Shown here in pieces: positions 1-64,000 of a stretch of 64,000 bases of DNA. The translations under genes and the position numbers were made by a program. How positions within the stretch are numbered: the first letter of the stretch is position 1; each line of letters opens with the position of its first letter. The stretch is from Actinomycetota bacterium (lineage in GTDB: Bacteria > Actinomycetota > Actinomycetes > Propionibacteriales > Propionibacteriaceae), in assembly GCA_020161015.1 (NCBI GenBank), contig JAIUOT010000055.1, positions 124,001-188,000 on the forward strand, read 5' to 3'. A model generated the notes under the pieces. The model ran no database searches, was not told the DNA's origin, and saw nothing but the letters and a program-made list of their open reading frames with translations.

Positions 1-1304
1 ACATCCAGGCCGTCGGTGTCACCAACCAGCGTGAGACCACCGTGGTGTGGAACAAGGAGACCGGCATCCCGGTCTACAACGCGATCGTCTGGCAGGACAC
101 CCGCACCTCCAAGATCGTCGAGGAGCTCGGCGGCGCCGAGGGCCAGGACAAGTACAAGGCCCGCGTCGGCCTGCCCCTGGCCACCTACTTCTCGGGCCCC
201 AAGGTCAAGTGGATCCTCGACAACGTCGAGGGCGCCCGCGCCGATGCCGAGGCCGGCAAGCTGGTCATGGGCAACATGGACACCTGGGTCATCTGGAACC
301 TGACCGGTGGCGTCAACGGCGGCGTGCACGTGACCGACGTGACCAACGCCTCCCGCACCATGCTGATGGACCTCAACACCCTCAGCTGGGACGCCGAGAT
401 CGCGGCCGACATGGGCATCCCGATGTCCATGCTCCCCGAGATCAAGTCGTCCTCGCAGGTCTACGGCTACGGCCGCGAAGAGGGCCTGCTCGGTGGCGTC
501 CCGGTCGCCGGCGACCTCGGTGACCAGCAGGCCGCGACCTTCGGCCAGGCGGCGTTCAAGCCGGGCATGGCGAAGAACACCTACGGCACCGGCTGCTTCA
601 TGATCATGAACACCGGCGAGGAGATCGTTCCCTCCAAGAACGGCCTGCTCACCACCGTGTGCTACAAGATCGGCGACGACAAGCCGATCTACGCGCTCGA
701 GGGTTCGATCGCCGTCACCGGCTCGCTGGTGCAGTGGCTGCGCGACAACCTTAAGATGTTCTCCTCCGCTCCGGAGATCGAGGAGCTCGCCGCGTCCGTC
801 GAGGACAACGGTGGCTGCTACTTCGTCCCGGCGTTCTCCGGCCTGTTCGCTCCGTACTGGCGTTCCGACGCCCGTGGCGCGATCGTCGGCCTCACCCGGT
901 TCGTCAACCGTGGCCACATCGCCCGCGCCGTCCTGGAGGCCACCGCCTACCAGACCCGTGAGGTGCTGGACGCCATGGAGGCCGACTCCGGCGTGAAGCT
1001 CGCCGAGCTCAAGGTCGACGGCGGCATGACGATGAACGAGACCCTGATGCAGTTCCAGGCCGATCAGCTGGGCGTGCCGGTGGTGCGTCCGGTCGTCGCC
1101 GAGACGACTGCCCTGGGTGCTGCCTACGCCGCTGGCATCGCCACCGGTTACTGGCAGGGCGAAGCCGACGTCATCGCCAACTGGGCCGAGGACAAGCGGT
1201 GGGAGCCGAAGGCGGAGGAGGGCGAGCGCGCCCGCCTGTACCGCAACTGGAAGAAGGCCGTCACCAAGACCTTCGACTGGGTCGACGACGACGTCGCGAT
1301 CTGA
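1..1304 (+). CDS. glpK: Glycerol kinase (5' end outside window)
   Basis: Glycerol kinase, which uses ATP to make sn-glycerol 3-phosphate in the cytoplasm. The frame is open from base 3, and the residues before the internal ATG at 42 read [13 protein letters not shown], the conserved GITNQRET block of GlpK, so that ATG is not the start. About 433 residues are visible of the usual ~505; roughly 70 N-terminal residues lie off the left edge. Both FGGY-family regions are present: [15 protein letters not shown] near residue 90 and [20 protein letters not shown] near residue 300. The nucleotide-binding block [12 protein letters not shown] and NTYGTGCF are intact. It ends 15 bases before a strong hairpin. 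Identity is secure from continuous family similarity. Confidence 0.97.
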
Positions 1305-1318
1305 CGCTCATCGACACA

Positions 1319-1355
1319 GGCGGCGCCGCCGGGACACCATCCCGGCGGCGCCGCC
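1319..1355. terminator. Bidirectional terminator hairpin
   Basis: A perfect 16-bp stem (left arm 1319-1334, right arm 1340-1355) closes a 5-base CACCA loop between the convergent ends of glpK and the subtilisin gene. There is no long T-run on either side, as is common in high-GC actinobacteria. It can serve both genes. Confidence 0.85.
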
Positions 1356-1427
1356 GCTGTGTGTGGGGCTTCCGGGGGAGCCGCCCGGTGCGCGGTTCCG
1401 GCCTCCCGGACGAGCGGAGCGGCGCGG

Positions 1428-3941
1428 TCAGGCGTAGGTGAAGCGGGCCGTGGAGCTCGCCGCGGACACCAGCCCGGCGCCGGCGCGGACGCCGATCGCC
1501 ACCTTCCCGGTGGCGTGCGCGGGGGTGGTCACCTTCAGCCGCGTGGAGGAAGTGACGCTCAGCCGCGTCCCCGGGACGCCGCCGAAGGTCACGGCGGTGA
1601 CGCCGTAGAAGTACTTGCCGGTGAGGGTGACGACGGTGCCGCCCTTGCGTGAGCCCTTGGCCGGGGACACGCCCGACACCACCGGGGCGGGCGTGGGGGC
1701 GTAGGTGTAGGTGCCGCCCGTGGCGGTCCCGTACGCCCCGGTCACCGTCACGCCCACGGCGCCCGCGGGCTGGGCGGGGGCGCGGACCACCAGCTTCGTG
1801 CTCGACGCGGACACGATCGTCGCGGCCGTCCGGCCGAAGGTCACCGCGGTCACGCCGTGGAAGTTGCTGCCGGTGATGGTCACCTTCGCGCCACCGGCGG
1901 CGAAGCCCTTCGCGGGGGAGAGCGCCGAGATCCGGGGGGCGGGCGCCACCGTCGCGGTGAAGGCCACGCCGGTCGACGGGCCGTACCGGTTCACCACGCG
2001 GAGGCTGGCCGGGCCCGCGGGCAGTGCAGGGGCGGTCACCGAGAGCTTCTTCGACGAGGACACCGACACCGCCGTCCCCGGCACGGTGCCGAAGAGCACC
2101 GTGGTGCCCGCAGAGAAGTGCCGGCCGGTGATGGTCACGCGCGCCCCGCCGATCGTCAACCCCGTGGACGGTGAGACCGCAGAGACCGTCGGCACCTTGC
2201 CGTAGGCGAAGTGGTCGGCCGCCCGCGGCGCGGACGGGCCGGCGGCGGTGGTCACGCGCACGTCGACCGTGCCGCTGCTCCCCGGCGGGGACACCGCGTG
2301 CACCTCTGCGTCCGAGACCACCGTGAAGGAGGCCGCGGGAGTACCGCCGAACGTGACCGCCGTGGCGCCGGTGAACCGGCTCCCGCGCAGCGTGACGGGC
2401 GTCCCGCCGCCCACGGGCCCGGCGCCCGGGGAGACCGAGGTGACCACAGCGGGCGGCAGGAACGCGAGCGTGACGTCGCGGTTGGAGTTCGACAACTCGG
2501 AGGCCAGCACCAGGCGCGCCGTGCCCTCGGCGTGGGCCGGGGTGGTGACCGTGAGGCTGTTGTGGTCGGCGGAGATCTTCAGGCCGGTGCCGGGGACGCC
2601 GTCGAACAGCGCGGCGGTGACCCCGTCGAACCGGCGCCCGGAGAGCGTGACGACCTGCCCGCCGGCCGTGGACGCGGTCGCGGGGCTGACCGCGTGGATG
2701 CTCGGGGCGATGTTCAGCAGCAGGTTGGGCGTGCCGGCGGGGTTCCCGCCGACGCGACTGGTGAGGCTCAGTCGCAGGATGCGCGCGGCCACCTTGGCGG
2801 GCGTCCACGTCGGGTGGGCGCCGACGAGCATGGCCGCGACGCCGGCCACGTGCGGGCTGGCCATCGACGTGCCCGACATCAGCACCGGCGCGCCGAAGGG
2901 GGAGGCCGAGCGGATGTCCACCCCGGGGGCGTAGAGGTCGACGCAGGGCCCGTCGTTGGAGAAGCCCGCCCGCTGGTCTGCGGCGTCCGTCGCCGCGACG
3001 GTCAGGGCGGCCGGCGCGGAGCCGGGCGAGGCCTCGCAGGCGTCCATGCTGTCGTTGCCCGCTGCGGCCACGACGGTGACGCCCTCGGCCACCAGGCGGG
3101 CCACCATGTCGTTCTCCGCCCGGCTGTACGAGCCGGTGAGGCTGAGGTTCACCACGGCCTTCTGCCCCGTGCGGTGGTCCTTGGCGATCCAGTCCAGGGC
3201 GGCCACGGTGGCCGCGGACGTGCCGTTGCCGCTGCAGTCCAGCACCCGCACCGGGACGAGGGTCACCTGCTTGGCCACGCCGAACGTCGTCCCGCCGATC
3301 GTGCCCGCGACGTGGGTGCCGTGTCCGTAGCAGTCCCCGGTGCCGCTGCCGTCGGGGACGAACGATGCGCCGGCGGCCACCCGCCCGCCGAACTCCGGGT
3401 GGTCCGCGTCGATGCCGGTGTCGACCACGTACACCTTCACCCCCGCCCCGGTCCGGGCGTAGGTGTAGCGGCTGTCCAGCGGGAGGCCGGACTCGTCGAT
3501 GCGGTCCAGGCCCCACGGCGGCTGGGTCTGGGTGTCGGCGACGTGGACGGGTGCGTCCTTCTGCACGTAGGCGACGGCGGGGTCGAGCGCCAGGTCGCGG
3601 GCCTGCGCCGAGGTCAGCCGGGCGATCACCCCGGGGATCGCGTCGAGCTCGCGCTGGGTCCGGTCGGCGAGGGTGGCGTCCGCCGCCGTGCCGTCGGCCG
3701 GACCTGCCTCGTTACGGAACCGGACGATGTAGGTCGCGCCGCCGGTGCTGGACGACGCGCCCGGGGCGGGCGTGGGCGGAGCGGTCGTGGTCGGGCTTGG
3801 CTCGGCGGGTGCGGGGGCGGACGGCGCCGTCGCCGGCGGCGCGGGAACCGGGGTGTCGGCGTGCGCGGGCAGGGGCTGCGTCCAGCCGGCGAGAGCCAGG
3901 CCGAGACCGCACAGATACGCCCCCCAGCGCAGTTTCCTCAT
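1428..3941 (-). CDS. Secreted subtilisin-like (S8) protease with five TIG/IPT repeats
   Basis: Secreted serine protease of 837 residues. The N terminus MRKLRWGAYLCGLGLALAGW followed by TQPLPAHA is a signal peptide, then a Pro/Thr-rich linker (about 28-65). An inhibitor-I9-like propeptide begins YIVRFRNEAG (about 70-130). The S8 domain (about 140-395) has the full triad: Asp174 in VVDTGID, His207 in GHGTHVAG and Ser359 in SGTSMASPHVAG. Five immunoglobulin-like TIG/IPT repeats follow (about 412-837), each opening with a V/ISAVSPxxG motif and holding GGxxVTLxGxxF; they probably act in surface or substrate binding. There is no LPXTG or C-terminal membrane anchor. The ATG at 3941 follows a G-rich stretch. 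Substrate unknown. Confidence 0.93.
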   Translation of the reverse strand: MRKLRWGAYLCGLGLALAGWTQPLPAHADTPVPAPPATAPSAPAPAEPSPTTTAPPTPAPGASSSTGGATYIVRFRNEAGPADGTAADATLADRTQRELDAIPGVIARLTSAQARDLALDPAVAYVQKDAPVHVADTQTQPPWGLDRIDESGLPLDSRYTYARTGAGVKVYVVDTGIDADHPEFGGRVAAGASFVPDGSGTGDCYGHGTHVAGTIGGTTFGVAKQVTLVPVRVLDCSGNGTSAATVAALDWIAKDHRTGQKAVVNLSLTGSYSRAENDMVARLVAEGVTVVAAAGNDSMDACEASPGSAPAALTVAATDAADQRAGFSNDGPCVDLYAPGVDIRSASPFGAPVLMSGTSMASPHVAGVAAMLVGAHPTWTPAKVAARILRLSLTSRVGGNPAGTPNLLLNIAPSIHAVSPATASTAGGQVVTLSGRRFDGVTAALFDGVPGTGLKISADHNSLTVTTPAHAEGTARLVLASELSNSNRDVTLAFLPPAVVTSVSPGAGPVGGGTPVTLRGSRFTGATAVTFGGTPAASFTVVSDAEVHAVSPPGSSGTVDVRVTTAAGPSAPRAADHFAYGKVPTVSAVSPSTGLTIGGARVTITGRHFSAGTTVLFGTVPGTAVSVSSSKKLSVTAPALPAGPASLRVVNRYGPSTGVAFTATVAPAPRISALSPAKGFAAGGAKVTITGSNFHGVTAVTFGRTAATIVSASSTKLVVRAPAQPAGAVGVTVTGAYGTATGGTYTYAPTPAPVVSGVSPAKGSRKGGTVVTLTGKYFYGVTAVTFGGVPGTRLSVTSSTRLKVTTPAHATGKVAIGVRAGAGLVSAASSTARFTYA

Positions 3942-4016
3942 GCCCCCCCCGAGCCAGCGTCGAGAAACTACGCCACGTAGCTTAGGTGATGGCCGGACGC
4001 CTGTCCGTCCCGCCCG

Positions 4017-7000
4017 TCAACGCCCCAGGACGGTGACCTCGGCGATGCCGCCGCGGAAGTACCCCTCGCCGATGTCGGGCAGCGAGGAGAGGTGTACGAG
4101 CAGGAACCGGGTGCTGACCGGCTCGGCGGGTGTCAGCGTGACCTCGGCAGAGGCCGCGTCCGCGCTCGCGACCGGCGTCCACTGCGACACCGACTTGGTC
4201 GGGGCCGACCGTCCGGCCTTCTGCGGCACCAGCACGGCGACCGCGGTCGGCTGGCCGGCCAGCACCAGCCGGACGGCGGTGACGGTGCGCACCTCCCCCA
4301 GGTCGAGCACGAGGCCCGCGCCGGGCTTCAGCCCGCCCATGGCGGCCGAGCGGTACTTCTCCGTGCGCCAGAAGGTCTCCGGGTTGCCGTCCACGGCGTT
4401 TCGGGCCGACTTCGCGTTCTCCGCGCCGTCGCCGCCGTCGCCCTTGGGGTCGAAGTCGTCCACGGCGGCCACCGCGAGCGGGGCGCCCTCCGGTGCCGCC
4501 GGGGCGGACGGGGCGCGCAGGTTCAGCGCCAGCGCCGCGACGATCGCGAGGGTCACGAGCACGCCGAGACCACCGATCAGGATCGGCAGCCGTCGCGGCC
4601 GCCGGGGTGGAGCCTGCCCGGCCGCGGGGGGACGCCAGCCGGCCGGCGGGGGCACCGGGGTGAACGACTCGCCGCGGCTGAGGGCCTCGTCCACGAACGG
4701 CGCGGTGGAGTCCTCGGGCTCGTCGTCCCAGTCGGCGTACGGGCCGGCGGCACCGGGGTCGACGGCGACCGGACCGGCTCCCGCCGTCCCGGCGGAGGCG
4801 GCCGGGACCGCCGGCGGCGCGGACGGTGACCCCTGGACGGGGCTGGACGAGGAGAACCGGCTGGCCACCGGCGTCGGCACGGGCGGCGCGACGGTCGAGA
4901 CCGGCACCGCGGGCGCGGACGCGGAGTCGGGGTCGACGCTGGGGTGCAGGCGGGCACGCAGGTCGTGGGCCGCCCCCATCGGTCCCAGCACCAGCGACAG
5001 CTGGGTGGTGACCTCCTGGGCGGTGGTCAGCCGGCTCGCGTGGTTGCGGGGGGCCGGCGACAGGATGCGGTCCACCACCTGGTCGACGGCCGGGGCCACC
5101 CCGGAGCGCACCTGGCTCGGCAGCACCCAGTGGCCCTCCACGACCGGGGCCGCGGCCAGGCCGAAGCGGTCGGCGCCCGGCCAGCGGGCGACCAGGCAGG
5201 CGTAGAGCAACTGGCCGAGCGAGCGGACGTCCGCCGCCTCACCGGCGAGGTGGTCGGGCGTGGAGCCGCTCAGCTCGTTCATCGCGAAGCCGAGCACCTT
5301 CACGTTGCCGGAGGCGCTGATCAGCACGGTGGCGGGGCTCAGCCGGCGGTGGAAGTGCCCCTGGGCGTGCAGCGCGATCAGCGCGTCGGCGACCTCCCGG
5401 ACGATCCAGGCGGCCTCCACGCCGGTCAGCGGGCCGCTGCGCAGCACTTTCTCCAGCGTCTGGCCAGCCGCGTACTCGTAGACCAGGTAGGGGCCGGTGC
5501 CGGCCTCGTCCCCGACCACGTCGAGCACGCGAAGGAACCGGGCGTCCGTCGCCAGAGCCGCCTCGTGGGAGAGCCGCAGCACCTCGGCGGTCGCCGGGCT
5601 GTCGGCGTCCAGCAGGTGCACCAGCACGGGACGTCCCAGAACGAGGTCATCTGCGCGCCAGGTCTGGCTCCGGTGACGGACAGCGAGCTGCTCGGCCAGC
5701 CGGTAGCGCTCGCCCAGGACGCGCCCGTCCAGGGACGCCTCGGCCTCCGGCGTGCCGGCGATCGGCGGCTCGGGGAACTCCAGAACGTCGGAGGACGCCG
5801 GCTGCGTCGCGGACACGGGGACGAAGACGCCCACCCCGTCCGGGTCGGGTGGTCCGGCGTCCCGGTCGTCCTCCGCATCGGCCTCGTCGGCGATCGCGCC
5901 TGCCGCGTCGGTGTCGGGGTCGACGGCCGCCCGCGGCCGGCGGAGGACCTCCAGCAGCGAGGTGGTCTCCGGGATGCCCAGCCGCTTGGCCGTGAAGAAG
6001 AAGGCCAGCACCGCCACCACGCCGGCCAGGGCGAGCCCGAGCACCCGCAGCAGCAGGCTGGGGTAGCGCTCGAACCACCAGCTGATCACCCACGCCAGCA
6101 GCGCGGCAGGCACCGTGGCCACGGCCAGGCGCCCCAGGTGCCGCAGGGTCTCGACGCCCGGCAGTTCGGGCAGGCGACGGCGCAGCACCCGGTGGGTGAT
6201 CACCGCACCGATGAAGTACGACACCGAGTACGACAGCGCCAGGCGCGCGGCGACCGTCCCCGGGTCGTCCCAGGCGAGCACGAAGACGACGGCGAACAGG
6301 GCGTTGGCCGCGCTGATCCAGATCTGCAGCAGGAACGGGGTCCTCGTGTTGTCCATCGCGTAGAACGCGCGCAGGTACAGGTACTGGATCGTGAACGGCA
6401 CCAGGCCGATCGCGAAACCGATCAGCGCCCAGGCGATGAAGACGTAGTCGTTCGCGCCGCTGCCGTTGCCGTAGATGATCCGGGTGACCGGATCGGCGAG
6501 CACCGCCAGCCCGATGCTGGCCGGCAGCAGGAAGGTGGTCGCCAGCCGCAGGGCCCTCGTGGTCTCGGCCGCGACGCCGGACCGGTCGCCGGCGACCGCG
6601 TAGCGGGACGCCGCCGGCAGCATCGCCGTGGCCAGCGAGACGGTCAGCAGCGAGTGGGGCAGGATCCAGATCAGGTAGGCGTTCTGGTAGACCGTCCAGC
6701 CGCCGCCGGCCGCCTGCGCGCCGGCGCTGGGTGCGGCGGCGGAGGCGAGGTTCGACACGACGATCTGCGCGACCGAGGTGAGCGCGACGTAGCCGACCAT
6801 CCACTTCGCGACGTGGAAGGTCCGTCCCAGGCCGGTGCCCTTGAGGTCGAACCGGGGACGGTAGGAGAAGCCCGCCCGCTTGAGGTACGGCAGCAGGACC
6901 AGGGTCTGGACGAGGATGCCGATCGTGGAGCCGAGGGCGAGCAGCCACGCCTGCGCCGTGGTGAACGGCTCGCCGCCGAGGGCGCCCTCGCTGCCCCACA

Positions 7001-7577
7001 GCCACAGGTAGGCGCTGAAGACGATGATGGAGACGAGGTTGTTCACCGTCGGCGCCCACATCATCGGCCCGAACTTCTCGCGGGCGTTCAGCACCTGCCC
7101 GATCAGGAAGAAGACGCCGTAGAAGAACAGTTGCGGCATGCAGATGTAGCTCATCAGCAGCAGCGACTGCCAGTGGTCGGCCATCTCGGGCGTGCGCCAG
7201 ATGGCCGAGGTGTACAGGCTCATCACCAGTGGCGTCGCCGCCGTCACCACCACGGTCAGGGCGCCCAGGACGAGCAGGAAGCCGGTGATGATCCGGTCGA
7301 TGAACGCCTTGCCGCCGTCCTCGTCGTGGTTGACCGCGCGCACGATCTGCGGCACGAGGACGTTGTTGAGGGTGCCGCCGGCGAGCAGCAGGTAGAGGGA
7401 CGTGGGCACGGTGTTGGCGAAGTTGAACGCCTCCGCCTGGAGCGTGCCGTTGCCGATGACGAACGCCAGCAGGGCGGTGCGCACCAGGCCCAGCACGCGC
7501 GAGGCCATCGTGCCGGACGCCATCACCGCTGTGGCGTTGATGAGGCGGCGCCCGCCGGCGGGGCTCGTGTCCGTCAT
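4017..7577 (-). CDS. murJ: Lipid II flippase MurJ fused to a pseudokinase and a discoidin-like domain
   Basis: MurJ/MviN moves lipid II across the membrane for peptidoglycan synthesis. Residues 1-545 form the multi-span MATE-like flippase, starting with the conserved LINATAVMASGTMASRVLGL segment. A cytoplasmic kinase-fold domain follows (about 621-865) but it is catalytically dead: the HRD motif reads HRRLSP (743-748), DFG is replaced by LGF (762-764) and no Gly-rich loop is visible. A disordered linker precedes one membrane helix (998-1020) and a C-terminal discoidin-like domain (1040-1186). The same architecture is known for mycobacterial MviN, where PknB phosphorylates the pseudokinase region and recruits the FHA protein FhaA. 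Thr958 in EPEDSTAPF is a plausible equivalent acceptor (inference). It overlaps the upstream DUF6049 gene by 4 bases. Confidence 0.95.
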   Translation of the reverse strand: MTDTSPAGGRRLINATAVMASGTMASRVLGLVRTALLAFVIGNGTLQAEAFNFANTVPTSLYLLLAGGTLNNVLVPQIVRAVNHDEDGGKAFIDRIITGFLLVLGALTVVVTAATPLVMSLYTSAIWRTPEMADHWQSLLLMSYICMPQLFFYGVFFLIGQVLNAREKFGPMMWAPTVNNLVSIIVFSAYLWLWGSEGALGGEPFTTAQAWLLALGSTIGILVQTLVLLPYLKRAGFSYRPRFDLKGTGLGRTFHVAKWMVGYVALTSVAQIVVSNLASAAAPSAGAQAAGGGWTVYQNAYLIWILPHSLLTVSLATAMLPAASRYAVAGDRSGVAAETTRALRLATTFLLPASIGLAVLADPVTRIIYGNGSGANDYVFIAWALIGFAIGLVPFTIQYLYLRAFYAMDNTRTPFLLQIWISAANALFAVVFVLAWDDPGTVAARLALSYSVSYFIGAVITHRVLRRRLPELPGVETLRHLGRLAVATVPAALLAWVISWWFERYPSLLLRVLGLALAGVVAVLAFFFTAKRLGIPETTSLLEVLRRPRAAVDPDTDAAGAIADEADAEDDRDAGPPDPDGVGVFVPVSATQPASSDVLEFPEPPIAGTPEAEASLDGRVLGERYRLAEQLAVRHRSQTWRADDLVLGRPVLVHLLDADSPATAEVLRLSHEAALATDARFLRVLDVVGDEAGTGPYLVYEYAAGQTLEKVLRSGPLTGVEAAWIVREVADALIALHAQGHFHRRLSPATVLISASGNVKVLGFAMNELSGSTPDHLAGEAADVRSLGQLLYACLVARWPGADRFGLAAAPVVEGHWVLPSQVRSGVAPAVDQVVDRILSPAPRNHASRLTTAQEVTTQLSLVLGPMGAAHDLRARLHPSVDPDSASAPAVPVSTVAPPVPTPVASRFSSSSPVQGSPSAPPAVPAASAGTAGAGPVAVDPGAAGPYADWDDEPEDSTAPFVDEALSRGESFTPVPPPAGWRPPAAGQAPPRRPRRLPILIGGLGVLVTLAIVAALALNLRAPSAPAAPEGAPLAVAAVDDFDPKGDGGDGAENAKSARNAVDGNPETFWRTEKYRSAAMGGLKPGAGLVLDLGEVRTVTAVRLVLAGQPTAVAVLVPQKAGRSAPTKSVSQWTPVASADAASAEVTLTPAEPVSTRFLLVHLSSLPDIGEGYFRGGIAEVTVLGR

Positions 7578-9577
7578 TCGCCTGCCTCTGGGGTGACGGG
7601 GCCGCCGTCGCGTGCCGGTGCGGTGGTCGAGGCCCGGCGGCGCACCTGGCGGATGCGCCAGGCGGTGGCACCCACCAGCACCAGCGTCGACACCCCGACG
7701 ATGATCCAGGCCACCACGCCGAGGTCGGTGATCTCGACGGTGATCGCGATGTCGGGCGTCACCCGCCGTCCGCTCTCTGTGGCGACGTAGGCCCGGGCGG
7801 TGACCAGCCCGTTCGAGGTGGCCTCCGGGCGCACGTTCACCGTCACGCTCTGGTCGGGCTCCACGGTCACGACCTCCGACGGCGGGACGGTGAGCCGCAG
7901 TTCGTTGGCCGTGGTCACCCGCACCTGCACGCGGATGGGCTCGGTGAGGTTGTTGGTGACCGTCACCGGGAACTGGTTCGTGCGCGAGGACATCACGAAC
8001 CGCGGGCTGGCGTCGAGGTGCACCGACCGTCCGACCTCGGGCAGGCTGACGAGCCGGGAGAGGCCGCGCAGGTGGGCGTCGAAGCCGGTCGTGTCGCCCA
8101 CCCAGGCCGACGATGCCGCCCGCGACACCGCGGCGTCCGACTGGGCCGGGAGGCTGGAATCGGGGGCGAGCTCTGCGAAGGCGGTGAAGTCGCTCTCGAG
8201 CCGGCCGAGCTCCTCGAACGCCTCGGTCGGCAGCCGCGCGGGACGGGCGGACGCGAGCCCGACCGTGCTCACGCCCGGCGTCGACTCCAGGAGTTCGTCG
8301 AGGCTGCGGCGCACCAGCCAGCTGCCCATCGCCGCCTCGTCCTGCTCGACGTCGGCAGGGGTGCGCAGCAGGCGGACCTCGCCGCGCGCGCCGGCGACCA
8401 CGGACGTGGCCAGGGCGTACTGGCGGCGGAGGTTCTGCGGCGCGTCCGTGGTGCCCGGAAGCGCGCCGGACGCCCCCAGGACGGGCGGGTGGCCGGGTGT
8501 GCCGGCCTGGAGGGCGCCGGCCGCGACGGTGTTGGTGGCCACGACCGCGTCCGGGTCGGAGGAGGCGATGAGGTCGTAGGTCGCCGTGGTGAGCTGCGTG
8601 CCGGCGGGCACGACGACCAGCGGCAGGTCATCGAGGCCGGACACCTTCGCCGCGGCACGCTCGGAGCGGGCGACGACGAGCTCGTCGCCGGCCACCCTCG
8701 CCCCGGTGAGGTCGGGGTTGGCGAACAGCGTCCGTCCGCCGAACCGATTCTCCAGGCCCTCGAAGCGCGCCAGCCAGGCCTTGGCGGCGTCCTGGCCGGT
8801 GCCGGCGACGGTGGTCTCGCCGGAGACGACCTGGTAGCCGTCCGCCATGTCGCGCACCTCGTCGAGGAGGGCGGGGTCGATCAGCCAGTTCATGCCCGGG
8901 CGCGCGGCGGCGTCCAGCAGGGTGCCCAGGCGGCCGGTCAGGTCCTGGGCCAGGGAGTCGTTGCGGAAGAGGTTGTCGACGAGCTTGGTGGGCGGGTCGG
9001 TCAGGAGCACGACGGAGGTGACCGGCACCTTCTCGGTGCCGGGGATGTTCACGAAGGTGCGCAGCTCGCCCATGCTGCGGAAGTTGGCGGTGGCGCCCGA
9101 GTCGGTGTTGGCGATCACGTCCGCGCCGAAGGGGAAGGCGGCGCCGCGCACGTCGAAGCCCAGCTCGCCGATCGTGGCGCGCAGGGTGACCTGCTCGCTC
9201 TGTCCGGGGTTGAACGCCTCCGCGGAGGTGCTGACCACCACGTAGTGGTCGGAGCTGATCGGCAGCCGGGCGCCGAGCACCGTGCTGGTGCTTGCCCGCC
9301 GGAGCGTGGCGAGGTCGCGGATGGCGTCCCGGGAGCGCCACAGGATGGCCTGCACCCCGAAGGCGGGGACGCTGCCGGTGTTGGCCACCGTCCCGGACAG
9401 GGTGACGGTGTCGTCCTTGCCGTAGCCGGAGACCTTGAGCGCGGTCATGGTGAAGGTGAGCTCGGGCTCCGCGGCGTGCGCGGGGGACGGCGTGGCCAGC
9501 AGGAGGCCGGCGGTAGCGGCGAGACCGGCCAGCAGGGACGCCACGGCACGACGCCTGTGCCTGGAGCTGCCGATCAC
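7574..9577 (-). CDS. DUF6049 family secreted/membrane protein, MurJ partner gene
   Basis: A 667-residue actinobacterial protein of the DUF6049 family, which is commonly encoded next to murJ in this phylum; its function is unknown. A signal peptide (RRRAVASLLAGLAATAGLLL then ATPSPAHA) leads into a large extracellular region with beta-rich segments, and a C-terminal membrane helix (VVAWIIVGVSTLVLVGATAW) is followed by a basic tail. I chose the GTG at 9577 because a TACGAT -10 box lies 6 bases upstream, which fits a leaderless transcript; an ATG at 9619 in the same frame would lie upstream of that promoter. The stop overlaps the murJ start (ATGA), so the two are coupled. It likely acts with MurJ at the cell envelope (inference from context). 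Confidence 0.85.
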   Translation of the reverse strand: MIGSSRHRRRAVASLLAGLAATAGLLLATPSPAHAAEPELTFTMTALKVSGYGKDDTVTLSGTVANTGSVPAFGVQAILWRSRDAIRDLATLRRASTSTVLGARLPISSDHYVVVSTSAEAFNPGQSEQVTLRATIGELGFDVRGAAFPFGADVIANTDSGATANFRSMGELRTFVNIPGTEKVPVTSVVLLTDPPTKLVDNLFRNDSLAQDLTGRLGTLLDAAARPGMNWLIDPALLDEVRDMADGYQVVSGETTVAGTGQDAAKAWLARFEGLENRFGGRTLFANPDLTGARVAGDELVVARSERAAAKVSGLDDLPLVVVPAGTQLTTATYDLIASSDPDAVVATNTVAAGALQAGTPGHPPVLGASGALPGTTDAPQNLRRQYALATSVVAGARGEVRLLRTPADVEQDEAAMGSWLVRRSLDELLESTPGVSTVGLASARPARLPTEAFEELGRLESDFTAFAELAPDSSLPAQSDAAVSRAASSAWVGDTTGFDAHLRGLSRLVSLPEVGRSVHLDASPRFVMSSRTNQFPVTVTNNLTEPIRVQVRVTTANELRLTVPPSEVVTVEPDQSVTVNVRPEATSNGLVTARAYVATESGRRVTPDIAITVEITDLGVVAWIIVGVSTLVLVGATAWRIRQVRRRASTTAPARDGGPVTPEAGE

Positions 9578-9583
9578 CGTCTT

Positions 9584-9589
9584 ATCGTA
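9584..9589 (-). promoter_or_regulatory. -10 box, leaderless promoter of DUF6049-murJ
   Basis: TACGAT on the minus strand, followed by 6 bases and then the GTG start at 9577. This spacing puts the transcript start at or next to the start codon. Confidence 0.55.
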
Positions 9590-9688
9590 CGGGGCGCCGG
9601 TCGGCCCCCGTCCCCGCACCCGCCCGGCCCGGCGCGGGTTCCTCGCGGTGCGGGCCGGCGCGCGACCCGGCCGCGGGGGGCGGGCCGG

Positions 9689-9694
9689 TAGAGT
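9689..9694 (+). promoter_or_regulatory. -10 box, leaderless promoter of cca
   Basis: TAGAGT lies 8 bases before the GTG start at 9703, and no Shine-Dalgarno sequence is visible, which fits leaderless transcription. Confidence 0.5.
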
Positions 9695-9702
9695 ACGCGG
9701 TC

Positions 9703-11196
9703 GTGCCCCCGGTGACCGAAGAGCAGCGCGCAGCGCTGGACGACGTGCTGGCCGCAGGCCCGAAGGTCCGGCGACTCGCCCGCCAGTTCGAGCGCGCCGG
9801 CCACGAGCTGTACCTCGTCGGCGGGTCCGTGCGCGACGCGCTGATGGGGCGCCTGGGACACGATCTGGACTACACCACCTCCGCGCGCCCGGACGAGATC
9901 GAGGCGCTCGTGCGGAAGGTCACGCACGCCGTCTGGGATGTGGGCCGCGCCTTCGGCACGATCGCGTGCCGGATCACCGAGGACGACGGCACCGACTGGC
10001 AGGTGGAGATCACCACCTTCCGGGCCGACACCTACGCCGACCACACCCGCAAGCCGGACGTGGTCTTCGGCGACCATCTCGGCGGCGACCTCGTGCGTCG
10101 CGACTTCACCGTCAACGCGATGGCCCTGCGCACCACCGACGGCGCGCTGCTCGACCCGTTCGGCGGACTGGGTGACCTGCGGGCAGAGGTGATCCGCACC
10201 CCCGCCGCTGCGGAGCTGTCGTTCTCCGACGACCCGCTGCGGATGATGCGCGCCGCGCGGTTCACGTCCCAGCTCGGCTTCCGTCCCGACCCGGACGTGG
10301 TGCGGGCGATGACCCAGATGGCGTCCCGGATCACGATCGTCTCCGCGGAGCGGATCCGCGACGAGCTGGTCAAGCTGCTGCTCACCGACAACCCCCGGCC
10401 GGGCCTGGACCTGCTGGTGCAGACCGGGATCGCCGACATCGTGCTGCCGGAGCTGCCCGCCCTGCGGATGGAACGCGACGAGCACAACCGCCACAAGGAC
10501 GTCTACGAGCACACCCTCACCGTGCTCGACCAGGCGATCGAGCTGGAGAGGCTGCGTGGGCACGCGCCCGACATCGTCAACCGCCTCGCCGCGGTCTTCC
10601 ACGACATCGGCAAGCCGCGCACGCGGCGCTTCGAGCCCGGCGGAAAGGTCTCCTTCCACCACCACGACGTCGTCGGGGCGAAGATGGCCGCCAAGCGGAT
10701 GCAGGCCCTGCACTTCTCCTCGGAGGAGACGAAGGCCGTGGCCACGCTCGTGGAGCTGCACCTGAGGTTCCACGGCTACGCCGAGGGCGAGTGGACGGAC
10801 TCCGCGGTGCGGCGCTACGTCCGCGACGCCGGCGACCAGCTCGAACGGCTGCACATCCTCACCCGCTCGGACTGCACGACCCGCAACCAGCGCAAGGCGC
10901 AGAACCTGCGCCGCGCGTACGAGGAGCTGGAGTGGCGGATCGACGAGCTCGCCCAGCGCGAGGAGCTGAACGCCATCCGTCCCGACCTCGACGGTACGCA
11001 GATCATGGAGCTGCTCGGAATCCCCGAGGGGCGGGAGGTCGGGCAGGCCTACCGGTTCCTGATGGAGCTGCGCATGGAGGAGGGTCCGCTCGGGCAGGAG
11101 CGGGCCACCCGCGAGCTGCTCGCCTGGTGGGCGGAGCGGCACCCCGGGGACGGCGCCACGGCGTCCGGGACCCCCGCGGCGGGCGGCGATGACTGA
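9703..11196 (+). CDS. cca: CCA tRNA nucleotidyltransferase
   Basis: Adds or repairs the 3' CCA end of tRNAs. The 497-residue protein has the class II nucleotidyltransferase head with GGSVRDALMG (40-49) and the metal-binding pair D54/D56 in HDLDYTT, the RRDFTVNAMA motif (142-150), an RNA/ATP-binding segment with DPLRMMRAARF, and a C-terminal HD domain (H300-D301 in AVFHDIGKPR) typical of bacterial CCA enzymes with phosphohydrolase activity. The start is a GTG with a -10 box 8 bases upstream. In many actinobacteria cca sits divergent from the DUF6049-murJ pair near the origin, and that arrangement is kept here. The 3' end overlaps the next gene by 8 bases. Confidence 0.95.
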   Translation: MPPVTEEQRAALDDVLAAGPKVRRLARQFERAGHELYLVGGSVRDALMGRLGHDLDYTTSARPDEIEALVRKVTHAVWDVGRAFGTIACRITEDDGTDWQVEITTFRADTYADHTRKPDVVFGDHLGGDLVRRDFTVNAMALRTTDGALLDPFGGLGDLRAEVIRTPAAAELSFSDDPLRMMRAARFTSQLGFRPDPDVVRAMTQMASRITIVSAERIRDELVKLLLTDNPRPGLDLLVQTGIADIVLPELPALRMERDEHNRHKDVYEHTLTVLDQAIELERLRGHAPDIVNRLAAVFHDIGKPRTRRFEPGGKVSFHHHDVVGAKMAAKRMQALHFSSEETKAVATLVELHLRFHGYAEGEWTDSAVRRYVRDAGDQLERLHILTRSDCTTRNQRKAQNLRRAYEELEWRIDELAQREELNAIRPDLDGTQIMELLGIPEGREVGQAYRFLMELRMEEGPLGQERATRELLAWWAERHPGDGATASGTPAAGGDD

Positions 11197-11869
11197 TCCG
11201 GGGGTCCGGCCGGAGGCGCTGGGCCTCCCGCGCCCGTCCGGGGTGGTGTTCGACTGCGACGGCCTCCTGCTCGACACCGAGCCGTGCTGGACGGTCGCGG
11301 AGACCGCGGTGTTCGCCACCCGCGGCCTGCCGTACGGGCCGGAGCAGAAGGCCCTGTTCATCGGACGCAGCGTGCCGGGGTCGGTCGAGCTGATGGCCTC
11401 GATCTTCGGCGAGGAGGGCAACGAGGAGGCGATCCTCGCCCAGCTGCTCGACGCGATCGGCGACGTGATCGCCACCAGCGCCGAACCCATGCCGGGCGCG
11501 CTCGAACTCGTGGAGCTGCTGTCCGGGCGGCTGCCGATCGGCGTGGCGAGCAACTCGCCGCGGTTCGTCCTGGATGCGGCGCTGGGCAGGGCGGGGCTGC
11601 GCGACGCGTTCGGCGCCGTGGTGGCCGCCGACGAGGTGCCGGTGCCCAAGCCCGCCCCGGACCTGTACCTGTCCGCCTGCCGCCTCCTGGGCGTCCCTGC
11701 GGTCGGGGCGGTCGCGCTGGAGGACACCGCCACGGGCACCGCCGCGGCGCACGCCGCGGGCCTGCGGGTGATCGGCGTCCCCTCGCCCGAGGCCGGCGAA
11801 CTCGGCGCGGACTGGCTGCTGCCCGCGCTCGACGACCCGCGGCTCCTCGCCTGGGCGTCCTCGCTCTGA
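11189..11869 (+). CDS. HAD-superfamily phosphatase (beta-phosphoglucomutase-like)
   Basis: A 226-residue haloacid-dehalogenase phosphatase. Motif I is VVFDCDGLLLDTE with nucleophile D22 and acid/base D24; motif II is the S in GVASNSP; motif III is the K in VPVPKPAPDLYL; motif IV is ALEDTATG. The DGxxxDTE form and an alpha-helical cap between motifs I and II place it in the subgroup that includes beta-phosphoglucomutases and small sugar-phosphate phosphatases. The substrate cannot be told from sequence. It overlaps cca by 8 bases and is probably co-transcribed with it. Confidence 0.88.
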   Translation: MTDPGVRPEALGLPRPSGVVFDCDGLLLDTEPCWTVAETAVFATRGLPYGPEQKALFIGRSVPGSVELMASIFGEEGNEEAILAQLLDAIGDVIATSAEPMPGALELVELLSGRLPIGVASNSPRFVLDAALGRAGLRDAFGAVVAADEVPVPKPAPDLYLSACRLLGVPAVGAVALEDTATGTAAAHAAGLRVIGVPSPEAGELGADWLLPALDDPRLLAWASSL

Positions 11870-11909
11870 GACCACCGCACGTCCCCGCGGGACCCTGCCT
11901 GGAGGAATA

Positions 11910-11937
11910 CTTAGCCAAGCTAATGAGTTAGGCTAAG
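11910..11937. promoter_or_regulatory. Operator and leaderless promoter of the marR-MFS operon
   Basis: Inverted repeat CTTAGCC (11910-11916) and GGCTAAG (11931-11937) with 14 bases between; inside it TTAGC-CAA-GCTAA (11911-11923) is itself palindromic. A TAGGCT -10 box (11929-11934) overlaps the right arm and lies 7 bases before the MarR ATG, so a bound regulator would block it. Autoregulation by the MarR protein is the simplest reading. Confidence 0.65.
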
Positions 11938-11941
11938 CATC

Positions 11942-12364
11942 ATGACTCCCGAAACCCTCTCCGGCCTGGCGAACGACCTGCGCATCGCGTGCCAGCGGGT
12001 GAGCCGCCGGGTCCGGTTCGAGTCGGCCGACGAGCTCGCGCCCCACCAGGTGAGCGCCCTGTCGCAGCTGAAGTCCGGACCCCTCACCCCCGGTGAGCTG
12101 GCCGAGATCGAGAGGGTGTCGCCGCCGAGCATGACCCGCACCGTGAACTGCCTGGTCGAGCGCGGCCTCGTGGCCCGCGACGACCACCCCAGCGACGGGC
12201 GCTCGAAGCTCCTCGAGCTCACCGACGCCGGACGGGCGGCCATGGACCGGGTCGCGCGGGCGAGGGACGACTGGATGCTCCACCAGCTGGAGGGGCTGAC
12301 GAAGGACGAACAGAAGCTGTTGGAAGAGGCGACCAGATTGTTGAACCGGGTGCTGGAGAAGTGA
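11942..12364 (+). CDS. MarR-family transcriptional regulator
   Basis: A 140-residue winged-helix repressor of the MarR family. The core TPGELAEIERVSPPSMTRTVNCLVERGLVARDDHPSDGRS is given here in shortened terms: helix-turn-helix around residues 45-75, then a wing containing the conserved DxRxxxxxLT-type segment SDGRSKLLELTDAG (80-93). The ATG sits 7 bases behind a -10 box inside an inverted repeat, which suggests a leaderless, autoregulated transcript. It overlaps the downstream transporter by 4 bases (GTGA), so it most likely controls that exporter in response to a small ligand. Confidence 0.93.
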   Translation: MTPETLSGLANDLRIACQRVSRRVRFESADELAPHQVSALSQLKSGPLTPGELAEIERVSPPSMTRTVNCLVERGLVARDDHPSDGRSKLLELTDAGRAAMDRVARARDDWMLHQLEGLTKDEQKLLEEATRLLNRVLEK

Positions 12365-13647
12365 GTGCTGCCACCGTCGAGCACGTCCCCACCTTCTCGT
12401 CCCTCGGGATCCGGAACTACCGGCTGTTCTGGACCGGGGGACTGATCTCGAACGTCGGCACCTGGATGGCGCGCGTCGCCCAGGACTGGCTGGTGCTGAC
12501 GATGCTCACCGACAACTCCTCGACAGCGCTCGGCATCGTGACCGGGCTGCAGTTCCTGCCGATCGCCGTGCTCGCCCCGTACGCCGGGGCGCTGGCCGAC
12601 CGCATCTCCAAGCGGCGGATGCTGATCTGGACCCAGGTCGGCCTCGCCCTGGTGGGCCTGACGCTGGCCGCGCTGGTGCTGGGGGGCTGGACGCAGTTGT
12701 GGCACGTCTACGTCCTGGCGGCGCTCCAGGGCGTGGCCGCGGCTTTCGACGGCCCGGCCCGGCAGGCGTTCGCACCCGAGATGGTGAGCGAGAAGCTCAT
12801 CGCCAACGCCGTCGGGCTGAACACCACGTCCTTCCACGCCGCCCGGCTGATCGGGCCGGCCGTCGCCGGACTCACGATCGCCTGGTGGGGCGTCGGGCCC
12901 GCGCTGCTGCTCAACGGGCTCAGCTTCGTCGCGGTGATGGTCGCGCTGGTGATGATGGACCCCTCGGACCTCACCCCGGCGCCCCGGGCACGGGCGAAGG
13001 GGTCGGTGATGGCCGGGGTGCGGTACGTCCGCTCGCGCCCGGACATCATCCTGCTGATGTTCCTGGTGTTCATGCTGGGGACGTTCGGGCTGAACTTCCA
13101 GCTGACCAACGCCCTCATGGCCACCGAGGTGTTCCACGTCGGTGCGGAGCAGTACGGGCTGCTGGGCTCGATCCTCGCGATCGGGTCGCTGTCGGCCGGC
13201 CTGCTGGCGGCACGGCGGACGCAGCTGCGCCTGCGCCTGATCATCGGGGCGCTGGCCGGGTTCTCGCTGTGCGTCGGCGTCCTCACCGTCGCGCCCACCT
13301 ACTGGTGGTACGCGGCGTTCCTGATCCCGACCGGGCTCACGTCGCTGACCGTGATGACGGCGGCGAACGCGTCCGTCCAGCTGTCCACCGAGCCGGTCAT
13401 GCGCGGCCGGGTGATGGCGCTGTACCAGGCGATCTTCCTCGGGGGCACCCCGCTGGGCGCCCCCGTGATCGGCTGGGTCGGCGACGCCTTCGGCCCGCGC
13501 TGGACGCTGGCGATCGGCGCGATCGCCTGCGCGCTGGCCGTCGTGGTCGCGGTCGCAAACCTGGTGCGCGAGTCGGGCTGGGGCGTCCTGCCGTGGCGCC
13601 GCGTGGAGGAGGAGGTCGTCGTCGACGACTTCCAGGCGGCCCGCTGA
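12361..13647 (+). CDS. MFS transporter, drug/metabolite efflux type
   Basis: A 428-residue major-facilitator permease with about 12 membrane helices. Residues 8-30 (TFSSLGIRNYRLFWTGGLIS) and the GTWMARVAQDWLVLTM stretch are typical of the enterobactin/macrolide-exporter-like MFS group. The inter-helix 2/3 loop carries ALADRISKRRMLI, the MFS motif A. The last residues are acidic and cytoplasmic. It starts with GTG overlapping the marR stop, indicating one operon and probable induction by the substrate. Its stop lies 1 base from the convergent acyl-CoA ligase stop. The cargo is unknown. Confidence 0.9.
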   Translation: MSAATVEHVPTFSSLGIRNYRLFWTGGLISNVGTWMARVAQDWLVLTMLTDNSSTALGIVTGLQFLPIAVLAPYAGALADRISKRRMLIWTQVGLALVGLTLAALVLGGWTQLWHVYVLAALQGVAAAFDGPARQAFAPEMVSEKLIANAVGLNTTSFHAARLIGPAVAGLTIAWWGVGPALLLNGLSFVAVMVALVMMDPSDLTPAPRARAKGSVMAGVRYVRSRPDIILLMFLVFMLGTFGLNFQLTNALMATEVFHVGAEQYGLLGSILAIGSLSAGLLAARRTQLRLRLIIGALAGFSLCVGVLTVAPTYWWYAAFLIPTGLTSLTVMTAANASVQLSTEPVMRGRVMALYQAIFLGGTPLGAPVIGWVGDAFGPRWTLAIGAIACALAVVVAVANLVRESGWGVLPWRRVEEEVVVDDFQAAR

Positions 13648-13648
13648 C

Positions 13649-15328
13649 TCAGCGGGAGCCGGCCACGAACTCCTCGCGCACCTGCTTGCGGAGCACCTTG
13701 CCCAGCATCGAGCGGGGCAGGTCGTCGGCGGCCACCACCTGCCGGGGCACCTTGTAGCCGGCCAGGCGCTCGCGGCAGTACTGGCGCAGCGCGTCCTCGT
13801 CCAGCGCGACGCCGGGACGCAGCACCACGACGGCCACCACCTTCTCCCCGCCCGACGGTGCCGGGACGCCGATCACGGCGGCGTCGGTGAGGTCGGGGTG
13901 GCCGCGGAGCACGTTCTCCACCTCGGACGGCGCCACGTTGAAGCCGCCGGTGATGATCAGCTCCTTCACCCGGTCGACGATCGTGGTGAAGCCGTCGGCG
14001 TCCACCGTCACCACGTCACCGGTGCGCAGCCAGCCGCCGGGCAGCAGCGCCTTCGCGGTCTCCTCGGGGTTGTTCCAGTAGCCGCTGAACACCTGCGGGC
14101 CCCTGATCAGCAGCTCGCCGCGCTCGCCCTGCGCGACCTCGCGCGTCGGGTCGTCCGGGTCGACGACCAGCATCTGCGTGGACGGGAACGGGACGCCGAT
14201 CGTCCCGGTGCGCCGCGACGGCGCGAACGGGTTGCCCAGGCACACCGGGGACGCCTCGGTCATGCCGTAGCCCTCCACGAGCAGCCCGCCGGACACCGAC
14301 TCCCACAGCTCGACCACCGAGTCCGGCAGGTTCATCGCCCCCGAGATGCAGTACTTGGCCGAGCGCAGGCTGATCTTCCGCTCGCGGGCGCGCAGCGCGG
14401 TCTTCTCGTAGATCGGTGGCACCGCGCAGTAGACCGTGGGCGGCGACTTCTTCGCCGCGTCCAGCACCAGGTCGACGTCGAAGGCGGGGAACAGCACGAT
14501 CCGCGCCTGCTTGAGCACGCCATAGGTCAGGAACAGCGTCATGCCGAAGGCGTGGAACAGCGGCAGGATCGCGTAGAAGGTCTCCTTGCGGTACTGGGCG
14601 CCGTGCATCCACGCCTCGCCCTGCCGCGCGTTGCTGAACAGGTTGAAGTGGCTGAGCATCGCGCCCTTCGGCAGCCCCGTGGTGCCGGAGGTGTACTGGA
14701 TCACCGCGAGGTCGTGCACCCCGGGCCGGGGGTGGGACGCGACGAGCGGCGGCGCGTCCAGCAGCTTCTCCCACGGCAGCGTGCCGGGCGCGGGCCGGGT
14801 GAGCCGGTCGCGGGTCTCGCGCAGCTTCTTCACCGGCAGCTGCAGCGCGAGCCGCTTGATCGTCGGGAACGCCTTGAGCAGGTTCACCGAGACGATGTGC
14901 TCCAGCGCGAGGTCGCCCGGCATGGCCTTGAGCTTGCCGACGGCCGCGTCCCAGCTGATCGCGACGCGGGCGGCGTGGTCCTCGAAGAGGTGCCGCAACT
15001 CGCGCTCGGTGTACAGCGGGTTGTGCTCGACGACGACCGCGCCCAGGCGCAGGACGGCGTAGAACGCCACGATGTGCTGGGGGCAGTTCGGCAGGATGAT
15101 CGCCACCCGGTCGCCGGCCTGGACGCCGAGGCGGCGCAACCCCTCTGCGGTGCGGGCGATCTGGTCACCCAGCTCGGTGTAGGTGGTGGTGCGTCCGAAG
15201 AACTCGGTGGCCACATGGCTGCCGGCCTCCGCGACCGAGCGCTCGTAGAGCGCCACCAGCGACTCGGTGGGAAGTTCGATCTCTGCCGGTACCCCCGGCT
15301 GGTAGTGCCTGACCCAGGGTGCGTCCAC
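13649..15328 (-). CDS. Long-chain fatty acid--CoA ligase (AMP-forming)
   Basis: A 559-residue ANL-superfamily adenylating enzyme that activates a fatty acid as acyl-AMP and transfers it to CoA. The P-loop motif IQYTSGTTGLPKGAMLSH lies near residue 205, the A5 motif GYGMTEASPVCLG near 355, the A7/A8 region GWLRTGDVVTVDADGFTTIVDRVKE near 430 and the catalytic Lys motif RSMLGKVLRKQVREE at the C terminus. Length matches the FadD group. It starts with GTG at 15328, 6 bases after a TAGTGT -10 box. It is convergent with the MFS gene and appears to be transcribed alone. Exact chain-length preference is not predictable. Confidence 0.93.
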   Translation of the reverse strand: MDAPWVRHYQPGVPAEIELPTESLVALYERSVAEAGSHVATEFFGRTTTYTELGDQIARTAEGLRRLGVQAGDRVAIILPNCPQHIVAFYAVLRLGAVVVEHNPLYTERELRHLFEDHAARVAISWDAAVGKLKAMPGDLALEHIVSVNLLKAFPTIKRLALQLPVKKLRETRDRLTRPAPGTLPWEKLLDAPPLVASHPRPGVHDLAVIQYTSGTTGLPKGAMLSHFNLFSNARQGEAWMHGAQYRKETFYAILPLFHAFGMTLFLTYGVLKQARIVLFPAFDVDLVLDAAKKSPPTVYCAVPPIYEKTALRARERKISLRSAKYCISGAMNLPDSVVELWESVSGGLLVEGYGMTEASPVCLGNPFAPSRRTGTIGVPFPSTQMLVVDPDDPTREVAQGERGELLIRGPQVFSGYWNNPEETAKALLPGGWLRTGDVVTVDADGFTTIVDRVKELIITGGFNVAPSEVENVLRGHPDLTDAAVIGVPAPSGGEKVVAVVVLRPGVALDEDALRQYCRERLAGYKVPRQVVAADDLPRSMLGKVLRKQVREEFVAGSR

Positions 15329-15334
15329 ACCGCG

Positions 15335-15340
15335 ACACTA
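15335..15340 (-). promoter_or_regulatory. -10 box, leaderless promoter of acyl-CoA ligase
   Basis: TAGTGT on the minus strand with 6 bases to the GTG start at 15328. Confidence 0.5.
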
Positions 15341-15480
15341 CTGTCTGGGTCAGCGTCCCCACGCCGAAAGCCGCGCGATCCGTCCCTCGGCTCATCGCCA
15401 CCAGCGTCCGCCCGCGCCCGGGTGAGGAGCGCCCCGTCCGCGAGGCCCCGCCCCCATCCGCGAGCGCCAGCCCCCGTGCG

Positions 15481-15548
15481 CGAGGGCCAGCCTTCTGACC
15501 GAGGGCCAGCTCCGGTGTGCTGGCCCTCGGCATCAAGGCTGGCCCTCG
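15481..15548. repeat. Nested double inverted repeat (family C)
   Basis: The unit CGAGGGCCAGC occurs twice forward (15481 and 15500) and twice inverted (ending 15530 and 15548). Outer arms 15481-15494 and 15535-15548 pair perfectly over 14 bp; inner arms 15499-15510 and 15519-15530 pair perfectly over 12 bp around an 8-base loop. It lies in the 576-base non-coding stretch 15329-15904, which otherwise holds GGTGGT-rich low-complexity sequence and one further palindrome. Confidence 0.8.
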
Positions 15549-15606
15549 ATGGGACGGGAGTCCGTCCCCGCCGATCGTCCAGCCGCCCGCCCCGCCTCTC
15601 TCGCCC

Positions 15607-15650
15607 AAAGAGGACTGAAACCGCCGACGTCGGCGGTTTCGGTCCGCTTT
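15607..15650. repeat. Long imperfect palindrome
   Basis: The central 24 bases (15617-15640) are a perfect palindrome centred on GACGTC, with arms starting GAAACCGCCGAC. Flanks AAAGAGGAC and GTCCGCTTT extend it to 44 bases with few mismatches. No gene ends here, so it is not an obvious terminator. Confidence 0.7.
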
Positions 15651-15904
15651 GTGGGCATCGCGGGCGGGAGGCGGGTGGGATCGATGCTGGGGGTGATGGG
15701 GTGGTGGTGCGGGAGCGCAGGTGGTGGGGGGCGTGCGGGTGGTGGCGGGAGTGCGGGTGGTGGTGACGAGGGCGGGTGGTGCCGGAGCGCGGGTGGTGGT
15801 GACGAGGACGCGGGTGGTCGTGCCGGAGCACGGGCGGCTGGCGGTCGCGGCGGGGTGGCCGGGGGTGGCGGGCAATACGATGACCCGACGGGAGGGAGGA
15901 CGCG

Positions 15905-16474
15905 ATGGGCGAGCGCTGCGGGTGGTGCGGCACCGATCCGCTGTACGTCGCCTACCACGACGACGAGTGGGGCGTCCCGGAACGCGACTCCCGGGCGCTG
16001 TTCGAGAAGCTCGTCCTCGACGGCTTCCAGGCCGGCCTGTCCTGGTACACGATCCTGCGCAAGCGCGAGAACTTCCGGGCCGCGTTCGCCGGGTTCGACC
16101 CCGACGTCATCGCCGGCTGGGGTGAGCCGGACGTCGTCCGGCTGCTGGGCGACGCGGGCATCGTGCGGCACAGGGGCAAGATCGAGGCCGCCATCGGCAA
16201 CGCCAGGGCGTGGCAGGAGATCGAGTCCGACGGCGGGTTCGCCGCCTTCGTCTGGAGCGCGGTGGACGGGCGTCCGGTGCAGCGCGAGCTGACCGCGCTC
16301 GCCCAGGTGCCGGCCACGGACCCCCGGACGGACGCGCTGTCGAAGCGCCTGAAGCGCGCCGGCTTCCGCTTCTGCGGGCCGACGATCGTCTACGCGTTCG
16401 CGCAGGCGGTCGGGATGTTCAACGACCATCTCCTGACCTGTCCCGCGCACGCGCGCTGCGCCGCTCTGGCATGA
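15905..16474 (+). CDS. tag: DNA-3-methyladenine glycosylase I
   Basis: Base-excision repair enzyme removing 3-methyladenine from alkylated DNA. The 189-residue protein aligns end to end with E. coli Tag: RCGW near the start, DPLYVAYHDDEWGVP, QAGLSW, and the HhH region DAGIVRHRGKIEAAIGNA. The zinc ligands are present as C5, H18, H175 and C179. One difference is Asp39 where E. coli has catalytic-site Glu38 (LDG instead of LEG), a conservative change. The start ATG follows GGGAGGGAGGA. A TACGAT -10 box lies at 15876-15881. The stop overlaps the next start (ATGA). Confidence 0.95.
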   Translation: MGERCGWCGTDPLYVAYHDDEWGVPERDSRALFEKLVLDGFQAGLSWYTILRKRENFRAAFAGFDPDVIAGWGEPDVVRLLGDAGIVRHRGKIEAAIGNARAWQEIESDGGFAAFVWSAVDGRPVQRELTALAQVPATDPRTDALSKRLKRAGFRFCGPTIVYAFAQAVGMFNDHLLTCPAHARCAALA

Positions 16475-17349
16475 GCGCTCGCCCGTCCGCGCCTCGGAGC
16501 CTGCCGGCCTGGCTGAGCCCGGTCTGGCTGGTCCTGGGTGCGATCGTCTCCGTGCAGGTGGGCGCGGCGTTCGCGAAGTCGCTGTTCGCGCTCACCGATC
16601 CCACGGCGGTCGCCTGGCTCCGGATGGCCGCGGCCGCGGCGATCTTCTGGGTCTTCGCCCGCCCCCGGCTGCGGGGACGGACCTGGCCGGAGTGGCGGGT
16701 CGTGATCGGCTACGGCATCGCGCTGGCCACGATGAACTGGGCGATCTACCAGTCCTTCGCCCGGATCCCGATCGGGCTGGCGGTGACCATCGAGTTCCTC
16801 GGGCCGCTCGCGGTCGCCCTGGTCGGCTCGCGCCGGGCCCGCGACCTGGTCTGGGTGGGCCTGGCCGCGGTCGGCGTCACCCTGCTCGGTGTCTTCCCGA
16901 CGACGGTGGACTGGGCGGGCATCGGCTTCGCCCTGCTCGCCGGTGCCGCGTGGGCCGCGTACATCGTGCTGTCCGGCCCGACCGGCGCCGCGTGGGAGGG
17001 GGTGACCGGCGTCAGCGTTGGCAGCCTCGTGGGCGCACTGGTGTTCCTCGTGCCCGGTCTGGTGGCCGGCGGCAGTTCGCTGTGGCAGCCGCGGGTGGCC
17101 GTCCTCGCCGTGGTGGTGGGCGTGCTCAGCTCCGTGATCCCCTACGGCCTGGAGATGGTCGCCCGCCGGCGGATCCCCGCCGGGGTGTTCGGCATCCTGA
17201 TGAGCCTCGAACCGGCGGCGGCGGCGCTGCCGGCCCTGCTGGTGCTGGGCGAACAGCTGGGCTGGGTGGAACTGGTGGCGATGGCCTGCGTGATCGTGGC
17301 GAGCGTGGGCTCCACGCGGGCCCTGGCGAAGGCGCCCGCGCCGAACTAG
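16471..17349 (+). CDS. EamA-family transporter (RhtA-like exporter)
   Basis: A 292-residue inner-membrane protein of the drug/metabolite transporter superfamily with ten predicted helices in two EamA halves (about 20-145 and 155-285). Conserved features include FAKSLFALTDPTAVAWLRM in helix 2 and the second-half SSVIPYGLEMVARRRIPAGVFGILMSLEPAAAAL, which resembles threonine/homoserine exporter RhtA. I chose the ATG at 16471 because it overlaps the tag stop by 4 bases and because the protein then begins directly before the first membrane helix; an upstream start in the same frame would lie inside tag. Substrate probably an amino acid or similar metabolite (inference). Confidence 0.88.
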   Translation: MSARPSAPRSLPAWLSPVWLVLGAIVSVQVGAAFAKSLFALTDPTAVAWLRMAAAAAIFWVFARPRLRGRTWPEWRVVIGYGIALATMNWAIYQSFARIPIGLAVTIEFLGPLAVALVGSRRARDLVWVGLAAVGVTLLGVFPTTVDWAGIGFALLAGAAWAAYIVLSGPTGAAWEGVTGVSVGSLVGALVFLVPGLVAGGSSLWQPRVAVLAVVVGVLSSVIPYGLEMVARRRIPAGVFGILMSLEPAAAALPALLVLGEQLGWVELVAMACVIVASVGSTRALAKAPAPN

Positions 17350-17384
17350 TCCTCCGCGCCGGACCAGGCCCCCGCGCTGCCGGC

Positions 17385-18272
17385 TCAGTCCGGAAGGACG
17401 CCCAGGTGCGGCGCGGGGCTGCGGACGCCGGCCCTGCCCAGGGCTCCGAGCGCCCGCTCAAGGAGCGCGCGCTGGACGCCCCAGTGCTGGTTCGGGGCCG
17501 TCTTGGCGATCACGCGGATGGTCATCGCGGTGGCGGTGACGGCGTTGACGCCGGCGACGGTCGGCTTCTCCAGCAGCACGTCGGCGAACGCGGCGTCCTC
17601 CTCCATCTCCGCCGAGACCTGCTCGAGGATGCCGATCACCCTCCCCGCGTCCTCGTCGTAGGCCACCGGGACGTCCACGATCGCGGTCGACCAGCCCTGG
17701 CTCTGGTTCCCGACCCGCAGCACCTCGCCGTTGCGCACGTACCAGACCGTGCCGGACGGGTCGCGCAGCCGCGTCACACGCAGGCCCACGTCCTCGACGG
17801 TGCCGCGGACGTCGCCGGTGTCGATCAGGTCGCCGACGCCGTACTGGTCCTCGAGGATCATGAAGATGCCGGAGAGGAAGTCCTTGACCAGGCTCTGCGC
17901 GCCGAACGCGAGGGCGATGCCGCCGACGCCCGCCGAGGCGAGCAGCGGGGCGAGCGGCACGTCCAGGACGGCGAGGATCGTGAGCACCAGCAGGGTGCCC
18001 ACGATGACAGAGGTCAGGTTGCGCAGCAGCGAGCCGATCGTGTTGACGCGCTGCTCGAAGCGTTCGTGGTCCGACCCGGTCGCCATCGCGAGGATGCGCT
18101 GGGTCCGGGAGTCCGGGTGATTGCGCTGGTCCTGGGCCCGCTTGAGCGCGGTCCTGGTGGCCAGGGTGATGCCCCGCACGATCAGCCAGCGGGCGAGCAG
18201 GAACAGCACGATCACCACCGCGAGGGCGATCGGGGTGTCCGGCCAGGTCCATTCGATGGCGAGCGGGGTCAT
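17385..18272 (-). CDS. MscS-family mechanosensitive channel
   Basis: A 295-residue small-conductance mechanosensitive ion channel that opens under membrane tension to release osmolytes. Three N-terminal membrane helices are followed by the pore-lining region LAPLLASAGVGGIALAFGAQ, the Gly/Ala-rich TM3 signature of MscS, then VKDFLSGIFMILEDQYGVGDLI and the beta domain (VRGTVEDVGLRVTRLRDPSG). It starts 6 bases after a CACAAT -10-like box. It is convergent with the EamA gene and stands alone. Confidence 0.93.
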   Translation of the reverse strand: MTPLAIEWTWPDTPIALAVVIVLFLLARWLIVRGITLATRTALKRAQDQRNHPDSRTQRILAMATGSDHERFEQRVNTIGSLLRNLTSVIVGTLLVLTILAVLDVPLAPLLASAGVGGIALAFGAQSLVKDFLSGIFMILEDQYGVGDLIDTGDVRGTVEDVGLRVTRLRDPSGTVWYVRNGEVLRVGNQSQGWSTAIVDVPVAYDEDAGRVIGILEQVSAEMEEDAAFADVLLEKPTVAGVNAVTATAMTIRVIAKTAPNQHWGVQRALLERALGALGRAGVRSPAPHLGVLPD

Positions 18273-18278
18273 GGGTTC

Positions 18279-18284
18279 ATTGTG
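18279..18284 (-). promoter_or_regulatory. -10-like box of the MscS gene
   Basis: CACAAT on the minus strand, 6 bases before the ATG at 18272; same spacing as the TANNNT leaderless promoters elsewhere here. Confidence 0.35.
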
Positions 18285-18327
18285 GCGGACGGGCGCGCGG
18301 CGATCGGCGTCCCGCTCGCCGACGCGC

Positions 18328-19470
18328 TCAGCCGCGTGGCGGGTCGGGGGCCACCGGGGTGGGCACGTCGACTCGCGGCGCGATCCGCCAGCACAGCGGG
18401 AGGTTGTTGCCGGCCGTCGTGAGGCCGCTGGTCACGGTGAAGGCGAAGCGGTTGTCGGCAAGCAGCCGACGCATGGTCGCCATCGCGACCGGGAACACCC
18501 GGGTGCGGGCGTCCGCCTTGCGGCTGGCCTGCTGGAGCACGACGAAGCCGTCGGCGATCGGCCTGCTCAGCCACACCTTGGCCGGGGACGTCCCGGGCCG
18601 GTCGAAGCGGTAGGCGATGGTCGCGCCGTCCACCCGGCCGCAGGTCTCCCACCCGGCGGGGCAGTCACCGGCCGTCGGGTCGGTCGTCACATAGGCGGCC
18701 AGCCACTCGGTGCCTCCGCCCAGGTAGGCGACCGCGCCGACCTCTGCCGGCGTCCCCTCCCACTCGCCGACGCACCGCGCGTTGACCTCCGCCGCCAGGA
18801 GCGCGGCGAAGGCCTGCGGCGTCGCGGCCCCCGTCCCCCCGGTGGCGGCGCTCGCCGGCAGGCTGGCCGTCCCCGCCCTGCGCGCGCGGTCACAGGCGAG
18901 GTCGTCGCGCCAGTTGGGCAGGTTCTCGGCCCGGAGGGGAAGGCGCGGGTCGGTGGTCGCGTCGAGCCGCCGGTCACGGGCCAGCTCCAGAAGCGCGTCG
19001 AGTTCTACGGGTCGGGCGCCGCGCCGTGGATCGCCGACCCACGCCCTGCCCTCCGCGCGGACGGTGGCGAAGCCGTCCCGCCGCGGCGCCACCAGCAGCA
19101 CCTCCGTGCCCTCGTCGGGCCAGGCGACGCGGACCTCTCCCTCGCGGAAGCAGTGGGCGCGTGGCGCACCGGACGCCGCGCGGCAGGCCTTGGGGGCCAG
19201 CCAGCCGGGAGTCGGACCGAGGCCGACCGTCACCGTCCACGCCGGCACCCTGCCGGTCGCGCGGTAGTGGACGGCAGCCCCCACCGCTCCCGGGGCTCCC
19301 GCAGCGTAGGACGCAGCGCCGTCGGGCAGGTGCTCCTGGGTGATCCTCGCGACGATCCGGGGCGTCAGCGGAGTCGGCTCCGGTGTGGCGGGGGGCCGGA
19401 CCGGTGGTGCCGGGACGCACCCGGCGAGCAGGGCGACCGCGCAGGACGCCACGATGGACAGTCGGAGCAT
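18328..19470 (-). CDS. Lipoprotein of unknown function
   Basis: A 380-residue predicted lipoprotein: MLRLSIVASCAVALLAGC is a lipoprotein signal with the lipobox LAGC and lipidated Cys18, then a Pro/Thr-rich linker. The mature part contains six or more further Cys and no motif I recognise. The ATG at 19470 is supported by GAGGAGGC 4 bases upstream; a longer in-frame start at 19497 would add nine residues with no ribosome site. It is transcribed alone, back to back with the monooxygenase gene. I cannot name a family. Confidence 0.75.
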   Translation of the reverse strand: MLRLSIVASCAVALLAGCVPAPPVRPPATPEPTPLTPRIVARITQEHLPDGAASYAAGAPGAVGAAVHYRATGRVPAWTVTVGLGPTPGWLAPKACRAASGAPRAHCFREGEVRVAWPDEGTEVLLVAPRRDGFATVRAEGRAWVGDPRRGARPVELDALLELARDRRLDATTDPRLPLRAENLPNWRDDLACDRARRAGTASLPASAATGGTGAATPQAFAALLAAEVNARCVGEWEGTPAEVGAVAYLGGGTEWLAAYVTTDPTAGDCPAGWETCGRVDGATIAYRFDRPGTSPAKVWLSRPIADGFVVLQQASRKADARTRVFPVAMATMRRLLADNRFAFTVTSGLTTAGNNLPLCWRIAPRVDVPTPVAPDPPRG

Positions 19471-19558
19471 GTGCCTCCTCACGGTCGGCTCCTCCATCGT
19501 CGCCGCGCACCCGGCGTCCCCATATGGGGAATAGCTGCACCCCGTGGGGTGTTCGCAG

Positions 19559-19576
19559 TAGTTGAATATCCAACTA
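19559..19576. promoter_or_regulatory. Operator-like inverted repeat upstream of the monooxygenase operon
   Basis: TAGTTGAATATCCAACTA: TAGTTG and CAACTA arms around 6 bases, 16 bases before the ATG. It resembles the RosR (MarR-type redox regulator) box of corynebacteria, which contains GTTGA and TCAAC arms and controls monooxygenases and FMN reductases. Binding protein here unknown. Confidence 0.5.
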
Positions 19577-19592
19577 TCGGAGGCGACCTCTC

Positions 19593-20768
19593 ATGCAGCT
19601 GGGCATCTTCAGCGTGGGTGACATCACCCAGGACCCCACCACCGGGCGTACCCCGTCCGAGCACGAGCGGATCCTCGCTGCGGTGGCGATCGCGAAGAAG
19701 GCGGAGGAGATCGGGCTGGACGTCTTCGCCACCGGCGAGCACCACAACCCGCCGTTCCACCCGTCCTCGCCGACCACGCTGCTGGGCTTCATCGCCGCGC
19801 AGACCTCACGGATCCTGCTGTCGACGGCCACCACGCTGATCACAACCAACGACCCGGTGAAGATCGCCGAGGACTACGCGGTGCTCCAGCACCTGGCCGA
19901 GGGCCGCGTCGACCTGATGATGGGACGCGGCAACACCGGCCCGGTCTACCCCTGGTTCGGAAAGGACATCCGCGACGGCATCGGCCTCGCGATCGAGAAC
20001 TACGCGCTGCTCCGGCGCCTCTGGCGCGAGGACGTGGTGAACTGGGAGGGCAAGTTCCGCACGCCGTTGCAGGGCTTCACCCTCGCCCCGCGTCCTCTGG
20101 ACGGTGTGCCGCCGTTCGTCTGGCACGGCTCGATCCGCTCCCCGGAGATCGCCGAACAGGCCGCCTACTACGGCGACGGCTTCTTCCACAACAACATCTT
20201 CTGGAACATGTCGCACACCAAGCGGATGGTGAACCTGTACCGACGCCGCTTCGAGCACCACGGCCACGGCCCGGCCGACACCGCCATCGTCGGTCTCGGC
20301 GGGCAATTCTTCATGCGCCGCAACAGCCAGGACGCGATCGCCGAGTTCCGCCCCTACTTCGACGTCGCGCCGGTGTACGGCTACGGGCCCAGCCTTGAGG
20401 AGTTCATGGCGGAGACCCCGCTCACCGTCGGCTCGCCCCAGCAGGTGCTCGAGCGGACGCTGTCGTTCACCCGCGAGGTCGGCCACTACCAGCGCCAGCT
20501 CTTCCTGGTCGACCACGCCGGCCTGCCGCTGAAGACCGTGCTCGAACAGCTCGACCTGCTCGGCGAGATCCTGCCCGAGCTGCGCAAGGGCTTCGCAGAG
20601 GGCCGTCCGGCGCACATCCCCGAGGCGCCGACGCACGCGTCGCTGGTCGCTGCCCGCGCGGCGCAGGACGCGGGCGAGGAGGCTGAGCCGGCGGCGCCCG
20701 CGGCGGTGGACGACGTCACCGGGCGCTCGCCCTACCCGGTGGCCGAAGCGGTCGAGGTGGCGCGATGA
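19593..20768 (+). CDS. Luciferase-like FMN-dependent monooxygenase, CE1758 family
   Basis: A 391-residue flavin-dependent oxidoreductase of the bacterial-luciferase (LLM) fold, a TIM barrel that uses reduced FMN and oxygen. It begins MQLGIFSVGDITQDPTTGRT and contains the LLM-type GLDVFATGEHHNPPF and LAEGRVDLMMGRGNTGPVYPW segments. It matches the CE1758 subfamily, whose members are encoded beside a CE1759-type FMN reductase, as here with a 4-base overlap. The start has ATCGGAGGCG 8 bases upstream. A palindromic operator immediately upstream suggests redox- or substrate-responsive control. Substrate unknown. Confidence 0.9.
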   Translation: MQLGIFSVGDITQDPTTGRTPSEHERILAAVAIAKKAEEIGLDVFATGEHHNPPFHPSSPTTLLGFIAAQTSRILLSTATTLITTNDPVKIAEDYAVLQHLAEGRVDLMMGRGNTGPVYPWFGKDIRDGIGLAIENYALLRRLWREDVVNWEGKFRTPLQGFTLAPRPLDGVPPFVWHGSIRSPEIAEQAAYYGDGFFHNNIFWNMSHTKRMVNLYRRRFEHHGHGPADTAIVGLGGQFFMRRNSQDAIAEFRPYFDVAPVYGYGPSLEEFMAETPLTVGSPQQVLERTLSFTREVGHYQRQLFLVDHAGLPLKTVLEQLDLLGEILPELRKGFAEGRPAHIPEAPTHASLVAARAAQDAGEEAEPAAPAAVDDVTGRSPYPVAEAVEVAR

Positions 20769-21358
20769 CCCGGATCGTCGTGATCAGTGCCGGCACCAGC
20801 ATCCCGTCCTCGAGCCGGTTGCTCGGCGAGCGGCTGGGAGAGGCGACGGCCGCGGCGGTCACCGCCGCCGGCGGGCAGCCGCAGGTGACCCAGGTGGAGC
20901 TGCGGACGCTCGCCGTCGAGCTCGCCCACCACCTCGCCACCCGCGTGCCGGGGACGAGGCTGCGCGAGGCCTTCGACCTGGTGCGCGAGGCGGACGGCGT
21001 GATCGCGGTGACCCCGGTGTTCAACGGCTCCTACTCGGGGTTGTTCAAGCTGTTCTTCGACGCCCTCGACGAGAACGTGATGCGCGACCGTCCCGTGCTG
21101 CTCGCCGCGACGGGTGGCACCGCCCGGCACTCCCTGGTGGTCGAGCACGCGATGCTGCCGCTGTTCTACTACCTGAAGGCACGCGTCGCCGCGCACCCGG
21201 TGTTCGCCGCGACCAAGGACTGGGGCAGCGCGTCCGGCAAGCTCGAACGGCGCATCGCACGCGCGGCGCAGGCGTTCGCCCCGCTGGTCATGGCCGGGGC
21301 GCCGGCCGGGGACGACGAGTTCGAGGTGGTCGACTTCACCGACCTCCTCGGGGGCTGA
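20765..21358 (+). CDS. NAD(P)H-dependent FMN reductase, CE1759 family
   Basis: A 197-residue flavodoxin-like reductase that supplies reduced FMN to the adjacent luciferase-like monooxygenase. The FMN-binding N-terminal loop reads SAGTSIPSSSRLLGERL, and the second loop TPVFNGSYSGLFKLFFDAL matches the NADPH-dependent FMN reductase family. The ATG overlaps the monooxygenase stop (ATGA), so the two form a two-component flavin system made in step. Confidence 0.92.
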   Translation: MTRIVVISAGTSIPSSSRLLGERLGEATAAAVTAAGGQPQVTQVELRTLAVELAHHLATRVPGTRLREAFDLVREADGVIAVTPVFNGSYSGLFKLFFDALDENVMRDRPVLLAATGGTARHSLVVEHAMLPLFYYLKARVAAHPVFAATKDWGSASGKLERRIARAAQAFAPLVMAGAPAGDDEFEVVDFTDLLGG

Positions 21359-21359
21359 G

Positions 21360-22199
21360 CTACTTCTTCACGCCCTTCAGCGAGCCTTTCACCCCACCCC
21401 CGGGGGAGCCGGCGCTGCACACGATCCGGTGGTCGGCCACCTTGGTCCAGACATCCGCGCCGGCGAGGAAGTAGGTCACCTCGTACTTCGACTTGCCCAC
21501 GTCCACGCCGACGAACTCCTTGAAGCCCTGCTGGCACACCGACGTGAAGAGCTTCTGCTCCTGCGCGGTGGTCGGCGGCTTGGCGCCGGTGATCTCCTTG
21601 GTGGCGAAGACCTCGTAGTAGTGAGCGGCCGCGCAGTCGAGCACCTTGAGGGCCTGCGCGGTCACGTCCTGCGGCCCCGTGCACTGCCCCTCCACGGGGA
21701 AGATCAGGGTGTCGCCCTTGGCCGAGCCGACCAGCCCGCCGTCCGCCGACCCCGCGAGGCAGGTGATCGCACGGTTCGCCGGGACGGCCCAGGCGGTCTC
21801 GTCCGGGGCCAGGTAGGCCGAGGTGTAGCGGCTGTACTCCGCCGCCACGCCGACGTAGGTCGTGAAGCTGGCGGTGCAGGCGGTCTTGGCCTGCTCGCCG
21901 AGGGCGTCCGCTCCCGGCCACGCCTCCCCGGTGACCGGGATCACGCCGTGCACCTCGTAGTAGTGCGACCCGGTGCAGGGCACCGCTGGCACGCCGGTGA
22001 TCGAGGCTCCCGACAGGTCGACGTCGCCCGTGCAGTCGCCCACGACCAGCGCGGCGACCGGGGGCTCGGACGGGGTGGCTGACGGGGTGCTCGCCGCCGG
22101 TTCCCCGGGGCTCGCGGAGCCGGTTCCCGGCGTCCCCGCGACGCACCCGGAGGCGAACAGGACGAGCACCAGCCAGAGTCCGGCCAGGCGTGGCGACAT
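21360..22199 (-). CDS. Septum-formation-family lipoprotein
   Basis: A 279-residue predicted lipoprotein (signal MSPRLAGLWLVLVLFASGC, lipobox ASGC) with a Ser/Pro/Ala-rich linker and two copies of a Cys-containing module of the Septum_form type: VVGDCTGDVDL...VPCTGSHYYEVHGV and VEGQCTGPQ...LDCAAAHYYEVFAT. This domain is frequent in actinobacterial envelope proteins; its role is not known in detail. The ATG at 22199 follows GGGAGGGG at good distance. The gene is divergent from the sensor kinase and ends one base past the FMN reductase stop. Confidence 0.8.
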   Translation of the reverse strand: MSPRLAGLWLVLVLFASGCVAGTPGTGSASPGEPAASTPSATPSEPPVAALVVGDCTGDVDLSGASITGVPAVPCTGSHYYEVHGVIPVTGEAWPGADALGEQAKTACTASFTTYVGVAAEYSRYTSAYLAPDETAWAVPANRAITCLAGSADGGLVGSAKGDTLIFPVEGQCTGPQDVTAQALKVLDCAAAHYYEVFATKEITGAKPPTTAQEQKLFTSVCQQGFKEFVGVDVGKSKYEVTYFLAGADVWTKVADHRIVCSAGSPGGGVKGSLKGVKK

Positions 22200-22239
22200 G
22201 GAGCCCCTCCCATCGACTCCTGCCATGGTAGTGGGGCCG

Positions 22240-22245
22240 TACGCT
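22240..22245 (+). promoter_or_regulatory. -10 box, leaderless promoter of the sensor kinase
   Basis: TACGCT ends 8 bases before the ATG at 22254. A TTG codon at 22245 in the same frame overlaps this box and is therefore unlikely to be the start. Confidence 0.45.
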
Positions 22246-22253
22246 TGGCACCG

Positions 22254-23498
22254 ATGCATCGAGACCTGCTCTTCCCGCCCGGCGCGACCCGGCACGACTG
22301 GGTGCTGGACGCCGCGCTGGCGGCCGGCCTCGGCCTGCTCACCGTCCCGCCGTACGGGGTGCGCGACCTCCCCGGCGCCGGCGGGCAGTGGGTGCTCGCC
22401 CTCGGACCGCTGGTCAGCGCGGTGCTGATGATCGGTTCGCTGGTGCTGCGGCGGCACTCCCCCCTGCTCGCCCTGGCCGGGGTCACCCTCGCCGGGCTGA
22501 TGCAGCTGGTCTTCTCCTCCGACCCCATGGCCACGCTGGTCGCGGTGCCCGTGGTCGCCTACTCGGTCGCCCGCTGGGTGCCCGGCCCGATGGCCCGGGT
22601 GGTGCTCGCGATCGGGGCGGTGAGTTCCGTGCTGGGCCCCGTCCGCTGGATCCTCGACGACTGGAGCAACCCCAGCCTTCGCCAGCTCATCTGGCTGGCG
22701 CTCGCGTGGTTCGTCTGCATGGGCCTGGTGATCACGCCCTACGCGATCGGGCGCCGCGTTCGGGAGTCCAGCGAGGCGCACCAGGACCGCGTCCTCGTGG
22801 CGGAGGAGCGGTACCGCACGATGCTGCTCGAGCGTGAGCAGGAGACCCGGCTGGCCGAGTCCCGGGCGCGGACGCAGATCGCGCGCGAGCTGCACGACAT
22901 CGTGGCCCACTCGCTGTCGGTGATGATCGTGCAGGCCGAGGGCGGCAAGGCGCTCGCGGCCAAGAAGCCCGAGGCCGCGACGCAGGCGCTCACCACCATC
23001 GCGGAGACCGGGCGGGAGGCGCTCAGCGAGATGCGCCGGATCCTCGGCGTCCTCAGGGACGCCCCCGAGTCGCGCAGCCAGGCCGAGTTCACGCCCACCC
23101 CACGGTTCACCGACATCCCCGACCTGGTCGCGCGGACCAGCGACCGGGTGCAGCTGGCGGTGCACGGGCAGCCGCCGCGCGGGGTGTCGCAGGCGCTGGA
23201 GCTGACCGTCTACCGGGTGGTGCAGGAGGCGCTGACGAACTTCCTCAAGCACGCCGGGCCCCAGGCGACGGCCATGGTCACGATCACCTACGGGATGCGG
23301 GAGATCTCGATCGACGTGCTGGACAATGGCGTGGCGACCCCGTCCGCGGTGCCCCAGAACCCGGGGCACGGGCTGCGGGGCATGAACGAGCGGATCTCGG
23401 CGATGGGCGGACGCCTGGTCACCCGTGCCCGGCCGAGTGGAGGGTTCCAGGTGACCGCGACGCTGCCGGTGCCGGTGCAGGCGAGCGTGGAGGAGTGA
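22254..23498 (+). CDS. NarL-type sensor histidine kinase
   Basis: A 414-residue membrane histidine kinase of the HisKA_3 group. Four to five membrane helices (about 25-165) form the input region without a large extracellular sensor. The dimerisation/phosphoacceptor motif ARTQIARELHDIVAHSLSVM places the phospho-His at H214; the HATPase domain has NFLKHAGPQA (N box) and GHGLRGMNERISAMGG (G box). It is followed with a 4-base overlap by its response regulator, forming one operon. The short membrane sensor suggests envelope or membrane stress, but the signal is unknown. Confidence 0.93.
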   Translation: MHRDLLFPPGATRHDWVLDAALAAGLGLLTVPPYGVRDLPGAGGQWVLALGPLVSAVLMIGSLVLRRHSPLLALAGVTLAGLMQLVFSSDPMATLVAVPVVAYSVARWVPGPMARVVLAIGAVSSVLGPVRWILDDWSNPSLRQLIWLALAWFVCMGLVITPYAIGRRVRESSEAHQDRVLVAEERYRTMLLEREQETRLAESRARTQIARELHDIVAHSLSVMIVQAEGGKALAAKKPEAATQALTTIAETGREALSEMRRILGVLRDAPESRSQAEFTPTPRFTDIPDLVARTSDRVQLAVHGQPPRGVSQALELTVYRVVQEALTNFLKHAGPQATAMVTITYGMREISIDVLDNGVATPSAVPQNPGHGLRGMNERISAMGGRLVTRARPSGGFQVTATLPVPVQASVEE

Positions 23499-24157
23499 GC
23501 ATGATCAGGGTGTTCCTTGCCGACGACCAGGAGCTGGTGCGCAGCGGCTTCCGGATGCTCATCGAGGCGGAGGAGGACCTTCAGGTGGTCGGTGAGGCCG
23601 CCGACGGGGCGCAGACGGTGGCCGGGGTGATGTCGGTGCCCTGTGACGTGGTGCTGATGGACATCCGCATGCCGGTGATGGACGGCGTGGAGGCGACGCG
23701 GCGGATCGTGGCGGCCGACGTGCCCACCAAGGTGCTGGTGCTCACCACCTTCGACCTCGACGAGTACGTGTTCAGCGCGCTCAAGGCCGGGGCCAGCGGC
23801 TTCATGCTGAAGGACGCGCGTCCGGGAGACCTGCTCAACGCGATCCGGACGGTCGCCGCCGGCGAGGCCGTGATGGCGCCGTCGGCCACCCGGCGCCTGC
23901 TGGACCACATCGTGCCCACCCTGCCGGCGAGCCCCGAGGGTGCGGACCCCCGGGTGGCCGTCCTCACCGACCGTGAGCAGGAGGTCCTGGTGGAGATCGC
24001 CGCCGGTGCGACCAACGCCGAGATCGCCCGCCGCCTCTACATGGCCGAGGGCACCGTGAAGACCCACATCACCCGCCTGCTCGCCAAGCTCCAGATCCGG
24101 GATCGCGTAGGGCTGGTCCTCTTCGCCTACGAGACCGGCCTCGTCCGCCGCGGCTGA
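23495..24157 (+). CDS. LuxR/NarL-family response regulator
   Basis: A 220-residue two-component regulator. The receiver domain (about 1-125) has the acidic pair in FLADDQELVRSG, phosphoacceptor Asp56 in VVLMDIRMPVMDG and Lys in MLKDARPG. The C-terminal LuxR helix-turn-helix (about 155-215) reads LTDREQEVLVEIAAGATNAE then MAEGTVKTHITRLLAKL. The GTG at 23495 overlaps the kinase stop; an ATG at 23501 is an alternative start two codons later. It is the output partner of the upstream kinase. Confidence 0.94.
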   Translation: MSMIRVFLADDQELVRSGFRMLIEAEEDLQVVGEAADGAQTVAGVMSVPCDVVLMDIRMPVMDGVEATRRIVAADVPTKVLVLTTFDLDEYVFSALKAGASGFMLKDARPGDLLNAIRTVAAGEAVMAPSATRRLLDHIVPTLPASPEGADPRVAVLTDREQEVLVEIAAGATNAEIARRLYMAEGTVKTHITRLLAKLQIRDRVGLVLFAYETGLVRRG

Positions 24158-24211
24158 GCCGGTTGGGCCGCCCGCCTGCGTCCCACCCGTCCCACCTCCC
24201 CCACCGCCCGC

Positions 24212-24281
24212 GTTCGCTCCCGATGGCAACGCTTGCTGCCGGAATTCCGGTGGCGAGCGTTGCAGTCGGTAGTGGGAACGG
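24212..24281. repeat. 70-bp palindromic repeat, copy 1 (family A)
   Basis: Starts GTTCGCTCCCG and ends GGGAACGG. The 38-bp core (24226-24263) is a near-perfect palindrome centred on CCGGAATTCCGG with GCAACGCT/AGCGTTGC arms. It lies in the 808-base gene-free stretch 24158-24965. Confidence 0.85.
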
Positions 24282-24443
24282 GGCGTGGGTGGGACGGGCC
24301 GGTGTCGGGACTGCCGCCGTTTGCCGTGCCGCCGCCGCGTAGCGCGCAGGCAGTCCCGCCGCCGCAGTCGCGCACGCGGTCCCGCCGCTGGTGTCGGCCT
24401 GCCACGGGTCTCGGGTCGGCGTCCCACTCGTCCCTCCTGCCGC

Positions 24444-24513
24444 GTTTGCTCCCGATCGCAACTCTTGCTGCCGGAATTCCGGTGGCGAGGGTTGCACTCG
24501 GTAGCCGGAACGG
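24444..24513. repeat. 70-bp palindromic repeat, copy 2 (family A)
   Basis: Same length and ends as copy 1; core 24458-24495 centred on CCGGAATTCCGG. Differs from copy 1 at a few arm positions. Confidence 0.85.
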
Positions 24514-24521
24514 GGCGGGGG

Positions 24522-24556
24522 CCGGCGGCGAGGGTTGCACTCGGTAGCGGGAACGG
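24522..24556. repeat. Half copy of the family A repeat
   Basis: Only the right half (GGCGAGGGTTGCACTCGGTA then GCGGGAACGG) is present, directly after copy 2. It looks like a truncated duplicate. Confidence 0.7.
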
Positions 24557-24672
24557 GCGGGGGTGGGACGCGGGCCGGTGTCGGCGTGTCGCGCCGTCCG
24601 CCCTCCCGCCGCCGTTCCGCCGCTGGTGTCGGCGCCGTCCTGCCGCCAGCGCCGTCCTGCCGCCAGCGTCGG

Positions 24673-24722
24673 CGTGCCACCGGTGTCGGCCTGCCACCGG
24701 TGTCGCGTGCCACCGGTGTCGG
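24673..24722. repeat. Short tandem repeats TGCCACCGGTGTCG
   Basis: Three near-identical units of about 16 bases follow each other, preceded by two GCCGTCCTGCCGCCAGCG units. Non-coding, low complexity. Confidence 0.6.
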
Positions 24723-24750
24723 GCCGCCGTCCCACCCGTCCTCCCCCCGC

Positions 24751-24820
24751 GTTCGCTCCCGATCGCAACTCCTGCTGCCGGAATTCCGGTGGCGAGGGTT
24801 GCACTCGGTGGCGGGAACGG
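24751..24820. repeat. 70-bp palindromic repeat, copy 3 (family A)
   Basis: Third full-length copy; core 24765-24802 centred on CCGGAATTCCGG. No other coding or RNA feature is visible between 24158 and 24940. Confidence 0.85.
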
Positions 24821-24940
24821 GGCGTGGGGACGCCGCCCGTGTCGGAACGTCCGCCCGCCTCGAGTGGCGGGACCGGGGCGTGGGGCGGGACGGAACGGTC
24901 CAGTCGGGGGTTTTCGGCGCGGGACGGGGTGACGGTGCTC

Positions 24941-24946
24941 TAGGGT
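24941..24946 (+). promoter_or_regulatory. -10 box of the LppU-like gene
   Basis: TAGGGT 19 bases before the ATG at 24966, with a Shine-Dalgarno sequence between, so a short leader is expected. Confidence 0.4.
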
Positions 24947-24965
24947 GCGGCGCGGAGAGGAAACG

Positions 24966-25430
24966 ATGACCACGCAGCACCCCCAGCCGACCGGCGCCGA
25001 GTACCCGCAGTCCGTCCCCGGCGGTATGGCGGCCGGCACGCCACAGCAGGGTCCCTACCTGGAGCCGGGCGCCTACCTGCCGGCTGCGCCGCCCGTCCCG
25101 GAGAAGCCCAAGGGCGGCAAGGTCCGCCTGATCGTCGGCATCGTGATCGCCGTCGTCCTGGGCGGGCTCGGGCTCTTCTACGCGCTGAGCCAGTTCGACG
25201 TGCACGGCGCGAAGGTGGGCGACTGCCTGGCCCAGGTGTCCGAGAACGAGGTCAAGTCCGTGCAGTGCGATTCCGCGGAGGCGCAGTACACCGTCATCTC
25301 CATCGTGGAGAACCAGCCGGAGACGACGGACGCGACCGACCCGTGCGCGGACGTCGCGGCGGCGGACGCCTCCTACTGGGAGGGCGCGCCCGGCGGGAAC
25401 GGCCGCGTCCTCTGCCTCCAGGAGCGCTGA
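24966..25430 (+). CDS. LppU/SCO3897-like membrane protein
   Basis: A 154-residue protein: Pro/Gln-rich cytoplasmic N terminus (about 1-50), one membrane helix (VRLIVGIVIAVVLGGLGLFYAL) and a small extracellular domain with VGDCLAQVSENEVKSVQCDS, a further Cys in DPCADV and the C-terminal GRVLCLQER. This Cys spacing and the final VLCL match the actinobacterial LppU/SCO3897 family, whose function is unknown. The ATG at 24966 has AGAGGAAA upstream. It stands alone, convergent with the Lrp regulator. Confidence 0.8.
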   Translation: MTTQHPQPTGAEYPQSVPGGMAAGTPQQGPYLEPGAYLPAAPPVPEKPKGGKVRLIVGIVIAVVLGGLGLFYALSQFDVHGAKVGDCLAQVSENEVKSVQCDSAEAQYTVISIVENQPETTDATDPCADVAAADASYWEGAPGGNGRVLCLQER

Positions 25431-25433
25431 GCC

Positions 25434-25943
25434 TCAGTCGCCGAGCGGCGGCAGTTCGCCGCGGACGTCCTCGAGGATCAGGCACGTCTCCGTGCCGGCC
25501 GTCTCGGGGTGGCGACTCAGCTCGTTGACCACGAAGTCGCGCAGGTCGGACGTATTGGCCGCGGCCACGCGGACGGCGAGGTCGTACTGCCCGGCGAGGA
25601 AGAACACGTCCAGCACGCCGGGACAGGACGCCAGCCGGTGCGCCTCCTCGCGCAGCCGTGGACGCGCGCTGTCCTGGAGCCGGACGAGGATGAGCGCCTG
25701 GATCGGGAAGCCGACCGCAGCGAGGTCGACGGCGGCGTGGAAGCCGCGGATGACACCGGATTCGATCAGCCCGGCCACGCGTGTGTGCGCGGTCGACTCC
25801 GCGACGCTCGCCTCCTGTGCGAGGCGACTGTTCGAGACGCGTCCATTGCGCATGAGCAGGCGAAGCAGGCGCCGGTCGATCCCGTCCAGCGCGCGGGGAT
25901 TCTTCGGCCGCTCCGCCCGGCCCGTAACACCCTTGCCGGTCAC
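25434..25943 (-). CDS. Lrp/AsnC-family regulator, probable AldR
   Basis: A 169-residue Lrp-type regulator. The N-terminal helix-turn-helix begins LDGIDRRLLRLLMRNGRVSN and the C-terminal RAM/AsnC ligand-binding domain includes LDVFFLAGQYDLAVRVAA. It is divergently transcribed from alanine dehydrogenase, as mycobacterial AldR is from ald, so alanine-responsive control of ald is likely (inference). The GTG start at 25943 is chosen because a TACCCT -10 box lies 7 bases upstream; a longer frame extends into ald and lacks support. Confidence 0.88.
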   Translation of the reverse strand: MTGKGVTGRAERPKNPRALDGIDRRLLRLLMRNGRVSNSRLAQEASVAESTAHTRVAGLIESGVIRGFHAAVDLAAVGFPIQALILVRLQDSARPRLREEAHRLASCPGVLDVFFLAGQYDLAVRVAAANTSDLRDFVVNELSRHPETAGTETCLILEDVRGELPPLGD

Positions 25944-25950
25944 GTGTTGC

Positions 25951-25956
25951 AGGGTA
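25951..25956 (-). promoter_or_regulatory. -10 box, leaderless promoter of the Lrp regulator
   Basis: TACCCT on the minus strand, 7 bases before the GTG start. The adjacent GATTCTTTCGATCTCGTTTC is AT-richer than its surroundings and is a candidate Lrp-binding region between the divergent genes. Confidence 0.45.
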
Positions 25957-26067
25957 GCCGAGGATTCTTTCGATCTCGTTTCCGCGGGAGGCGCACGGAC
26001 GGGCGACGCCGCCACACTCTCTGCCGACCACCGGTGGCAGGCCGGGAGACGGAAAGGCAGCAGACCC

Positions 26068-27186
26068 ATGAAGATCGGCATCCCCACCGAGATCAAGAGC
26101 CAGGAGAACCGCGTCGCGATCACCCCCGCCGGGGTGGACCACCTCACCCGCCGCGGGCACGAGGTGTTCGTCCAGGCCGGTGCCGGGGTCGGCTCGGCGA
26201 TCAGCGATGACGCCTACACCCTCGCCGGCGCGACCATCGTGCCCGATGCCGCGGACGTCTGGGGCACCGCCGACCTGCTGCTGAAGGTGAAGGAACCGAT
26301 CGCAGCCGAGTACGGGTTCCTGCGCGCCGACCAGGTGCTGTTCACCTACCTCCACCTCGCCGCCGACCGCCCGCAGACCGAGGCGCTGCTCGCGTCCGGC
26401 ACGACCGCGATCGCCTACGAGACCGTGCAGACCGACGCCGGCGCGCTGCCGCTGCTGCGTCCGATGAGCGAGGTGGCCGGACGCCTGTCCGTCCTCGCCG
26501 GCACCAACGCGCTGCTCAAGCACGCCGGTGGTGACGGGGTGCTGCTGCCCGGCGTCCCCGGCGTCACCCCCGGCAAGGTGGTCGTGATCGGCGGCGGGGT
26601 GGCCGGCCTGAACGCGGCCCAGATCGCGCACGGCCTCCGTGCGGACGTGACCATCCTCGACATCTCGACCGACCGGTTGGTGCAGCTCGACTCGGAGTTC
26701 GCCGGCCAGGTGAAGACCCAGATGTCCACCGCGTACGCGATCGAGGCGGCGATCCGCGACGCCGACCTGGTGATCGGCTCCGTGCTGGTGCCGGGTGCGC
26801 GGGCGCCCAAGCTGGTGACCAACGAGATGGTGGCCGGCGCCAAGCCCGGCTCGGTCTTCGTCGACATCGCCGTGGACCAGGGCGGCTGCTTCGCCGACAC
26901 CCACGCGACCACCCACGCCGACCCCACCTACGGGGTGCACGACGCGGTGTTCTACGCTGTCGCGAACATGCCGGGCGCCGTCCCGGTGACCTCGACCTAC
27001 GCGCTGACGAACGCCACGCTGCCCTACGTCACCCGCATCGCCGACCTCGGCTGGCGCGCCGCGCTCGCGTCCGACACGACACTGGCCCGCGGCCTGTCGA
27101 CGTTCGACGGCGTGCTCACCAGCGGACCGGTCGCCGAGGCCTGGGGTCACGACCACACCTCCATCGAGGAGGTCCTGGCCTCCTGA
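26068..27186 (+). CDS. ald: Alanine dehydrogenase
   Basis: Catalyses reversible oxidative deamination of L-alanine to pyruvate and ammonium with NAD. The 372-residue protein matches Mycobacterium tuberculosis Ald residue for residue at the active site: R15, K75, H96 and D270, with the NAD-binding GGGVAG at 175-180. The ATG at 26068 gives [20 protein letters not shown], the canonical N terminus; open frame upstream of it is not coding. The Lrp-type regulator is divergent. In a fermentative cell it can use alanine as nitrogen source or recycle NADH. Confidence 0.97.
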
Positions 27187-27243
27187 GGCCGGACCCCCCT
27201 CGCCGGCCGCGTCGGCCCGCGCCTTTCCCTCGTTCCTGCTGCA

Positions 27244-27289
27244 GAGCGCAACTCGCGCCACCGGAATTCCGGTGGCGCGAGTTGCGCTC
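27244..27289. repeat. Perfect 46-bp palindrome (family A core), probable terminator of ald
   Basis: A 46-bp perfect palindrome centred on CCGGAATTCCGG with GAGCGCAACT/AGTTGCGCTC arms. It is an isolated core copy of the 24.2-24.8 kb repeat family, placed 57 bases after the ald stop, where it could end transcription. Confidence 0.85.
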
Positions 27290-27356
27290 GGCAGCGAACG
27301 CGGATCGGGGGGTGGGCGGGGCGGGGCGCGCGGGCAGGCGGGACGGGGCCGCGGGC

Positions 27357-27362
27357 TACCCT
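27357..27362 (+). promoter_or_regulatory. -10 box, leaderless promoter
   Basis: TACCCT, 6 bases before the ATG at 27369; no Shine-Dalgarno sequence. Confidence 0.45.
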
Positions 27363-27368
27363 TGCCCG

Positions 27369-27971
27369 ATGAGCGAGCCGCACAAGCCGAGGCGTCCGAG
27401 CTATCGGGAGCCGGGAGCGCTGGAGGCGCTCGGGCAGCCGTCCGACCCGATCGCGCAGCTGCATGCCGCCCACGAGACGGCGGCGGCCCTGCTGCACACC
27501 GGACGGGCGGCCACCGATCCCGCCGTCACCGCGCGTCTCGTCGCGCTCGCCGACGACATCGGGCTCGGCACGCTGGCCGACCTGTGGGCGTCCCGTCCCG
27601 CCCGCTCGCTCCCGGGCGTGCTCTGGCGGCTGTACCTCCTGCGGGAGTGGGTGACCACCGACCCGCACGGCGCCGCGCGCGAGTACGCCGCGGGGATCCG
27701 CTTCACCGAGCCCAACCACGCGGTGGCCGGGGTGGAGCCGCCGGGCCCCGACGAGGTGCGGCGGGTCGCGGACGAGATCCTGCACGGCGTGTTCGACGGT
27801 GACTTCGCGGTGGCGCTCGAACGTGCCGCCGCGTTCTGCCGCGTCGTCTCCTCCGGCCGCGCGGACGTCACCGAAGGGGCCCGCGCGGTGATCCAGGCCG
27901 GGCGCCTCCAGGTCATGGCCGACGACCTCACCGCGGGCGCCCGGCTGTGGCGGGCGGGCGAGCTGGAGTAG
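27369..27971 (+). CDS. Conserved hypothetical protein
   Basis: A 200-residue soluble protein that I do not recognise by function. It is rich in helices and contains [35 protein letters not shown] and a C-terminal [24 protein letters not shown]. Composition and codon use match neighbours, and the ATG sits 6 bases after a TACCCT -10 box, so it is a real gene. No signal peptide or membrane helix. It precedes the AmmeMemoRadiSam genes but is separated from them by 251 bases that hold a 9-bp hairpin (28113-28133) and no visible gene. Confidence 0.7.
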
Positions 27972-28222
27972 CCGGGCGTGCTTGGTTCCGGGGAGGCCAC
28001 GGCCTATCCTGTCCGAGGCGTCGGGCCGCGGTAGCCCCGGGCTCCAACATTCGCCGCTACGAGCGGCCACGCGCCGAGAGGCGCTCCCGGCCCGACGTTC
28101 ACCCCCTCCGAAGGGGCCTGCCGCGCAGGCCCCCGACGGCCACGACCCCGCCGGTCCGGCGGTTCTTCGCCCCCCGGGCCCCCGAGGCCCGCACGAGCGG
28201 AGTAGCGTCTGGGGTGGGGGCG

Positions 28223-29035
28223 ATGTCGATGGCGACCGTGCGTCAACCCGCAGTCTCCGGGCGCTTCTACCCCGGGCGACCCGATGACCTTCGCCGTGAC
28301 CTCGACCGCCTGCTCGCCGCGGCCCGCACGAGCGGCGTCCCGGGAGGCCCGCCACGGGCGATGATCGTCCCCCACGCCGGCTACGCCTACTCCGGCCCCA
28401 CCGCAGCCCTGGGCTATGTCCAGGTGGAGGCCCTGCGCACCCGCATCAGCAGGGTGGTCCTGCTCGGCCCGTCCCACTACGTGCCGTTCCCCGGGCTCGC
28501 GCTGCCCACGTCCGACCGTTTCGCGACACCCCTGGGCGAGGTGCCGGTCGAGCCGGCGGACGGGCTGCTGCGCCTGCCGCAGGTCGTCCGGTGGGACGCG
28601 CCGCACGAGCGCGAGCACTCCCTGGAGGTCCAGCTCCCGTTCCTCCAGAGGGTGCTCGACACCTTCACGCTGGTGCCGCTGGTGGTGGGGGACGCGACGC
28701 CGGAGGACGTCGCCCAGGTGATCGAGGCGTGCTGGGGAGGGCCGGAGACGCTGGTGCTGATCAGTTCCGACCTGTCCCACTACCGGCCCTACGCGGACGC
28801 GAGGGCGATGGACGCCGACACCGTGCGGCGCATCCTCGCCCTGCGGTGGCCGCTGCCCGAGCGCCGGGCGTGCGGGGCCGTCGGGGTGAACGGCATGGTC
28901 GTCGTCGCGCGGGCGCGCGGGCTGCGTCCGGTGCTCGTCGACGCCCGAAATTCCGGAGACACCGCCGGCGACCGCGCCAGGGTCGTGGGCTACGCCACCG
29001 TTCGTTTCGAGGAGGTGCGAAGTGACCAAGGTTGA
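28223..29035 (+). CDS. amrB: AmmeMemoRadiSam system protein B (MEMO1 family)
   Basis: A 270-residue MEMO1-family protein with the dioxygenase-like fold. Conserved metal-site residues are visible: H51 in IVPHAGYAYSG, GPSHYVPF, EHSLEVQLPFL and SSDLSHY, plus CGAVGVNG. The ATG at 28223 gives MSMATVRQPAVSGRFYPG, the usual start, with a TAGCGT -10 box at 28203-28208. It overlaps protein A by 14 bases, and the radical SAM gene follows; this triplet is the known AmmeMemoRadiSam arrangement, whose product or target is not established. Confidence 0.92.
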   Translation: MSMATVRQPAVSGRFYPGRPDDLRRDLDRLLAAARTSGVPGGPPRAMIVPHAGYAYSGPTAALGYVQVEALRTRISRVVLLGPSHYVPFPGLALPTSDRFATPLGEVPVEPADGLLRLPQVVRWDAPHEREHSLEVQLPFLQRVLDTFTLVPLVVGDATPEDVAQVIEACWGGPETLVLISSDLSHYRPYADARAMDADTVRRILALRWPLPERRACGAVGVNGMVVVARARGLRPVLVDARNSGDTAGDRARVVGYATVRFEEVRSDQG

Positions 29036-29669
29036 CCTGAACCCGACCAGCGCCCGCGCGACCGCCGAGCGTTCCGGGCCCGCGTCCGACCCCCGGGCGG
29101 GCACGGTCCTGCTGGGCCTCGCCCGCGGGGCCATCGCCTCCCGGGGAAGCCGTCCCCCGCGATCGCCGGACGACCCCGACTGGCTGGACGACCCCGGGGC
29201 GGCGTTCGTGACGCTCACCGAGCGCGGACGGCTGCGCGGGTGCATCGGCTCGATCGAGCCGCACCGCACCCTGCGCGAGGACGTGCTGCGCAACGCGTGC
29301 GCCGCGGCGTTCCACGACCCCCGGTTCCCGCCGGTCGCCGCGCAGGAGGTGCCGCGGGTGCGGATCGAGGTGTCGGTGCTCTCGCCGATGAGCCCGGTGG
29401 AGTGCTGTTCGCGCACCGAACTGCTCGCGCGGCTGCATCCCGGCGTCGACGGGGTGGTGCTGTCCTGGCACGGGCACCGGGGGGTGTTCCTCCCCCAGGT
29501 GTGGGAGCAGCTGCCCGACCCGGAGGACTTCGTCGAGCACCTGCTGCACAAGGCGGGGCTGCCGGTGTCGTTCTGGGACCTGGAGCTCTGCGTGGCCCGC
29601 TTCACCGTGTCCAGCTGGCAGGAGCAGGAGCCGGCGGTGCCGGCCCCGACGCTGGCCGGCCGGGGGTGA
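29022..29669 (+). CDS. amrA: AmmeMemoRadiSam system protein A (AMMECR1 domain)
   Basis: A 215-residue AMMECR1-domain protein. The family signature is clear: AAFVTLTERGRLRGCIGSIEPHRTL with the LRGCIG motif, then NACAAAFHDPRFPPV and the C-terminal FLPQVWEQLPDPEDFVEHLLHKAG segment given here in part. The LRGCIG Cys is a proposed functional residue of the family. It starts with GTG inside the end of the MEMO gene and is 4 bases from the radical SAM gene, so the three are one operon. Confidence 0.92.
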   Translation: MTKVDLNPTSARATAERSGPASDPRAGTVLLGLARGAIASRGSRPPRSPDDPDWLDDPGAAFVTLTERGRLRGCIGSIEPHRTLREDVLRNACAAAFHDPRFPPVAAQEVPRVRIEVSVLSPMSPVECCSRTELLARLHPGVDGVVLSWHGHRGVFLPQVWEQLPDPEDFVEHLLHKAGLPVSFWDLELCVARFTVSSWQEQEPAVPAPTLAGRG

Positions 29670-29673
29670 CGAC

Positions 29674-30750
29674 ATGGCGACGCCCCATCCCGCGCGCTGG
29701 TGGCACGCCCTCGACGACGGCCGGCTCCAGTGCGACCTGTGCCCGCAGGAGTGCAAGCTGAGGGACGGCCAGCGCGGCGCCTGCTTCGTCCGGCGGCGCG
29801 ACGGGTCGCAGCTGGTGCTGACCACCTACGGGCTGGCGTCCGGCTTCTGCGTCGACCCGATCGAGAAGAAGCCGCTGGCCCACTTCTATCCGGGCAGCAG
29901 CGTGCTCTCCTTCGGCACGGTCGGCTGCAACCTCGCCTGCCGGTACTGCCAGAACTGGGACATCAGCACGTCCCGGGACGCCGACCGGTTGCAGGACGCC
30001 GCCTCGCCGGCGTCCATCGCCCGGGCGGCGACACAGTGGGGCTGCCGCAGCGTGGCCTTCACCTACAACGACCCGGTGATCTTCGCCGAGTACGCGATGG
30101 ACGCGGCGGACGCCTGCCACGAGGCGGGCCTGAAGACGGTCGCGGTGACCGCCGGCTACGTCAACCCCGAGCCGCGGCGGGAGTTCTTCGCCCACATCGA
30201 CGCGGCGAACGTCGACCTGAAGTCGTTCAGCGAGGAGTTCTACACCCGGCTGACCCGCTCGCACCTGCAGCCGGTGCTGGACACCATCAGCTACCTGGTG
30301 CACGAGACGCCGGTCTGGGTGGAGCTGACCACGCTGCTGATCCCCGGCCACAACGACTCCGACGACGAGGTGCGCCGGCTGTCGGGATGGGTGGCGAGCG
30401 AGCTCGGTCCGGACGTCCCTCTGCACTTCTCCGCGTTCCACCCGTCCCACCACCTGATGGACGTCCCGCCGACCCCGCCCGCCACGCTGCGCCGGGCACG
30501 CCGGATCGCCCGGGAGGAGGGACTGCACCACGTCTACACCGGCAACGTGCACGACCCGGACGGCGAGACCACCTGGTGCCCGGAGTGCGGCCAGGCCCTG
30601 GTGCGGCGCGACTGGTACCAGATCCTCGAGTACCGCCTCACCGCGGACGGCCGCTGCCCGGACTGCGACACCGTGATCGCCGGCTGCTTCGCCGACGCCG
30701 CCGGCGATTTCGGCCACCGCCGGATCCCCGTCCACCTGGCCGGGGGCTGA
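29674..30750 (+). CDS. amrS: AmmeMemoRadiSam system radical SAM enzyme
   Basis: A 358-residue radical SAM protein. C85, C89 and C92 in GCNLACRYCQNW form the CxxxCxxC motif for the SAM-binding 4Fe-4S cluster. An N-terminal Cys set (C20, C23, C27, C37) matches the family and the C-terminal CPECGQ...CPDCDTVIAGC looks like a zinc or rubredoxin-like knuckle. The protein resembles pyruvate-formate-lyase activases in the core. It is the third gene of the AmmeMemoRadiSam operon. Confidence 0.94.
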   Translation: MATPHPARWWHALDDGRLQCDLCPQECKLRDGQRGACFVRRRDGSQLVLTTYGLASGFCVDPIEKKPLAHFYPGSSVLSFGTVGCNLACRYCQNWDISTSRDADRLQDAASPASIARAATQWGCRSVAFTYNDPVIFAEYAMDAADACHEAGLKTVAVTAGYVNPEPRREFFAHIDAANVDLKSFSEEFYTRLTRSHLQPVLDTISYLVHETPVWVELTTLLIPGHNDSDDEVRRLSGWVASELGPDVPLHFSAFHPSHHLMDVPPTPPATLRRARRIAREEGLHHVYTGNVHDPDGETTWCPECGQALVRRDWYQILEYRLTADGRCPDCDTVIAGCFADAAGDFGHRRIPVHLAGG

Positions 30751-30756
30751 CCGGCC

Positions 30757-31779
30757 TCACAGGAGGGCGAGCAACGCCTCCGGGGAGTGGCGGAAGGTCT
30801 CGAGGCTGAGGGTGCCGGCGCTGAGCGCCTCGAGGGTCTCGGTGAGGACGCGGTTCACCGGGGTGGGGACGCCGTGCTGCTCGCCGTGGCGGACCACGGC
30901 GCCGTTGAGGTAGCGGACCTCCGTGCGGCCGCGCCCGGAGTGCAGGTCGATGTGGAAGGACGGCATCTTGTCGCCCCGTCCGCCGCCCAGGGCCCGGGTG
31001 AGCGCGGGCTGGGCGATGAAGCGCGGGAGCCGTGTCGCCGCGAGCGCGAGGGCGCGTACGGGGGTGCCGGGCAGGTCGACCGGCTTGTGGCCGAGGGCCT
31101 CCATCACGGCGAGGCACTCGCGCAGGACGGCGAGTTCCACCTCGTACAGCCGCCGGTCGGCGAACAGCGCGGAGACCGGCTCGTCGAGGATCGCCGACGT
31201 CGCGTTCCCGGTGAGGTTGGTGAGCAGCTTCGACCACTTCATCGGCCCCGCGTGCGGGTAGCCGACGCCGTTCAGCCCGGCGTCGTTCAGCGCGGAGACC
31301 AGGCGCTCACCGAGCGGGTGGTCGAGGGCGATGCCGATGCCGCGCCGCTTCTCCTCGACCACCTGTCCGATCCCGGGCTTGCCGACGGCGGTCGTCACCG
31401 TCCCGGTGATCACCCGGTCCGCGCCGAGGCGGGCGGCGATCGCGGGCTCGTTGTCCACCCCGTTCTGGAGCGACAGCACGGGCGGCAGCTCTGCGCCGGT
31501 CGCGACCAGCCCGTCGAGGGCCGGCTCGGTGTCGAAGGACTTCAGGGCGAACACGCAGGCGTCGTGCGGCCCCGCGGCGAGCGCCTCGGCGGCGGAGCCG
31601 AAGATGGCGAAGTCGCGGACGGGGGTCGTGCGCCCGTCCCTGGTCAGCCGGAGCCCCTGCTCGGCGATGACGGCGGCGGCCTCCGGCTGCTCGCTGTAGG
31701 TGACGTGGTGCCCGGCGGCGGCCAGCGAGCCGCCCACGTAGGTGCCGATGGCCCCGGCACCGAGGAACAACAACCGCAT
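30757..31779 (-). CDS. panE: 2-dehydropantoate 2-reductase
   Basis: A 340-residue ketopantoate reductase, the NADPH-dependent step to pantoate in CoA synthesis. The N-terminal Rossmann motif is LFLGAGAIGTYVGG; SLQNGVDN, MKWSKLLTNLTGNA and the C-terminal PSFHIDLHSGRGRTEVRYLN are typical of the ApbA/PanE family. The ATG at 31779 has AAAGGA 7 bases upstream; the in-frame GTG at 31797 has none. Because the family has broader ketoacid-reductase members, the exact substrate is likely but not certain. It is convergent with the radical SAM gene (6 bases apart). Confidence 0.85.
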   Translation of the reverse strand: MRLLFLGAGAIGTYVGGSLAAAGHHVTYSEQPEAAAVIAEQGLRLTRDGRTTPVRDFAIFGSAAEALAAGPHDACVFALKSFDTEPALDGLVATGAELPPVLSLQNGVDNEPAIAARLGADRVITGTVTTAVGKPGIGQVVEEKRRGIGIALDHPLGERLVSALNDAGLNGVGYPHAGPMKWSKLLTNLTGNATSAILDEPVSALFADRRLYEVELAVLRECLAVMEALGHKPVDLPGTPVRALALAATRLPRFIAQPALTRALGGGRGDKMPSFHIDLHSGRGRTEVRYLNGAVVRHGEQHGVPTPVNRVLTETLEALSAGTLSLETFRHSPEALLALL

Positions 31780-31831
31780 CGCAGTCCTTTCGCTCACCCG
31801 AACCCTGCCACATCGCCCGGCGGCGCCGGAC

Positions 31832-32389
31832 TCACCCGCGCCACTGCGTGGCCAGCAGGCCCATCACGTGGCAGTCGACCCACCCGTCCTCGAACCGCAG
31901 GGCCTCGCGCCGGGTGCCCTCGTGCACGAACCCGACCTTCTCGTAGACGTGCCGGGCGCGCGGGTTGAAGTCGTAGACCTCCAGCTCCACCCGGTGCAGC
32001 CCGACGGCGAAGGCGTGGCCGACGCTCAGGCGGACGGCTTCCGTGCCGAGGCCGCGTCCGGTGGCGCCGCTGATCCAGATCCGGAAGCCGCAGCTCAGGT
32101 TGTCCTCGTCGAGGTCGTTCAGGACCGACTCGCCGACGACGCGTCCGGTGGCGTTCTCGACGATCACCCACACCACGCGGTCGTCCGCGACCGCCCAGCG
32201 TCCGTAGACCTCGCGCAGCTGGTCCAGGGTGTACTGCTCGTCCGCGGCCTCCGCCCGGGAGTGCACCGAGCCGGTGAGGACGCCGACCTCGGGGTCGGCC
32301 ATCAGCTCCTTGAGGGTGGCAGCGTCCGCGGCGGTCACCGGACGCAGCGTCACCACCTCCCCGGCCAGGGTGGGCTTGGCTCCGAGCAT
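31832..32389 (-). CDS. GNAT N-acetyltransferase (RimJ/RimL-like)
   Basis: A 185-residue acetyltransferase of the RimJ/RimL (Acetyltransf_3) type: LRPVTAADAATLKELMADPE at the start, the acetyl-CoA motif A region ISGATGRGLGTEAVRLSVGH and the motif B HRVELEVYDFNPRARHVYEKVGF (given in part). The start ATG at 32389 overlaps the stop of the upstream 52-residue ribbon-helix-helix gene (TGATG). Longer frames upstream of 32389 are antisense shadow of the CHAT gene. It may modify a protein N terminus, antibiotic or tRNA-linked amine; nothing in the sequence decides this. Confidence 0.88.
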   Translation of the reverse strand: MLGAKPTLAGEVVTLRPVTAADAATLKELMADPEVGVLTGSVHSRAEAADEQYTLDQLREVYGRWAVADDRVVWVIVENATGRVVGESVLNDLDEDNLSCGFRIWISGATGRGLGTEAVRLSVGHAFAVGLHRVELEVYDFNPRARHVYEKVGFVHEGTRREALRFEDGWVDCHVMGLLATQWRG

Positions 32390-32547
32390 CAGGCCCGCTG
32401 CTCGGCGTCGAGCCGGTCGAGGATCCAGGCGCGGACGAGGGTGGACGCCGGCAGGTGGCGGGCGTCCGCGATCTTCTGGATGGCGTTGCTCTCCTGCGGG
32501 CTGAGCCGGACGGAGTACACGAGCGTGCGACGTTGCGGTGCGGGCAT
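32389..32547 (-). CDS. Small ribbon-helix-helix (CopG-like) DNA-binding protein
   Basis: A 52-residue protein consisting almost only of one RHH domain: RTLVYSVRLSPQESNAIQKI (strand and first helix), then ADARHLPASTLVRAWILDRL (second helix). The TLVYSVRLS strand and S/T-x-LVRxWI helix fit CopG/Arc-type repressors and antitoxins. The ATG at 32547 lies 7 bases after a TACCCT -10 box, and two GTANTAC half-sites overlap that promoter, as expected for autorepression. It overlaps the GNAT gene by one base on each side of TGATG, so the pair is coupled. RHH-GNAT pairs include toxin-antitoxin modules, but this GNAT is of another subtype (see findings). Confidence 0.82.
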   Translation of the reverse strand: MPAPQRRTLVYSVRLSPQESNAIQKIADARHLPASTLVRAWILDRLDAEQRA

Positions 32548-32564
32548 GTAGTACAGGGTAATAC
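32548..32564 (-). promoter_or_regulatory. Promoter/operator of the RHH-GNAT pair
   Basis: On the plus strand GTAGTAC-AGG-GTAATAC: two palindromic GTANTAC half-sites 10 bases apart. The minus-strand -10 box TACCCT (32555-32560) sits in the middle, 7 bases from the start codon. The promoter therefore lies just after the CHAT stop codon. Confidence 0.55.
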
Positions 32565-32568
32565 TCGA

Positions 32569-35019
32569 TCACGCCGCGGGGAAGGTGTCCGAGCCCGCCG
32601 GATCCGCCCCGTTTCGAGCGCGCCATGGCGAGCCGAGGACGACGAACGGCGAGCCCGGCCCGGCGGCGGCGAGGGCCTCGTCGCTGGGCAGCCCGCGACG
32701 CAGGCCCTGGTGGTAGGCGGCCATCACCGCTGCGGTGGTGTCGTCGGCCACCGGCGCGACGGCTGCCACGACCGAGCCGACCCCGAGTGAGAGCAGCGTG
32801 TCGGCGAGTCCGAGGGGCTCGTCGCCAGGACGCACCTGGGCCGTCGCGACGTCGCAGGCCGACAGCACGACGTGTCGCGCCCGCACCCGCCCGGCGGGCA
32901 ACTCGTGGGCGAAGACCTCGCCGTCGGCCATGCGCAACGAGGAGAACAGCGGGCTGGCCGCCCGGTGCTGCCCGTGCGCCGCCACGTGCACCACGTCCGC
33001 CCCCTCGAGCGCTGCGACGAGGTCGGAAGAACCCGCCTGCACCGCCAGCCGGGCCGACGGCCAGGCTGCCGCGACACGGCGTCCTTCCGCGTCGGCGTGG
33101 GTGAGCCCGGGACCGGTGAGCACCTGCACCGCCGGACGGGCGGTCACGCTCCGCCCCGCGGCCCACTCGGTCACCGAACGGGCGACGGTCACCGGGACGC
33201 CGCCGAGCGTGGGCAGCAGCCCCCACGGCACCGACGCCACCGCGTGGCTGCCGATCACCACGAGCCCGGTCGACGGCCCCTGCCGCCACGGCCCGAGGAC
33301 CACGTCGTCCAGCCAGCCGAGCCCGGCGGCCAGCGAAGACGCGATGGCGGCGCCCAGCGGGGCGGGCGGCTGGTGGGCTGCGGCGCGCAGGTCGGCCCGC
33401 AGCCGCCGGGTCACCTCGAGGCACTCGCCGAGGCCGGCCAGCCGGGCCAGCCGGCGGCGGCCCCCCATCACGGCCACGCCCCACAGCGCCCCCTCGTGCG
33501 CGAACAGCCGCAGCAGGGCTCGTCCCTCCGCGGCCAGGGTGTCGAGCGCCTCCTCCAGCGTGGGCAGCGGGTGGGACGTGGCGTCCGCCTGGCGCTGCGC
33601 GAGCCCCAGGTCGAGCAGCTCCCGCTGGAGGCGGTCGACCTCCGCGCGGCGCCCGGCGGCGCCCGGCCCGGACGGCTCGTCCCGCAACGCCTGCGAAAGC
33701 GCCCGCAGCCGGCGGGTCAGCGCTGCCTGGCGGGGGTCGTCGGGCGGACGGACCACCGGGAGTCCCCGGCTGCTCCACCGCTCCAGGGACGCCAGCACCG
33801 CGCCCGGCCCGCGGCCGACCGCGAGCGCGGTGTCGAGGCCGGCCAGCCGGAGGCTGAGCACCTTGCGGGCCGCGCGCGAGTCCAGCGACGCACTGACCGC
33901 CTGGCTGGCCGCCAGGTCCGAGGCCGCGGCGGCCAGGCGGCGTCCCGGCGATCGCCCGGACGCCACGTCGGTGAGCGCTGCGGCGTAGGCGTGGCGCAGG
34001 TGCACGACCAGCCCGAACGAGTCGGACGGGTAGCGGCGCAGCGCCGCGCGGGCGACGTCCGGCCGTCCCAGGCGCGCGGCGGCCTCGGCCGCCACGGCGA
34101 TGCTGCGGGCGCGCAGTTCCGCGTCCCCGAGGTCGACGGCCACCGCCTCGTCGGCCAGCGCCCCGTCGAGCACCCGGGCGAGGCCCCGGCCACGGCTGAG
34201 GGCGCAGTCGAGCACGGTGAGGTCGGCCCGGGCCGCCGGCGCGGCGGCCCCCAGCCGCGCGAACCGCTCGCGGGACGCGCGGGCGGCTGCCCCGGCCTCC
34301 GCGACCTCGCCGGCCAGGCGCAGGATGCGGGCGCGCTCGAGGTCGATCTCCGCGCGAAGGAGCTGGTCCTGCCGCGGACGGCAGGCGCGCCGGGCGCGGT
34401 CGAGCGCCGACAGGGCCTCGTCCAGCAGGCCCGCCTCTCCCAGCACCCGGCCCAGGTCGAGCAGGGACGGCCCCCGGAAGACGTCCGCGGGCATCTCCTC
34501 TGCCGCGGCCATCGTGGCCAGGGCAGCGGGCAGGTCGCCGGTGAGGTAGAGGGCGTAGCCGAGGTTGTGCTCGGCCATGAACAGGTGCCGGGGGTCGCCG
34601 GCCTCCGCGGCCAGGGCGGACGCGCCGCGGAAGGCCGCCGCCGCCTCCTCCGGGCGTCCCAGCTCGACGAACACCATGCCGCGGTTCAGCAGCATCGCGC
34701 AGCGCTCGACGGTGGTGAACCACTGCGGCTCGTCCACCACGACGGCCAGCTCCGCGGCCGCCGTGGCGAAGTCGCCGCACCGGCCCAGGATGTTCCCGCG
34801 CTGGCAGCGCCACCGGGCCAGCAGCTCCGGGTCGTCCCCGGCGATCCGCCGGGCGTCGGCGAGGTGCGGCTCTGCCGCCACCAGCCCGCCGGTCGCCAGC
34901 TCCGACAGGGCGAGCGTGAGCAGGCACGACACCCGCACGACGTCCACCTCGCGCGGTGCCGGGGTGTCCACGGGTGGCAGCAGCGACAGCGCGGTCCGCA
35001 GCGTCCGGGCGGCGCGCAC
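32569..35019 (-). CDS. TPR-CHAT caspase-like protease
   Basis: A protein of at least 816 residues: helical repeats of TPR type (about 1-480, e.g. HNLGYALYLTGDLPAALATM) followed by a C-terminal CHAT domain, a caspase-like cysteine protease fold. The catalytic pair is visible as His682 in VVHVAAHGQH and Cys722 in VVLSACDVA (counted from the GTG at 35019). The frame stays open upstream to the previous gene, and the extra residues (PAQALARARDLRLASLADNA) continue the TPR pattern, so translation probably begins about 29 codons earlier at a non-AUG codon near 35106, overlapping the stop of the gene before. Last gene of the S8-sigma operon; no signal peptide, so it acts in the cytoplasm. Targets unknown. 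Confidence 0.88.
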   Translation of the reverse strand: MRAARTLRTALSLLPPVDTPAPREVDVVRVSCLLTLALSELATGGLVAAEPHLADARRIAGDDPELLARWRCQRGNILGRCGDFATAAAELAVVVDEPQWFTTVERCAMLLNRGMVFVELGRPEEAAAAFRGASALAAEAGDPRHLFMAEHNLGYALYLTGDLPAALATMAAAEEMPADVFRGPSLLDLGRVLGEAGLLDEALSALDRARRACRPRQDQLLRAEIDLERARILRLAGEVAEAGAAARASRERFARLGAAAPAARADLTVLDCALSRGRGLARVLDGALADEAVAVDLGDAELRARSIAVAAEAAARLGRPDVARAALRRYPSDSFGLVVHLRHAYAAALTDVASGRSPGRRLAAAASDLAASQAVSASLDSRAARKVLSLRLAGLDTALAVGRGPGAVLASLERWSSRGLPVVRPPDDPRQAALTRRLRALSQALRDEPSGPGAAGRRAEVDRLQRELLDLGLAQRQADATSHPLPTLEEALDTLAAEGRALLRLFAHEGALWGVAVMGGRRRLARLAGLGECLEVTRRLRADLRAAAHQPPAPLGAAIASSLAAGLGWLDDVVLGPWRQGPSTGLVVIGSHAVASVPWGLLPTLGGVPVTVARSVTEWAAGRSVTARPAVQVLTGPGLTHADAEGRRVAAAWPSARLAVQAGSSDLVAALEGADVVHVAAHGQHRAASPLFSSLRMADGEVFAHELPAGRVRARHVVLSACDVATAQVRPGDEPLGLADTLLSLGVGSVVAAVAPVADDTTAAVMAAYHQGLRRGLPSDEALAAAGPGSPFVVLGSPWRARNGADPAGSDTFPAA

Positions 35020-35102
35020 GGCCCGCCCGGCGGCGTTGTCCGCCAGGCTGGCGAGCCGCAGGTCCCGCGCGCGGGCCAGGGCCTGTGCAGGAACCGTCGT
35101 CG

Positions 35103-35561
35103 TCAGATCTCCATCGACGGCGTGATCACCGGACGGTAGCCCTCGCGGCGGACCACGAAGTGCGCCCGCCCGCGGGGGACGCCCTCGACCGAGAAGCGCC
35201 CGGCCTCGTCGGCCACGGTGGTGCGGGTCAGCCCCTCACCGACGACGTCCACCTCTGCACCGGGGCTGGTCACCCAGCCGTCGATGCGGACGTGGTGGGC
35301 GGAGGCGGCCGTGGTCACCATCAGGCTCAGCGTCCCGCTGGTGAAGGTGACCGAGTCGGTCTCCTCACCGCGGACGCCGACCAGGTCGCCGCGGCTGAGC
35401 TCGGCGATGTCGGCCTCCAGCTCGGCCACCGCCAGGGCGAAGTCGATGCGCTCCAGCAGGCCCGGCGGCACCGGGTCGATGGTCTCGTACAGCGTCGCCA
35501 GGCCGGCGAGGATCCGATCGTCCACCTCGTCGATGAGGCCGTCAGGGAACTCTTCGGGCAT
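35103..35561 (-). CDS. Small carboxypeptidase-regulatory-like domain protein
   Basis: A 152-residue protein with an acidic helical N terminus (MPEEFPDGLIDEVDDRILAG, then VPPGLLERIDFALAVAELEA) and a C-terminal beta-sandwich resembling the carboxypeptidase regulatory-like fold: VDVVGEGLTRTTVADEAGRF then SVEGVPRGRAHFVVRREGYR. It lies one base after the sigma-factor stop and overlaps or abuts the CHAT gene. The helical N-terminal part recalls proteins encoded beside ECF sigma factors, so it may be a soluble anti-sigma or adaptor (inference only). Confidence 0.75.
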   Translation of the reverse strand: MPEEFPDGLIDEVDDRILAGLATLYETIDPVPPGLLERIDFALAVAELEADIAELSRGDLVGVRGEETDSVTFTSGTLSLMVTTAASAHHVRIDGWVTSPGAEVDVVGEGLTRTTVADEAGRFSVEGVPRGRAHFVVRREGYRPVITPSMEI

Positions 35562-35562
35562 G

Positions 35563-36132
35563 TCAGGCCTCCCATCTGGGGTCGGAGAGCAGGATCGTGC
35601 GGAGCTTGGCCAGGCACCGTCCGCGCGTGGGACCGATGCTGCCCACGGGCATGCCGAGGCTGGCCGCGACCCCCGCGTAGTCGGGAGCCGGGGCGAAGGC
35701 GATCACGCGGAGCAGGGCCCGGCAGCGTTCGGGCAGTTCGTCGACGTGCGCCCACAGCACCCGCTGCTGGTCGCCGGAGACGGCGGCGTCCTCCGGCGTG
35801 ACGGCGTCGGTGACGTCGGGCACGCCGGACTCCGGCGTGGTCTCCCGGCCGGCGAGGCGCAGCAGCCGCCACGTCTCGCGCTTCACGGTCACCACGAGCC
35901 AGGAGACGACCCCCCGGGGGTCGGTGATGGTGTCCGCGGCGTCCACCAGGCGCAGCCACGCGGTCTGGATGGCGTCCTCCGCGATCTCGCGGGGCGCGTG
36001 CTGGGAGCGGGCGGTGTGCCACAGCAGCGGCGTCAGCAGGGCGACCAGTTCGCGCAGCTGCTCTCGGTCCCCGTCCCGGTAGGCGACGAAGGCCTGCGCT
36101 GCGCGCGCGCCGAGCGAGGCGGTGGCACTCAC
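35563..36132 (-). CDS. ECF-type RNA polymerase sigma factor
   Basis: A 189-residue sigma-70-family factor with region 2 (LVALLTPLLWHTARSQHAPR, EIAEDAIQTAWLRLVD, then RGVVSWLVVTVKRETWRLLR) and region 4 (LPERCRALLRVIAFAPAPDY then AGVAASLGMPVGSIGPTRGR). It starts with GTG overlapping the S8 protease stop (GTGA), so it is made with the protease. It probably directs this operon and perhaps the divergent protease/lanthionine operon; a shared promoter motif cannot be confirmed by eye. Confidence 0.9.
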   Translation of the reverse strand: MSATASLGARAAQAFVAYRDGDREQLRELVALLTPLLWHTARSQHAPREIAEDAIQTAWLRLVDAADTITDPRGVVSWLVVTVKRETWRLLRLAGRETTPESGVPDVTDAVTPEDAAVSGDQQRVLWAHVDELPERCRALLRVIAFAPAPDYAGVAASLGMPVGSIGPTRGRCLAKLRTILLSDPRWEA

Positions 36133-37724
36133 GGCCGGTCCAGCCCGAGGACGGACGACAGCGCGGCCCAGCCGCGGTCGAGCATCGAGGACAGGTCGAC
36201 CGCGTCCGTGCCCTTCTCCAGCAGCGCCCGGGCCAGCTCGCCGGCGAGCACCGGGGTGGCGAAGGAGGTGCCGCTCCACACGCCGAAGCCACCGGAGTAG
36301 TCGTCGCGGTCGATCGTGCTGCGGTCCTTCGGGGGTTGCCCGACGCCCGCGTGCAGGGCCCGCCGCTGGGCGGGGGTGAGGGACGCGTCCCCGTCGACGC
36401 GGGACGAGGACTGCACCCCGGCGTTCATGTTGACCGGCAGCGTCGAGACGATGGCGGCGCCGGTGCGATAGGTGGTCACCCACTCCCCGGCGTTGGAGAA
36501 CAGCGAGACCGACGCCCCGTTGGGGTTCAGCGAGCCCACGCTCACCAGCGGCAGCGCGGACGCCTCCGCCGGCCCGCCGGCGAAGCCGGCCGGCAGCATC
36601 GGCTCGGTCGTGGCGTCGTTGCCGGCGCCGGCGACGACGAGCACGCCGGCTCGCCCGAGGTCGCGCAGCACCTGCGCGATGCTGGCGTCGTCGGCGTCCG
36701 CACCCTCCTCGTGGTAGTAGCCGACCGACAGGGTCAGCACGTCCACTACACCGGCGGCGTCGCCGGACTCGAGGGCGCCGAGCTGCCGTTCGAGCAGGTC
36801 GTGCAGGTCGTCGAGCAGGACGTCCTCCTCCATGACCCCGGAGGACGCCATCACCGCGTGCGCCTCCAGCCGTGCGGACGGGCAGGCCTGCCGGACGATG
36901 CCGGCGATGAACGTCCCGTGCCCCGCGAGTCGCTGGATGTCGCCGGTGAGGTAGTCGGTGACGCCGTCGTCGACGTCCGCCACAGGGGAGCCCTTCACCT
37001 CGACGCCGGAGGCCGGCGGCGGCGGGAAGGCGAGCGGCTGGGCGGAGAGGTCCGGGAACCAGGGGTGGACGCCGATGCCGGTGTCGGGCATGACCACCAC
37101 GGGCGGCCGGGCGACCTTCGGCGCGGTGAGCGCCGGGTCGGCCACCACCAGCGCGACCGGGGAGCGGCCGCCCAGGCCGGGCACGCCGTACTCGCCGGGC
37201 GTGCTGGAGGTACCGATGCCGCTCCAGTAGCCGCCGATCCCGCTCCAGTAGCCGCCGATGCCGCTCCAGTAGCCCCCGATCCCGCTCCAGTAGCCGCCCA
37301 CGCCGGTGAGCGTGGTCGCGGCGAGAACGTGCACCAGCTCGAACTCGCCGGCGAGCTCGGGGAACTCGTCGGCGATGTGCTGGAGCGCCAGCCAGGCGTC
37401 CGGAGGTGCGGCCAGCCTGCCCTCGGCCACCGAGAGGGTGAGCACCTGGGGACGCCGGGACTCCAGCTTCACGTCCAGGCGGTACTCCCGGCGCGGCTCG
37501 GGCTTGCGGACCGGCGAGAGCGTCCAGCCGAAGCGCTCGGCCAGCAGGGCGGCGACCTTCGGCTCGATGCCCTGGTCGGCCTGGTCCCCCCGGACCAGCA
37601 GCTTCTCGGCCACGTACACGGTGGGCCGCAGCTGCGCGGGCGCCCTGCGACGGTCGCCGTCCTCCCATCTCCGCGCCCGCACGGGCCGCTGCACAGCGGT
37701 GGCAGGGTCAAGCACACGGATCAC
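36129..37724 (-). CDS. Intracellular subtilisin-like (S8) protease with GYWSGIG repeats
   Basis: A 531-residue S8 protease without a signal peptide, so cytoplasmic. The triad is Asp214 in VVMPDTGIGVHPWF, His269 in LAGHGTFIAGI and Ser487 in WSGTSFATPVLAG; the oxyanion Asn lies in VVAGAGNDA. Between an N-terminal domain (about 1-140) and the catalytic domain are four exact GYWSGIG units (144-171). I chose the GTG at 37724 because GAGGGAGG lies just upstream; an ATG 49 codons earlier gives a basic, non-conserved extension. First gene of an operon with sigma factor, small beta protein and CHAT protease, all with overlaps or 1-base gaps. Confidence 0.9.
   Translation of the reverse strand: MIRVLDPATAVQRPVRARRWEDGDRRRAPAQLRPTVYVAEKLLVRGDQADQGIEPKVAALLAERFGWTLSPVRKPEPRREYRLDVKLESRRPQVLTLSVAEGRLAAPPDAWLALQHIADEFPELAGEFELVHVLAATTLTGVGGYWSGIGGYWSGIGGYWSGIGGYWSGIGTSSTPGEYGVPGLGGRSPVALVVADPALTAPKVARPPVVVMPDTGIGVHPWFPDLSAQPLAFPPPPASGVEVKGSPVADVDDGVTDYLTGDIQRLAGHGTFIAGIVRQACPSARLEAHAVMASSGVMEEDVLLDDLHDLLERQLGALESGDAAGVVDVLTLSVGYYHEEGADADDASIAQVLRDLGRAGVLVVAGAGNDATTEPMLPAGFAGGPAEASALPLVSVGSLNPNGASVSLFSNAGEWVTTYRTGAAIVSTLPVNMNAGVQSSSRVDGDASLTPAQRRALHAGVGQPPKDRSTIDRDDYSGGFGVWSGTSFATPVLAGELARALLEKGTDAVDLSSMLDRGWAALSSVLGLDRP
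37212..37295 (-). repeat. Four 21-bp tandem repeats coding GYWSGIG
   Basis: Four consecutive 21-base units within the S8 protease gene, differing only at third codon positions, so the peptide is conserved while the DNA has begun to diverge. Confidence 0.9.
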
Positions 37725-37896
37725 GGGAGCCTCCCTCGTCGTACCGGCCGGTCTCAGCGTAGAAGTCGGCCTGCGCACTTTCCTAGAGGCATCCTTCCCC
37801 CCTCCTGATACACCGCTGCCGCCCGGTATCACCCGTCGTGCACCCGGGTCGGATGGCCGACGACCCCACACCGAGGGGGAGGGAAGGGATCAGGCC

Positions 37897-39654
37897 ATGA
37901 ACAACGAGATTCGGGCCGCCATCCGACCGGTCAAGGCCAGGGTGGAGGACGAGCTCATCGCGCGTCCCGGCGTCAACGCCGTGGACATCGCGGAGAAGAT
38001 CACCGACGGCAGGCCGACAGGCGAGTTGTCGATCGTGGTCTACGTCGACAAGAAGGTGCCGCCCGGGCGGCTGTCGAAGGCCAACGCCATCCCGGCGGAG
38101 ATCGACGGCATCCGGACCGACGTGCAGGAGATGAGCGTCGAGCTCCAGTCGCCCCGCTGGGAGCGCCTGGGGGCCGACGCCCTCGTCGACGCGGGCACCT
38201 ACACCCCGCTGCTGGGCGGGATCTCCATGGGACCATCGCGCAGCTTCTACCTCACGCCGCCGGAGGTCGAGACCCCCGGCAACTACGTGATGGTGGGCAC
38301 GCTCGGCGCCCTGGTCAGGGACAACGCCACCGGCGACACCATGGCGCTGTCCAACTTCCACGTGGCGGCCGTGGACACCGGGTGGTCGACGTCCGACCGC
38401 CAGTGTCAGCCGGGCCGCGTGGACGGGGGCAGCCCGCCCGGGGACGAGTTCGGCACGCTCGCCCGGGCGGTCATCAGCGAGCACGTGGACGGGTCGGTGA
38501 CCCGGCTCGACGCCGGGCGCGCGTGGAAGGCTGAGGTGACCGGGATCGGCGCGGTGGCGGGCACGGCGGCCGCCGTCCTGCACCAGGCCGTCCGCAAGCG
38601 CGGGCGCACGACCGAGCTCACCTACGGCACCGTGGAGTCGCTCGACTTCACCGTGTCCGTCGACTACGGGGACGGGGTGGGGCTGCGGACGCTGAAGAAC
38701 CAGCTGCGCATCGCCACCGACACCACGCGGTCGACGCGCTTCTCCGACCACGGGGACTCGGGATCGGTGATCATGACCGACGACCGGCACGTCGTGGGAC
38801 TGCTGTTCGCCGGTTCGACGGACGGGGCGAACACCTTCGCCAACCCGATCGCCGACGTCCTCGGCGAGCTGGACGTGACCATGCTCACCGGAGGGACGTT
38901 CACACTGACCTCGCCGGTGATCTGCGAGCGGTTCACCCGGGTGGTCTGTCCGTCCACGCCGGTGCTCTGCCCGACGCGGGCTGCGACCTGCTTCACCCGG
39001 CCGGCCACGGGCTGCGTGAACACGCTGGCCGTGGTCTGCCGGAGCCTGCTGACGATCTGCCCGACCCGGACGATCGTCTGCCCGACGATGCCGGTGGTCT
39101 GCAACGACATCACCCGGACGCCGATCTGCGTCGTGTCCGGGCCGGTGTGCGGTGGGCCGCCCGGCGGGCCGGTCGAGTTCCCCGTCGACGGCTTCGACGG
39201 CGAGCACCTCGACTACGGGTACGGCGAGGCGGACGCGTACTCGGCGGGCTACGCCGAGGGCTACGCCGCGGCGAGCGGGGCTGCCGCACCGGCCGCGCAG
39301 GAGGCCGGGGACGCGCAGGGCATCGGCGACACCCTGGTGCCGCGGCTGTCGTGGGCGGTCTGCCCGAGCATCGCCTGCCCGTCCGTGGTGACGTGCCCGA
39401 CCCGGCTGTGCCCGACGCGGGTGTGCCCCACCCGCGCCTGCCCGACCCTGGTGTGCCCCACCAGGGCCTGCCCGACGTTGGCGTGCCCGACGCTGGCGTG
39501 CCCGACGCTGGCCTGCCCGACGTTGGCGTGCCCGACGTTGGCGTGCCCCAGCCTGGCCTGCACCCCCGGTGACCCGGGTGTGACCGGCCCGGCGATGGAT
39601 GCCTCGTACTGGGCCGCCTACCTCGCGGGCCTGGAACAGGGCACCGGACAGTAG
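37897..39654 (+). CDS. Trypsin-like protease with Cys-Pro-Thr repeat tail, candidate lanthionine substrate
   Basis: A 585-residue protein with four parts. Residues 1-85 are a small domain also found alone in the next gene. Residues ~100-330 form a trypsin-like serine protease with His155 (LSNFHVAAV), Asp205 (VTRLDAG) and Ser288 (HGDSGS). Residues 343-418 hold 11 Cys spaced 7-9 apart. After an acidic Gly/Tyr/Ala linker (430-480) comes a second Cys block, 489-555, with 14 Cys; from C500 to C555 they recur every 5 residues as C-P-T-[RL]-x. The Thr is always three residues before the next Cys (TxxC). No signal peptide. The ATG at 37897 has GAGGGGGAGGGAAGGG upstream; open frame before it is non-coding. 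The downstream kinase, HopA1 lyase and LanC cyclase suggest that the tail is converted to (methyl)lanthionine rings. Confidence 0.88.
   Translation: MNNEIRAAIRPVKARVEDELIARPGVNAVDIAEKITDGRPTGELSIVVYVDKKVPPGRLSKANAIPAEIDGIRTDVQEMSVELQSPRWERLGADALVDAGTYTPLLGGISMGPSRSFYLTPPEVETPGNYVMVGTLGALVRDNATGDTMALSNFHVAAVDTGWSTSDRQCQPGRVDGGSPPGDEFGTLARAVISEHVDGSVTRLDAGRAWKAEVTGIGAVAGTAAAVLHQAVRKRGRTTELTYGTVESLDFTVSVDYGDGVGLRTLKNQLRIATDTTRSTRFSDHGDSGSVIMTDDRHVVGLLFAGSTDGANTFANPIADVLGELDVTMLTGGTFTLTSPVICERFTRVVCPSTPVLCPTRAATCFTRPATGCVNTLAVVCRSLLTICPTRTIVCPTMPVVCNDITRTPICVVSGPVCGGPPGGPVEFPVDGFDGEHLDYGYGEADAYSAGYAEGYAAASGAAAPAAQEAGDAQGIGDTLVPRLSWAVCPSIACPSVVTCPTRLCPTRVCPTRACPTLVCPTRACPTLACPTLACPTLACPTLACPTLACPSLACTPGDPGVTGPAMDASYWAAYLAGLEQGTGQ
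39394..39561 (+). repeat. 15-bp tandem array coding C-P-T-x-x
   Basis: Eleven consecutive 15-base units within the protease gene, consensus TGCCCGACGYTGGCG, encode CPTRL, CPTRV, CPTRA, CPTLV, then mostly CPTLA, ending CPSLA-C. The last five CPTLA units are nearly identical in DNA, pointing to recent expansion. Confidence 0.92.
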
Positions 39655-39667
39655 TGGTTCGCACGAC

Positions 39668-39699
39668 GGGGGCCCCGGCGCGAGATCGCCGGGGCCCCC
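39668..39699 (+). terminator. Hairpin between protease gene and modification genes
   Basis: Perfect 13-bp stem (39668-39680 with 39687-39699) and a CGAGAT loop, 14 bases after the protease stop. No T-run follows. Partial read-through here would give more protease than downstream enzymes, a usual pattern in RiPP operons (inference). Confidence 0.7.
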
Positions 39700-39751
39700 T
39701 CGTATCAGGCGACGGCACGTCCGCTCCCATAACCGACCCGAAGGAGGAGCC

Positions 39752-39997
39752 ATGGCCCTTTCCGCTGCCGACGCCGAGCGGGTACGCCCGGTCAAGGAGC
39801 AGGTGGAGGACGCGTTCCTCGCGCTGCCCGGCGTCACCGGCGTGGACATCGGCGAGGTCGGGACCGTCGCGGGGATCGTGGTCTACGTCGACCCGGCGAC
39901 CGCCGCCGCCGACCGGGCGCGCGTCCCCGGCGAGGTCTCCGGCGTACCGGTGGAGGTCCGGGAGCTGCGCGTCGAGCTCCAGGGAGGGGCGTCGTGA
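39752..39997 (+). CDS. Stand-alone copy of the protease N-terminal domain
   Basis: An 81-residue acidic protein. Its RVRPVKEQVEDAFLALPGVT matches RPVKARVEDELIARPGVN at the start of the trypsin-like protein, and the match continues through GVDIGEVGTVAGIVVYVD and IVVYVDKK to the final VEVRELRVELQ versus VQEMSVELQ. It is therefore the same domain on its own. It contains no Cys, so it is not the thioether substrate. The ATG at 39752 has AAGGAGGAGC 1 base further upstream, a strong ribosome site, and the stop overlaps the kinase start (GTGA). It may recruit the modifying enzymes or the protease, like a shared docking domain (inference). Confidence 0.85.
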   Translation: MALSAADAERVRPVKEQVEDAFLALPGVTGVDIGEVGTVAGIVVYVDPATAAADRARVPGEVSGVPVEVRELRVELQGGAS

Positions 39998-40941
39998 CGA
40001 GCGCCGCCGCCGTGCTGGCCCAGGCCGTGCGCACCGGGCTGGTGGACGCGTCCGCTGCGCTGGCGGGCGTGGTGACCGTGACCCGGATCGACGGGTCCAA
40101 CCCCGTGCTGCGCCTCGCGCGGGACGGGCGTCCGGTGGCGTTCGTGAAGGGGACGGGTGAGGCGGCGCTGCTGAACGGCGAGGACACGGTGGCCCGCGAA
40201 CGTGCGGTGGTCAGCCGCCTGGCCGCGTCCGGCACCGCGCCGCGGGCGCTCCCGCAGGGCACCCCGCACGAACTGTGGCTGTCGGCGGTCGAGGGACGCT
40301 CCCTCGCCGAGCTCTCGCAGTCCGGCGACGTCGGGGCGCTGAGCGAGGCGTTCGCGTCCGTCGGGGTCGCGCTGGCTGGCCTGCACCGCCTGCGCGCCGG
40401 ATCGTCCACACCGGCGATGGACCTGCCCTGGCCGATGCGGGACGCGCTCCCGCCCCACATGCACTCCGCCCGGCACCACGAGGTGCCCGCCCGCGTGCTC
40501 GAGACGGCGGCCGACCTGGCCGACGTGGCCGTCGCCGCGAAGGCCGCCTGGCGGGCCGACGGCTGGGCCCACGGGGACGTCAGCGCGACGAACGTGCTGG
40601 TCGGGCCGGACGGCGCCCGGCTCATCGACTGGGAGTCCGCCGGCCGGGGCGACCCGTCCTGGGACCTGGCCGGTGCCCGCGTCGTGGCCGACCTGGTCGC
40701 CACCGGCTGGAGCGACCTCGCCTGGCGACGCCTCCACGCGGCCTACCGCGCCGCGGGAGGTCCCGCTCCGGAGCCGGCCCACGCGCTGTGGTGCGTGCGG
40801 CTGCTCGTGGCGGCCTACCAGCAGGCCGTCGGCGTCCTGGTCGGCGGGGGGACACCGGACGCCGACGGCAGCGTGACGACCCTGCTCGACCAGGCCCGCC
40901 GGGCGGCAGGGGCGCACCGGAGGGAGTGCGCCCATGCATGA
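39994..40941 (+). CDS. APH-family phosphotransferase, LanK-like kinase
   Basis: A 315-residue kinase of the aminoglycoside-phosphotransferase/choline-kinase fold. Lys52 in VAFVKGTGE and Glu69 fit the ATP-binding Lys-Glu pair; the catalytic loop is HGDVSATN (H193, D195, N200) and the metal Asp212 lies in RLIDWES. Kinases of this fold (for example LxmK of class V lanthipeptides and TvaC of thioamitides) phosphorylate Ser/Thr of precursor peptides. It starts with GTG overlapping the preceding stop and overlaps the HopA1 gene by 8 bases. Proposed role: phosphorylating Thr/Ser in the Cys-rich tail of the trypsin-like protein. A small-molecule kinase role is possible but would not explain the neighbours. 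Confidence 0.85.
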   Translation: MTSAAAVLAQAVRTGLVDASAALAGVVTVTRIDGSNPVLRLARDGRPVAFVKGTGEAALLNGEDTVARERAVVSRLAASGTAPRALPQGTPHELWLSAVEGRSLAELSQSGDVGALSEAFASVGVALAGLHRLRAGSSTPAMDLPWPMRDALPPHMHSARHHEVPARVLETAADLADVAVAAKAAWRADGWAHGDVSATNVLVGPDGARLIDWESAGRGDPSWDLAGARVVADLVATGWSDLAWRRLHAAYRAAGGPAPEPAHALWCVRLLVAAYQQAVGVLVGGGTPDADGSVTTLLDQARRAAGAHRRECAHA

Positions 40942-41761
40942 GCAGGCGATCCGCGAGGCGCACCGGGTGTGGCAGGCCGGGGGGGACCTGTACGCCGGCT
41001 GGTACGCCGCGGCGCGGGAGGGGGTGGAGGCCCCGGCGCCCGCGCCGGGGGCTCCCCCGCTCGCCGGCCAGCTCCGGGTGGCGCACAGCCGCCGCTGGGC
41101 CCCGGGCTGCCGGGTCACCGGCACCGGCCTGGCCGGCACCATCGTCGTCACCGGGCCGGACGGGGCGTCCCGTGCGGTGTCCCTGGGCGACTACTCGGTG
41201 CCCGGGCGACCCGGGCGTCCCGCCAGGACCGGGGACGTGGTGGTCGCCGTCGCCCGTGCGGGCGGCTACGAGGCCGAGGGCTGGTGGCGGGCCTGGGGTG
41301 GCGGCTGGGACGTCACCAGCGCCCGACCCGACGTGACCCGGGTGTACCTCGCCGTGCTGCCGCACCGGGTGCTCGAGCTCGCCCGCCGGCTTCCGGAGGC
41401 GCTGGACGCCGCCGGGCTGGCCTGGTCGCTGAAGATCGCGGCGCAGCCGGGGATGCTCGGCCGTCCCGACGCCGTGGTGCTCTACGTCCGCGACGCCGAC
41501 CGCGACGCCGTGTTCGCCCTGCTGCCGCCGCTGGCCGACCTCGTCGACCCGGCCGGTGCCGTGCCGCTGGCCGCGCCGCTGGTGCCCGGCATGTGCTGGG
41601 CAGAGGATCCGGGCACGGAACAGAGCTTCGGCCAGCAGCGGTGCGAGGTCCTCGCCGACGGCTTCGCCGCCGGTGGCGACCCGCTCGACGCCGCGGCGAC
41701 GGCCTTCCGTGCCGCCGGGCTCGACCCGGACCGTCCCCATCTTCGAGGAGGACGACGATGA
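40934..41761 (+). CDS. HopA1-family protein, LanY-like phospho-Ser/Thr lyase
   Basis: A 275-residue protein of the HopA1 family, named for a Pseudomonas type III effector but common in RiPP clusters. Family features: RVYLAVLPHRVLELARRLPE, LAWSLKIAAQP with the family Lys, RPDAVVLYVRDADRDAVFAL, and the C-terminal VPGMCWAEDP...EQSFGQQRC block. In class V lanthipeptide and thioamitide pathways the HopA1 protein removes phosphate from phospho-Ser/Thr to give dehydroamino acids. Placement between a kinase and a LanC-type gene, with overlaps on both sides (8 and 4 bases), supports that role here. Confidence 0.85.
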   Translation: MHEQAIREAHRVWQAGGDLYAGWYAAAREGVEAPAPAPGAPPLAGQLRVAHSRRWAPGCRVTGTGLAGTIVVTGPDGASRAVSLGDYSVPGRPGRPARTGDVVVAVARAGGYEAEGWWRAWGGGWDVTSARPDVTRVYLAVLPHRVLELARRLPEALDAAGLAWSLKIAAQPGMLGRPDAVVLYVRDADRDAVFALLPPLADLVDPAGAVPLAAPLVPGMCWAEDPGTEQSFGQQRCEVLADGFAAGGDPLDAAATAFRAAGLDPDRPHLRGGRR

Positions 41762-42873
41762 CCGCGGAGCCGGTCGGCGTCCCGCTGGTGGAGCGTGCGC
41801 TCGCCCGGTGCGTGGACGCCCTGCAGACGTGCGCAGTGCCCCAGGGGAACCAGTGCGGATGGGGGACCTGGGAGCTCGACCAGAGGGGGGAACCGTTGGC
41901 GTTGAGCGCTGGTCGCAGCGCGCTCTACGACGGCAACGCGGGCATCGCCTGGGCACTGCGCACCCTCGGCCGCGATGTCGGACGGGCCGCCGGCGCGACG
42001 GAGGGCGCGCCCGGCCTGCTCGGCGGGTCCACCGGGGTGGACCTCGCGGCCGCAAGGACGTGCTCCGCACCCGTCGGGGGCAGGGGCTTCGATCTCGGCG
42101 GGGGATTGGCCGGCGACCTGCTGGCGCTGGTCCGCACGGGGTCGAGGGAGGTGGCCGCGGTCGTCGACGCGCTCGTCGACGGCGCGCGCCGCGACGGCGA
42201 AGGCGCGTGCTGGCCCGAGGAGGAGGCGCTGTGCGGACTGGCGCACGGGGTCTCCGGGGTGGTGCTCGCGCTCGCCGAGGCCGCGGCCGCCGTCCCCGAG
42301 GTCGCCGGACGGGCGCTGCCGCTGGTGGCGGCGGGCCTGCGCTGGGAGGCGGCCTGGTTCGATCCCGTCACCGGGGGGTGGCCGGACCTTCGGGGGGACG
42401 GTCCGCCCACCTACCCGGTGATGTGGTGCCACGGCGCCGCCGGCATCGCCGCGGTGCGGCTGCGGCTGCTCCAGCTCGGGCTCGCCCTCGACTACCCGGC
42501 GGAGGCGATCGCCGCGGAGGCCCACGCCGGTGTGCTGGCCTGCGGGCGCGAACTCACCCGGCTCGCGGCGCTGGCGCGCGCCGGTCGGCTGGCCGCCGTC
42601 CCGGGCGGGCTCACGCTGTGCCACGGTGCCGGCGGCGCGCTCGACGTGCTCGTGCTCGCCGCCGAGGTGTTCGGCGAACCCGCGCACCTCGAGGCCGCGC
42701 GGCGGATCGCGTCCGACCTGCTGGCGACCGCTCCGGAGGACCCGCTGGACTGGCCGGGCGGCGTCCGCGCGGACGGCTGCCTCGGCCTGTTCGTCGGCAC
42801 CGCCGGGACCGCCCTGCTGCTGGCCCGCCTGCTGGACCCGACGATCGGGTCGCTGTCGCTCCTCGCCTTCTGA
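41758..42873 (+). CDS. LanC-type lanthionine cyclase
   Basis: A 371-residue alpha-alpha-barrel protein of the lanthionine synthetase C family. The repeated barrel motifs ALYDGNAGIAWAL, CGLAHGVSGVVLALAEAA, PVMWCHGAAGIAAVRL, LTLCHGAGGALDVL and GLFVGTAGTALLLARLL are all present. The zinc ligands are C224 (WCHG), C288 and H289 (LCHG), with His163 in GLAHG as the general acid/base seen in NisC. LanC enzymes activate a Cys thiolate on zinc for addition to dehydro-Ala/Thr. It is the last gene of the operon and starts ATGA-coupled to the HopA1 gene, preceded by GAGGAGGACG. Confidence 0.92.
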   Translation: MTAEPVGVPLVERALARCVDALQTCAVPQGNQCGWGTWELDQRGEPLALSAGRSALYDGNAGIAWALRTLGRDVGRAAGATEGAPGLLGGSTGVDLAAARTCSAPVGGRGFDLGGGLAGDLLALVRTGSREVAAVVDALVDGARRDGEGACWPEEEALCGLAHGVSGVVLALAEAAAAVPEVAGRALPLVAAGLRWEAAWFDPVTGGWPDLRGDGPPTYPVMWCHGAAGIAAVRLRLLQLGLALDYPAEAIAAEAHAGVLACGRELTRLAALARAGRLAAVPGGLTLCHGAGGALDVLVLAAEVFGEPAHLEAARRIASDLLATAPEDPLDWPGGVRADGCLGLFVGTAGTALLLARLLDPTIGSLSLLAF

Positions 42874-42891
42874 GGGACGCGGCGTCCCGGC

Positions 42892-44544
42892 TCAGCCCGC
42901 CGCAAGGACTTCCACCGTCGCCTCGTCGCCGTCGCGCCGGAACGCCCAGGTGCTCGACGGCGCCAGCCCGTCGAGCAGCGCGCGGTCGTGGGTGACGATC
43001 AGCAGCGTGCCGGAGAACGCGCCCAGGGCGGCCTCCAGCTGCTCGATGGCCGCGGCGTCGAGGTGGTTCGTCGGCTCGTCGAGCACGACGACGTTCACCG
43101 CGCCGCCCTGGAGGACGGCCAGCGCGGCGCGCGTCCGCTCGCCGAGGGAGAGCGTGTCGCAGGGCCGTCCGACGTGTTCGGGCCCCAGCCCGAACTTCGC
43201 GAGCAGCGTCCGCACCACGACCGGGTCGGGCTCGCCGAGGCGGGCGGAGACCACCTCCGCCAGCGGGCGGGTGCCGCCGACCAGCGTGCGGCCCTGGTCG
43301 ATCGTCCCGACGCGGGTGCGGCTTCCCCACGAGACCCGCCCGGACGCCGGGGGCCGGACGCCCAGCACGGCGTCCAGCAGGGTGGACTTGCCGGCGCCGT
43401 TCGGCCCGAGCAGTGCCACCCGGTCCCCCCGCGCGACCTGGGCCGACACCGGCCCCAGCCGGAACCCGCCGCGCGCCACGACCACCGACTCGAGGGTGAG
43501 CACCACCTCGGCGGGCGCGGGAGCCTCGCCGATGGCGTAGCGCAGCTCCCACTCCTTGCGGGGTTGCTCCACCTCCGGCAGGCGCTCGACGGCGTCGCGG
43601 ACGCGTGCCGCGCGCTGGTCCATCCGGCGCGCGCGGTCCTCCCGGTACTTCTTCTCCAGCTTGTTCCCCGGGCCCAGGCGATCCGCCCTGGCGCGGCCCT
43701 CCCGCGCCCACTCGGTCTTGCGCCGCGCCTGCTGGAGGAGGGCGTCCCGCTGGGCAAGGGAGGCCTCGTAGTCCTCGACGGCCCGGGCGCGGGCCCGCGC
43801 GCGTTCCTCGCGGTACGCCGTCCAGCCCCCGGCGTAGGCGTTCACCGCCTGTTGCGCGATGTCGAGCTCGAGCACGGACGTGGCCACGGCGTCCAGGAAC
43901 TCCCGGTCGTGCGAGGCCAGCAGCACCGGCGAGCCCACGGCCCGGACGAACGCCGTGAGCGCGTCGAGGCCGGCGGCGTCGAGGTTGTTGGTCGGCTCGT
44001 CCAGCAGCAGCAGGTCGTAGCGGCTGACGAGGATGGTCGCCAGCCCGGCCCGCGCCGCCTGCCCCCCGGACAGGCTGCCGAGCGGACGGTCGAGGGCGAC
44101 GTCCAGGTCGAGGCGGGCGAGCACCTCGGCCAGCCGCACGTCGAGGTCGGCGCCGCCGAGCGCGAGCCACACCTCCAGGGCGTGGGCGTACCGCTCCCCT
44201 GCCTGCTCCACCCCCGCGGCGAGGCGGTCGGCGGCGGCCTCGAAGGCCTCCTGGGCAGGGCCGACACCGGTGCGGCGCCGGGCGTAGCCGAGGATCGTGT
44301 CCTGCGGCGAGGGCGGCGCCTGCGGCAGGTAGCCGACGCTGGCGCCCGGGGGCGACAACCGGACGGTGCCGCTGTCGGCGGCGTGCTCGCCCGCGACGAT
44401 CCGCAGGAGCGTGGTCTTGCCCGACCCGTTGGGTCCGACGAGCGCGGTGACGTCTCCGGGCGCGAGCGTCAGGTCGAGGCCGGAGAAGAGCGGGCGGGCG
44501 CCGAAGGAGGCGGCGACGCCGGAGAGCAGGAGGGATGCGGACAC
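42892..44544 (-). CDS. ABC-F family ATPase
   Basis: A 550-residue soluble protein with two ABC ATPase domains and no membrane segment, as in ABC-F proteins that act on the ribosome. First domain: Walker A GPNGSGKTT, signature LSGGQAARAGLA, Walker B LLLLDEPTNNLD. Second domain: Walker A GPNGAGKST, signature LSLGERTRAALAVL, Walker B VVLDEPTNHLD. Between them lies a charged helical linker (RARARAVEDYEASLAQRDAL). Members are translation factors or antibiotic-resistance proteins; the sequence does not decide. It starts with GTG and is transcribed against the lanthionine operon, ending 19 bases from it. Confidence 0.92.
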   Translation of the reverse strand: MSASLLLSGVAASFGARPLFSGLDLTLAPGDVTALVGPNGSGKTTLLRIVAGEHAADSGTVRLSPPGASVGYLPQAPPSPQDTILGYARRRTGVGPAQEAFEAAADRLAAGVEQAGERYAHALEVWLALGGADLDVRLAEVLARLDLDVALDRPLGSLSGGQAARAGLATILVSRYDLLLLDEPTNNLDAAGLDALTAFVRAVGSPVLLASHDREFLDAVATSVLELDIAQQAVNAYAGGWTAYREERARARARAVEDYEASLAQRDALLQQARRKTEWAREGRARADRLGPGNKLEKKYREDRARRMDQRAARVRDAVERLPEVEQPRKEWELRYAIGEAPAPAEVVLTLESVVVARGGFRLGPVSAQVARGDRVALLGPNGAGKSTLLDAVLGVRPPASGRVSWGSRTRVGTIDQGRTLVGGTRPLAEVVSARLGEPDPVVVRTLLAKFGLGPEHVGRPCDTLSLGERTRAALAVLQGGAVNVVVLDEPTNHLDAAAIEQLEAALGAFSGTLLIVTHDRALLDGLAPSSTWAFRRDGDEATVEVLAAG

Positions 44545-44658
44545 AGGAGACCTTCGATCGCGGGGACAGGGCGAGAGGTCAGTTCCACATGCCGTCCAGA
44601 GTGCGCGCTCCCCGCCCTCCGCGTCAAACCTCGGCGGTGCGTCGGCCGCCGGACGGCC

Positions 44659-45840
44659 TCAGCGCAGGCGCTCGCCCCGCACCTGGGGGGACGCGAACAC
44701 GTTCGTGACCACCTCGCCGCCCATCCAGTCCGTCAGCCGGGCCGCCTCGTGCGCCAGGGCCGCGCGGGCGTCCGGACCGGGGTCGCGGCGGTACACGACC
44801 CGCACGGTCCCGTCGGCGTCCTGCACCCAGCAGCCGACCACGCGGCCGTCCCACCAGGCGGTGGTGCCGGCGTTGCCGGCGCTGTCGAACAGGAACGGGA
44901 CGTCGTCGGGGTCGAGGTAGAAGTCCCGCTGCTTCCACCCCATCGTGGTGGGGTCGAGCGTGGGCAGCAGCGCGCCCCACGGCTCCACGGGCGCGTCCGG
45001 CACCTCGTCGCCCGGCAGCACCCAGCCGGTCTCCCCCGAGTCCAGGCGGACGCCGACCGCCGCCACGTCCGCGGGCGCGCGACGCACGGCCGCCTTCGTC
45101 GCGCCGAGCCACCATGCGAGGTCGGACTCGGTCCCGGGGCCGAACGTCCACAACCAGCGCCGGACGAGTTCCGCGTAGCCGGCGGCCTCCGGGAGGAGCG
45201 CCGGCTCCTCGCCCAGCCACGAGGCCATCGGCGTCCACCGCGGCTTCGAGAGGCGCCAGTGGCCGCCGTTGCTCCCGCGCACGAGCAGGCCCCGCGCCCC
45301 CAGCACCGTCAGCAGCCGGGGCGCGACCGGCGCCTCCTGCGACCACTTGCCGCTGCCGAACACGATCCGGGTGGCCAGCGCGGGGACCTCGGCGCGCAGG
45401 GTGGCGGCGTCCAGTTCCTCGCCGGCCGCCAGGCGCTCGAGCACGGCGGCGGCCGCCTCCTCCAGCCAGGCCGAACCGTCCGCGGCAGCCCCCGCCTTCT
45501 CGATGTCGGCCGCGAGCCGGCGTCCCTCTGCTGCGGCGACCCGGGCCGAGGCGCTCCCCCAGGCCGCCGGCAGCAGGTCGCGCGGGAAGACGAACAGCGT
45601 GCGCCGCATCGCGAGCTGCTTCACCAGCGTCCGGCGCCGGTAGAGCTCGGCGTCGACGTCGGCGATCGTCACCCCTTCGCTCCGCGCGGCCACGGCCAGG
45701 TGGACGGTGGGCGCCTCGGTCGCGTGCAGCACCGTCATCGCAGCGGTCACGGACACGGCGTCGGCGAGACGGTGGCCGGGGTGGAGGCCGTGCCGCCGGG
45801 CCAGCCGGGCACGCCGGGCGGGATCGGGGAAGGGGTGCAC
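44659..45840 (-). CDS. Winged-helix DNA-binding protein (HTH_42/DUF1006 family)
   Basis: A 393-residue protein of the HTH_42 family, which has three tandem winged helices and includes the DNA glycosylase AlkZ. Visible family stretches: YRRRTLVKQLAMRRTLFVFP, a central RWLWTFGPGTESDLAWWLGA and a C-terminal PFLFDSAGNAGTTAWWDGRV. The QxQ catalytic motif of AlkZ is not evident, so glycosylase activity is uncertain. Starts with GTG at 45840. It is transcribed alone, divergent from the acetyltransferase gene. Confidence 0.85.
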   Translation of the reverse strand: MHPFPDPARRARLARRHGLHPGHRLADAVSVTAAMTVLHATEAPTVHLAVAARSEGVTIADVDAELYRRRTLVKQLAMRRTLFVFPRDLLPAAWGSASARVAAAEGRRLAADIEKAGAAADGSAWLEEAAAAVLERLAAGEELDAATLRAEVPALATRIVFGSGKWSQEAPVAPRLLTVLGARGLLVRGSNGGHWRLSKPRWTPMASWLGEEPALLPEAAGYAELVRRWLWTFGPGTESDLAWWLGATKAAVRRAPADVAAVGVRLDSGETGWVLPGDEVPDAPVEPWGALLPTLDPTTMGWKQRDFYLDPDDVPFLFDSAGNAGTTAWWDGRVVGCWVQDADGTVRVVYRRDPGPDARAALAHEAARLTDWMGGEVVTNVFASPQVRGERLR

Positions 45841-45862
45841 CGGCCCATGATCGCCGCCGGAC

Positions 45863-45868
45863 TAGGGT
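45863..45868 (+). promoter_or_regulatory. -10 box, leaderless promoter of GNAT gene
   Basis: TAGGGT, 7 bases before the ATG at 45876. Confidence 0.5.
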
Positions 45869-45875
45869 GGCGTCC

Positions 45876-46403
45876 ATGCCCGTGACGCTCCTGACCGACC
45901 GACTGGTGCTGCGTCCCTGGACCGACGCCGACGTCGACGCCGCCTTCGACATCTACTCCCGCTGGGAGGTGGCCCGCTACCTCGGCGCCACCCCGCAGGC
46001 GTGGATCGACCGGTCCGACGCCGAGGCCGCCCTCGCCCGCTGGTCGGCCCTGACCGGGGAGGTGCACGGGGTGTGGGCGATCGTGCCGAAGGGTGAGGAC
46101 GTCCCGGTCGGCTCGGCCCTGATGAAGCTCCTGCCGGCCAGCGGCACCGGGGAGCCCACCGCCGACACCGAGGTGGGCTGGCACCTGCACCCGCGGGCGT
46201 GGGGCCACGGCTACGCCACCGAGGCCGGCGGGCGCCTGGTCGAGAACGCCTGGGCGCACGGCCTGACCGAGGTGTACGCCGTCACCTACCCCCAGAACCT
46301 GGCCTCGCAGGCGGTCTGCGAGCGCCTCGGCATGGCCCGCCTCGGGCCCACCGACCGCTACTACGACACCGAGTGCGAGCTGTTCGTGAAACGTCGCGAT
46401 TGA
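45876..46403 (+). CDS. GNAT N-acetyltransferase (RimJ/RimL-like)
   Basis: A 175-residue acetyltransferase. LLTDRLVLRPWTDADVDAAF opens the fold, the acetyl-CoA-binding region is HPRAWGHGYATEAGGRLVEN and the last strand-helix unit is YPQNLASQAVCERLGMARLG. The start is set by a leaderless -10 box. Its stop codon overlaps the -35 element of the PTS promoter. Substrate unknown; unrelated in sequence detail to the GNAT at 31.8 kb apart from the fold. Confidence 0.9.
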   Translation: MPVTLLTDRLVLRPWTDADVDAAFDIYSRWEVARYLGATPQAWIDRSDAEAALARWSALTGEVHGVWAIVPKGEDVPVGSALMKLLPASGTGEPTADTEVGWHLHPRAWGHGYATEAGGRLVENAWAHGLTEVYAVTYPQNLASQAVCERLGMARLGPTDRYYDTECELFVKRRD

Positions 46404-46429
46404 CGCGCCCGCGCCACCGGGATTACCCT
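46400..46429 (+). promoter_or_regulatory. PTS operon promoter
   Basis: TTGACG (46400-46405), 18-base spacer and TACCCT (46424-46429), giving a start near 46436, ahead of the antiterminator site. Confidence 0.6.
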
Positions 46430-46453
46430 CATTCGTGAGCGAGTCGCTCGAAC

Positions 46454-46484
46454 AGGGTTGTTACCCATACGGGGCAAGACCTGA
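46454..46484 (+). promoter_or_regulatory. RAT ribonucleic antiterminator for LicT/BglG
   Basis: The RNA would begin AGGGTTGTTACCCATACGGG and end GCAAGACCTGA, closely matching the BglG/SacY/LicT target. Its 3' end overlaps the left arm of the following terminator, so the two structures exclude each other. Confidence 0.88.
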
Positions 46485-46514
46485 GATGCACACAGTGCGT
46501 CTCGGGTCTTTTTT
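46477..46514 (+). terminator. Conditional intrinsic terminator of the PTS operon
   Basis: A 14-bp stem (46477-46490 with 46496-46509, two G-U pairs) with a CACAG loop and six Ts. Unusual here in having a true T-run. The antiterminator protein bound to the RAT would block it when sugar is present. Confidence 0.9.
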
Positions 46515-46549
46515 GTTTTTCGGGCCAGAACGGGGAAAGGAAATCGACA

Positions 46550-48607
46550 ATGGAGTCCACGACGAAGCGAAGTACGGCGGAGGCTATCGTCGACGCCGTC
46601 GGCGGCGCTGACAACGTGCTCAGCCTGACGCACTGCGCCACGCGCCTTCGGTTCGAACTGAAGGACGCCTCCGGCATCGACGTGAAGGCCGTCGAGAAGG
46701 TGCCCGGCGTGATGGGGGCCGTGCCGCAGAGCGGCGACCGCTACCAGGTGGTCATCGGCGGCGGCGTCCAGACCACCTTCAACGAGATCATGAACCTGCC
46801 GGCGATGGCGAATGTCGGCAAGGGCGTCTCCGACGCCGACGTGAAGGCCCGCGAGCGGGCCAAGGCCCGCGGCAAGGTCGCCTGGCTGGACGCGTTCTTC
46901 GAGTACCTGTCCGACTCGTTCCGACCGCTGCTGGGCGTGCTGCTGGGCGCGTCGCTGATCATCGCGTTCGCCGCGGTGCTCGACGCCCTGGGCATCATCG
47001 ACTTCCGTTCCGCGGACAAGCCGGCCGGCTGGGTGTTCTGGGACGCCATGTGGCGCGCGGTGTTCTACTTCCTGCCGATCATGGTCGCCTACAACGCCTC
47101 CAAGAAGCTGAACGTCGACCCGTGGGTGGGCGCGACGGTCATGGGCGCGATGATGACCCCCGAGTTCATCAGCCTGTCGAAGGCCGCAGACACCGTCTGC
47201 ACCACCAACCCGCTGCTGGGCACCCAGTCCTGCGTCGCCAACATCTTCGGCCTGCCGATGCAGCTGAACGACTACGGCGGCCAGGTGTTCGTGCCGCTGA
47301 TCATGGTCGCCGTTCTCGCCCTGGTCTACAAGGCGCTGAAGAAGGTGTTCCCGGAGAACATCCAGATGGTCTTCGTGCCGTTCTTCTCGATGCTGATCAT
47401 GATTCCGGTGACCGCATTCCTGATCGGCCCGCTCGGAATCTGGCTCGGTAACGGCCTCGGTTCCGGACTCGCGTGGCTCAACACCAGCGCCCCGATCGTG
47501 TTCGCGATCATCATCCCGCTGCTCTACCCGTTCCTCGTGCCGCTGGGCCTGCACTGGCCGCTGAACGCGCTCATGCTGGTGAACATCAACACCCTCGGCT
47601 ACGACTTCATCCAGGGCCCCATGGGTTCGTGGAACTTCGCCGCCTTCGGCGCGACCGCCGGCGTGCTGTTCATCGCGTGGCGCAACCGGAACACCGAGAT
47701 GAAGGAGGTCGCCACCGGTGCCCTCGCAGCCGGCCTGCTCGGCGGCATCTCGGAGCCGTCCCTGTACGGCATCCACCTGCGCTACAAGCGGATCTACCCC
47801 CGCATGCTCATCGGCTGTGCGGTCGGCGGCGTCCTCACCGGCCTGCTCGGCTGGGCCAGCGGCGGCGTCAAGACCAGCGTGTTCGCCTTCACCTCCCTGC
47901 TCACCATCCCGGTGTTCAGCCCGATGTGGGTCTACGGCATCTCGATCGCCGCGGCGTTCGCCACCGCGATGATCCTGGTCATCATCTCCGACTACCGCAC
48001 CCCGGAGCAGAAGGCGGAGGAGGAGGCCGATCGCGCCCAGGCCGAGGCCGACCTCGCCATGGAGAAGGCCCGCAAGGCCGAGGCCCTCGCTGCCCCGTCC
48101 GCCGCTCCCGTGGCCGTCGCCGCTGCCGGCGGTGGCGTGGCCACGCTGGTCCGCACCGACGTGGTGGCAGCCCCGATGGCCGGCAAGGTCGTCGCGCTGG
48201 CCGACGTGAAGGACAAGGTGTTCGCGTCCAAGGCCCTCGGTGAGGGCGTCGGCATCGAGCCCAGCTCCGGACGGGTCGTCGCCCCGGTCTCCGGCGTGCT
48301 GGTCACCGTCCCGGACAGCGGCCACGCCTTCGGCATCAAGACCGACGACGGCGTGGAGGTGCTGGTGCACGTGGGCATCGACACCGTCCGGCTCAACGGC
48401 AAGGGCTTCTCCGTGGCGGTCGCCAAGGACCAGCACGTGATGGCCGGCGACGTGCTCGCCAACGTCGACCTCGACGCGATCAAGGCGGCGGGGTACGACA
48501 CCACCACCGTGGTCGTGGTGATCAACACCATGACCCTGGAGTCGGTTGTTCCGCGGACGTCCGACGTCGTGGCCCTCGGGGACCCCATCATTGATGTGAC
48601 CCCCTAG
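46550..48607 (+). CDS. Beta-glucoside-type PTS permease, EIIBCA
   Basis: A 685-residue phosphotransferase-system permease in the order B-C-A. EIIB: phospho-Cys29 in LSLTHCATRLRFEL. EIIC: about ten membrane helices (100-465) with the family motif GGISEPSLYGIHLRYKR. EIIA (about 530-685): HAFGIKTDDGVEVLVHVGID, active-site His607. This is the beta-glucoside (BglF/BglP) group, so the sugar is probably an aryl-beta-glucoside or related disaccharide, imported and phosphorylated together. GGGGAAAGGAAA precedes the ATG. No phospho-beta-glucosidase gene is in the window. Confidence 0.95.
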   Translation: MESTTKRSTAEAIVDAVGGADNVLSLTHCATRLRFELKDASGIDVKAVEKVPGVMGAVPQSGDRYQVVIGGGVQTTFNEIMNLPAMANVGKGVSDADVKARERAKARGKVAWLDAFFEYLSDSFRPLLGVLLGASLIIAFAAVLDALGIIDFRSADKPAGWVFWDAMWRAVFYFLPIMVAYNASKKLNVDPWVGATVMGAMMTPEFISLSKAADTVCTTNPLLGTQSCVANIFGLPMQLNDYGGQVFVPLIMVAVLALVYKALKKVFPENIQMVFVPFFSMLIMIPVTAFLIGPLGIWLGNGLGSGLAWLNTSAPIVFAIIIPLLYPFLVPLGLHWPLNALMLVNINTLGYDFIQGPMGSWNFAAFGATAGVLFIAWRNRNTEMKEVATGALAAGLLGGISEPSLYGIHLRYKRIYPRMLIGCAVGGVLTGLLGWASGGVKTSVFAFTSLLTIPVFSPMWVYGISIAAAFATAMILVIISDYRTPEQKAEEEADRAQAEADLAMEKARKAEALAAPSAAPVAVAAAGGGVATLVRTDVVAAPMAGKVVALADVKDKVFASKALGEGVGIEPSSGRVVAPVSGVLVTVPDSGHAFGIKTDDGVEVLVHVGIDTVRLNGKGFSVAVAKDQHVMAGDVLANVDLDAIKAAGYDTTTVVVVINTMTLESVVPRTSDVVALGDPIIDVTP

Positions 48608-48627
48608 AGGCATCGACCGGACCTGAG

Positions 48628-49470
48628 ATGGAAATCGCACGCGTCTTCAACAACAACCTCGTCCTCGCGCTGGACGATGCCGGACGCGAAGTGATCCTGA
48701 CCGGCCGTGGCCTGGGATTCCAGGCCCGGCCGGGCCAGGCCGTCGACCCGGAGAAGGTGGTCCGGGTCTTCGTCCCGGTGGACGGGCGTGACCCCGACCA
48801 CCTGGCGCACCTGCTCTCGGGCATCCCGCCCGAGCACATCCAGCTCGTCGGGCAGGCGCTCGCCGAGGTCGGCCTCGACGCGGTGTCGCGCAACCCGTCC
48901 CTGGTGATCGCGCTGGCCGACCACGTCAGCTTCGCCCTGCGCCGGGTCGCGCTCGGCATGGACCTGGAGTACCCGCTGCTCGCCGAGGTGCAGCACCTGT
49001 ACAACGAGGAGTACCAGCAGGCGCTCTCGCTGCTGCACGCCATAAACCGTGCCGCGGAGGTGCCGCTGCCGGAGGTGGAGGCGGTCGGGCTGGCGCTGCA
49101 CCTGGTGAACGCGGGGTTCGCCACCGGCGACCTCTCCTACACCTACAAGATGACCGGCATCATCCAGCAGATGGTGGCGGTCATCGAGCAGTCCTACGGG
49201 CTGCCGCTCGACTCCGGCAGCGTGAGCGTCGGACGGTTCGTCACCCACCTGCGTTACCTGTTCGTGCGCATCCACCAGCACCGCCAGCTCAGCGGCGAGC
49301 ACTCCACGATCGGCGTCGCGATCCGCGACGCCTACCCCCGGGCGGCCGAGTGCGCGGTGCGGCTCGCCGCCCTGCTGGAGCTCCGCCTCGGGGCGTCCCT
49401 GACCGACGACGAGGTGTCCTACCTCTCGCTGCACGTCGCCCGGGTCACCACCGACGACGACGCCGCCTGA
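48628..49470 (+). CDS. licT: BglG/LicT-family transcription antiterminator
   Basis: A 280-residue RNA-binding regulator. Residues 1-55 form the co-antiterminator domain (MEIARVFNNNLVLALDDAGR); two PRD domains follow, with phosphorylatable His in LADHVSFALRR and in the second PRD (VRIHQHRQLSG). It lies 20 bases after the PTS gene and binds the RAT upstream of that gene: EII-dependent phosphorylation keeps it inactive without sugar and active when sugar drains the phosphate (known for the family). Confidence 0.94.
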   Translation: MEIARVFNNNLVLALDDAGREVILTGRGLGFQARPGQAVDPEKVVRVFVPVDGRDPDHLAHLLSGIPPEHIQLVGQALAEVGLDAVSRNPSLVIALADHVSFALRRVALGMDLEYPLLAEVQHLYNEEYQQALSLLHAINRAAEVPLPEVEAVGLALHLVNAGFATGDLSYTYKMTGIIQQMVAVIEQSYGLPLDSGSVSVGRFVTHLRYLFVRIHQHRQLSGEHSTIGVAIRDAYPRAAECAVRLAALLELRLGASLTDDEVSYLSLHVARVTTDDDAA

Positions 49471-49509
49471 GCCGGTCGCGCGCCCGCGGGGCCGCGTCCG
49501 GCACCGGGC

Positions 49510-49515
49510 TAGGGT
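49510..49515 (+). promoter_or_regulatory. -10 box, leaderless promoter of ydcF-like gene
   Basis: TAGGGT with 7 bases to the ATG at 49523; a GTG at 49514 in frame overlaps this box and is unlikely to be used. Confidence 0.5.
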
Positions 49516-49522
49516 GGCGGCC

Positions 49523-50269
49523 ATGGGAGCCGGCGGACGGGTGCTGCGCACGCTGCTGCTCGTCCTCGGCGCCGCCCTCACCGCGAATGCCGCCTGGCTG
49601 GCCCTCACCGCGAACCTCACCGTCGGGACGGGCGCCACGGCCCTCCTCGGGCTCAGCCTGCTGGCGTGGGGCGGCTGGTTCCCGCGCCTGCGCCGCGTCC
49701 GGTGGCTGACCGCCGTCGCGGTGCTGGTGGCCCTGCTCGTCGTGCCGCTGTCGGCGTTCCTGGCCGTGGTCGGCACCGCGGACGACGTCCGCCACGACGA
49801 GGACGCGGTGATCGTCCTCGGTGCTGCCGTGCACGGCAGCGAACTCTCGCGCACCCTCGTCGGCCGCCTCGACCGGGCCGTGGACTACCACGCGCGGAAC
49901 CCGCGGGCGCTGCTGGTGGTCACCGGGGGGCGGGGGCCGCAGGAGGACCTGCCCGAGGCCGTCGCGATGCGCGACTACCTGCGCGCCCGCGGTGTCCCGG
50001 ACGACCTGATCGTGGTCGAGGACCGGGCCACCTCCACCGAGGAGAACTTCACCTTCTCCCGCGCGCTGCTCGACGCTCGCCTGCCGTCGGGCTACCGGGT
50101 GGCGTTCGTCACCGACGAGTTCCACGTGTACCGGGCCGGGCGCATCGCCGCGGCGGCGGGCCTGGACGCCACCCACGCGAGCAGCCGCACGCCCTGGTAC
50201 TTCTGGGCCGCGAACTACCTGCGCGAGGACCTGCTGGTGCTCGGCCTGTGGGCGACCGGACGGGGTTGA
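49523..50269 (+). CDS. YdcF-family (DUF218) membrane protein
   Basis: A 248-residue protein with three N-terminal membrane helices (about 5-85) and a DUF218 domain (about 95-240) starting DAVIVLGAAVHGSELSRTLV, with VTGGRGPQEDLPEAVAMRDY, DRATSTEENFTFSRALL and VTDEFHVYRAGRIAAAAGL. The E...D...H pattern fits the YdcF/SanA/ElyC fold, proteins linked to envelope polysaccharide or vancomycin sensitivity; the reaction is not known. Transcribed alone. Confidence 0.87.
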   Translation: MGAGGRVLRTLLLVLGAALTANAAWLALTANLTVGTGATALLGLSLLAWGGWFPRLRRVRWLTAVAVLVALLVVPLSAFLAVVGTADDVRHDEDAVIVLGAAVHGSELSRTLVGRLDRAVDYHARNPRALLVVTGGRGPQEDLPEAVAMRDYLRARGVPDDLIVVEDRATSTEENFTFSRALLDARLPSGYRVAFVTDEFHVYRAGRIAAAAGLDATHASSRTPWYFWAANYLREDLLVLGLWATGRG

Positions 50270-50302
50270 CCTCCCGGTTCGGGAGCACCGGCCGGACGGG
50301 GC

Positions 50303-51022
50303 TCAGCCGGCGGGCGTGACCTGCCGGACGTGCCGGACCGCCTCCGCGGTACCCCTGTCCCACGGCGCGCCGTGCCCGGGCAGCACCCACCGGGCGTCCA
50401 GCCGCTCCAGCGCGGCGAGGGAGTCGAGGGCGGCCTGCGGGTCGTCGGTGAACGGCGCGGGGCGGGGGCCCTCCTCTCCGGTGAGCACGTGACGCGTGGT
50501 CAGGGCGTCCCCGACGACCACCGCGTCGAGCGCGGGAACGTGGAGCGCGACGCTGCCGGGAGAGTGCCCGGGCATCGCGACGACCAGCGGTGCGCCCGGC
50601 ACCGGCAGCCGCTCCCCGGCGGTGAAGGTCCGCACCTCACGGAGGTAGGTAGTGCGCAGGCCGCCCCTGCCGGCGGCGTAGCCGAGGAAGCGCAGCAGCG
50701 GCAGGGGGCGGACGCGTCCCCAGGCCGTCGGCGGCTTGCCCTCGCCGCGCGCGCGGCCGGCGTCCGCCTCGTGCACCCAGACGGGCACGCCGTGGTCACG
50801 GCGCAGCCGCTCGGCGAACCCGAGGTGGTCCTCGTCCCCGTGCGTCAGCACCACGGCGCGCACGTCGCCGAGGGTGCGTCCCATCGCCGCCAGTTCGGCG
50901 AGGAACTCGTTCCACTGGCCGGCCAGGCCCGCGTCGAAGAGGGTGACGCCGTCTGCATCGGCGACGAGGTAGCAGGCGACGATGTCGTTGCCGACCCGGT
51001 GCAGGCCGTCCGCGAGCCTCAT
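50303..51022 (-). CDS. MBL-fold metallo-hydrolase
   Basis: A 239-residue metallo-beta-lactamase-fold hydrolase. The metal motif is THGDEDH (about 60-66), with further ligands in MPGHSPGSVALH, VVVGDAL and LPGHG near the C terminus. The HGDEDH form, with Asp in place of the second His of HxHxDH, is frequent in a glyoxalase-II-like subgroup. The ATG at 51022 overlaps the YrdB-like gene stop (ATGA). Substrate not predictable. Confidence 0.9.
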   Translation of the reverse strand: MRLADGLHRVGNDIVACYLVADADGVTLFDAGLAGQWNEFLAELAAMGRTLGDVRAVVLTHGDEDHLGFAERLRRDHGVPVWVHEADAGRARGEGKPPTAWGRVRPLPLLRFLGYAAGRGGLRTTYLREVRTFTAGERLPVPGAPLVVAMPGHSPGSVALHVPALDAVVVGDALTTRHVLTGEEGPRPAPFTDDPQAALDSLAALERLDARWVLPGHGAPWDRGTAEAVRHVRQVTPAG

Positions 51023-51360
51023 CGGGCCACCTCCGCGGGGGTGGCGAGCAACACGACGGTGTTGGCGACGACCAGCCCGGCCAGCACGGCGGCCGGCACC
51101 GGCCGGCCCGCCAGCGCGACCGCCGCGGCGGCCACCAGCAGGGCGGCGGAGCCGATCACCTCGCGGGTGTGCGGGGCGAGGCCGTTGGTGGCGTTCGGGG
51201 CCACGACCAGTCCCCAGAAGACCGCCAGGGCCACGGGCGCGGCGACGGTGGCCGGCCAGCGCAGCGGCCCGTCGACAAGGGTGTTGGCGGCGTAGCCGGC
51301 CGCGACGAGCCCGGCGATCTCCAGCGCGAAGCGGAGGGCGAGGTTGGTGAGCGTGAGCAT
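51019..51360 (-). CDS. YrdB-family (DUF2568) membrane protein
   Basis: A 113-residue protein with four membrane helices, beginning MLTLTNLALRFALEIAGLVA and containing the family motif AVFWGLVVAPNA. GAGGAGGACC precedes the ATG. First gene of a two-gene operon with the MBL hydrolase, divergent from the TetR regulator, which likely represses it. Function unknown. Confidence 0.88.
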   Translation of the reverse strand: MLTLTNLALRFALEIAGLVAAGYAANTLVDGPLRWPATVAAPVALAVFWGLVVAPNATNGLAPHTREVIGSAALLVAAAAVALAGRPVPAAVLAGLVVANTVVLLATPAEVAR

Positions 51361-51394
51361 GGTCCTCCTCGTGAGTTCGTGTCATGATGACGCC

Positions 51395-51437
51395 ATGGCT
51401 AGAGTAGTTAGCCATTAAGGCTAAGAGCAATAGCCAT
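51395..51437. promoter_or_regulatory. Operator cluster between yrdB-like and tetR genes
   Basis: ATGGCTA (51395-51401) and TAGCCAT (51409-51415) form one inverted repeat; TTAGCC-ATTAA-GGCTAA (51408-51424) forms another; a further TAGCCAT lies at 51431-51437. These AT-rich overlapping sites between divergent genes are the probable TetR operators. Confidence 0.65.
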
Positions 51438-51451
51438 CAGAAGGAGTGCGT

Positions 51452-52012
51452 ATGCCCACCGTCCCGCGGACGTCGGTGGCCGCCATCGTCGCCGCCGGCC
51501 GGGAGGTGCTCGCCGCCGAGGGCCTCGACGGGCTGACCATGCAGCGGGTGGCCGCGCGCGTCGGCGTCCGTGCACCCTCGCTGTACAAGCGGGTGCAGGA
51601 CCGCTCCGCGCTCGTCCGGCTGGTCGCGGAACAGGTGCTGGCCGAGGTCGGCACGCTGCTGGATGACGCGGCGCGCACCGGGGACGCCGAGCGCGACCTG
51701 CGTGCGCTCGCCGCGGCGCTGCGGGAGTTCGCCCGGCGGGACCCGTCCGCCTACGGGCTGCTGTTCACGCCCCTGCCGGCGGCGATGGCCCCGGCCCCGG
51801 CCCTGTTCGCCGCGTCCGTCGCGCCGGTGCTGCGCGTGTGCGAGGAACTCGCCGGCCCCGAGCGGGCACTGGACGCGGCACGGACGGTGACGGCGTGGGC
51901 GTCCGGGTTCCTCCGGATGGAGGCCCTCGGCGGCTTCCAGCTCGGGGGCAGCTCGGACGAGGCCTACGAGTTCGGCATCGGCCTGCTGGCCGGGGGCCTC
52001 TCCCGGGGCTGA
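51452..52012 (+). CDS. TetR-family transcriptional regulator
   Basis: A 186-residue TetR-type repressor. The N-terminal helix-turn-helix is VAAIVAAGREVLAAEGLDGL then MQRVAARVGVRAPSLYKRVQ; the C-terminal helical domain (TetR_C_33/WHG-like) includes DPSAYGLLFTPLP and AWASGFLRMEALGGFQLGG. AAGGAG lies 5 bases before the ATG at 51452, favouring it over the GTG at 51446. It likely controls the divergent yrdB-MBL pair and itself through the operator cluster. Confidence 0.92.
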   Translation: MPTVPRTSVAAIVAAGREVLAAEGLDGLTMQRVAARVGVRAPSLYKRVQDRSALVRLVAEQVLAEVGTLLDDAARTGDAERDLRALAAALREFARRDPSAYGLLFTPLPAAMAPAPALFAASVAPVLRVCEELAGPERALDAARTVTAWASGFLRMEALGGFQLGGSSDEAYEFGIGLLAGGLSRG

Positions 52013-52019
52013 TACGGCG

Positions 52020-52051
52020 ACGGCCGGACCACCCGAAGGTGGCCCGGCCGT
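52020..52051. terminator. Bidirectional terminator hairpin
   Basis: 14-bp stem with one A-C mismatch (52020-52033 with 52038-52051) and a CGAA tetraloop, between the convergent tetR and small-protein genes. Confidence 0.8.
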
Positions 52052-52064
52052 GCAGGGGATGGGA

Positions 52065-52334
52065 TCAGTTCGCCCGGTCCGCGGTGCCCAACCCGTGGCG
52101 CAGCGGATCGTTCGGGGGTGCGTCCACCGTCTCGTCCGGACCGGCACCGACCATGCCGTGCTCGAGGTGGTTGCGGCGCCCGCCCTCCGGGACGCTGTCG
52201 TGGCCCTGGTCGTCGGCCACGTCGCGTGCGCCCAGGCCGTGGGCGAGGGGATCGGTGGTGGGGTCGTCGGCCACCGGGGATTCGTTCTGCGTGTTGGGCG
52301 TACCCAGCCCGTACTCGTTGACGCTGTCGGTCAT
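52065..52334 (-). CDS. Small hypothetical protein with DPLxHGLG repeats
   Basis: An 89-residue, acidic, low-complexity protein. DPLAHGLGA near residue 30 and DPLRHGLGT near residue 78 are clear repeats, with related YGLGT near residue 8 and LEHGM between them. AAGGAGGT lies 4 bases before the ATG, a near-perfect ribosome site, and the stop is followed by a terminator, so it is a real gene. Probably intrinsically disordered; no function can be assigned. Confidence 0.75.
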   Translation of the reverse strand: MTDSVNEYGLGTPNTQNESPVADDPTTDPLAHGLGARDVADDQGHDSVPEGGRRNHLEHGMVGAGPDETVDAPPNDPLRHGLGTADRAN

Positions 52335-52425
52335 GGCTACCTCCTTGCGTGCACGTCGATTCGCGCTTCACCCTCGAAGTACCCGCCCCCAGCCACGAGC
52401 AAACGACGTGCCGCGCCCAGCGCCC

Positions 52426-52592
52426 ACCGCGGGTTTCGGCGCGCACCGGCGTCGGCCCCGCCACCCCCCAGAGGTCACCGCGGGTTTCGGCGCGCAAAAC
52501 CCCTCAATTCGGGCCCGCAGGCGCGTCGAAACCCGCGGTGACACCGGAGCGCGCCGGAGAGCCGGGCTCGTGCGCGCCGAAACCCGCGGTGA
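52426..52592. repeat. Nested inverted repeat of a 20-bp unit (family B)
   Basis: The unit ACCGCGGGTTTCGGCGCGCA occurs at 52426-52445 and 52475-52496 forward, and at 52521-52541 and 52571-52592 inverted. Gaps are 29, 24 and 29 bases, so the array is symmetric about its centre. It occupies most of the 357-base non-coding stretch 52335-52691. Confidence 0.85.
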
Positions 52593-52678
52593 GCGCGGAA
52601 TGACACCGGTGTAGTTATCCCCACTGTGGACAGAGCCTGTGGACAGCGGACGGGCGGCGCCCCCGGTGGGGGCGGCAC

Positions 52679-52684
52679 TAGCAT
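52679..52684 (+). promoter_or_regulatory. -10 box, leaderless promoter of the racemase
   Basis: TAGCAT, 7 bases before the ATG at 52692. Confidence 0.5.
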
Positions 52685-52691
52685 CGGGCCC

Positions 52692-53381
52692 ATGCGCTGC
52701 ATCGGCCTCATCGGAGGCATGAGCTGGGAGAGCTCCGCCCTGTACTACCGGCTGCTCAACGAGGGCGTGAAGCAGCGCCTGGGCGGCCTGCACTCCGCGC
52801 GGTGCGTGCTGGCGTCGGTCGACTTCGCCGAGATCGAGGCCATGCAGTCCGCGGGCCGGTGGGACGCGGCGGGCGACCTGCTCGCCGGGCAGGCCCGGGG
52901 CCTCGAGGCCGCGGGGGCGGACGCGGTGCTGATCTGCACCAACACCATGCACAAGGTGGCCGACACCGTCGCCGCGGCGATCGGCGTCCCGCTGCTGCAC
53001 CTCGCCGACGTGGCGGCCGACGCGGTGGTCGCGTCCGGACTCGGCACGGTCGCCCTGCTCGGGACGCGGTTCACGATGGAGGAGTCGTTCTACGCCGACC
53101 GGCTCGTGGCGCGCGGGCTCACCGTCCTCACCCCGGACGCCGCTGACCGCGCGCTGGTCGACCGGGTGATCTACACAGAACTCGTCGTGGGACGGGTGGA
53201 GGACGCCTCCCGCGCCGCCTTCGTCGAGGTGATCGGACGCCTCGCCGCGCGCGGCGCCGAGGGAGTCATCCTCGGCTGCACCGAGATCGAACTCCTCGTC
53301 GGTCCCGGGGACGTGGACCTCCCCGTCTTCGCGACCACCCGCCTGCACGCGCAGGCCGCGGTCGACTTCGCCCTGTCCTAG
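52692..53381 (+). CDS. Aspartate/glutamate racemase-family protein
   Basis: A 229-residue PLP-independent amino acid racemase. The two active-site Cys are in LICTNTMH (about 80) and ILGCTEIELL (about 195), and the N terminus CIGLIGGMSWESSALYYRLL is typical of the aspartate racemase branch. The ATG at 52692 follows a leaderless -10 box; the frame upstream lies in the repeat and box region and is not coding. It may supply D-Asp or D-Glu for peptidoglycan or act on a hydantoin-like compound. Confidence 0.9.
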   Translation: MRCIGLIGGMSWESSALYYRLLNEGVKQRLGGLHSARCVLASVDFAEIEAMQSAGRWDAAGDLLAGQARGLEAAGADAVLICTNTMHKVADTVAAAIGVPLLHLADVAADAVVASGLGTVALLGTRFTMEESFYADRLVARGLTVLTPDAADRALVDRVIYTELVVGRVEDASRAAFVEVIGRLAARGAEGVILGCTEIELLVGPGDVDLPVFATTRLHAQAAVDFALS

Positions 53382-53394
53382 GGGCCGGGCGCCG

Positions 53395-54579
53395 TCAGGA
53401 GATGGCGGCCTTCGCCTCGCGGGCCATGGCCAGTTCCTCGTTGGTCGGCACCACCATGACGGTCACGGGCGAGTCGGGGGTGGAGATCACCCGCGGGTCC
53501 TTCGAGCGCGCCTGGTTGGCCTGCTCGTCGAGGACGAAGCCGAGGGCGGCCAGCCGGTTCACGACCTTGGCGCGGACGACCGGGTTGTTCTCGCCGACGC
53601 CGGCGGTGAAGGTGAGTACGTCGACCCGTCCGAGGACGGCGAGGTAGGAGCCGATGTAGCTGAGCAGCCGGTGGCAGTACACGTCGAGCGCGAGTTCTGC
53701 GGCCTCGTCCCCGTCGTGGATCAGTTCGAGCAGGTCGCGGAAGTCGGTGACGCCGGACAGCCCGAGCATGCCGGACTTCTTGTTCAGCAGGTTGTCGACG
53801 CCGGCGAGGTCGAGGCCGAGTTCGCGGCCGAGGAAGGCGTGCAGGCCGGGGTCGACGTCACCGGAGCGGGTGCCCATGACCAGGCCGGCCAGCGGGGTGA
53901 GGCCCATCGAGGTGTCGACGGCGACCCCGCCGCGGATGGCCGAGATGGACGCGCCGTTGCCCAGGTGGCACACGATCTGGTTGAGCTCTGCGTAGTCGCG
54001 TCCCAGGACCTCGGCGACCTTCTTGGACACGTAGCTGTGGGAGGTGCCGTGGAAGCCGTACTTGCGGATGCCGTGCGCCCGGGCGGTCTCGGTGTCGATC
54101 GCGTAGGTGTAGGCCTCCCGGGGCAGGGTGGCGAAGAAGGCGGTGTCGAAGATCGCCACGTGCGGGACGTCGGGCAGCGCCTCGCGGGCGGCCTCGATGC
54201 CGGCGATGCCGGGCGGGTTGTGCAGGGGGGCCAGGGGGGAGAGCTCGCGCAGCCCCTCGAGCACCTCGTCGTCGATCACCACGGTGGAGCGGAACCGCTC
54301 GCCGCCGTGGACGGTGCGGTGCCCGACCGCCCGGATCGTGTCGAGCTCCGGGCCGTGCGCGTTGAACACCCGCACCAGGTAGTTCAGCGCCCGGGAGTGG
54401 TTGGGGAAGCCGCGGTCGACGTGGACGGTCTCCCCGTCCAGCTTGTGGTCCAGGCTGCCGGACTCCTCACCGATCCGCTGGATGATGCCGGAGGCCACCA
54501 CCGCCTCGGTGTCGACGTCGATCACCTGGTACTTGATCGAACTGGAACCACAGTTCAGCAGCAGGATCGGGGTGCTCAC
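53395..54579 (-). CDS. ackA: Acetate kinase
   Basis: Interconverts acetyl phosphate and ADP with acetate and ATP. The 394-residue protein has LLNCGSSSIKYQVID at the start, VGHRTVHGGERF, FDTAFFATLP, RKYGFHGTSHSYVS and the GVGENNPVVRAKV block, all conserved in AckA. It starts with GTG overlapping the pta stop, so both are made together and yield ATP during fermentation to acetate. Confidence 0.97.
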   Translation of the reverse strand: MSTPILLLNCGSSSIKYQVIDVDTEAVVASGIIQRIGEESGSLDHKLDGETVHVDRGFPNHSRALNYLVRVFNAHGPELDTIRAVGHRTVHGGERFRSTVVIDDEVLEGLRELSPLAPLHNPPGIAGIEAAREALPDVPHVAIFDTAFFATLPREAYTYAIDTETARAHGIRKYGFHGTSHSYVSKKVAEVLGRDYAELNQIVCHLGNGASISAIRGGVAVDTSMGLTPLAGLVMGTRSGDVDPGLHAFLGRELGLDLAGVDNLLNKKSGMLGLSGVTDFRDLLELIHDGDEAAELALDVYCHRLLSYIGSYLAVLGRVDVLTFTAGVGENNPVVRAKVVNRLAALGFVLDEQANQARSKDPRVISTPDSPVTVMVVPTNEELAMAREAKAAIS

Positions 54580-56684
54580 GAGTTCCCTCCTCGGGGGTCC
54601 GCCTGCGCCTGGATGGCGGTGATGGCGACGGTGTTGACGATGTCCTCGACCAGCGCGCCGCGGGAGAGGTCGTTCACGGCCCTGTTCAGGCCCTGGAGGA
54701 CCGGACCGATGGCGACCGCGCCGCTGGAGCGCTGGACGGCCTTGTAGGTGTTGTTGCCGGTGTTCAGGTCGGGGAAGATGAACACCGTCGCCCGTCCCGC
54801 CACCGGCGAGTCGGGCAGCTTGGTGCGGGCGACCACCGGGTCGACGGCGGCGTCGAACTGGATCGGGCCCTCGAGCGCGAGCTCAGGCATCCGCTCCCGG
54901 ACGAGCTCGGTCGCGGCACGCACCTTGTCGACGTCCGCGCCGGAGCCCGAGGTGCCGGTGGAGTAGCTGAGCATCGCTACGCGCGGCTCGATGCCGAAGG
55001 CGATCGCGGTCTCGGCGGAGCTGATCGCGATGTCTGCCAGCTGCTCCGCGGTCGGGTCGGGGTTCACCGCGCAGTCGGCGTAGACCACCACGCGGTCGGG
55101 CATGCACATCAGGAACGAGCCCGACACCACGCGTACGCCGGGCTTGGTCTTGATGAACTCCAGGGACGGGCGGATCGTGTTCGCGGTGGTGTTGATCGCG
55201 CCCGACACCATGCCGTCGGCCATGCCGAGGTGCACCATCATCGTGCCGAAGTACGACAGGTCCTTCAGCTTCTCCCGCGCCTGCTCCAGGCTCACGCCCT
55301 TGTGGGCGCGGAGCCGGGCGTACTCGGCGGCGAAGCGCTCGACGAGCTCGGGGTCGTTCGGGTCGACCACCTGGACGCCGAGCAGGCTCAGCCCCAGCTG
55401 GGTGGCGCGCAGCTTGATGGCCTGTGCGTCGCCCAGCAGGATCAGGTTGGCCACGCCGCGCTGGAGCAGGATGTCGGCCGAGGCGAGGATCCGGTCGTCG
55501 GTGGACTCCGGCATCACGATCGTGCGGCGGTCGGAGCGGGCGAGATCCTGGAGCTGGTGCTCGAACATCAGGGGGGTGACCACCTCGGAGCGGTGCACCT
55601 GGAGCGCCTGCAGCAGCGCCGAGGTGTCCACGTGCTCGGAGAACAGCCGGCGCGCGACCTCGACCTTCCGGGGGCTGGACGTCATCGCGCCCTCGAGGCG
55701 GAACATCCGGTCCGACGAGGTGTAGGTGCCGAGCTGGGTGAGCCCGATCGGCAGCTCGTTGTGGATGCTGTCGACGAGGGTGACGATCGTGTCGGGGATC
55801 TCGTAGCCGCCGAGCAGGATGATGCCGGCCAGCCGCGGGAACGAGCCGGACGCGTGCGCGAGCAGCAGGCCGGGGAGCATGTCCGAGCGGTCGCCCGGCA
55901 TGATCACGGTCGACTCGGGCGTGAGCCGCCGCAGCACGTTGGGCAGGGTCATCGCGGCCACCAGGATGTCCTGGCTCTCGCGGTCGAGCAGTTCGGGGTT
56001 GCCGAGCACGAGGTTGGCCTCGACGGCCTCGAACTGGGCGCGGACGGTGGGCGCGGCGAGCAGCCGGTCGGCGGGCAGCGCGGCGGTGACCACGCCGGGC
56101 AGCTTCGACAGTTCGGCGCGGACGGCGTCCAGGTCGGCCGGGTCGACCTCCTCGCTGGAGGCGCGGTCGATCCGCGACACCCGGTTCGCGATGACCGCGA
56201 TCACCTTGGCGTGGTGGGCGGAGAACTCGGCGAGACCGCCCTCGGCCGCGGAGCGGATCTCCTCCGGGGTCCGGTTGCGGCCGGAGACGACCAGCACCAC
56301 CGGGGTGTTCAGGTTGGCGGCGACGCGGGCGTTGAACGTGAGCTCTGTCGGCGAGGTCGTCTCGGTGTAGTCCGAGCCGAGGATCACGACCGACTCGTAC
56401 TTCTCCTTGATGCCGGCGAACTTCTCGACCAGGCGGTGCAGCGCGGCGTCGGGGTCGTGGTGGACGTCCTCGTAGGTGACGCCCACGGCGTCCTCGTAGC
56501 TCTGGTCGATCCCGGCCTGGCCGAGGAGGGTGTGCAGGATCGCGTCCTCGGACCCGCTGCGGACGACGGGACGGAACACGCCGACCGAGCTCACGGTCCT
56601 GGTGAGGGCCTCGATGATGCCCACGGCGACCATGGACTTGCCCGTCAGCCCCTCCGGCGCAGCGACGTAGATGCTGTTGCTCAC
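54576..56684 (-). CDS. pta: Phosphate acetyltransferase (long form)
   Basis: Converts acetyl-CoA and phosphate to acetyl phosphate and CoA. The 702-residue protein is the long bacterial form: an N-terminal P-loop BioD-like domain (IYVAAPEGLTGKSMVAVGI), a central DRTGG domain (about 215-325) and the C-terminal catalytic domain (about 375-695) with LEFIKTKPGVRVVSGSFLM, CAVNPDPTAEQLADIA and FPDLNTGNNTYKAVQRSSGA in its usual place. It starts with GTG, 6 bases after a TAGCCT -10 box, and is followed by ackA. Confidence 0.97.
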   Translation of the reverse strand: MSNSIYVAAPEGLTGKSMVAVGIIEALTRTVSSVGVFRPVVRSGSEDAILHTLLGQAGIDQSYEDAVGVTYEDVHHDPDAALHRLVEKFAGIKEKYESVVILGSDYTETTSPTELTFNARVAANLNTPVVLVVSGRNRTPEEIRSAAEGGLAEFSAHHAKVIAVIANRVSRIDRASSEEVDPADLDAVRAELSKLPGVVTAALPADRLLAAPTVRAQFEAVEANLVLGNPELLDRESQDILVAAMTLPNVLRRLTPESTVIMPGDRSDMLPGLLLAHASGSFPRLAGIILLGGYEIPDTIVTLVDSIHNELPIGLTQLGTYTSSDRMFRLEGAMTSSPRKVEVARRLFSEHVDTSALLQALQVHRSEVVTPLMFEHQLQDLARSDRRTIVMPESTDDRILASADILLQRGVANLILLGDAQAIKLRATQLGLSLLGVQVVDPNDPELVERFAAEYARLRAHKGVSLEQAREKLKDLSYFGTMMVHLGMADGMVSGAINTTANTIRPSLEFIKTKPGVRVVSGSFLMCMPDRVVVYADCAVNPDPTAEQLADIAISSAETAIAFGIEPRVAMLSYSTGTSGSGADVDKVRAATELVRERMPELALEGPIQFDAAVDPVVARTKLPDSPVAGRATVFIFPDLNTGNNTYKAVQRSSGAVAIGPVLQGLNRAVNDLSRGALVEDIVNTVAITAIQAQADPRGGNS

Positions 56685-56690
56685 CGGGTC

Positions 56691-56696
56691 AGGCTA
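56691..56696 (-). promoter_or_regulatory. -10 box, leaderless promoter of pta-ackA
   Basis: TAGCCT on the minus strand, 6 bases before the GTG start at 56684. Confidence 0.5.
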
Positions 56697-56796
56697 TCGC
56701 CGTCGGAGTAGTGGTCCGGACGGCGGACGGCGGAATCGGCCCTCGCCGGTGGCTGGTCAGGCCAATCGAAAGCCCTGCGGGTCGAACCGAAAGCGT

Positions 56797-57597
56797 TCAG
56801 CCCCTCGGGCCGGTGACCGAGGCCAGCCAGTCGAGGTCCGCCCGCTGGCCCTCGACCCCACCCGGCGTCTCCACGACCACCGGTGCCCCGGCGGTCGCGA
56901 CCACCTCTGCGACGCCCTCCGGGTCGCAGAACCCCTGGCCGAAGTTGGTGTGGCGGTCGGCGCCGGAGTCGAAGGCGTCGCGGGAGTCGTTGGCGTGGAC
57001 GAGGTCGATCCGTCCGGTGATCGCGCGCACCCGGTCGACGAGGCCGAGCAGTTCCATGCCGCCGGCGTGGGCGTGGCAGGTGTCGAGGCAGAAGCCGACC
57101 TTGTCGGCGTTGGGGGAGTGCGAGATCGCGTCCCACAACTGCGCCAGCCGGTCGAGGTGGCGGGCCATCGCGTTCGCGCCGCCGGCAGTGTTCTCGATCA
57201 GCAGGGGCACGTCGATGCTCAGCCCGTCGATGGCCTTGCGCCAGTTGTCGAACCCCACCGCGGCGTCATCGGTGGCCAGCACGTGGCCGCCGTGGACGAT
57301 GAGCCCGGCCGCGCCGATCTCGGCCGCGGCGGTGAGCTGCTTCTGCAGGTGCTGGCGGCTGGGGATCCGGATGCGGTTGTTGGTGGAGGCGAGGTTCAGC
57401 ACGTACGGCGCGTGCACGTAGAGGGCGACGCCCGCGGCCTCGGCGTCGGCCCTGAGCGCCTCCGCGCCTCCCGGGTAGGCGACCTTCGGGCCCTTCCAGG
57501 CCTGTGGGTCGCCGAGGAAGAACTGGCTGAGTCCCGCCCCGCGCGCCCTGGCCTCGGCGATCGGGTCCTCCTGGTCGACGTGCGCTCCCATCCGCAT
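56797..57597 (-). CDS. nfo: Deoxyribonuclease IV (endonuclease IV)
   Basis: A 266-residue AP endonuclease that cuts DNA 5' of abasic sites in base-excision repair. The TIM-barrel metal ligands are all visible: His in VHAPYVLNLAS, His in VHGGH, Glu in LLIENTAGG, Asp and His in LDTCHAHAGG, His/Asp in LVHANDSRDAFDSGADRHTN (in part) and Glu in VVVETPGG. The ATG at 57597 gives MRMGAHVDQED; the frame before it overlaps the ACT gene on the same strand and is not used. Confidence 0.93.
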   Translation of the reverse strand: MRMGAHVDQEDPIAEARARGAGLSQFFLGDPQAWKGPKVAYPGGAEALRADAEAAGVALYVHAPYVLNLASTNNRIRIPSRQHLQKQLTAAAEIGAAGLIVHGGHVLATDDAAVGFDNWRKAIDGLSIDVPLLIENTAGGANAMARHLDRLAQLWDAISHSPNADKVGFCLDTCHAHAGGMELLGLVDRVRAITGRIDLVHANDSRDAFDSGADRHTNFGQGFCDPEGVAEVVATAGAPVVVETPGGVEGQRADLDWLASVTGPRG

Positions 57598-57626
57598 GGG
57601 CAGCAGTCTAGGCAGGGGGTCGGACG

Positions 57627-58028
57627 TCAGGCCCGGCCGGCCGAGGACAGCCCTTCGAGGACGGCGAGCGCGTCCTCCGCCCGGTCGAAGGGAACCAGCA
57701 GGTGGTCGTGGTGGAAGCCGGCGAGCACGTTGCACGGGATGCCCTGCGCGGCCAGCGCCCGGGACACCGCCGCGGTCAGTCCCACCGCCTCGAGCGAGGA
57801 GTGCACGGTGAGCGTGATCCAGGCGAACGTCGCGGTGTGCTCGAGGCGGAAGGCGTCCGCGTGGTGCCGCTCCAGCACGAGCGTTGTGCCCTCGTCCTCG
57901 ACCACTGTCGCGAGCGCGGGCAGCGTCGACTCGCTCGTCGTGCTGACCACCACGTACTCGCCCGGCCGGCGCTCCGGACGCAGGCCGCGCAGCAACTCGT
58001 CCAGGTCCCTCACCCCGGGGTCTTCCAT
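57627..58028 (-). CDS. ACT-domain protein
   Basis: A 133-residue protein with two ACT-like modules: GEYVVVSTTSESTLPALATV (about 23-70) and FAWITLTVHSSLEAVGLTAAVSR followed by GIPCNVLAGFHHDHLLVP (about 68-130). The GFHHDHLLVP motif is characteristic of the ACT_3/ACT_7 stand-alone group, proposed to bind amino acids. It lies 29 bases ahead of the endonuclease gene and may be co-transcribed with it. Confidence 0.88.
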   Translation of the reverse strand: MEDPGVRDLDELLRGLRPERRPGEYVVVSTTSESTLPALATVVEDEGTTLVLERHHADAFRLEHTATFAWITLTVHSSLEAVGLTAAVSRALAAQGIPCNVLAGFHHDHLLVPFDRAEDALAVLEGLSSAGRA

Positions 58029-58089
58029 CGATCCTCCTCGCCCGTCCCAGTCTGCCCCCGGCCACGGGACGGGACTACCTACGGTGGAG

Positions 58090-58095
58090 TAGGTT
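58090..58095 (+). promoter_or_regulatory. -10 box of acyl-CoA synthetase gene
   Basis: TAGGTT; with AAGGAG at 58115-58120 before the ATG, a leader of about 25 bases is expected. Confidence 0.4.
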
Positions 58096-58125
58096 TGAGT
58101 CAGGTCCGGATGCGAAGGAGCTCAC

Positions 58126-59901
58126 ATGGACAGGGGTCATCTGGCGGTCAGGTTCGCCGAGGCGGCCGCGGCCCACGCGTCGCGCCCGGCCACGAGCGTG
58201 GACGGTGCCGAGGGCAGCGTCCGCACCTACGGCGAGCTCCTCACCGACGTCCGCGCCCTCGCGGCGCGCCTGGTCGCGCTCGGCCTGGAGCCCGGCGACC
58301 GGGTGGCGATCCTCGCGCCCAACCTGCCCGAGTGGACGCTGGCCGACCTGGCCTGCGCGACGGCGGGCCTGGTCTCCGTGCCGCTGTACCCGACCAGCAC
58401 GCCCCACCAGGTCCACCACATCCTCGCCGACTCCGGCGCCCGGCTGATCTTCGTCTCCGGGCCGGAGCAGGCGGACAAGCTCGAGGGGGTTCGTGCGAAC
58501 CTCCCGGCGCTGGAGCGCGTGGTCGGCTTCGCGGAGGTGCCGGGGGCGACCACCCTCGCCCAGGAGCTCGCCGAGGCGCCGGCCGACACGGCGGCGGTGG
58601 ACGAGCGCCTGGCCGCAGCGAGCGCGGACGACCTGGCCACGATCATCTACACCTCCGGGACGACCGGCGAGCCGAAGGGCGTGATGCTCACCCACCGTGG
58701 GTTCACCCACCAGGTGGACGTGCTGAACCGCTACTTCGACCTCGCCGACACCGACGTCTCCCTGTGCTTCCTGCCGCTCAGCCACGCGCTGGAGCGGGCG
58801 TGGACCTACGTGGTGGTCACCTCCGGCGCCCTGAACACCTACGTCCCCGACCCGCGGACGGTCGCGGAGGCGATGGTGCGCACGCGCCCGAACCTGCTGG
58901 TCAGCGTCCCGCGGCTGTACGAGAAGGTGTTCCTCGCCGCCCGCGACAAGGTGGCCGACTCCCCGCTGAAGCAACGGCTGATGGCCTGGGCGCTGCGGGT
59001 GGGCGCGGAGTTCCACGGCGCGGTGCGCGACGGGTTGCCGCGCAGCAGCTCGCTGATCGTCCGGTTCAAGGTCGCCGACAAGCTGGTGCTGAGCAGCATC
59101 CGCGACGCCATGGGCGGACGCAAGAAGGTGCTGGCCTGCGGCGGCGCGCCGCTGCGCACCGAGATCGAGGAGTTCTTCTTCGCCTGCGGGCTCCTGGTGC
59201 TCCAGGGCTACGGCCTCACCGAGGCGTCCCCGCTGGTGAGCTTCCCCTCCCCGACCGGCTTCCGCTTCGGCACGGTCGGCCGCGTGATCGACGGTGCCGA
59301 GGTGCGGATCGCCGAGGCCGGGGAGATCTGCTACCGCGGGCCGAACGTGATGACGGGCTACTGGGGACGGCCGGACGACACCGCAGCGGTGCTGGTGGAC
59401 GGCTGGCTGCACACCGGTGACGTCGGCGAACTGGACGAGGACGGCTACCTGCGGATCACCGACCGGATCAAGGACCTGATCGTCACCAGCAACGGCAAGA
59501 ACGTCGCCCCGGCCTCGATCGAGGGCCTGCTCGCCGCGGACCCGCTCTTCGAGTACACGCTTCTGCTGGGCGACAACCGTCCCTACCTCACGCTGCTGGT
59601 CGCGCCGTCCCTGCCCCACCTGGAGGACATCGCGCGGCAGCTCCAGATCACCTGGGCGCACCGGGACGAGTTGCTCTCGCACCCGGCGATCCTCGACGAG
59701 TTGCGCCGTCGCGCCGGTGAGCTCACCGCCAAGCTTCCCGGCTACGAGCAGATCCGCGACCTGCGTCTGCTGGTGGAGGAGTTCACCCAGGAGAACGGCC
59801 TGCTCACCCCGACGCTCAAGGTGAAGCGCAAGGAGGTCGAGCGCCGGTTCGCCCAGCTCGTCGACGAGATGTACTCCCGGGCCGGCAGGCCGCGCCACTG
59901 A
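58126..59901 (+). CDS. Long-chain acyl-CoA synthetase (FadD15-like)
   Basis: A 591-residue AMP-forming acyl-CoA synthetase. P-loop TIIYTSGTTGEPKGVMLTH (about 178-196), LPLSHALERAW, GGAPLRTEIEEFF, the A5 motif LQGYGLTEASPLVSF and the A8 region LHTGDVGELDEDGYLRITDR then IKDLIVTSNGKNVAP. The long C terminus ending in GLLTPTLKVKRKEVERRF is typical of the FadD15/AcsL group. AAGGAG precedes the ATG. It is distinct from the 559-residue ligase at 13.6 kb, so the cell has at least two chain-activating enzymes. Confidence 0.94.
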   Translation: MDRGHLAVRFAEAAAAHASRPATSVDGAEGSVRTYGELLTDVRALAARLVALGLEPGDRVAILAPNLPEWTLADLACATAGLVSVPLYPTSTPHQVHHILADSGARLIFVSGPEQADKLEGVRANLPALERVVGFAEVPGATTLAQELAEAPADTAAVDERLAAASADDLATIIYTSGTTGEPKGVMLTHRGFTHQVDVLNRYFDLADTDVSLCFLPLSHALERAWTYVVVTSGALNTYVPDPRTVAEAMVRTRPNLLVSVPRLYEKVFLAARDKVADSPLKQRLMAWALRVGAEFHGAVRDGLPRSSSLIVRFKVADKLVLSSIRDAMGGRKKVLACGGAPLRTEIEEFFFACGLLVLQGYGLTEASPLVSFPSPTGFRFGTVGRVIDGAEVRIAEAGEICYRGPNVMTGYWGRPDDTAAVLVDGWLHTGDVGELDEDGYLRITDRIKDLIVTSNGKNVAPASIEGLLAADPLFEYTLLLGDNRPYLTLLVAPSLPHLEDIARQLQITWAHRDELLSHPAILDELRRRAGELTAKLPGYEQIRDLRLLVEEFTQENGLLTPTLKVKRKEVERRFAQLVDEMYSRAGRPRH

Positions 59902-60065
59902 CGCGCCCCGCGGAGCCGTCCGGCCCGCAGGCCCCCTGCCGGCGCCCGAATTCTCCCGGTCCGCCCGCGCGCCCGCCGATGCGGTGGTTGGCTGGACGGT
60001 GCGCCACGGAGGTTCCCCCACGCCGTTACCGAAGGTCCCCGCGGACATCCCGATTCGGAATCTTA

Positions 60066-60084
60066 ATACCCCGGGGGGTATAGT
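60066..60084 (+). promoter_or_regulatory. CsoR/CstR-type operator overlapping a leaderless promoter
   Basis: ATACCCC-GG-GGGGTAT (60066-60081) is a perfect inverted repeat of the type bound by CsoR/CstR/RcnR proteins. The -10 box TATAGT (60079-60084) overlaps its right end and lies 7 bases before the ATG. Confidence 0.75.
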
Positions 60085-60091
60085 GCCGGCC

Positions 60092-61753
60092 ATGAAGACG
60101 GTGATCATCGGTGGTGTCGCGGGTGGAATGTCGGCCGCGACGAGGTTGCGGCGGCTCGACGAGTCCGCACAGATCGTGGTGCTGGAGCGGTCCGGCCACG
60201 TGTCGTTCGCGAACTGCGGGCTCCCCTACTACGTGGGAGGGGTGATCTCCAACCGGAACGACCTGCTGCTGCAGACCCCGTCGAGCCTGAAGGCGCGCTT
60301 CGGCATCGACGTCCGGGTGAACACCGAGGCGCTCTCCATCGACCGCGCGGCCCGCACGGTGCTCGTGCGCGACCTCGCCACCGGCGAGCAGTACACCGAG
60401 TCCTACGACTCCCTCGTCCTCGCCCCCGGAGCGGCGCCGTTCGTGCCCCCGATCCCGGGCGTCGAGCGCGCGCTCGCGCTGCGCAACATCGGCGACACCG
60501 ACGCGATGGCCTCCGCCGTGGACACCGTCCTCGAGCAGGCCGAGCGCGAACGCCTGGGCGGTGGCGCCGACGCCTCCGCGGAGCCCACAGCGGTGATCAT
60601 GGGCGGCGGCTTCATCGGCATCGAGCTGGCCGAGAACCTCACCGAGCGCGGGCTGAAGGTGGTCGTCGTCGAACTCGCCGACCAGATCCTCGCCCCGCTC
60701 GACGTCGAGATGGCCGCGCTGGTGGCCACGCACCTGGTGAAGAAGGGCGTGGACGTCCGCACCGGGGCGTCCGTGGCGAGCATCGGCGCGGACACCGTCG
60801 AGCTCTCCGACGGCACCACGCTGCCCGCGCACCTGGTGGTCGCCGCGATCGGCGTCCGCCCGGAGACCCGCCTCGCCGAGGACGCCGGCCTGGAGCTGGG
60901 AGCCCGCGGCGGCATCCTGGTCGACGAGCACCAGCGCACGTCCGACCCGGCCGTCTTCGCCGTCGGCGACGCCGTGGTGAAGCGCGACGCGGTCACCGGC
61001 GACCAGGCCCTGGTGCCCCTCGCCGGACCCGCGAACCGTCACGGCCGGCTCGTCGCGGACGTCATCGCCGGACGCCCCGTGGCGTCCCGGACGGTGCTCG
61101 GCACCGCGATCGTCGGTGCCTTCGGCCTGGTGGCCGCCGCCACCGGCTGGACGGAGAAGCGCGCGGTCGCCGCGGGCCGGAGGATCCGCGTGATCCACAG
61201 CCACCCGGCCAACCACGCCGGCTACTACCCCGGCGCGGAGGGCATGAGCCTCAAGCTGGTGGTGGACGCGGACACCGACGCGATCCTCGGCGCGCAGGGC
61301 GTTGGCGGCGCCGGCGTCGACAAGCGCATCGACGTCATCGCGACCGCCATGCGGGGCGGCCTCACCGCGTCCGACCTCGCCGACCTCGAGCTCAGCTACG
61401 CGCCGCAGTTCGGCTCGGCCAAGGACCCGGTGAACATGCTCGGCTTCATCGCGGAGAACCTGCGCGACGGGCTCACCGAGACCATCCAGTGGCACGAGGT
61501 CGCCGGCGAGGTGGCCAGGGGCGTCCAGCTGATCGACGTCCGGACGCCCGCGGAGTACGCCCGCGGCACCGTGGACGGCGCGGTGAACATCCCGGTCGAC
61601 GACCTGCGCGCGCGCCTGGACGAGGTGGCGGACGAGGTGATCGTGCACTGCCAGGTCGGCCTGCGCGGCTACCTGGCCGCCCGGACGCTCGCCCAGCACG
61701 GCCGCCGCGTCCGCAACCTCGACGGCGGTTATCGCACCTGGGCGAGGATCTGA
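60092..61753 (+). CDS. CoA-disulfide reductase-rhodanese fusion
   Basis: A 553-residue flavoprotein: N-terminal FAD/NAD(P)-dependent oxidoreductase (VIIGGVAGGMSAATRLRRLD) with the single active Cys in SFANCGLPYYVGG, a NAD(P) loop at VIMGGGFIGIELAENL, the dimerisation domain to about 450, and a C-terminal rhodanese domain (about 465-550) with active Cys in VHCQVGLRGYLA. Such fusions reduce CoA disulfide, CoA persulfide or polysulfide. The operator upstream fits the persulfide-sensing CstR group, so a role in reactive sulfur detoxification is likely (inference). The ATG at 60092 is fixed by the promoter spacing. Confidence 0.93.
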   Translation: MKTVIIGGVAGGMSAATRLRRLDESAQIVVLERSGHVSFANCGLPYYVGGVISNRNDLLLQTPSSLKARFGIDVRVNTEALSIDRAARTVLVRDLATGEQYTESYDSLVLAPGAAPFVPPIPGVERALALRNIGDTDAMASAVDTVLEQAERERLGGGADASAEPTAVIMGGGFIGIELAENLTERGLKVVVVELADQILAPLDVEMAALVATHLVKKGVDVRTGASVASIGADTVELSDGTTLPAHLVVAAIGVRPETRLAEDAGLELGARGGILVDEHQRTSDPAVFAVGDAVVKRDAVTGDQALVPLAGPANRHGRLVADVIAGRPVASRTVLGTAIVGAFGLVAAATGWTEKRAVAAGRRIRVIHSHPANHAGYYPGAEGMSLKLVVDADTDAILGAQGVGGAGVDKRIDVIATAMRGGLTASDLADLELSYAPQFGSAKDPVNMLGFIAENLRDGLTETIQWHEVAGEVARGVQLIDVRTPAEYARGTVDGAVNIPVDDLRARLDEVADEVIVHCQVGLRGYLAARTLAQHGRRVRNLDGGYRTWARI

Positions 61754-62028
61754 GGGACGAAGGTGTATGAGTCTGTACGAAGTCGGTGGACGCTGCGCAT
61801 CCGACGCGGGTAAGGACGATTCACTAGGGGAGCAGGCACGCACGACCAGGGCTGGGGGGCGCTGGTTCTGTCCGGCCAACCGTAGAGGGGACGCGCGATC
61901 ATGGCGGTGATCGCAGTCAAAGACGTTGGCGCGGCCGAACGCTTCATTCCCTGGTTCGTGCCTGCACCTACGTCTGTCCGCGTCGACCCGGTCACCCCCA
62001 GGTCGGCCACACCCCCGACAGGAGCATT

Positions 62029-62289
62029 GTGCACAACCGGCCGACCCGCTCCGAGCTGGCCCACCTGATCAACCAGGCCAGGCTGGACCGGCATCTCTCG
62101 ATCCGGTCCGCCGCGCGGATCGCAGGCGTCCCCGCGGCCACCGTGCAGGGCTGGCTCGCCGGCCGGCACTTCCCCACGCCGGCGCTCCGCCCGAAATTCC
62201 TCGTGCTCGTCGAGGCGCTGGAGCTGTCAGAGCTCCTTCACCCGGCCCTGTGGCTGGACGACGTTCCGCATCCGAAGAATTCCGAATAG
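62029..62289 (+). CDS. Small helix-turn-helix protein
   Basis: An 86-residue DNA-binding protein: LAHLINQARLDRHLSIRSAA then RIAGVPAATVQGWLAGRHFP form a Cro/C1-like helix-turn-helix. It is a stand-alone version of the HTH that begins the next gene, with about half of the residues identical (shared ARIA-VPA-T-QGWL-G-HFPTPALR). GTG start after CAGGAGCATT. The 275 bases upstream (61754-62028) hold no other supported gene. It may bind the same DNA and regulate the STAND gene 37 bases downstream. Confidence 0.8.
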   Translation: MHNRPTRSELAHLINQARLDRHLSIRSAARIAGVPAATVQGWLAGRHFPTPALRPKFLVLVEALELSELLHPALWLDDVPHPKNSE

Positions 62290-62326
62290 CGCGGGCCCTG
62301 TGGGCGGGCGCTGACACAATCACGTC

Positions 62327-63916
62327 ATGTCCACCCCCGCGAGTCGCCAGGAGTTCGCCTCCCTGGTGAACGACGCCCGCCAGCGGCACCACCTCTCGAT
62401 CCGTGCCGTCGCCCGGATCGCCGACGTGCCCGCGACCACGGCGCAGGGCTGGCTCAACGGCAAGCACTTCCCCACGCCGGCGCTGCGCGGCAACTACCTG
62501 AAGCTCCTCGAGCACCTCGACCTCGTCGACGCCGTGCCGGAGGACCTGTGGGACGACAGCTGGACGGGGGTGGAGCCGGCGCTGCGCAGCGGCCAGTCCC
62601 CCTACCTCGGGCTGCGTCCCTACCGCGTCGCGGACAAGGACCTCTTCTTCGGCCGCTCCGGCCAGAGCGCCCGCCTCGCCGAGGCGGTGCTGGAGCTCTC
62701 CGCCCGCGAGGGCACCGGGATGATCGCGCTGGTGGGCGCCTCCGGCAGCGGGAAGTCATCGCTGCTCGCCGCGGGCCTGCTGGGCCGCGAGGCCACCGGC
62801 GGCGCGCTGGCCGGCTGGGGTGGCACGGCGCTCACCGTGATCCGGCTGCTCGCGGACGCCACACCGGCGCTGGCCGGGGAGCCGGGCCGGCAGCTGGTGG
62901 TCGTCGACCAGCTGGAGGAGGCGCTCGCCCTGCCCGACGCGGCCCGCCGGTCGTTCCTCGCCGCGCTCGAGGCGCTGTCGCGGCAGGCGGTCGTGGTGGT
63001 GGGGATGAGGTCGGACGCGTTCGAGGCCGCCAGCCTCGAGCCCCTGCTCCAGGAGGCCCTGTCGCGGCCGGTCCTGCTGGGTCCGCTGACCAGGGACGAG
63101 TGCCGGGACGTCATCGTCCGCCCGGCGGAGGCGCTCGGGGTGGCCGTGGACGAGGACCTGGTCAGGGTGCTGCTGGAGGAGCTCGCGCCGGGGCCGGCGG
63201 ACCGCATCGGCGCGGGCGCGCTGCCGTTGCTGTCCAACGCCCTGCTGCTGATCTGGGCCGTGGGGAACGGCCGCCGGCTCACGGCCGCCGACTACCACGC
63301 CGCCGGCGGCATCGCGCGAGCTGTGGAGAGGCTGGCCGAGCAGGTCTACCTCGCGCTCGAGCCGGAGCAGAAGGCCGCGGCGGAGCGGCTGTTCCTGCGG
63401 CTGGTGCGCGTGGCCGGCGACGTGCTGGTGCGCGAGACCGTCCCGCTGTCGGAGGTGGACGCGACCGCACGTCCGGCGATGGAGGCGTTCGTCGCGGCGC
63501 GGATGCTCACCACCGTCGACAACGAGGTGCGGATCAGCCACCAGGCGCTGCTCGCGCACTGGGGTCGCCTGGGTGGCTGGCTGGCCGAGCACCGCGACGA
63601 CCTCGTGGTGATGGAGAAGCTGCGCAGCTGCGCGGACGTCTGGGTCGGCAGCGGGCGCGATCCGGCAGCGCTGATCCCGGTGCGGCGGCTGGCCATGTTC
63701 GACTCCTGGGTCGACCGGGCCCGGCGCAAGCGCCTGCTCACCGACGCCGAGCGGGAGTTCGTCGCCGCGTCCGAGGCCTACTTCTCCGCGACCGGCGATC
63801 CGGTGGACGCCGGGGCCGCAGCCGGCCTGCGGCGCTGGCAGGTGGCGGTGGCCGTGCTGGCGCTGGTCAGCCTCGCCCTCGCGATCACGGTGCTCGTCCT
63901 GCTCACGGGACCGTGA
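62327..63916 (+). CDS. HTH-STAND NTPase with C-terminal membrane helix
   Basis: A 529-residue protein: N-terminal helix-turn-helix (about 5-75), then a novel-STAND NTPase domain beginning PYLGLRPYRVADKDLFFGRS, with Walker A GASGSGKSSLL (about 143-153), Walker B QLVVVDQLEE and a winged-helix/arm region (SNALLLIWAVGNGRRLTAAD, then ISHQALLAHWGRLGGWLAEH). Related proteins usually continue into WD40 or TPR sensor repeats; here it stops after one membrane helix (WQVAVAVLALVSLALAITVL). ATG follows a CACAAT box by 6 bases. STAND proteins act as signal-dependent switches, often in defence; the trigger here is unknown. Confidence 0.88.
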   Translation: MSTPASRQEFASLVNDARQRHHLSIRAVARIADVPATTAQGWLNGKHFPTPALRGNYLKLLEHLDLVDAVPEDLWDDSWTGVEPALRSGQSPYLGLRPYRVADKDLFFGRSGQSARLAEAVLELSAREGTGMIALVGASGSGKSSLLAAGLLGREATGGALAGWGGTALTVIRLLADATPALAGEPGRQLVVVDQLEEALALPDAARRSFLAALEALSRQAVVVVGMRSDAFEAASLEPLLQEALSRPVLLGPLTRDECRDVIVRPAEALGVAVDEDLVRVLLEELAPGPADRIGAGALPLLSNALLLIWAVGNGRRLTAADYHAAGGIARAVERLAEQVYLALEPEQKAAAERLFLRLVRVAGDVLVRETVPLSEVDATARPAMEAFVAARMLTTVDNEVRISHQALLAHWGRLGGWLAEHRDDLVVMEKLRSCADVWVGSGRDPAALIPVRRLAMFDSWVDRARRKRLLTDAEREFVAASEAYFSATGDPVDAGAAAGLRRWQVAVAVLALVSLALAITVLVLLTGP

Positions 63917-63932
63917 GGCCGTCCGCGTACGG

Positions 63933-64000
63933 TCAGGCTGCGGTGACGACGACCGCGACCGACTTCAGGTAGACCGTCGTGTAGCCGGAGCGGGTGGCCT
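63933..64000 (-). CDS. C-terminal end of an unidentified gene (runs off window)
   Basis: An open frame enters from the right edge and ends with TGA at 63933-63935; the visible tail reads ATRSGYTTVYLKSVAVVVTA. It is convergent with the STAND gene, 16 bases away. Too short to name, and only the codon pattern and sensible placement support it. Confidence 0.35.
   Translation of the reverse strand, partial: ATRSGYTTVYLKSVAVVVTAA

Follow-up and report, generated by a model that had tools for sequence, protein, structure and literature searches.

The window, a 64,000-nucleotide stretch of a Propionibacteriaceae genome (Actinomycetota), carries on its forward strand an operon in which a predicted serine protease with a Cys/Thr-rich C-terminal tail precedes genes for a putative kinase, lyase, and cyclase of lanthipeptide type. 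Its features are as follows.

37897..39654, + strand: protease of 585 aa with a C-terminal Cys/Thr tail, the proposed thioether substrate (ORF; H155, D198, and S288 invariant in 35 homologs)
38923..39150, + strand: first Cys/Thr array, 11 Cys, residues 343-418 (Cys count, Ser/Thr-Cys pairing statistic)
39217..39279, + strand: linker/helix after the first array, GYGEADAYSAGYAEGYAAASG, a looser version of the C-terminal motif
39361..39561, + strand: second array, a Cys at every fifth position, 14 Cys, residues 489-555 (sub-threshold NF038108 match)
39598..39639, + strand: C-terminal helix motif DASYWAAYLAGLEQ, a proposed enzyme-recruiting follower (motif present in all 19 tailed homologs and in none of the 16 tailless ones)
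39668..39699, + strand: GC hairpin between the protease gene and the gene for the 81-aa protein (strong fold, without a T run)
39752..39997, + strand: 81-aa paralog of the protease N-terminal domain (homology)
39994..40941, + strand: APH-type kinase, LanK-like, a proposed Ser/Thr kinase (Pfam; K52, H193, D195, N200, and D212 invariant in 16 sequences)
40934..41761, + strand: putative HopA1-type pSer/pThr lyase, LanY-like (Pfam; R136, K167, R177, and Y184 invariant in 16)
41758..42873, + strand: predicted LanC zinc cyclase (Pfam; C224, C288, H289, and H163 invariant in 16)

By ORF coordinates, overlaps of 4-8 bases join the frames of the 81-aa protein, the kinase, the HopA1-type protein, and LanC. 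Protease and kinase genes are -4 to 5 nt apart at 13 of 16 loci; at the three loci with the gene for the 81-aa protein, 339-378 nt separate them. Among tailed loci, the gene for the 81-aa protein occurs exclusively with two-array tails. At the hairpin, a 116-nt segment has a predicted folding energy of -61.1 kcal/mol (z -3.6). The ORFs, the two Cys arrays, and the hairpin agree with the initial annotation, which had described a protease with two Cys blocks, a hairpin, and an 81-residue protein within 37897-42873. No export or leader-processing gene was seen among the genes named in the operon.

The three enzymes, named in the initial annotation as an APH kinase, a HopA1 protein, and a LanC cyclase, match these Pfam families with E-values of 3.2e-17 (APH), 9.2e-21 (HopA1), and 2.6e-29 (LANC_like), and the zinc ligands C224, C288, and H289 lie where they had been placed. 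The invariant residues of the HopA1-type protein are spaced like R187, K219, R229, and Y236 of CaoY, as given in the available part of PMC9486802. By family and residues, the kinase and the HopA1-type protein form a predicted class V LanK and LanY pair, resembling cacaoidin CaoK and CaoY in being a separate APH-type kinase and HopA1-type lyase. Class V is further described, in the same part of PMC9486802, as including another APH-type protein and lacking homologs of the class I-IV synthases. In contrast, the window operon holds a single APH gene together with a zinc LanC, no short precursor was found in it, and its proposed substrate is a protease rather than a short peptide; thus, we do not assign it to class V in full. 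Nor do we assign it to class IV, given that kinase, lyase, and cyclase are three separate genes and that the LanL equivalog scores 55 bits against a cut-off of 650. The LxmK equivalog scores 24 bits against the kinase (cut-off 315). The cyclase, encoded by the one LanC gene of its genome and closest among solved structures to LicM2, shares the LANC_like family, the Cys/His residues, and the catalytic His with the class I/II LanC proteins and LanM cyclase domains NisC, CylM, and LicM2. Unlike in classes I and II, dehydration would fall to the kinase and the HopA1-type protein instead of LanB or LanM.

Taken alone, the window protease has no Pfam match above cut-off. Among 35 homologous domains, Trypsin_2 matches 22, Nal1_C 17, and NAL1_N 17 (E 0.05 or better), and a profile of the protease retrieves the structures of NARROW LEAF 1 and streptogrisin. 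On the basis of its triad and these domain matches, the window protein is a NAL1/trypsin-type serine protease by prediction. Tailed members of the family are 456-585 aa long. It differs in its Cys tail from the 16 tailless NAL1-type homologs of our tree, five of which, or their close kin, also lack the enzymes. In distant homologs (71-91 bits), a DNA/RNA endonuclease occupies the C-terminal slot that the tail occupies here. No stretch matching the protease patterns was found in viral contigs, and 12 plasmid records contain distant matches to the protease domain, the best at 35.9% identity.

As in lanthipeptide cores, Ser/Thr in the tail is paired with Cys, and the pairing exceeds chance. The pairing statistic was first computed on 17 tails, in which 183 of 184 Cys are preceded by a Ser/Thr two or more residues away within their own interval (mean 137.8 and maximum 152 in 1000 shuffles) and 88 of 184 have one at position -5 (shuffle mean 35.6, z 10.7). 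With two further tails that the search pattern had missed (L035 and L102), the count becomes 200 of 201 Cys in 19 tails, and the Ser/Thr most commonly stands five residues before the Cys. The initial annotation described the tail by its CPT repeats; a dense CPT/CPS repeat makes up the second array in a small subgroup, comprising the window, L007, and L024, and in the other tails [ST]-[RK] is frequent a few residues before Cys, with Arg/Lys directly following 140 of 312 tail Ser/Thr. In six Knoellia/Janibacter tails, the invariant columns are 7 of 9 for Cys, 6 of 18 for Thr/Ser, 4 of 11 for Arg/Lys, and 2 of 42 for other residues. The motif that separates tailed from tailless homologs, [YF][WVI]x[GA]Yxx[AG][LI]E, lies at the C terminus; its pattern is matched by the linker of L007 and unmatched by that of the window. 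Helices at 446-462 and 464-473, after the first array, appear in a low-confidence AlphaFold model (mean pLDDT 48), and a follower role for the C-terminal helix is weakly suggested.

The neighborhood expected from the initial annotation, a tailed protease followed by kinase, HopA1, and LanC, is present with all three enzymes at 17 of 19 non-redundant tailed loci, LanC being truncated at the end of the contig in L033. At the two remaining loci, the contig ends inside the kinase frame (L026) or just after it (L035). Across whole genomes, one HopA1 gene is found in each of six tailed genomes tested and in none of five genomes with close tailless homologs, and around the homologs of these five relatives, which retain the protease domain, all three enzymes are also absent. 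The initial annotation had named tailless relatives as evidence against its proposal; since those relatives are also without the enzymes, they become support for the tail as substrate. A tree of 35 protease domains requires two changes for tail presence, which we interpret as a single gain and a single loss shared by tail and enzymes; the co-occurrence thus reflects roughly these two events rather than many. The tree comprises homologs chosen for coverage, with the weaker L054-L070 and L078-L098 left out except those named. Tail, tree, and linkage counts leave out L023, whose protein is identical to that of L007, L104/L044, which repeat the tail of L024, and L039, in which the reading frames are broken and pieces of the Cys array and of all three enzymes are present. 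G267 (L052/L103), tailless and with a split frame, is in the HopA1 genome count and absent from the tree. Two distant tailless homologs belong to genomes in which HopA1 occurs elsewhere. In G699 (134 bits for the protease domain), a different contig carries HopA1 fused to LanC, accompanied by short precursors of its own (L122), and in G582 (49 bits), HopA1 and a kinase lie at a contig end (L123). G734 has a protease match of 24 bits only.

Linkage, pairing, and joint absence thus argue, through comparative genomics, for the earlier proposal that the protease tail is the substrate of the enzymes, and we consider it probable that the protease's own C-terminal tail is a lanthipeptide-like core ringed by the kinase, the HopA1-type protein, and LanC. 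From the observed gene order, active-site residues, Ser/Thr-Cys pairing, and joint presence and loss we infer the following reactions. The kinase would phosphorylate Thr/Ser in the tail, the HopA1-type protein would eliminate phosphate to give dehydrobutyrine or dehydroalanine, and LanC would add the paired downstream Cys, yielding a series of (methyl)lanthionine rings in which the Thr-x4-Cys spacing would be the most frequent. Recruitment of the enzymes may fall to the acidic C-terminal region and the conserved helix motif within it, acting as a follower instead of a leader.

What becomes of the ringed tail is a matter on which two versions of this explanation diverge. The tail may be a permanent structural element, such as a protease-resistant stalk or an oligomerization arm, that is never released. 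This is a serious prospect that falls somewhat short of an even chance; no signal peptide was seen (by eye only), the C-terminal motif is conserved after the rings, and the protease domain is kept in tailless relatives, whereas the distant family members with a nuclease in the same slot suggest a payload position. By analogy with those nuclease-bearing homologs, the ringed tail could conceivably be a payload that the protease carries and may later release. The initial annotation favored a crosslinked cytoplasmic enzyme; a released ringed payload fits as well. In its fullest form, which we advance tentatively as possible but rather doubtful, the protease, its catalytic residues intact, would serve as its own leader and carry up to about two dozen follower-guided rings, and a self-cut would free the payload.

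Cys-rich tails are commonly disulfide-rich or metal-binding, and the thioether chemistry proposed here is deduced from sequence, so the tail might be such an extension while the three enzymes modify some other protein. Neither role calls for almost every Cys to have a Ser/Thr partner, preferentially at position -5, however, and tail and enzymes are jointly absent in close relatives. Furthermore, a homology search of the window's own genome found no second protein resembling the tail. We regard this reading as very unlikely.

Slightly less likely still is an ordinary lanthipeptide cluster whose short precursor gene was missed, with the protease as leader peptidase. Related enzymes elsewhere do have short precursors: in L010 and L122, the genes for a kinase and a HopA1-LanC fusion are preceded by short Cys/Ser/Thr peptides, and in L010 an S8 protease lies downstream. 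These distant clusters resemble the window in their order of precursor, kinase, HopA1, and LanC, and differ in the fusion and in having the short precursor where the protease stands in the window. As in the initial annotation, which saw no short precursor peptide, BLAST clustering of 1806 small frames lying up to 4 kb from 16 operons found no conserved one; the 16 clusters common to three or more genera, judged by coordinates with up to six members per cluster, all lie over long genes or at the position of a sigma-factor gene. A fast-changing or distant precursor could escape such a search, but in 13 of 16 loci there is no room between protease and kinase, and a leader peptidase needs no Thr-paired Cys tail that is lost together with the enzymes. 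Least likely of all, LanC might add a small external thiol to dehydrated residues of the protease, as mammalian LanCL enzymes do on proteins with glutathione (available part of PMC9934072), an addition for which the dehydratable residue found in cis for nearly every tail Cys would be unneeded; unlike in the LanCL case, the tail itself offers Cys in cis.

Short secreted peptides are the familiar setting of lanthionine chemistry, which on mammalian proteins takes the form of glutathione addition. If our proposal is correct, this chemistry would extend to the genetically encoded stapling of a large protein, with an enzyme as the substrate, and a dehydratase of class V type would work alongside a true LanC in a follower-guided system of up to 25 Cys that could be engineered. 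Borosins have a core attached to an enzyme. Proteusins have a core attached to a structured leader (available part of PMC10858898). Both resemble the proposed arrangement in placing a core on a folded protein and differ in their chemistry, the folded part here being a serine protease. In the titles and abstract openings of the open-license PMC literature searched, a trypsin-type protease is not described as a lanthipeptide precursor. Genome mining with a short-precursor rule, for example frames under 110 residues (available part of PMC9486802), would miss systems such as this one.

Two further leads were pursued and set aside. The CefA family NF038108 scores 21.6 bits against the window tail (curated cut-off 30), or 31.2 when summed over neighbors in frame, and matches in 29 of 391 genomes of the order, above cut-off in 7. 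At 12 matching loci (L011-L022, about 1.5 kb each side), no kinase, HopA1, or LanC was found, and the frames looked like simple-repeat or shadow frames. The S8/CHAT operon next door is a separate module. Its S8 subtilase was rejected as an alternative substrate or obligate partner because it has few Cys (1-6 in 11 relatives), adjoins the protease operon in only 12 of 19 tailed loci, and is more widespread than HopA1, with homologs in 36 of 147 family genomes against 5 of 147. Short words common to the S8 protein and the protease tail stood out in L038 only (GWGDGI).

Several lines of evidence suggest that the kinase, the HopA1-type lyase and LanC install thioether rings in the tail of the protease encoded in front of them. 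First, the positions of the five genes in the initial annotation are borne out by the open reading frames of the window, and a search of other genomes for the same neighborhood, as that annotation had proposed, recovers it: kinase, HopA1 and LanC genes lie downstream in 17 of the 19 non-redundant loci at which a protease homolog carries a C-terminal Cys/Thr array (the tailed loci: the window, L007–L009 found by the family search, 14 of the 17 loci that the genome scan returned, and the phylum-search locus L102). The 17 include L033, where LanC is cut off at the contig end; in the other two the contig stops inside the kinase gene (L026) or just past the kinase frame (L035). Organism names in the records of the scan loci include Knoellia, Janibacter, Flexivirga, Nocardioides, Arthrobacter, Cellulomonas and Tessaracoccus. 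In 13 of 16 loci the kinase gene starts -4 to 5 nt from the protease stop; in the remaining three the distance is 339–378 nt, and the gene of the 81-residue protein lies in between. Next to the protease operon lies a divergent neighbor:

32569–37871, minus strand: S8/CHAT operon, encoding an S8 subtilase, a sigma-factor-like protein (by eye), a CarboxypepD_reg protein and a TPR-CHAT protein

This operon adjoins the protease operon in 12 of the 19 tailed loci, but 36 of 147 family genomes also have S8 homologs, among them G142 from the same genus, in which the HopA1 search gave no match.

Second, the protease of the window operon occupies the place that a precursor holds in related clusters. 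In L010 (same family, 7818–11908) and L122 (6390–10523), short Cys/Ser/Thr peptides precede a kinase and a protein in which HopA1 and LanC are fused; the same kinds of enzymes with short precursors thus exist, and here the protease fills that place. Of 392 phylum genomes, 13 match the HopA1 profile, and of these only the window and G647 are close. Around 16 operons, to a distance of 4 kb, a BLAST comparison of 1806 small frames, which could miss a fast-changing precursor, found no separate conserved short precursor. The 16 small-frame clusters common to at least three genera all overlie, by their coordinates, long genes or the place of the sigma-factor gene in the neighboring operon. In L126 (4476–8710), a longer Cys-rich protein (open frame of 221 aa) stands upstream of HopA1 and a kinase–LanC protein; its C-terminal part is apparently helical.

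Third, tail and enzymes appear to occur and vanish together in close homologs. Relatives lacking the tail had been named as evidence against the proposal, and five close ones do exist (L036 from a Micrococcus MAG, G315, G256, G267, with a split frame, and G443), but none of the five genomes has a HopA1 match anywhere, whereas all six tailed genomes have one each. Kinase, HopA1 and LanC are likewise absent from the fetched neighborhoods of these homologs (for G443, 9.3 kb only). On a midpoint-rooted tree of 35 protease domains the tailed/tailless label costs two changes, and tailless L036, L045 and L046 are nested in the tailed clade next to Arthrobacter L031 (support 100/96); we interpret the two changes as a single gain and a single joint loss of tail and enzymes. 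The C-terminal motif [YF][WVI]x[GA]Yxx[AG][LI]E, counted with a somewhat looser pattern, is found in 19/19 tailed and 0/16 tailless members; since the pattern was written after inspection of the tails, only its absence from the latter counts as a test. Against a strict rule stand distant tailless homologs in G699 and G582, both with HopA1 on another contig: the G699 locus, L122, has its own short precursors, and in that of G582, L123, a kinase and HopA1 lie where the contig ends. G734 combines a protease match of 24 bits with a HopA1 match.

Fourth, the tail itself looks like a ring substrate. In the window it carries an array of 11 Cys and then one of 14. Across 17 tails, 183 of 184 Cys are preceded, inside their own inter-Cys interval, by a Ser/Thr two or more residues away; 1000 shuffles with Cys positions fixed averaged 137.8 and never exceeded 152. 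Position -5 from Cys is enriched in Ser/Thr (88 vs. 35.6 by shuffle, z 10.7), and so, slightly, is -3 (z 2.3); positions -7 and -2 are depleted of them. These z-values overstate independence because the tails are related; with one of six Knoellia/Janibacter tails retained, pairing is 140/141 and z at -5 is 9.9. Adding two further tails gives 200/201, and the one unpaired Cys is the first in L026. All 16 single-array tails have a basic array (+4 to +10) and an acidic stretch beyond their last Cys (-7 to -16); the arrays of the three two-array tails are not basic (-2 to +1). Lanthipeptides have acidic leaders and basic cores according to PMC11251773, so that the acidic part comes first there, whereas it follows the array in single-array tails. 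The structure model of the protease is poor (mean pLDDT 48, tail mostly 24–31).

The three enzymes look intact by their residues, with kinase K52, H193, D195, N200 and D212, HopA1-protein R136, K167, R177 and Y184, and LanC C224, C288, H289 and H163 kept in 16 sequences each. The spacing of the four HopA1-protein residues matches that of R187, K219, R229 and Y236 in CaoY, the class V (cacaoidin) lyase, as given in PMC9486802. In PDB alignments read by eye, the solved lyase 9dk1 has identical letters at all four positions and the HopA1 structure 4rsw at three of them. In its mode of action the operon appears to couple a dehydratase of the class V type to a LanC cyclase. It lies outside the definition of class V because LanC is present, only one gene is of the APH type, and the search for a short precursor gave none; literature searches confined to open-licence PMC papers yielded no description of such a system.

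The protease comprises an N-terminal domain, a NAL1/trypsin-type domain, in which His155, Asp198 and Ser288 do not vary across 35 homologs, and the Cys tail. In distant homologs L054 and L056, Pfam places a DNA/RNA non-specific endonuclease behind the NAL1-like domain, so an effector can sit in the C-terminal slot; on this ground we weakly favor a payload bearing rings, rather than a permanent stalk. By eye, an endonuclease also follows this domain in L055, L057 and L059, and three plasmid records are annotated as DNA/RNA non-specific endonuclease under the protease match.

The 81-residue protein (39752–39997) is a paralog of the protease N-terminal domain. Among tailed loci its separate gene accompanies only two-array tails (the window, L007, L024 and, as a fragment, L039). 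Weak similar frames (14–26 bits) lie directly 3' of the protease gene in distant tailless L079, L081 and L088, which argues against a partnership of this protein with the second array; because they adjoin three such proteases, it may instead be part of the protease module, for instance as a trans-acting inhibitor. In L072, L073 and L074, from one small genome each, a tailless protease gene is overlapped by a separate small frame that resembles the N-terminal domain.

Four copies of a tandem aromatic-Gly repeat, GGYWSGI, are present in the S8 protein of the window (36129–37871). Such repeats are present in 11 of 11 relatives checked, with units that vary by species (for example GWGDGI, GYLQGV and PFWGGH). 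In Knoellia sinensis (L038; 9899–11476 and 7998–9956), four GWGDGI units stand in the protease linker and equal the repeat unit of the divergent S8 neighbor.
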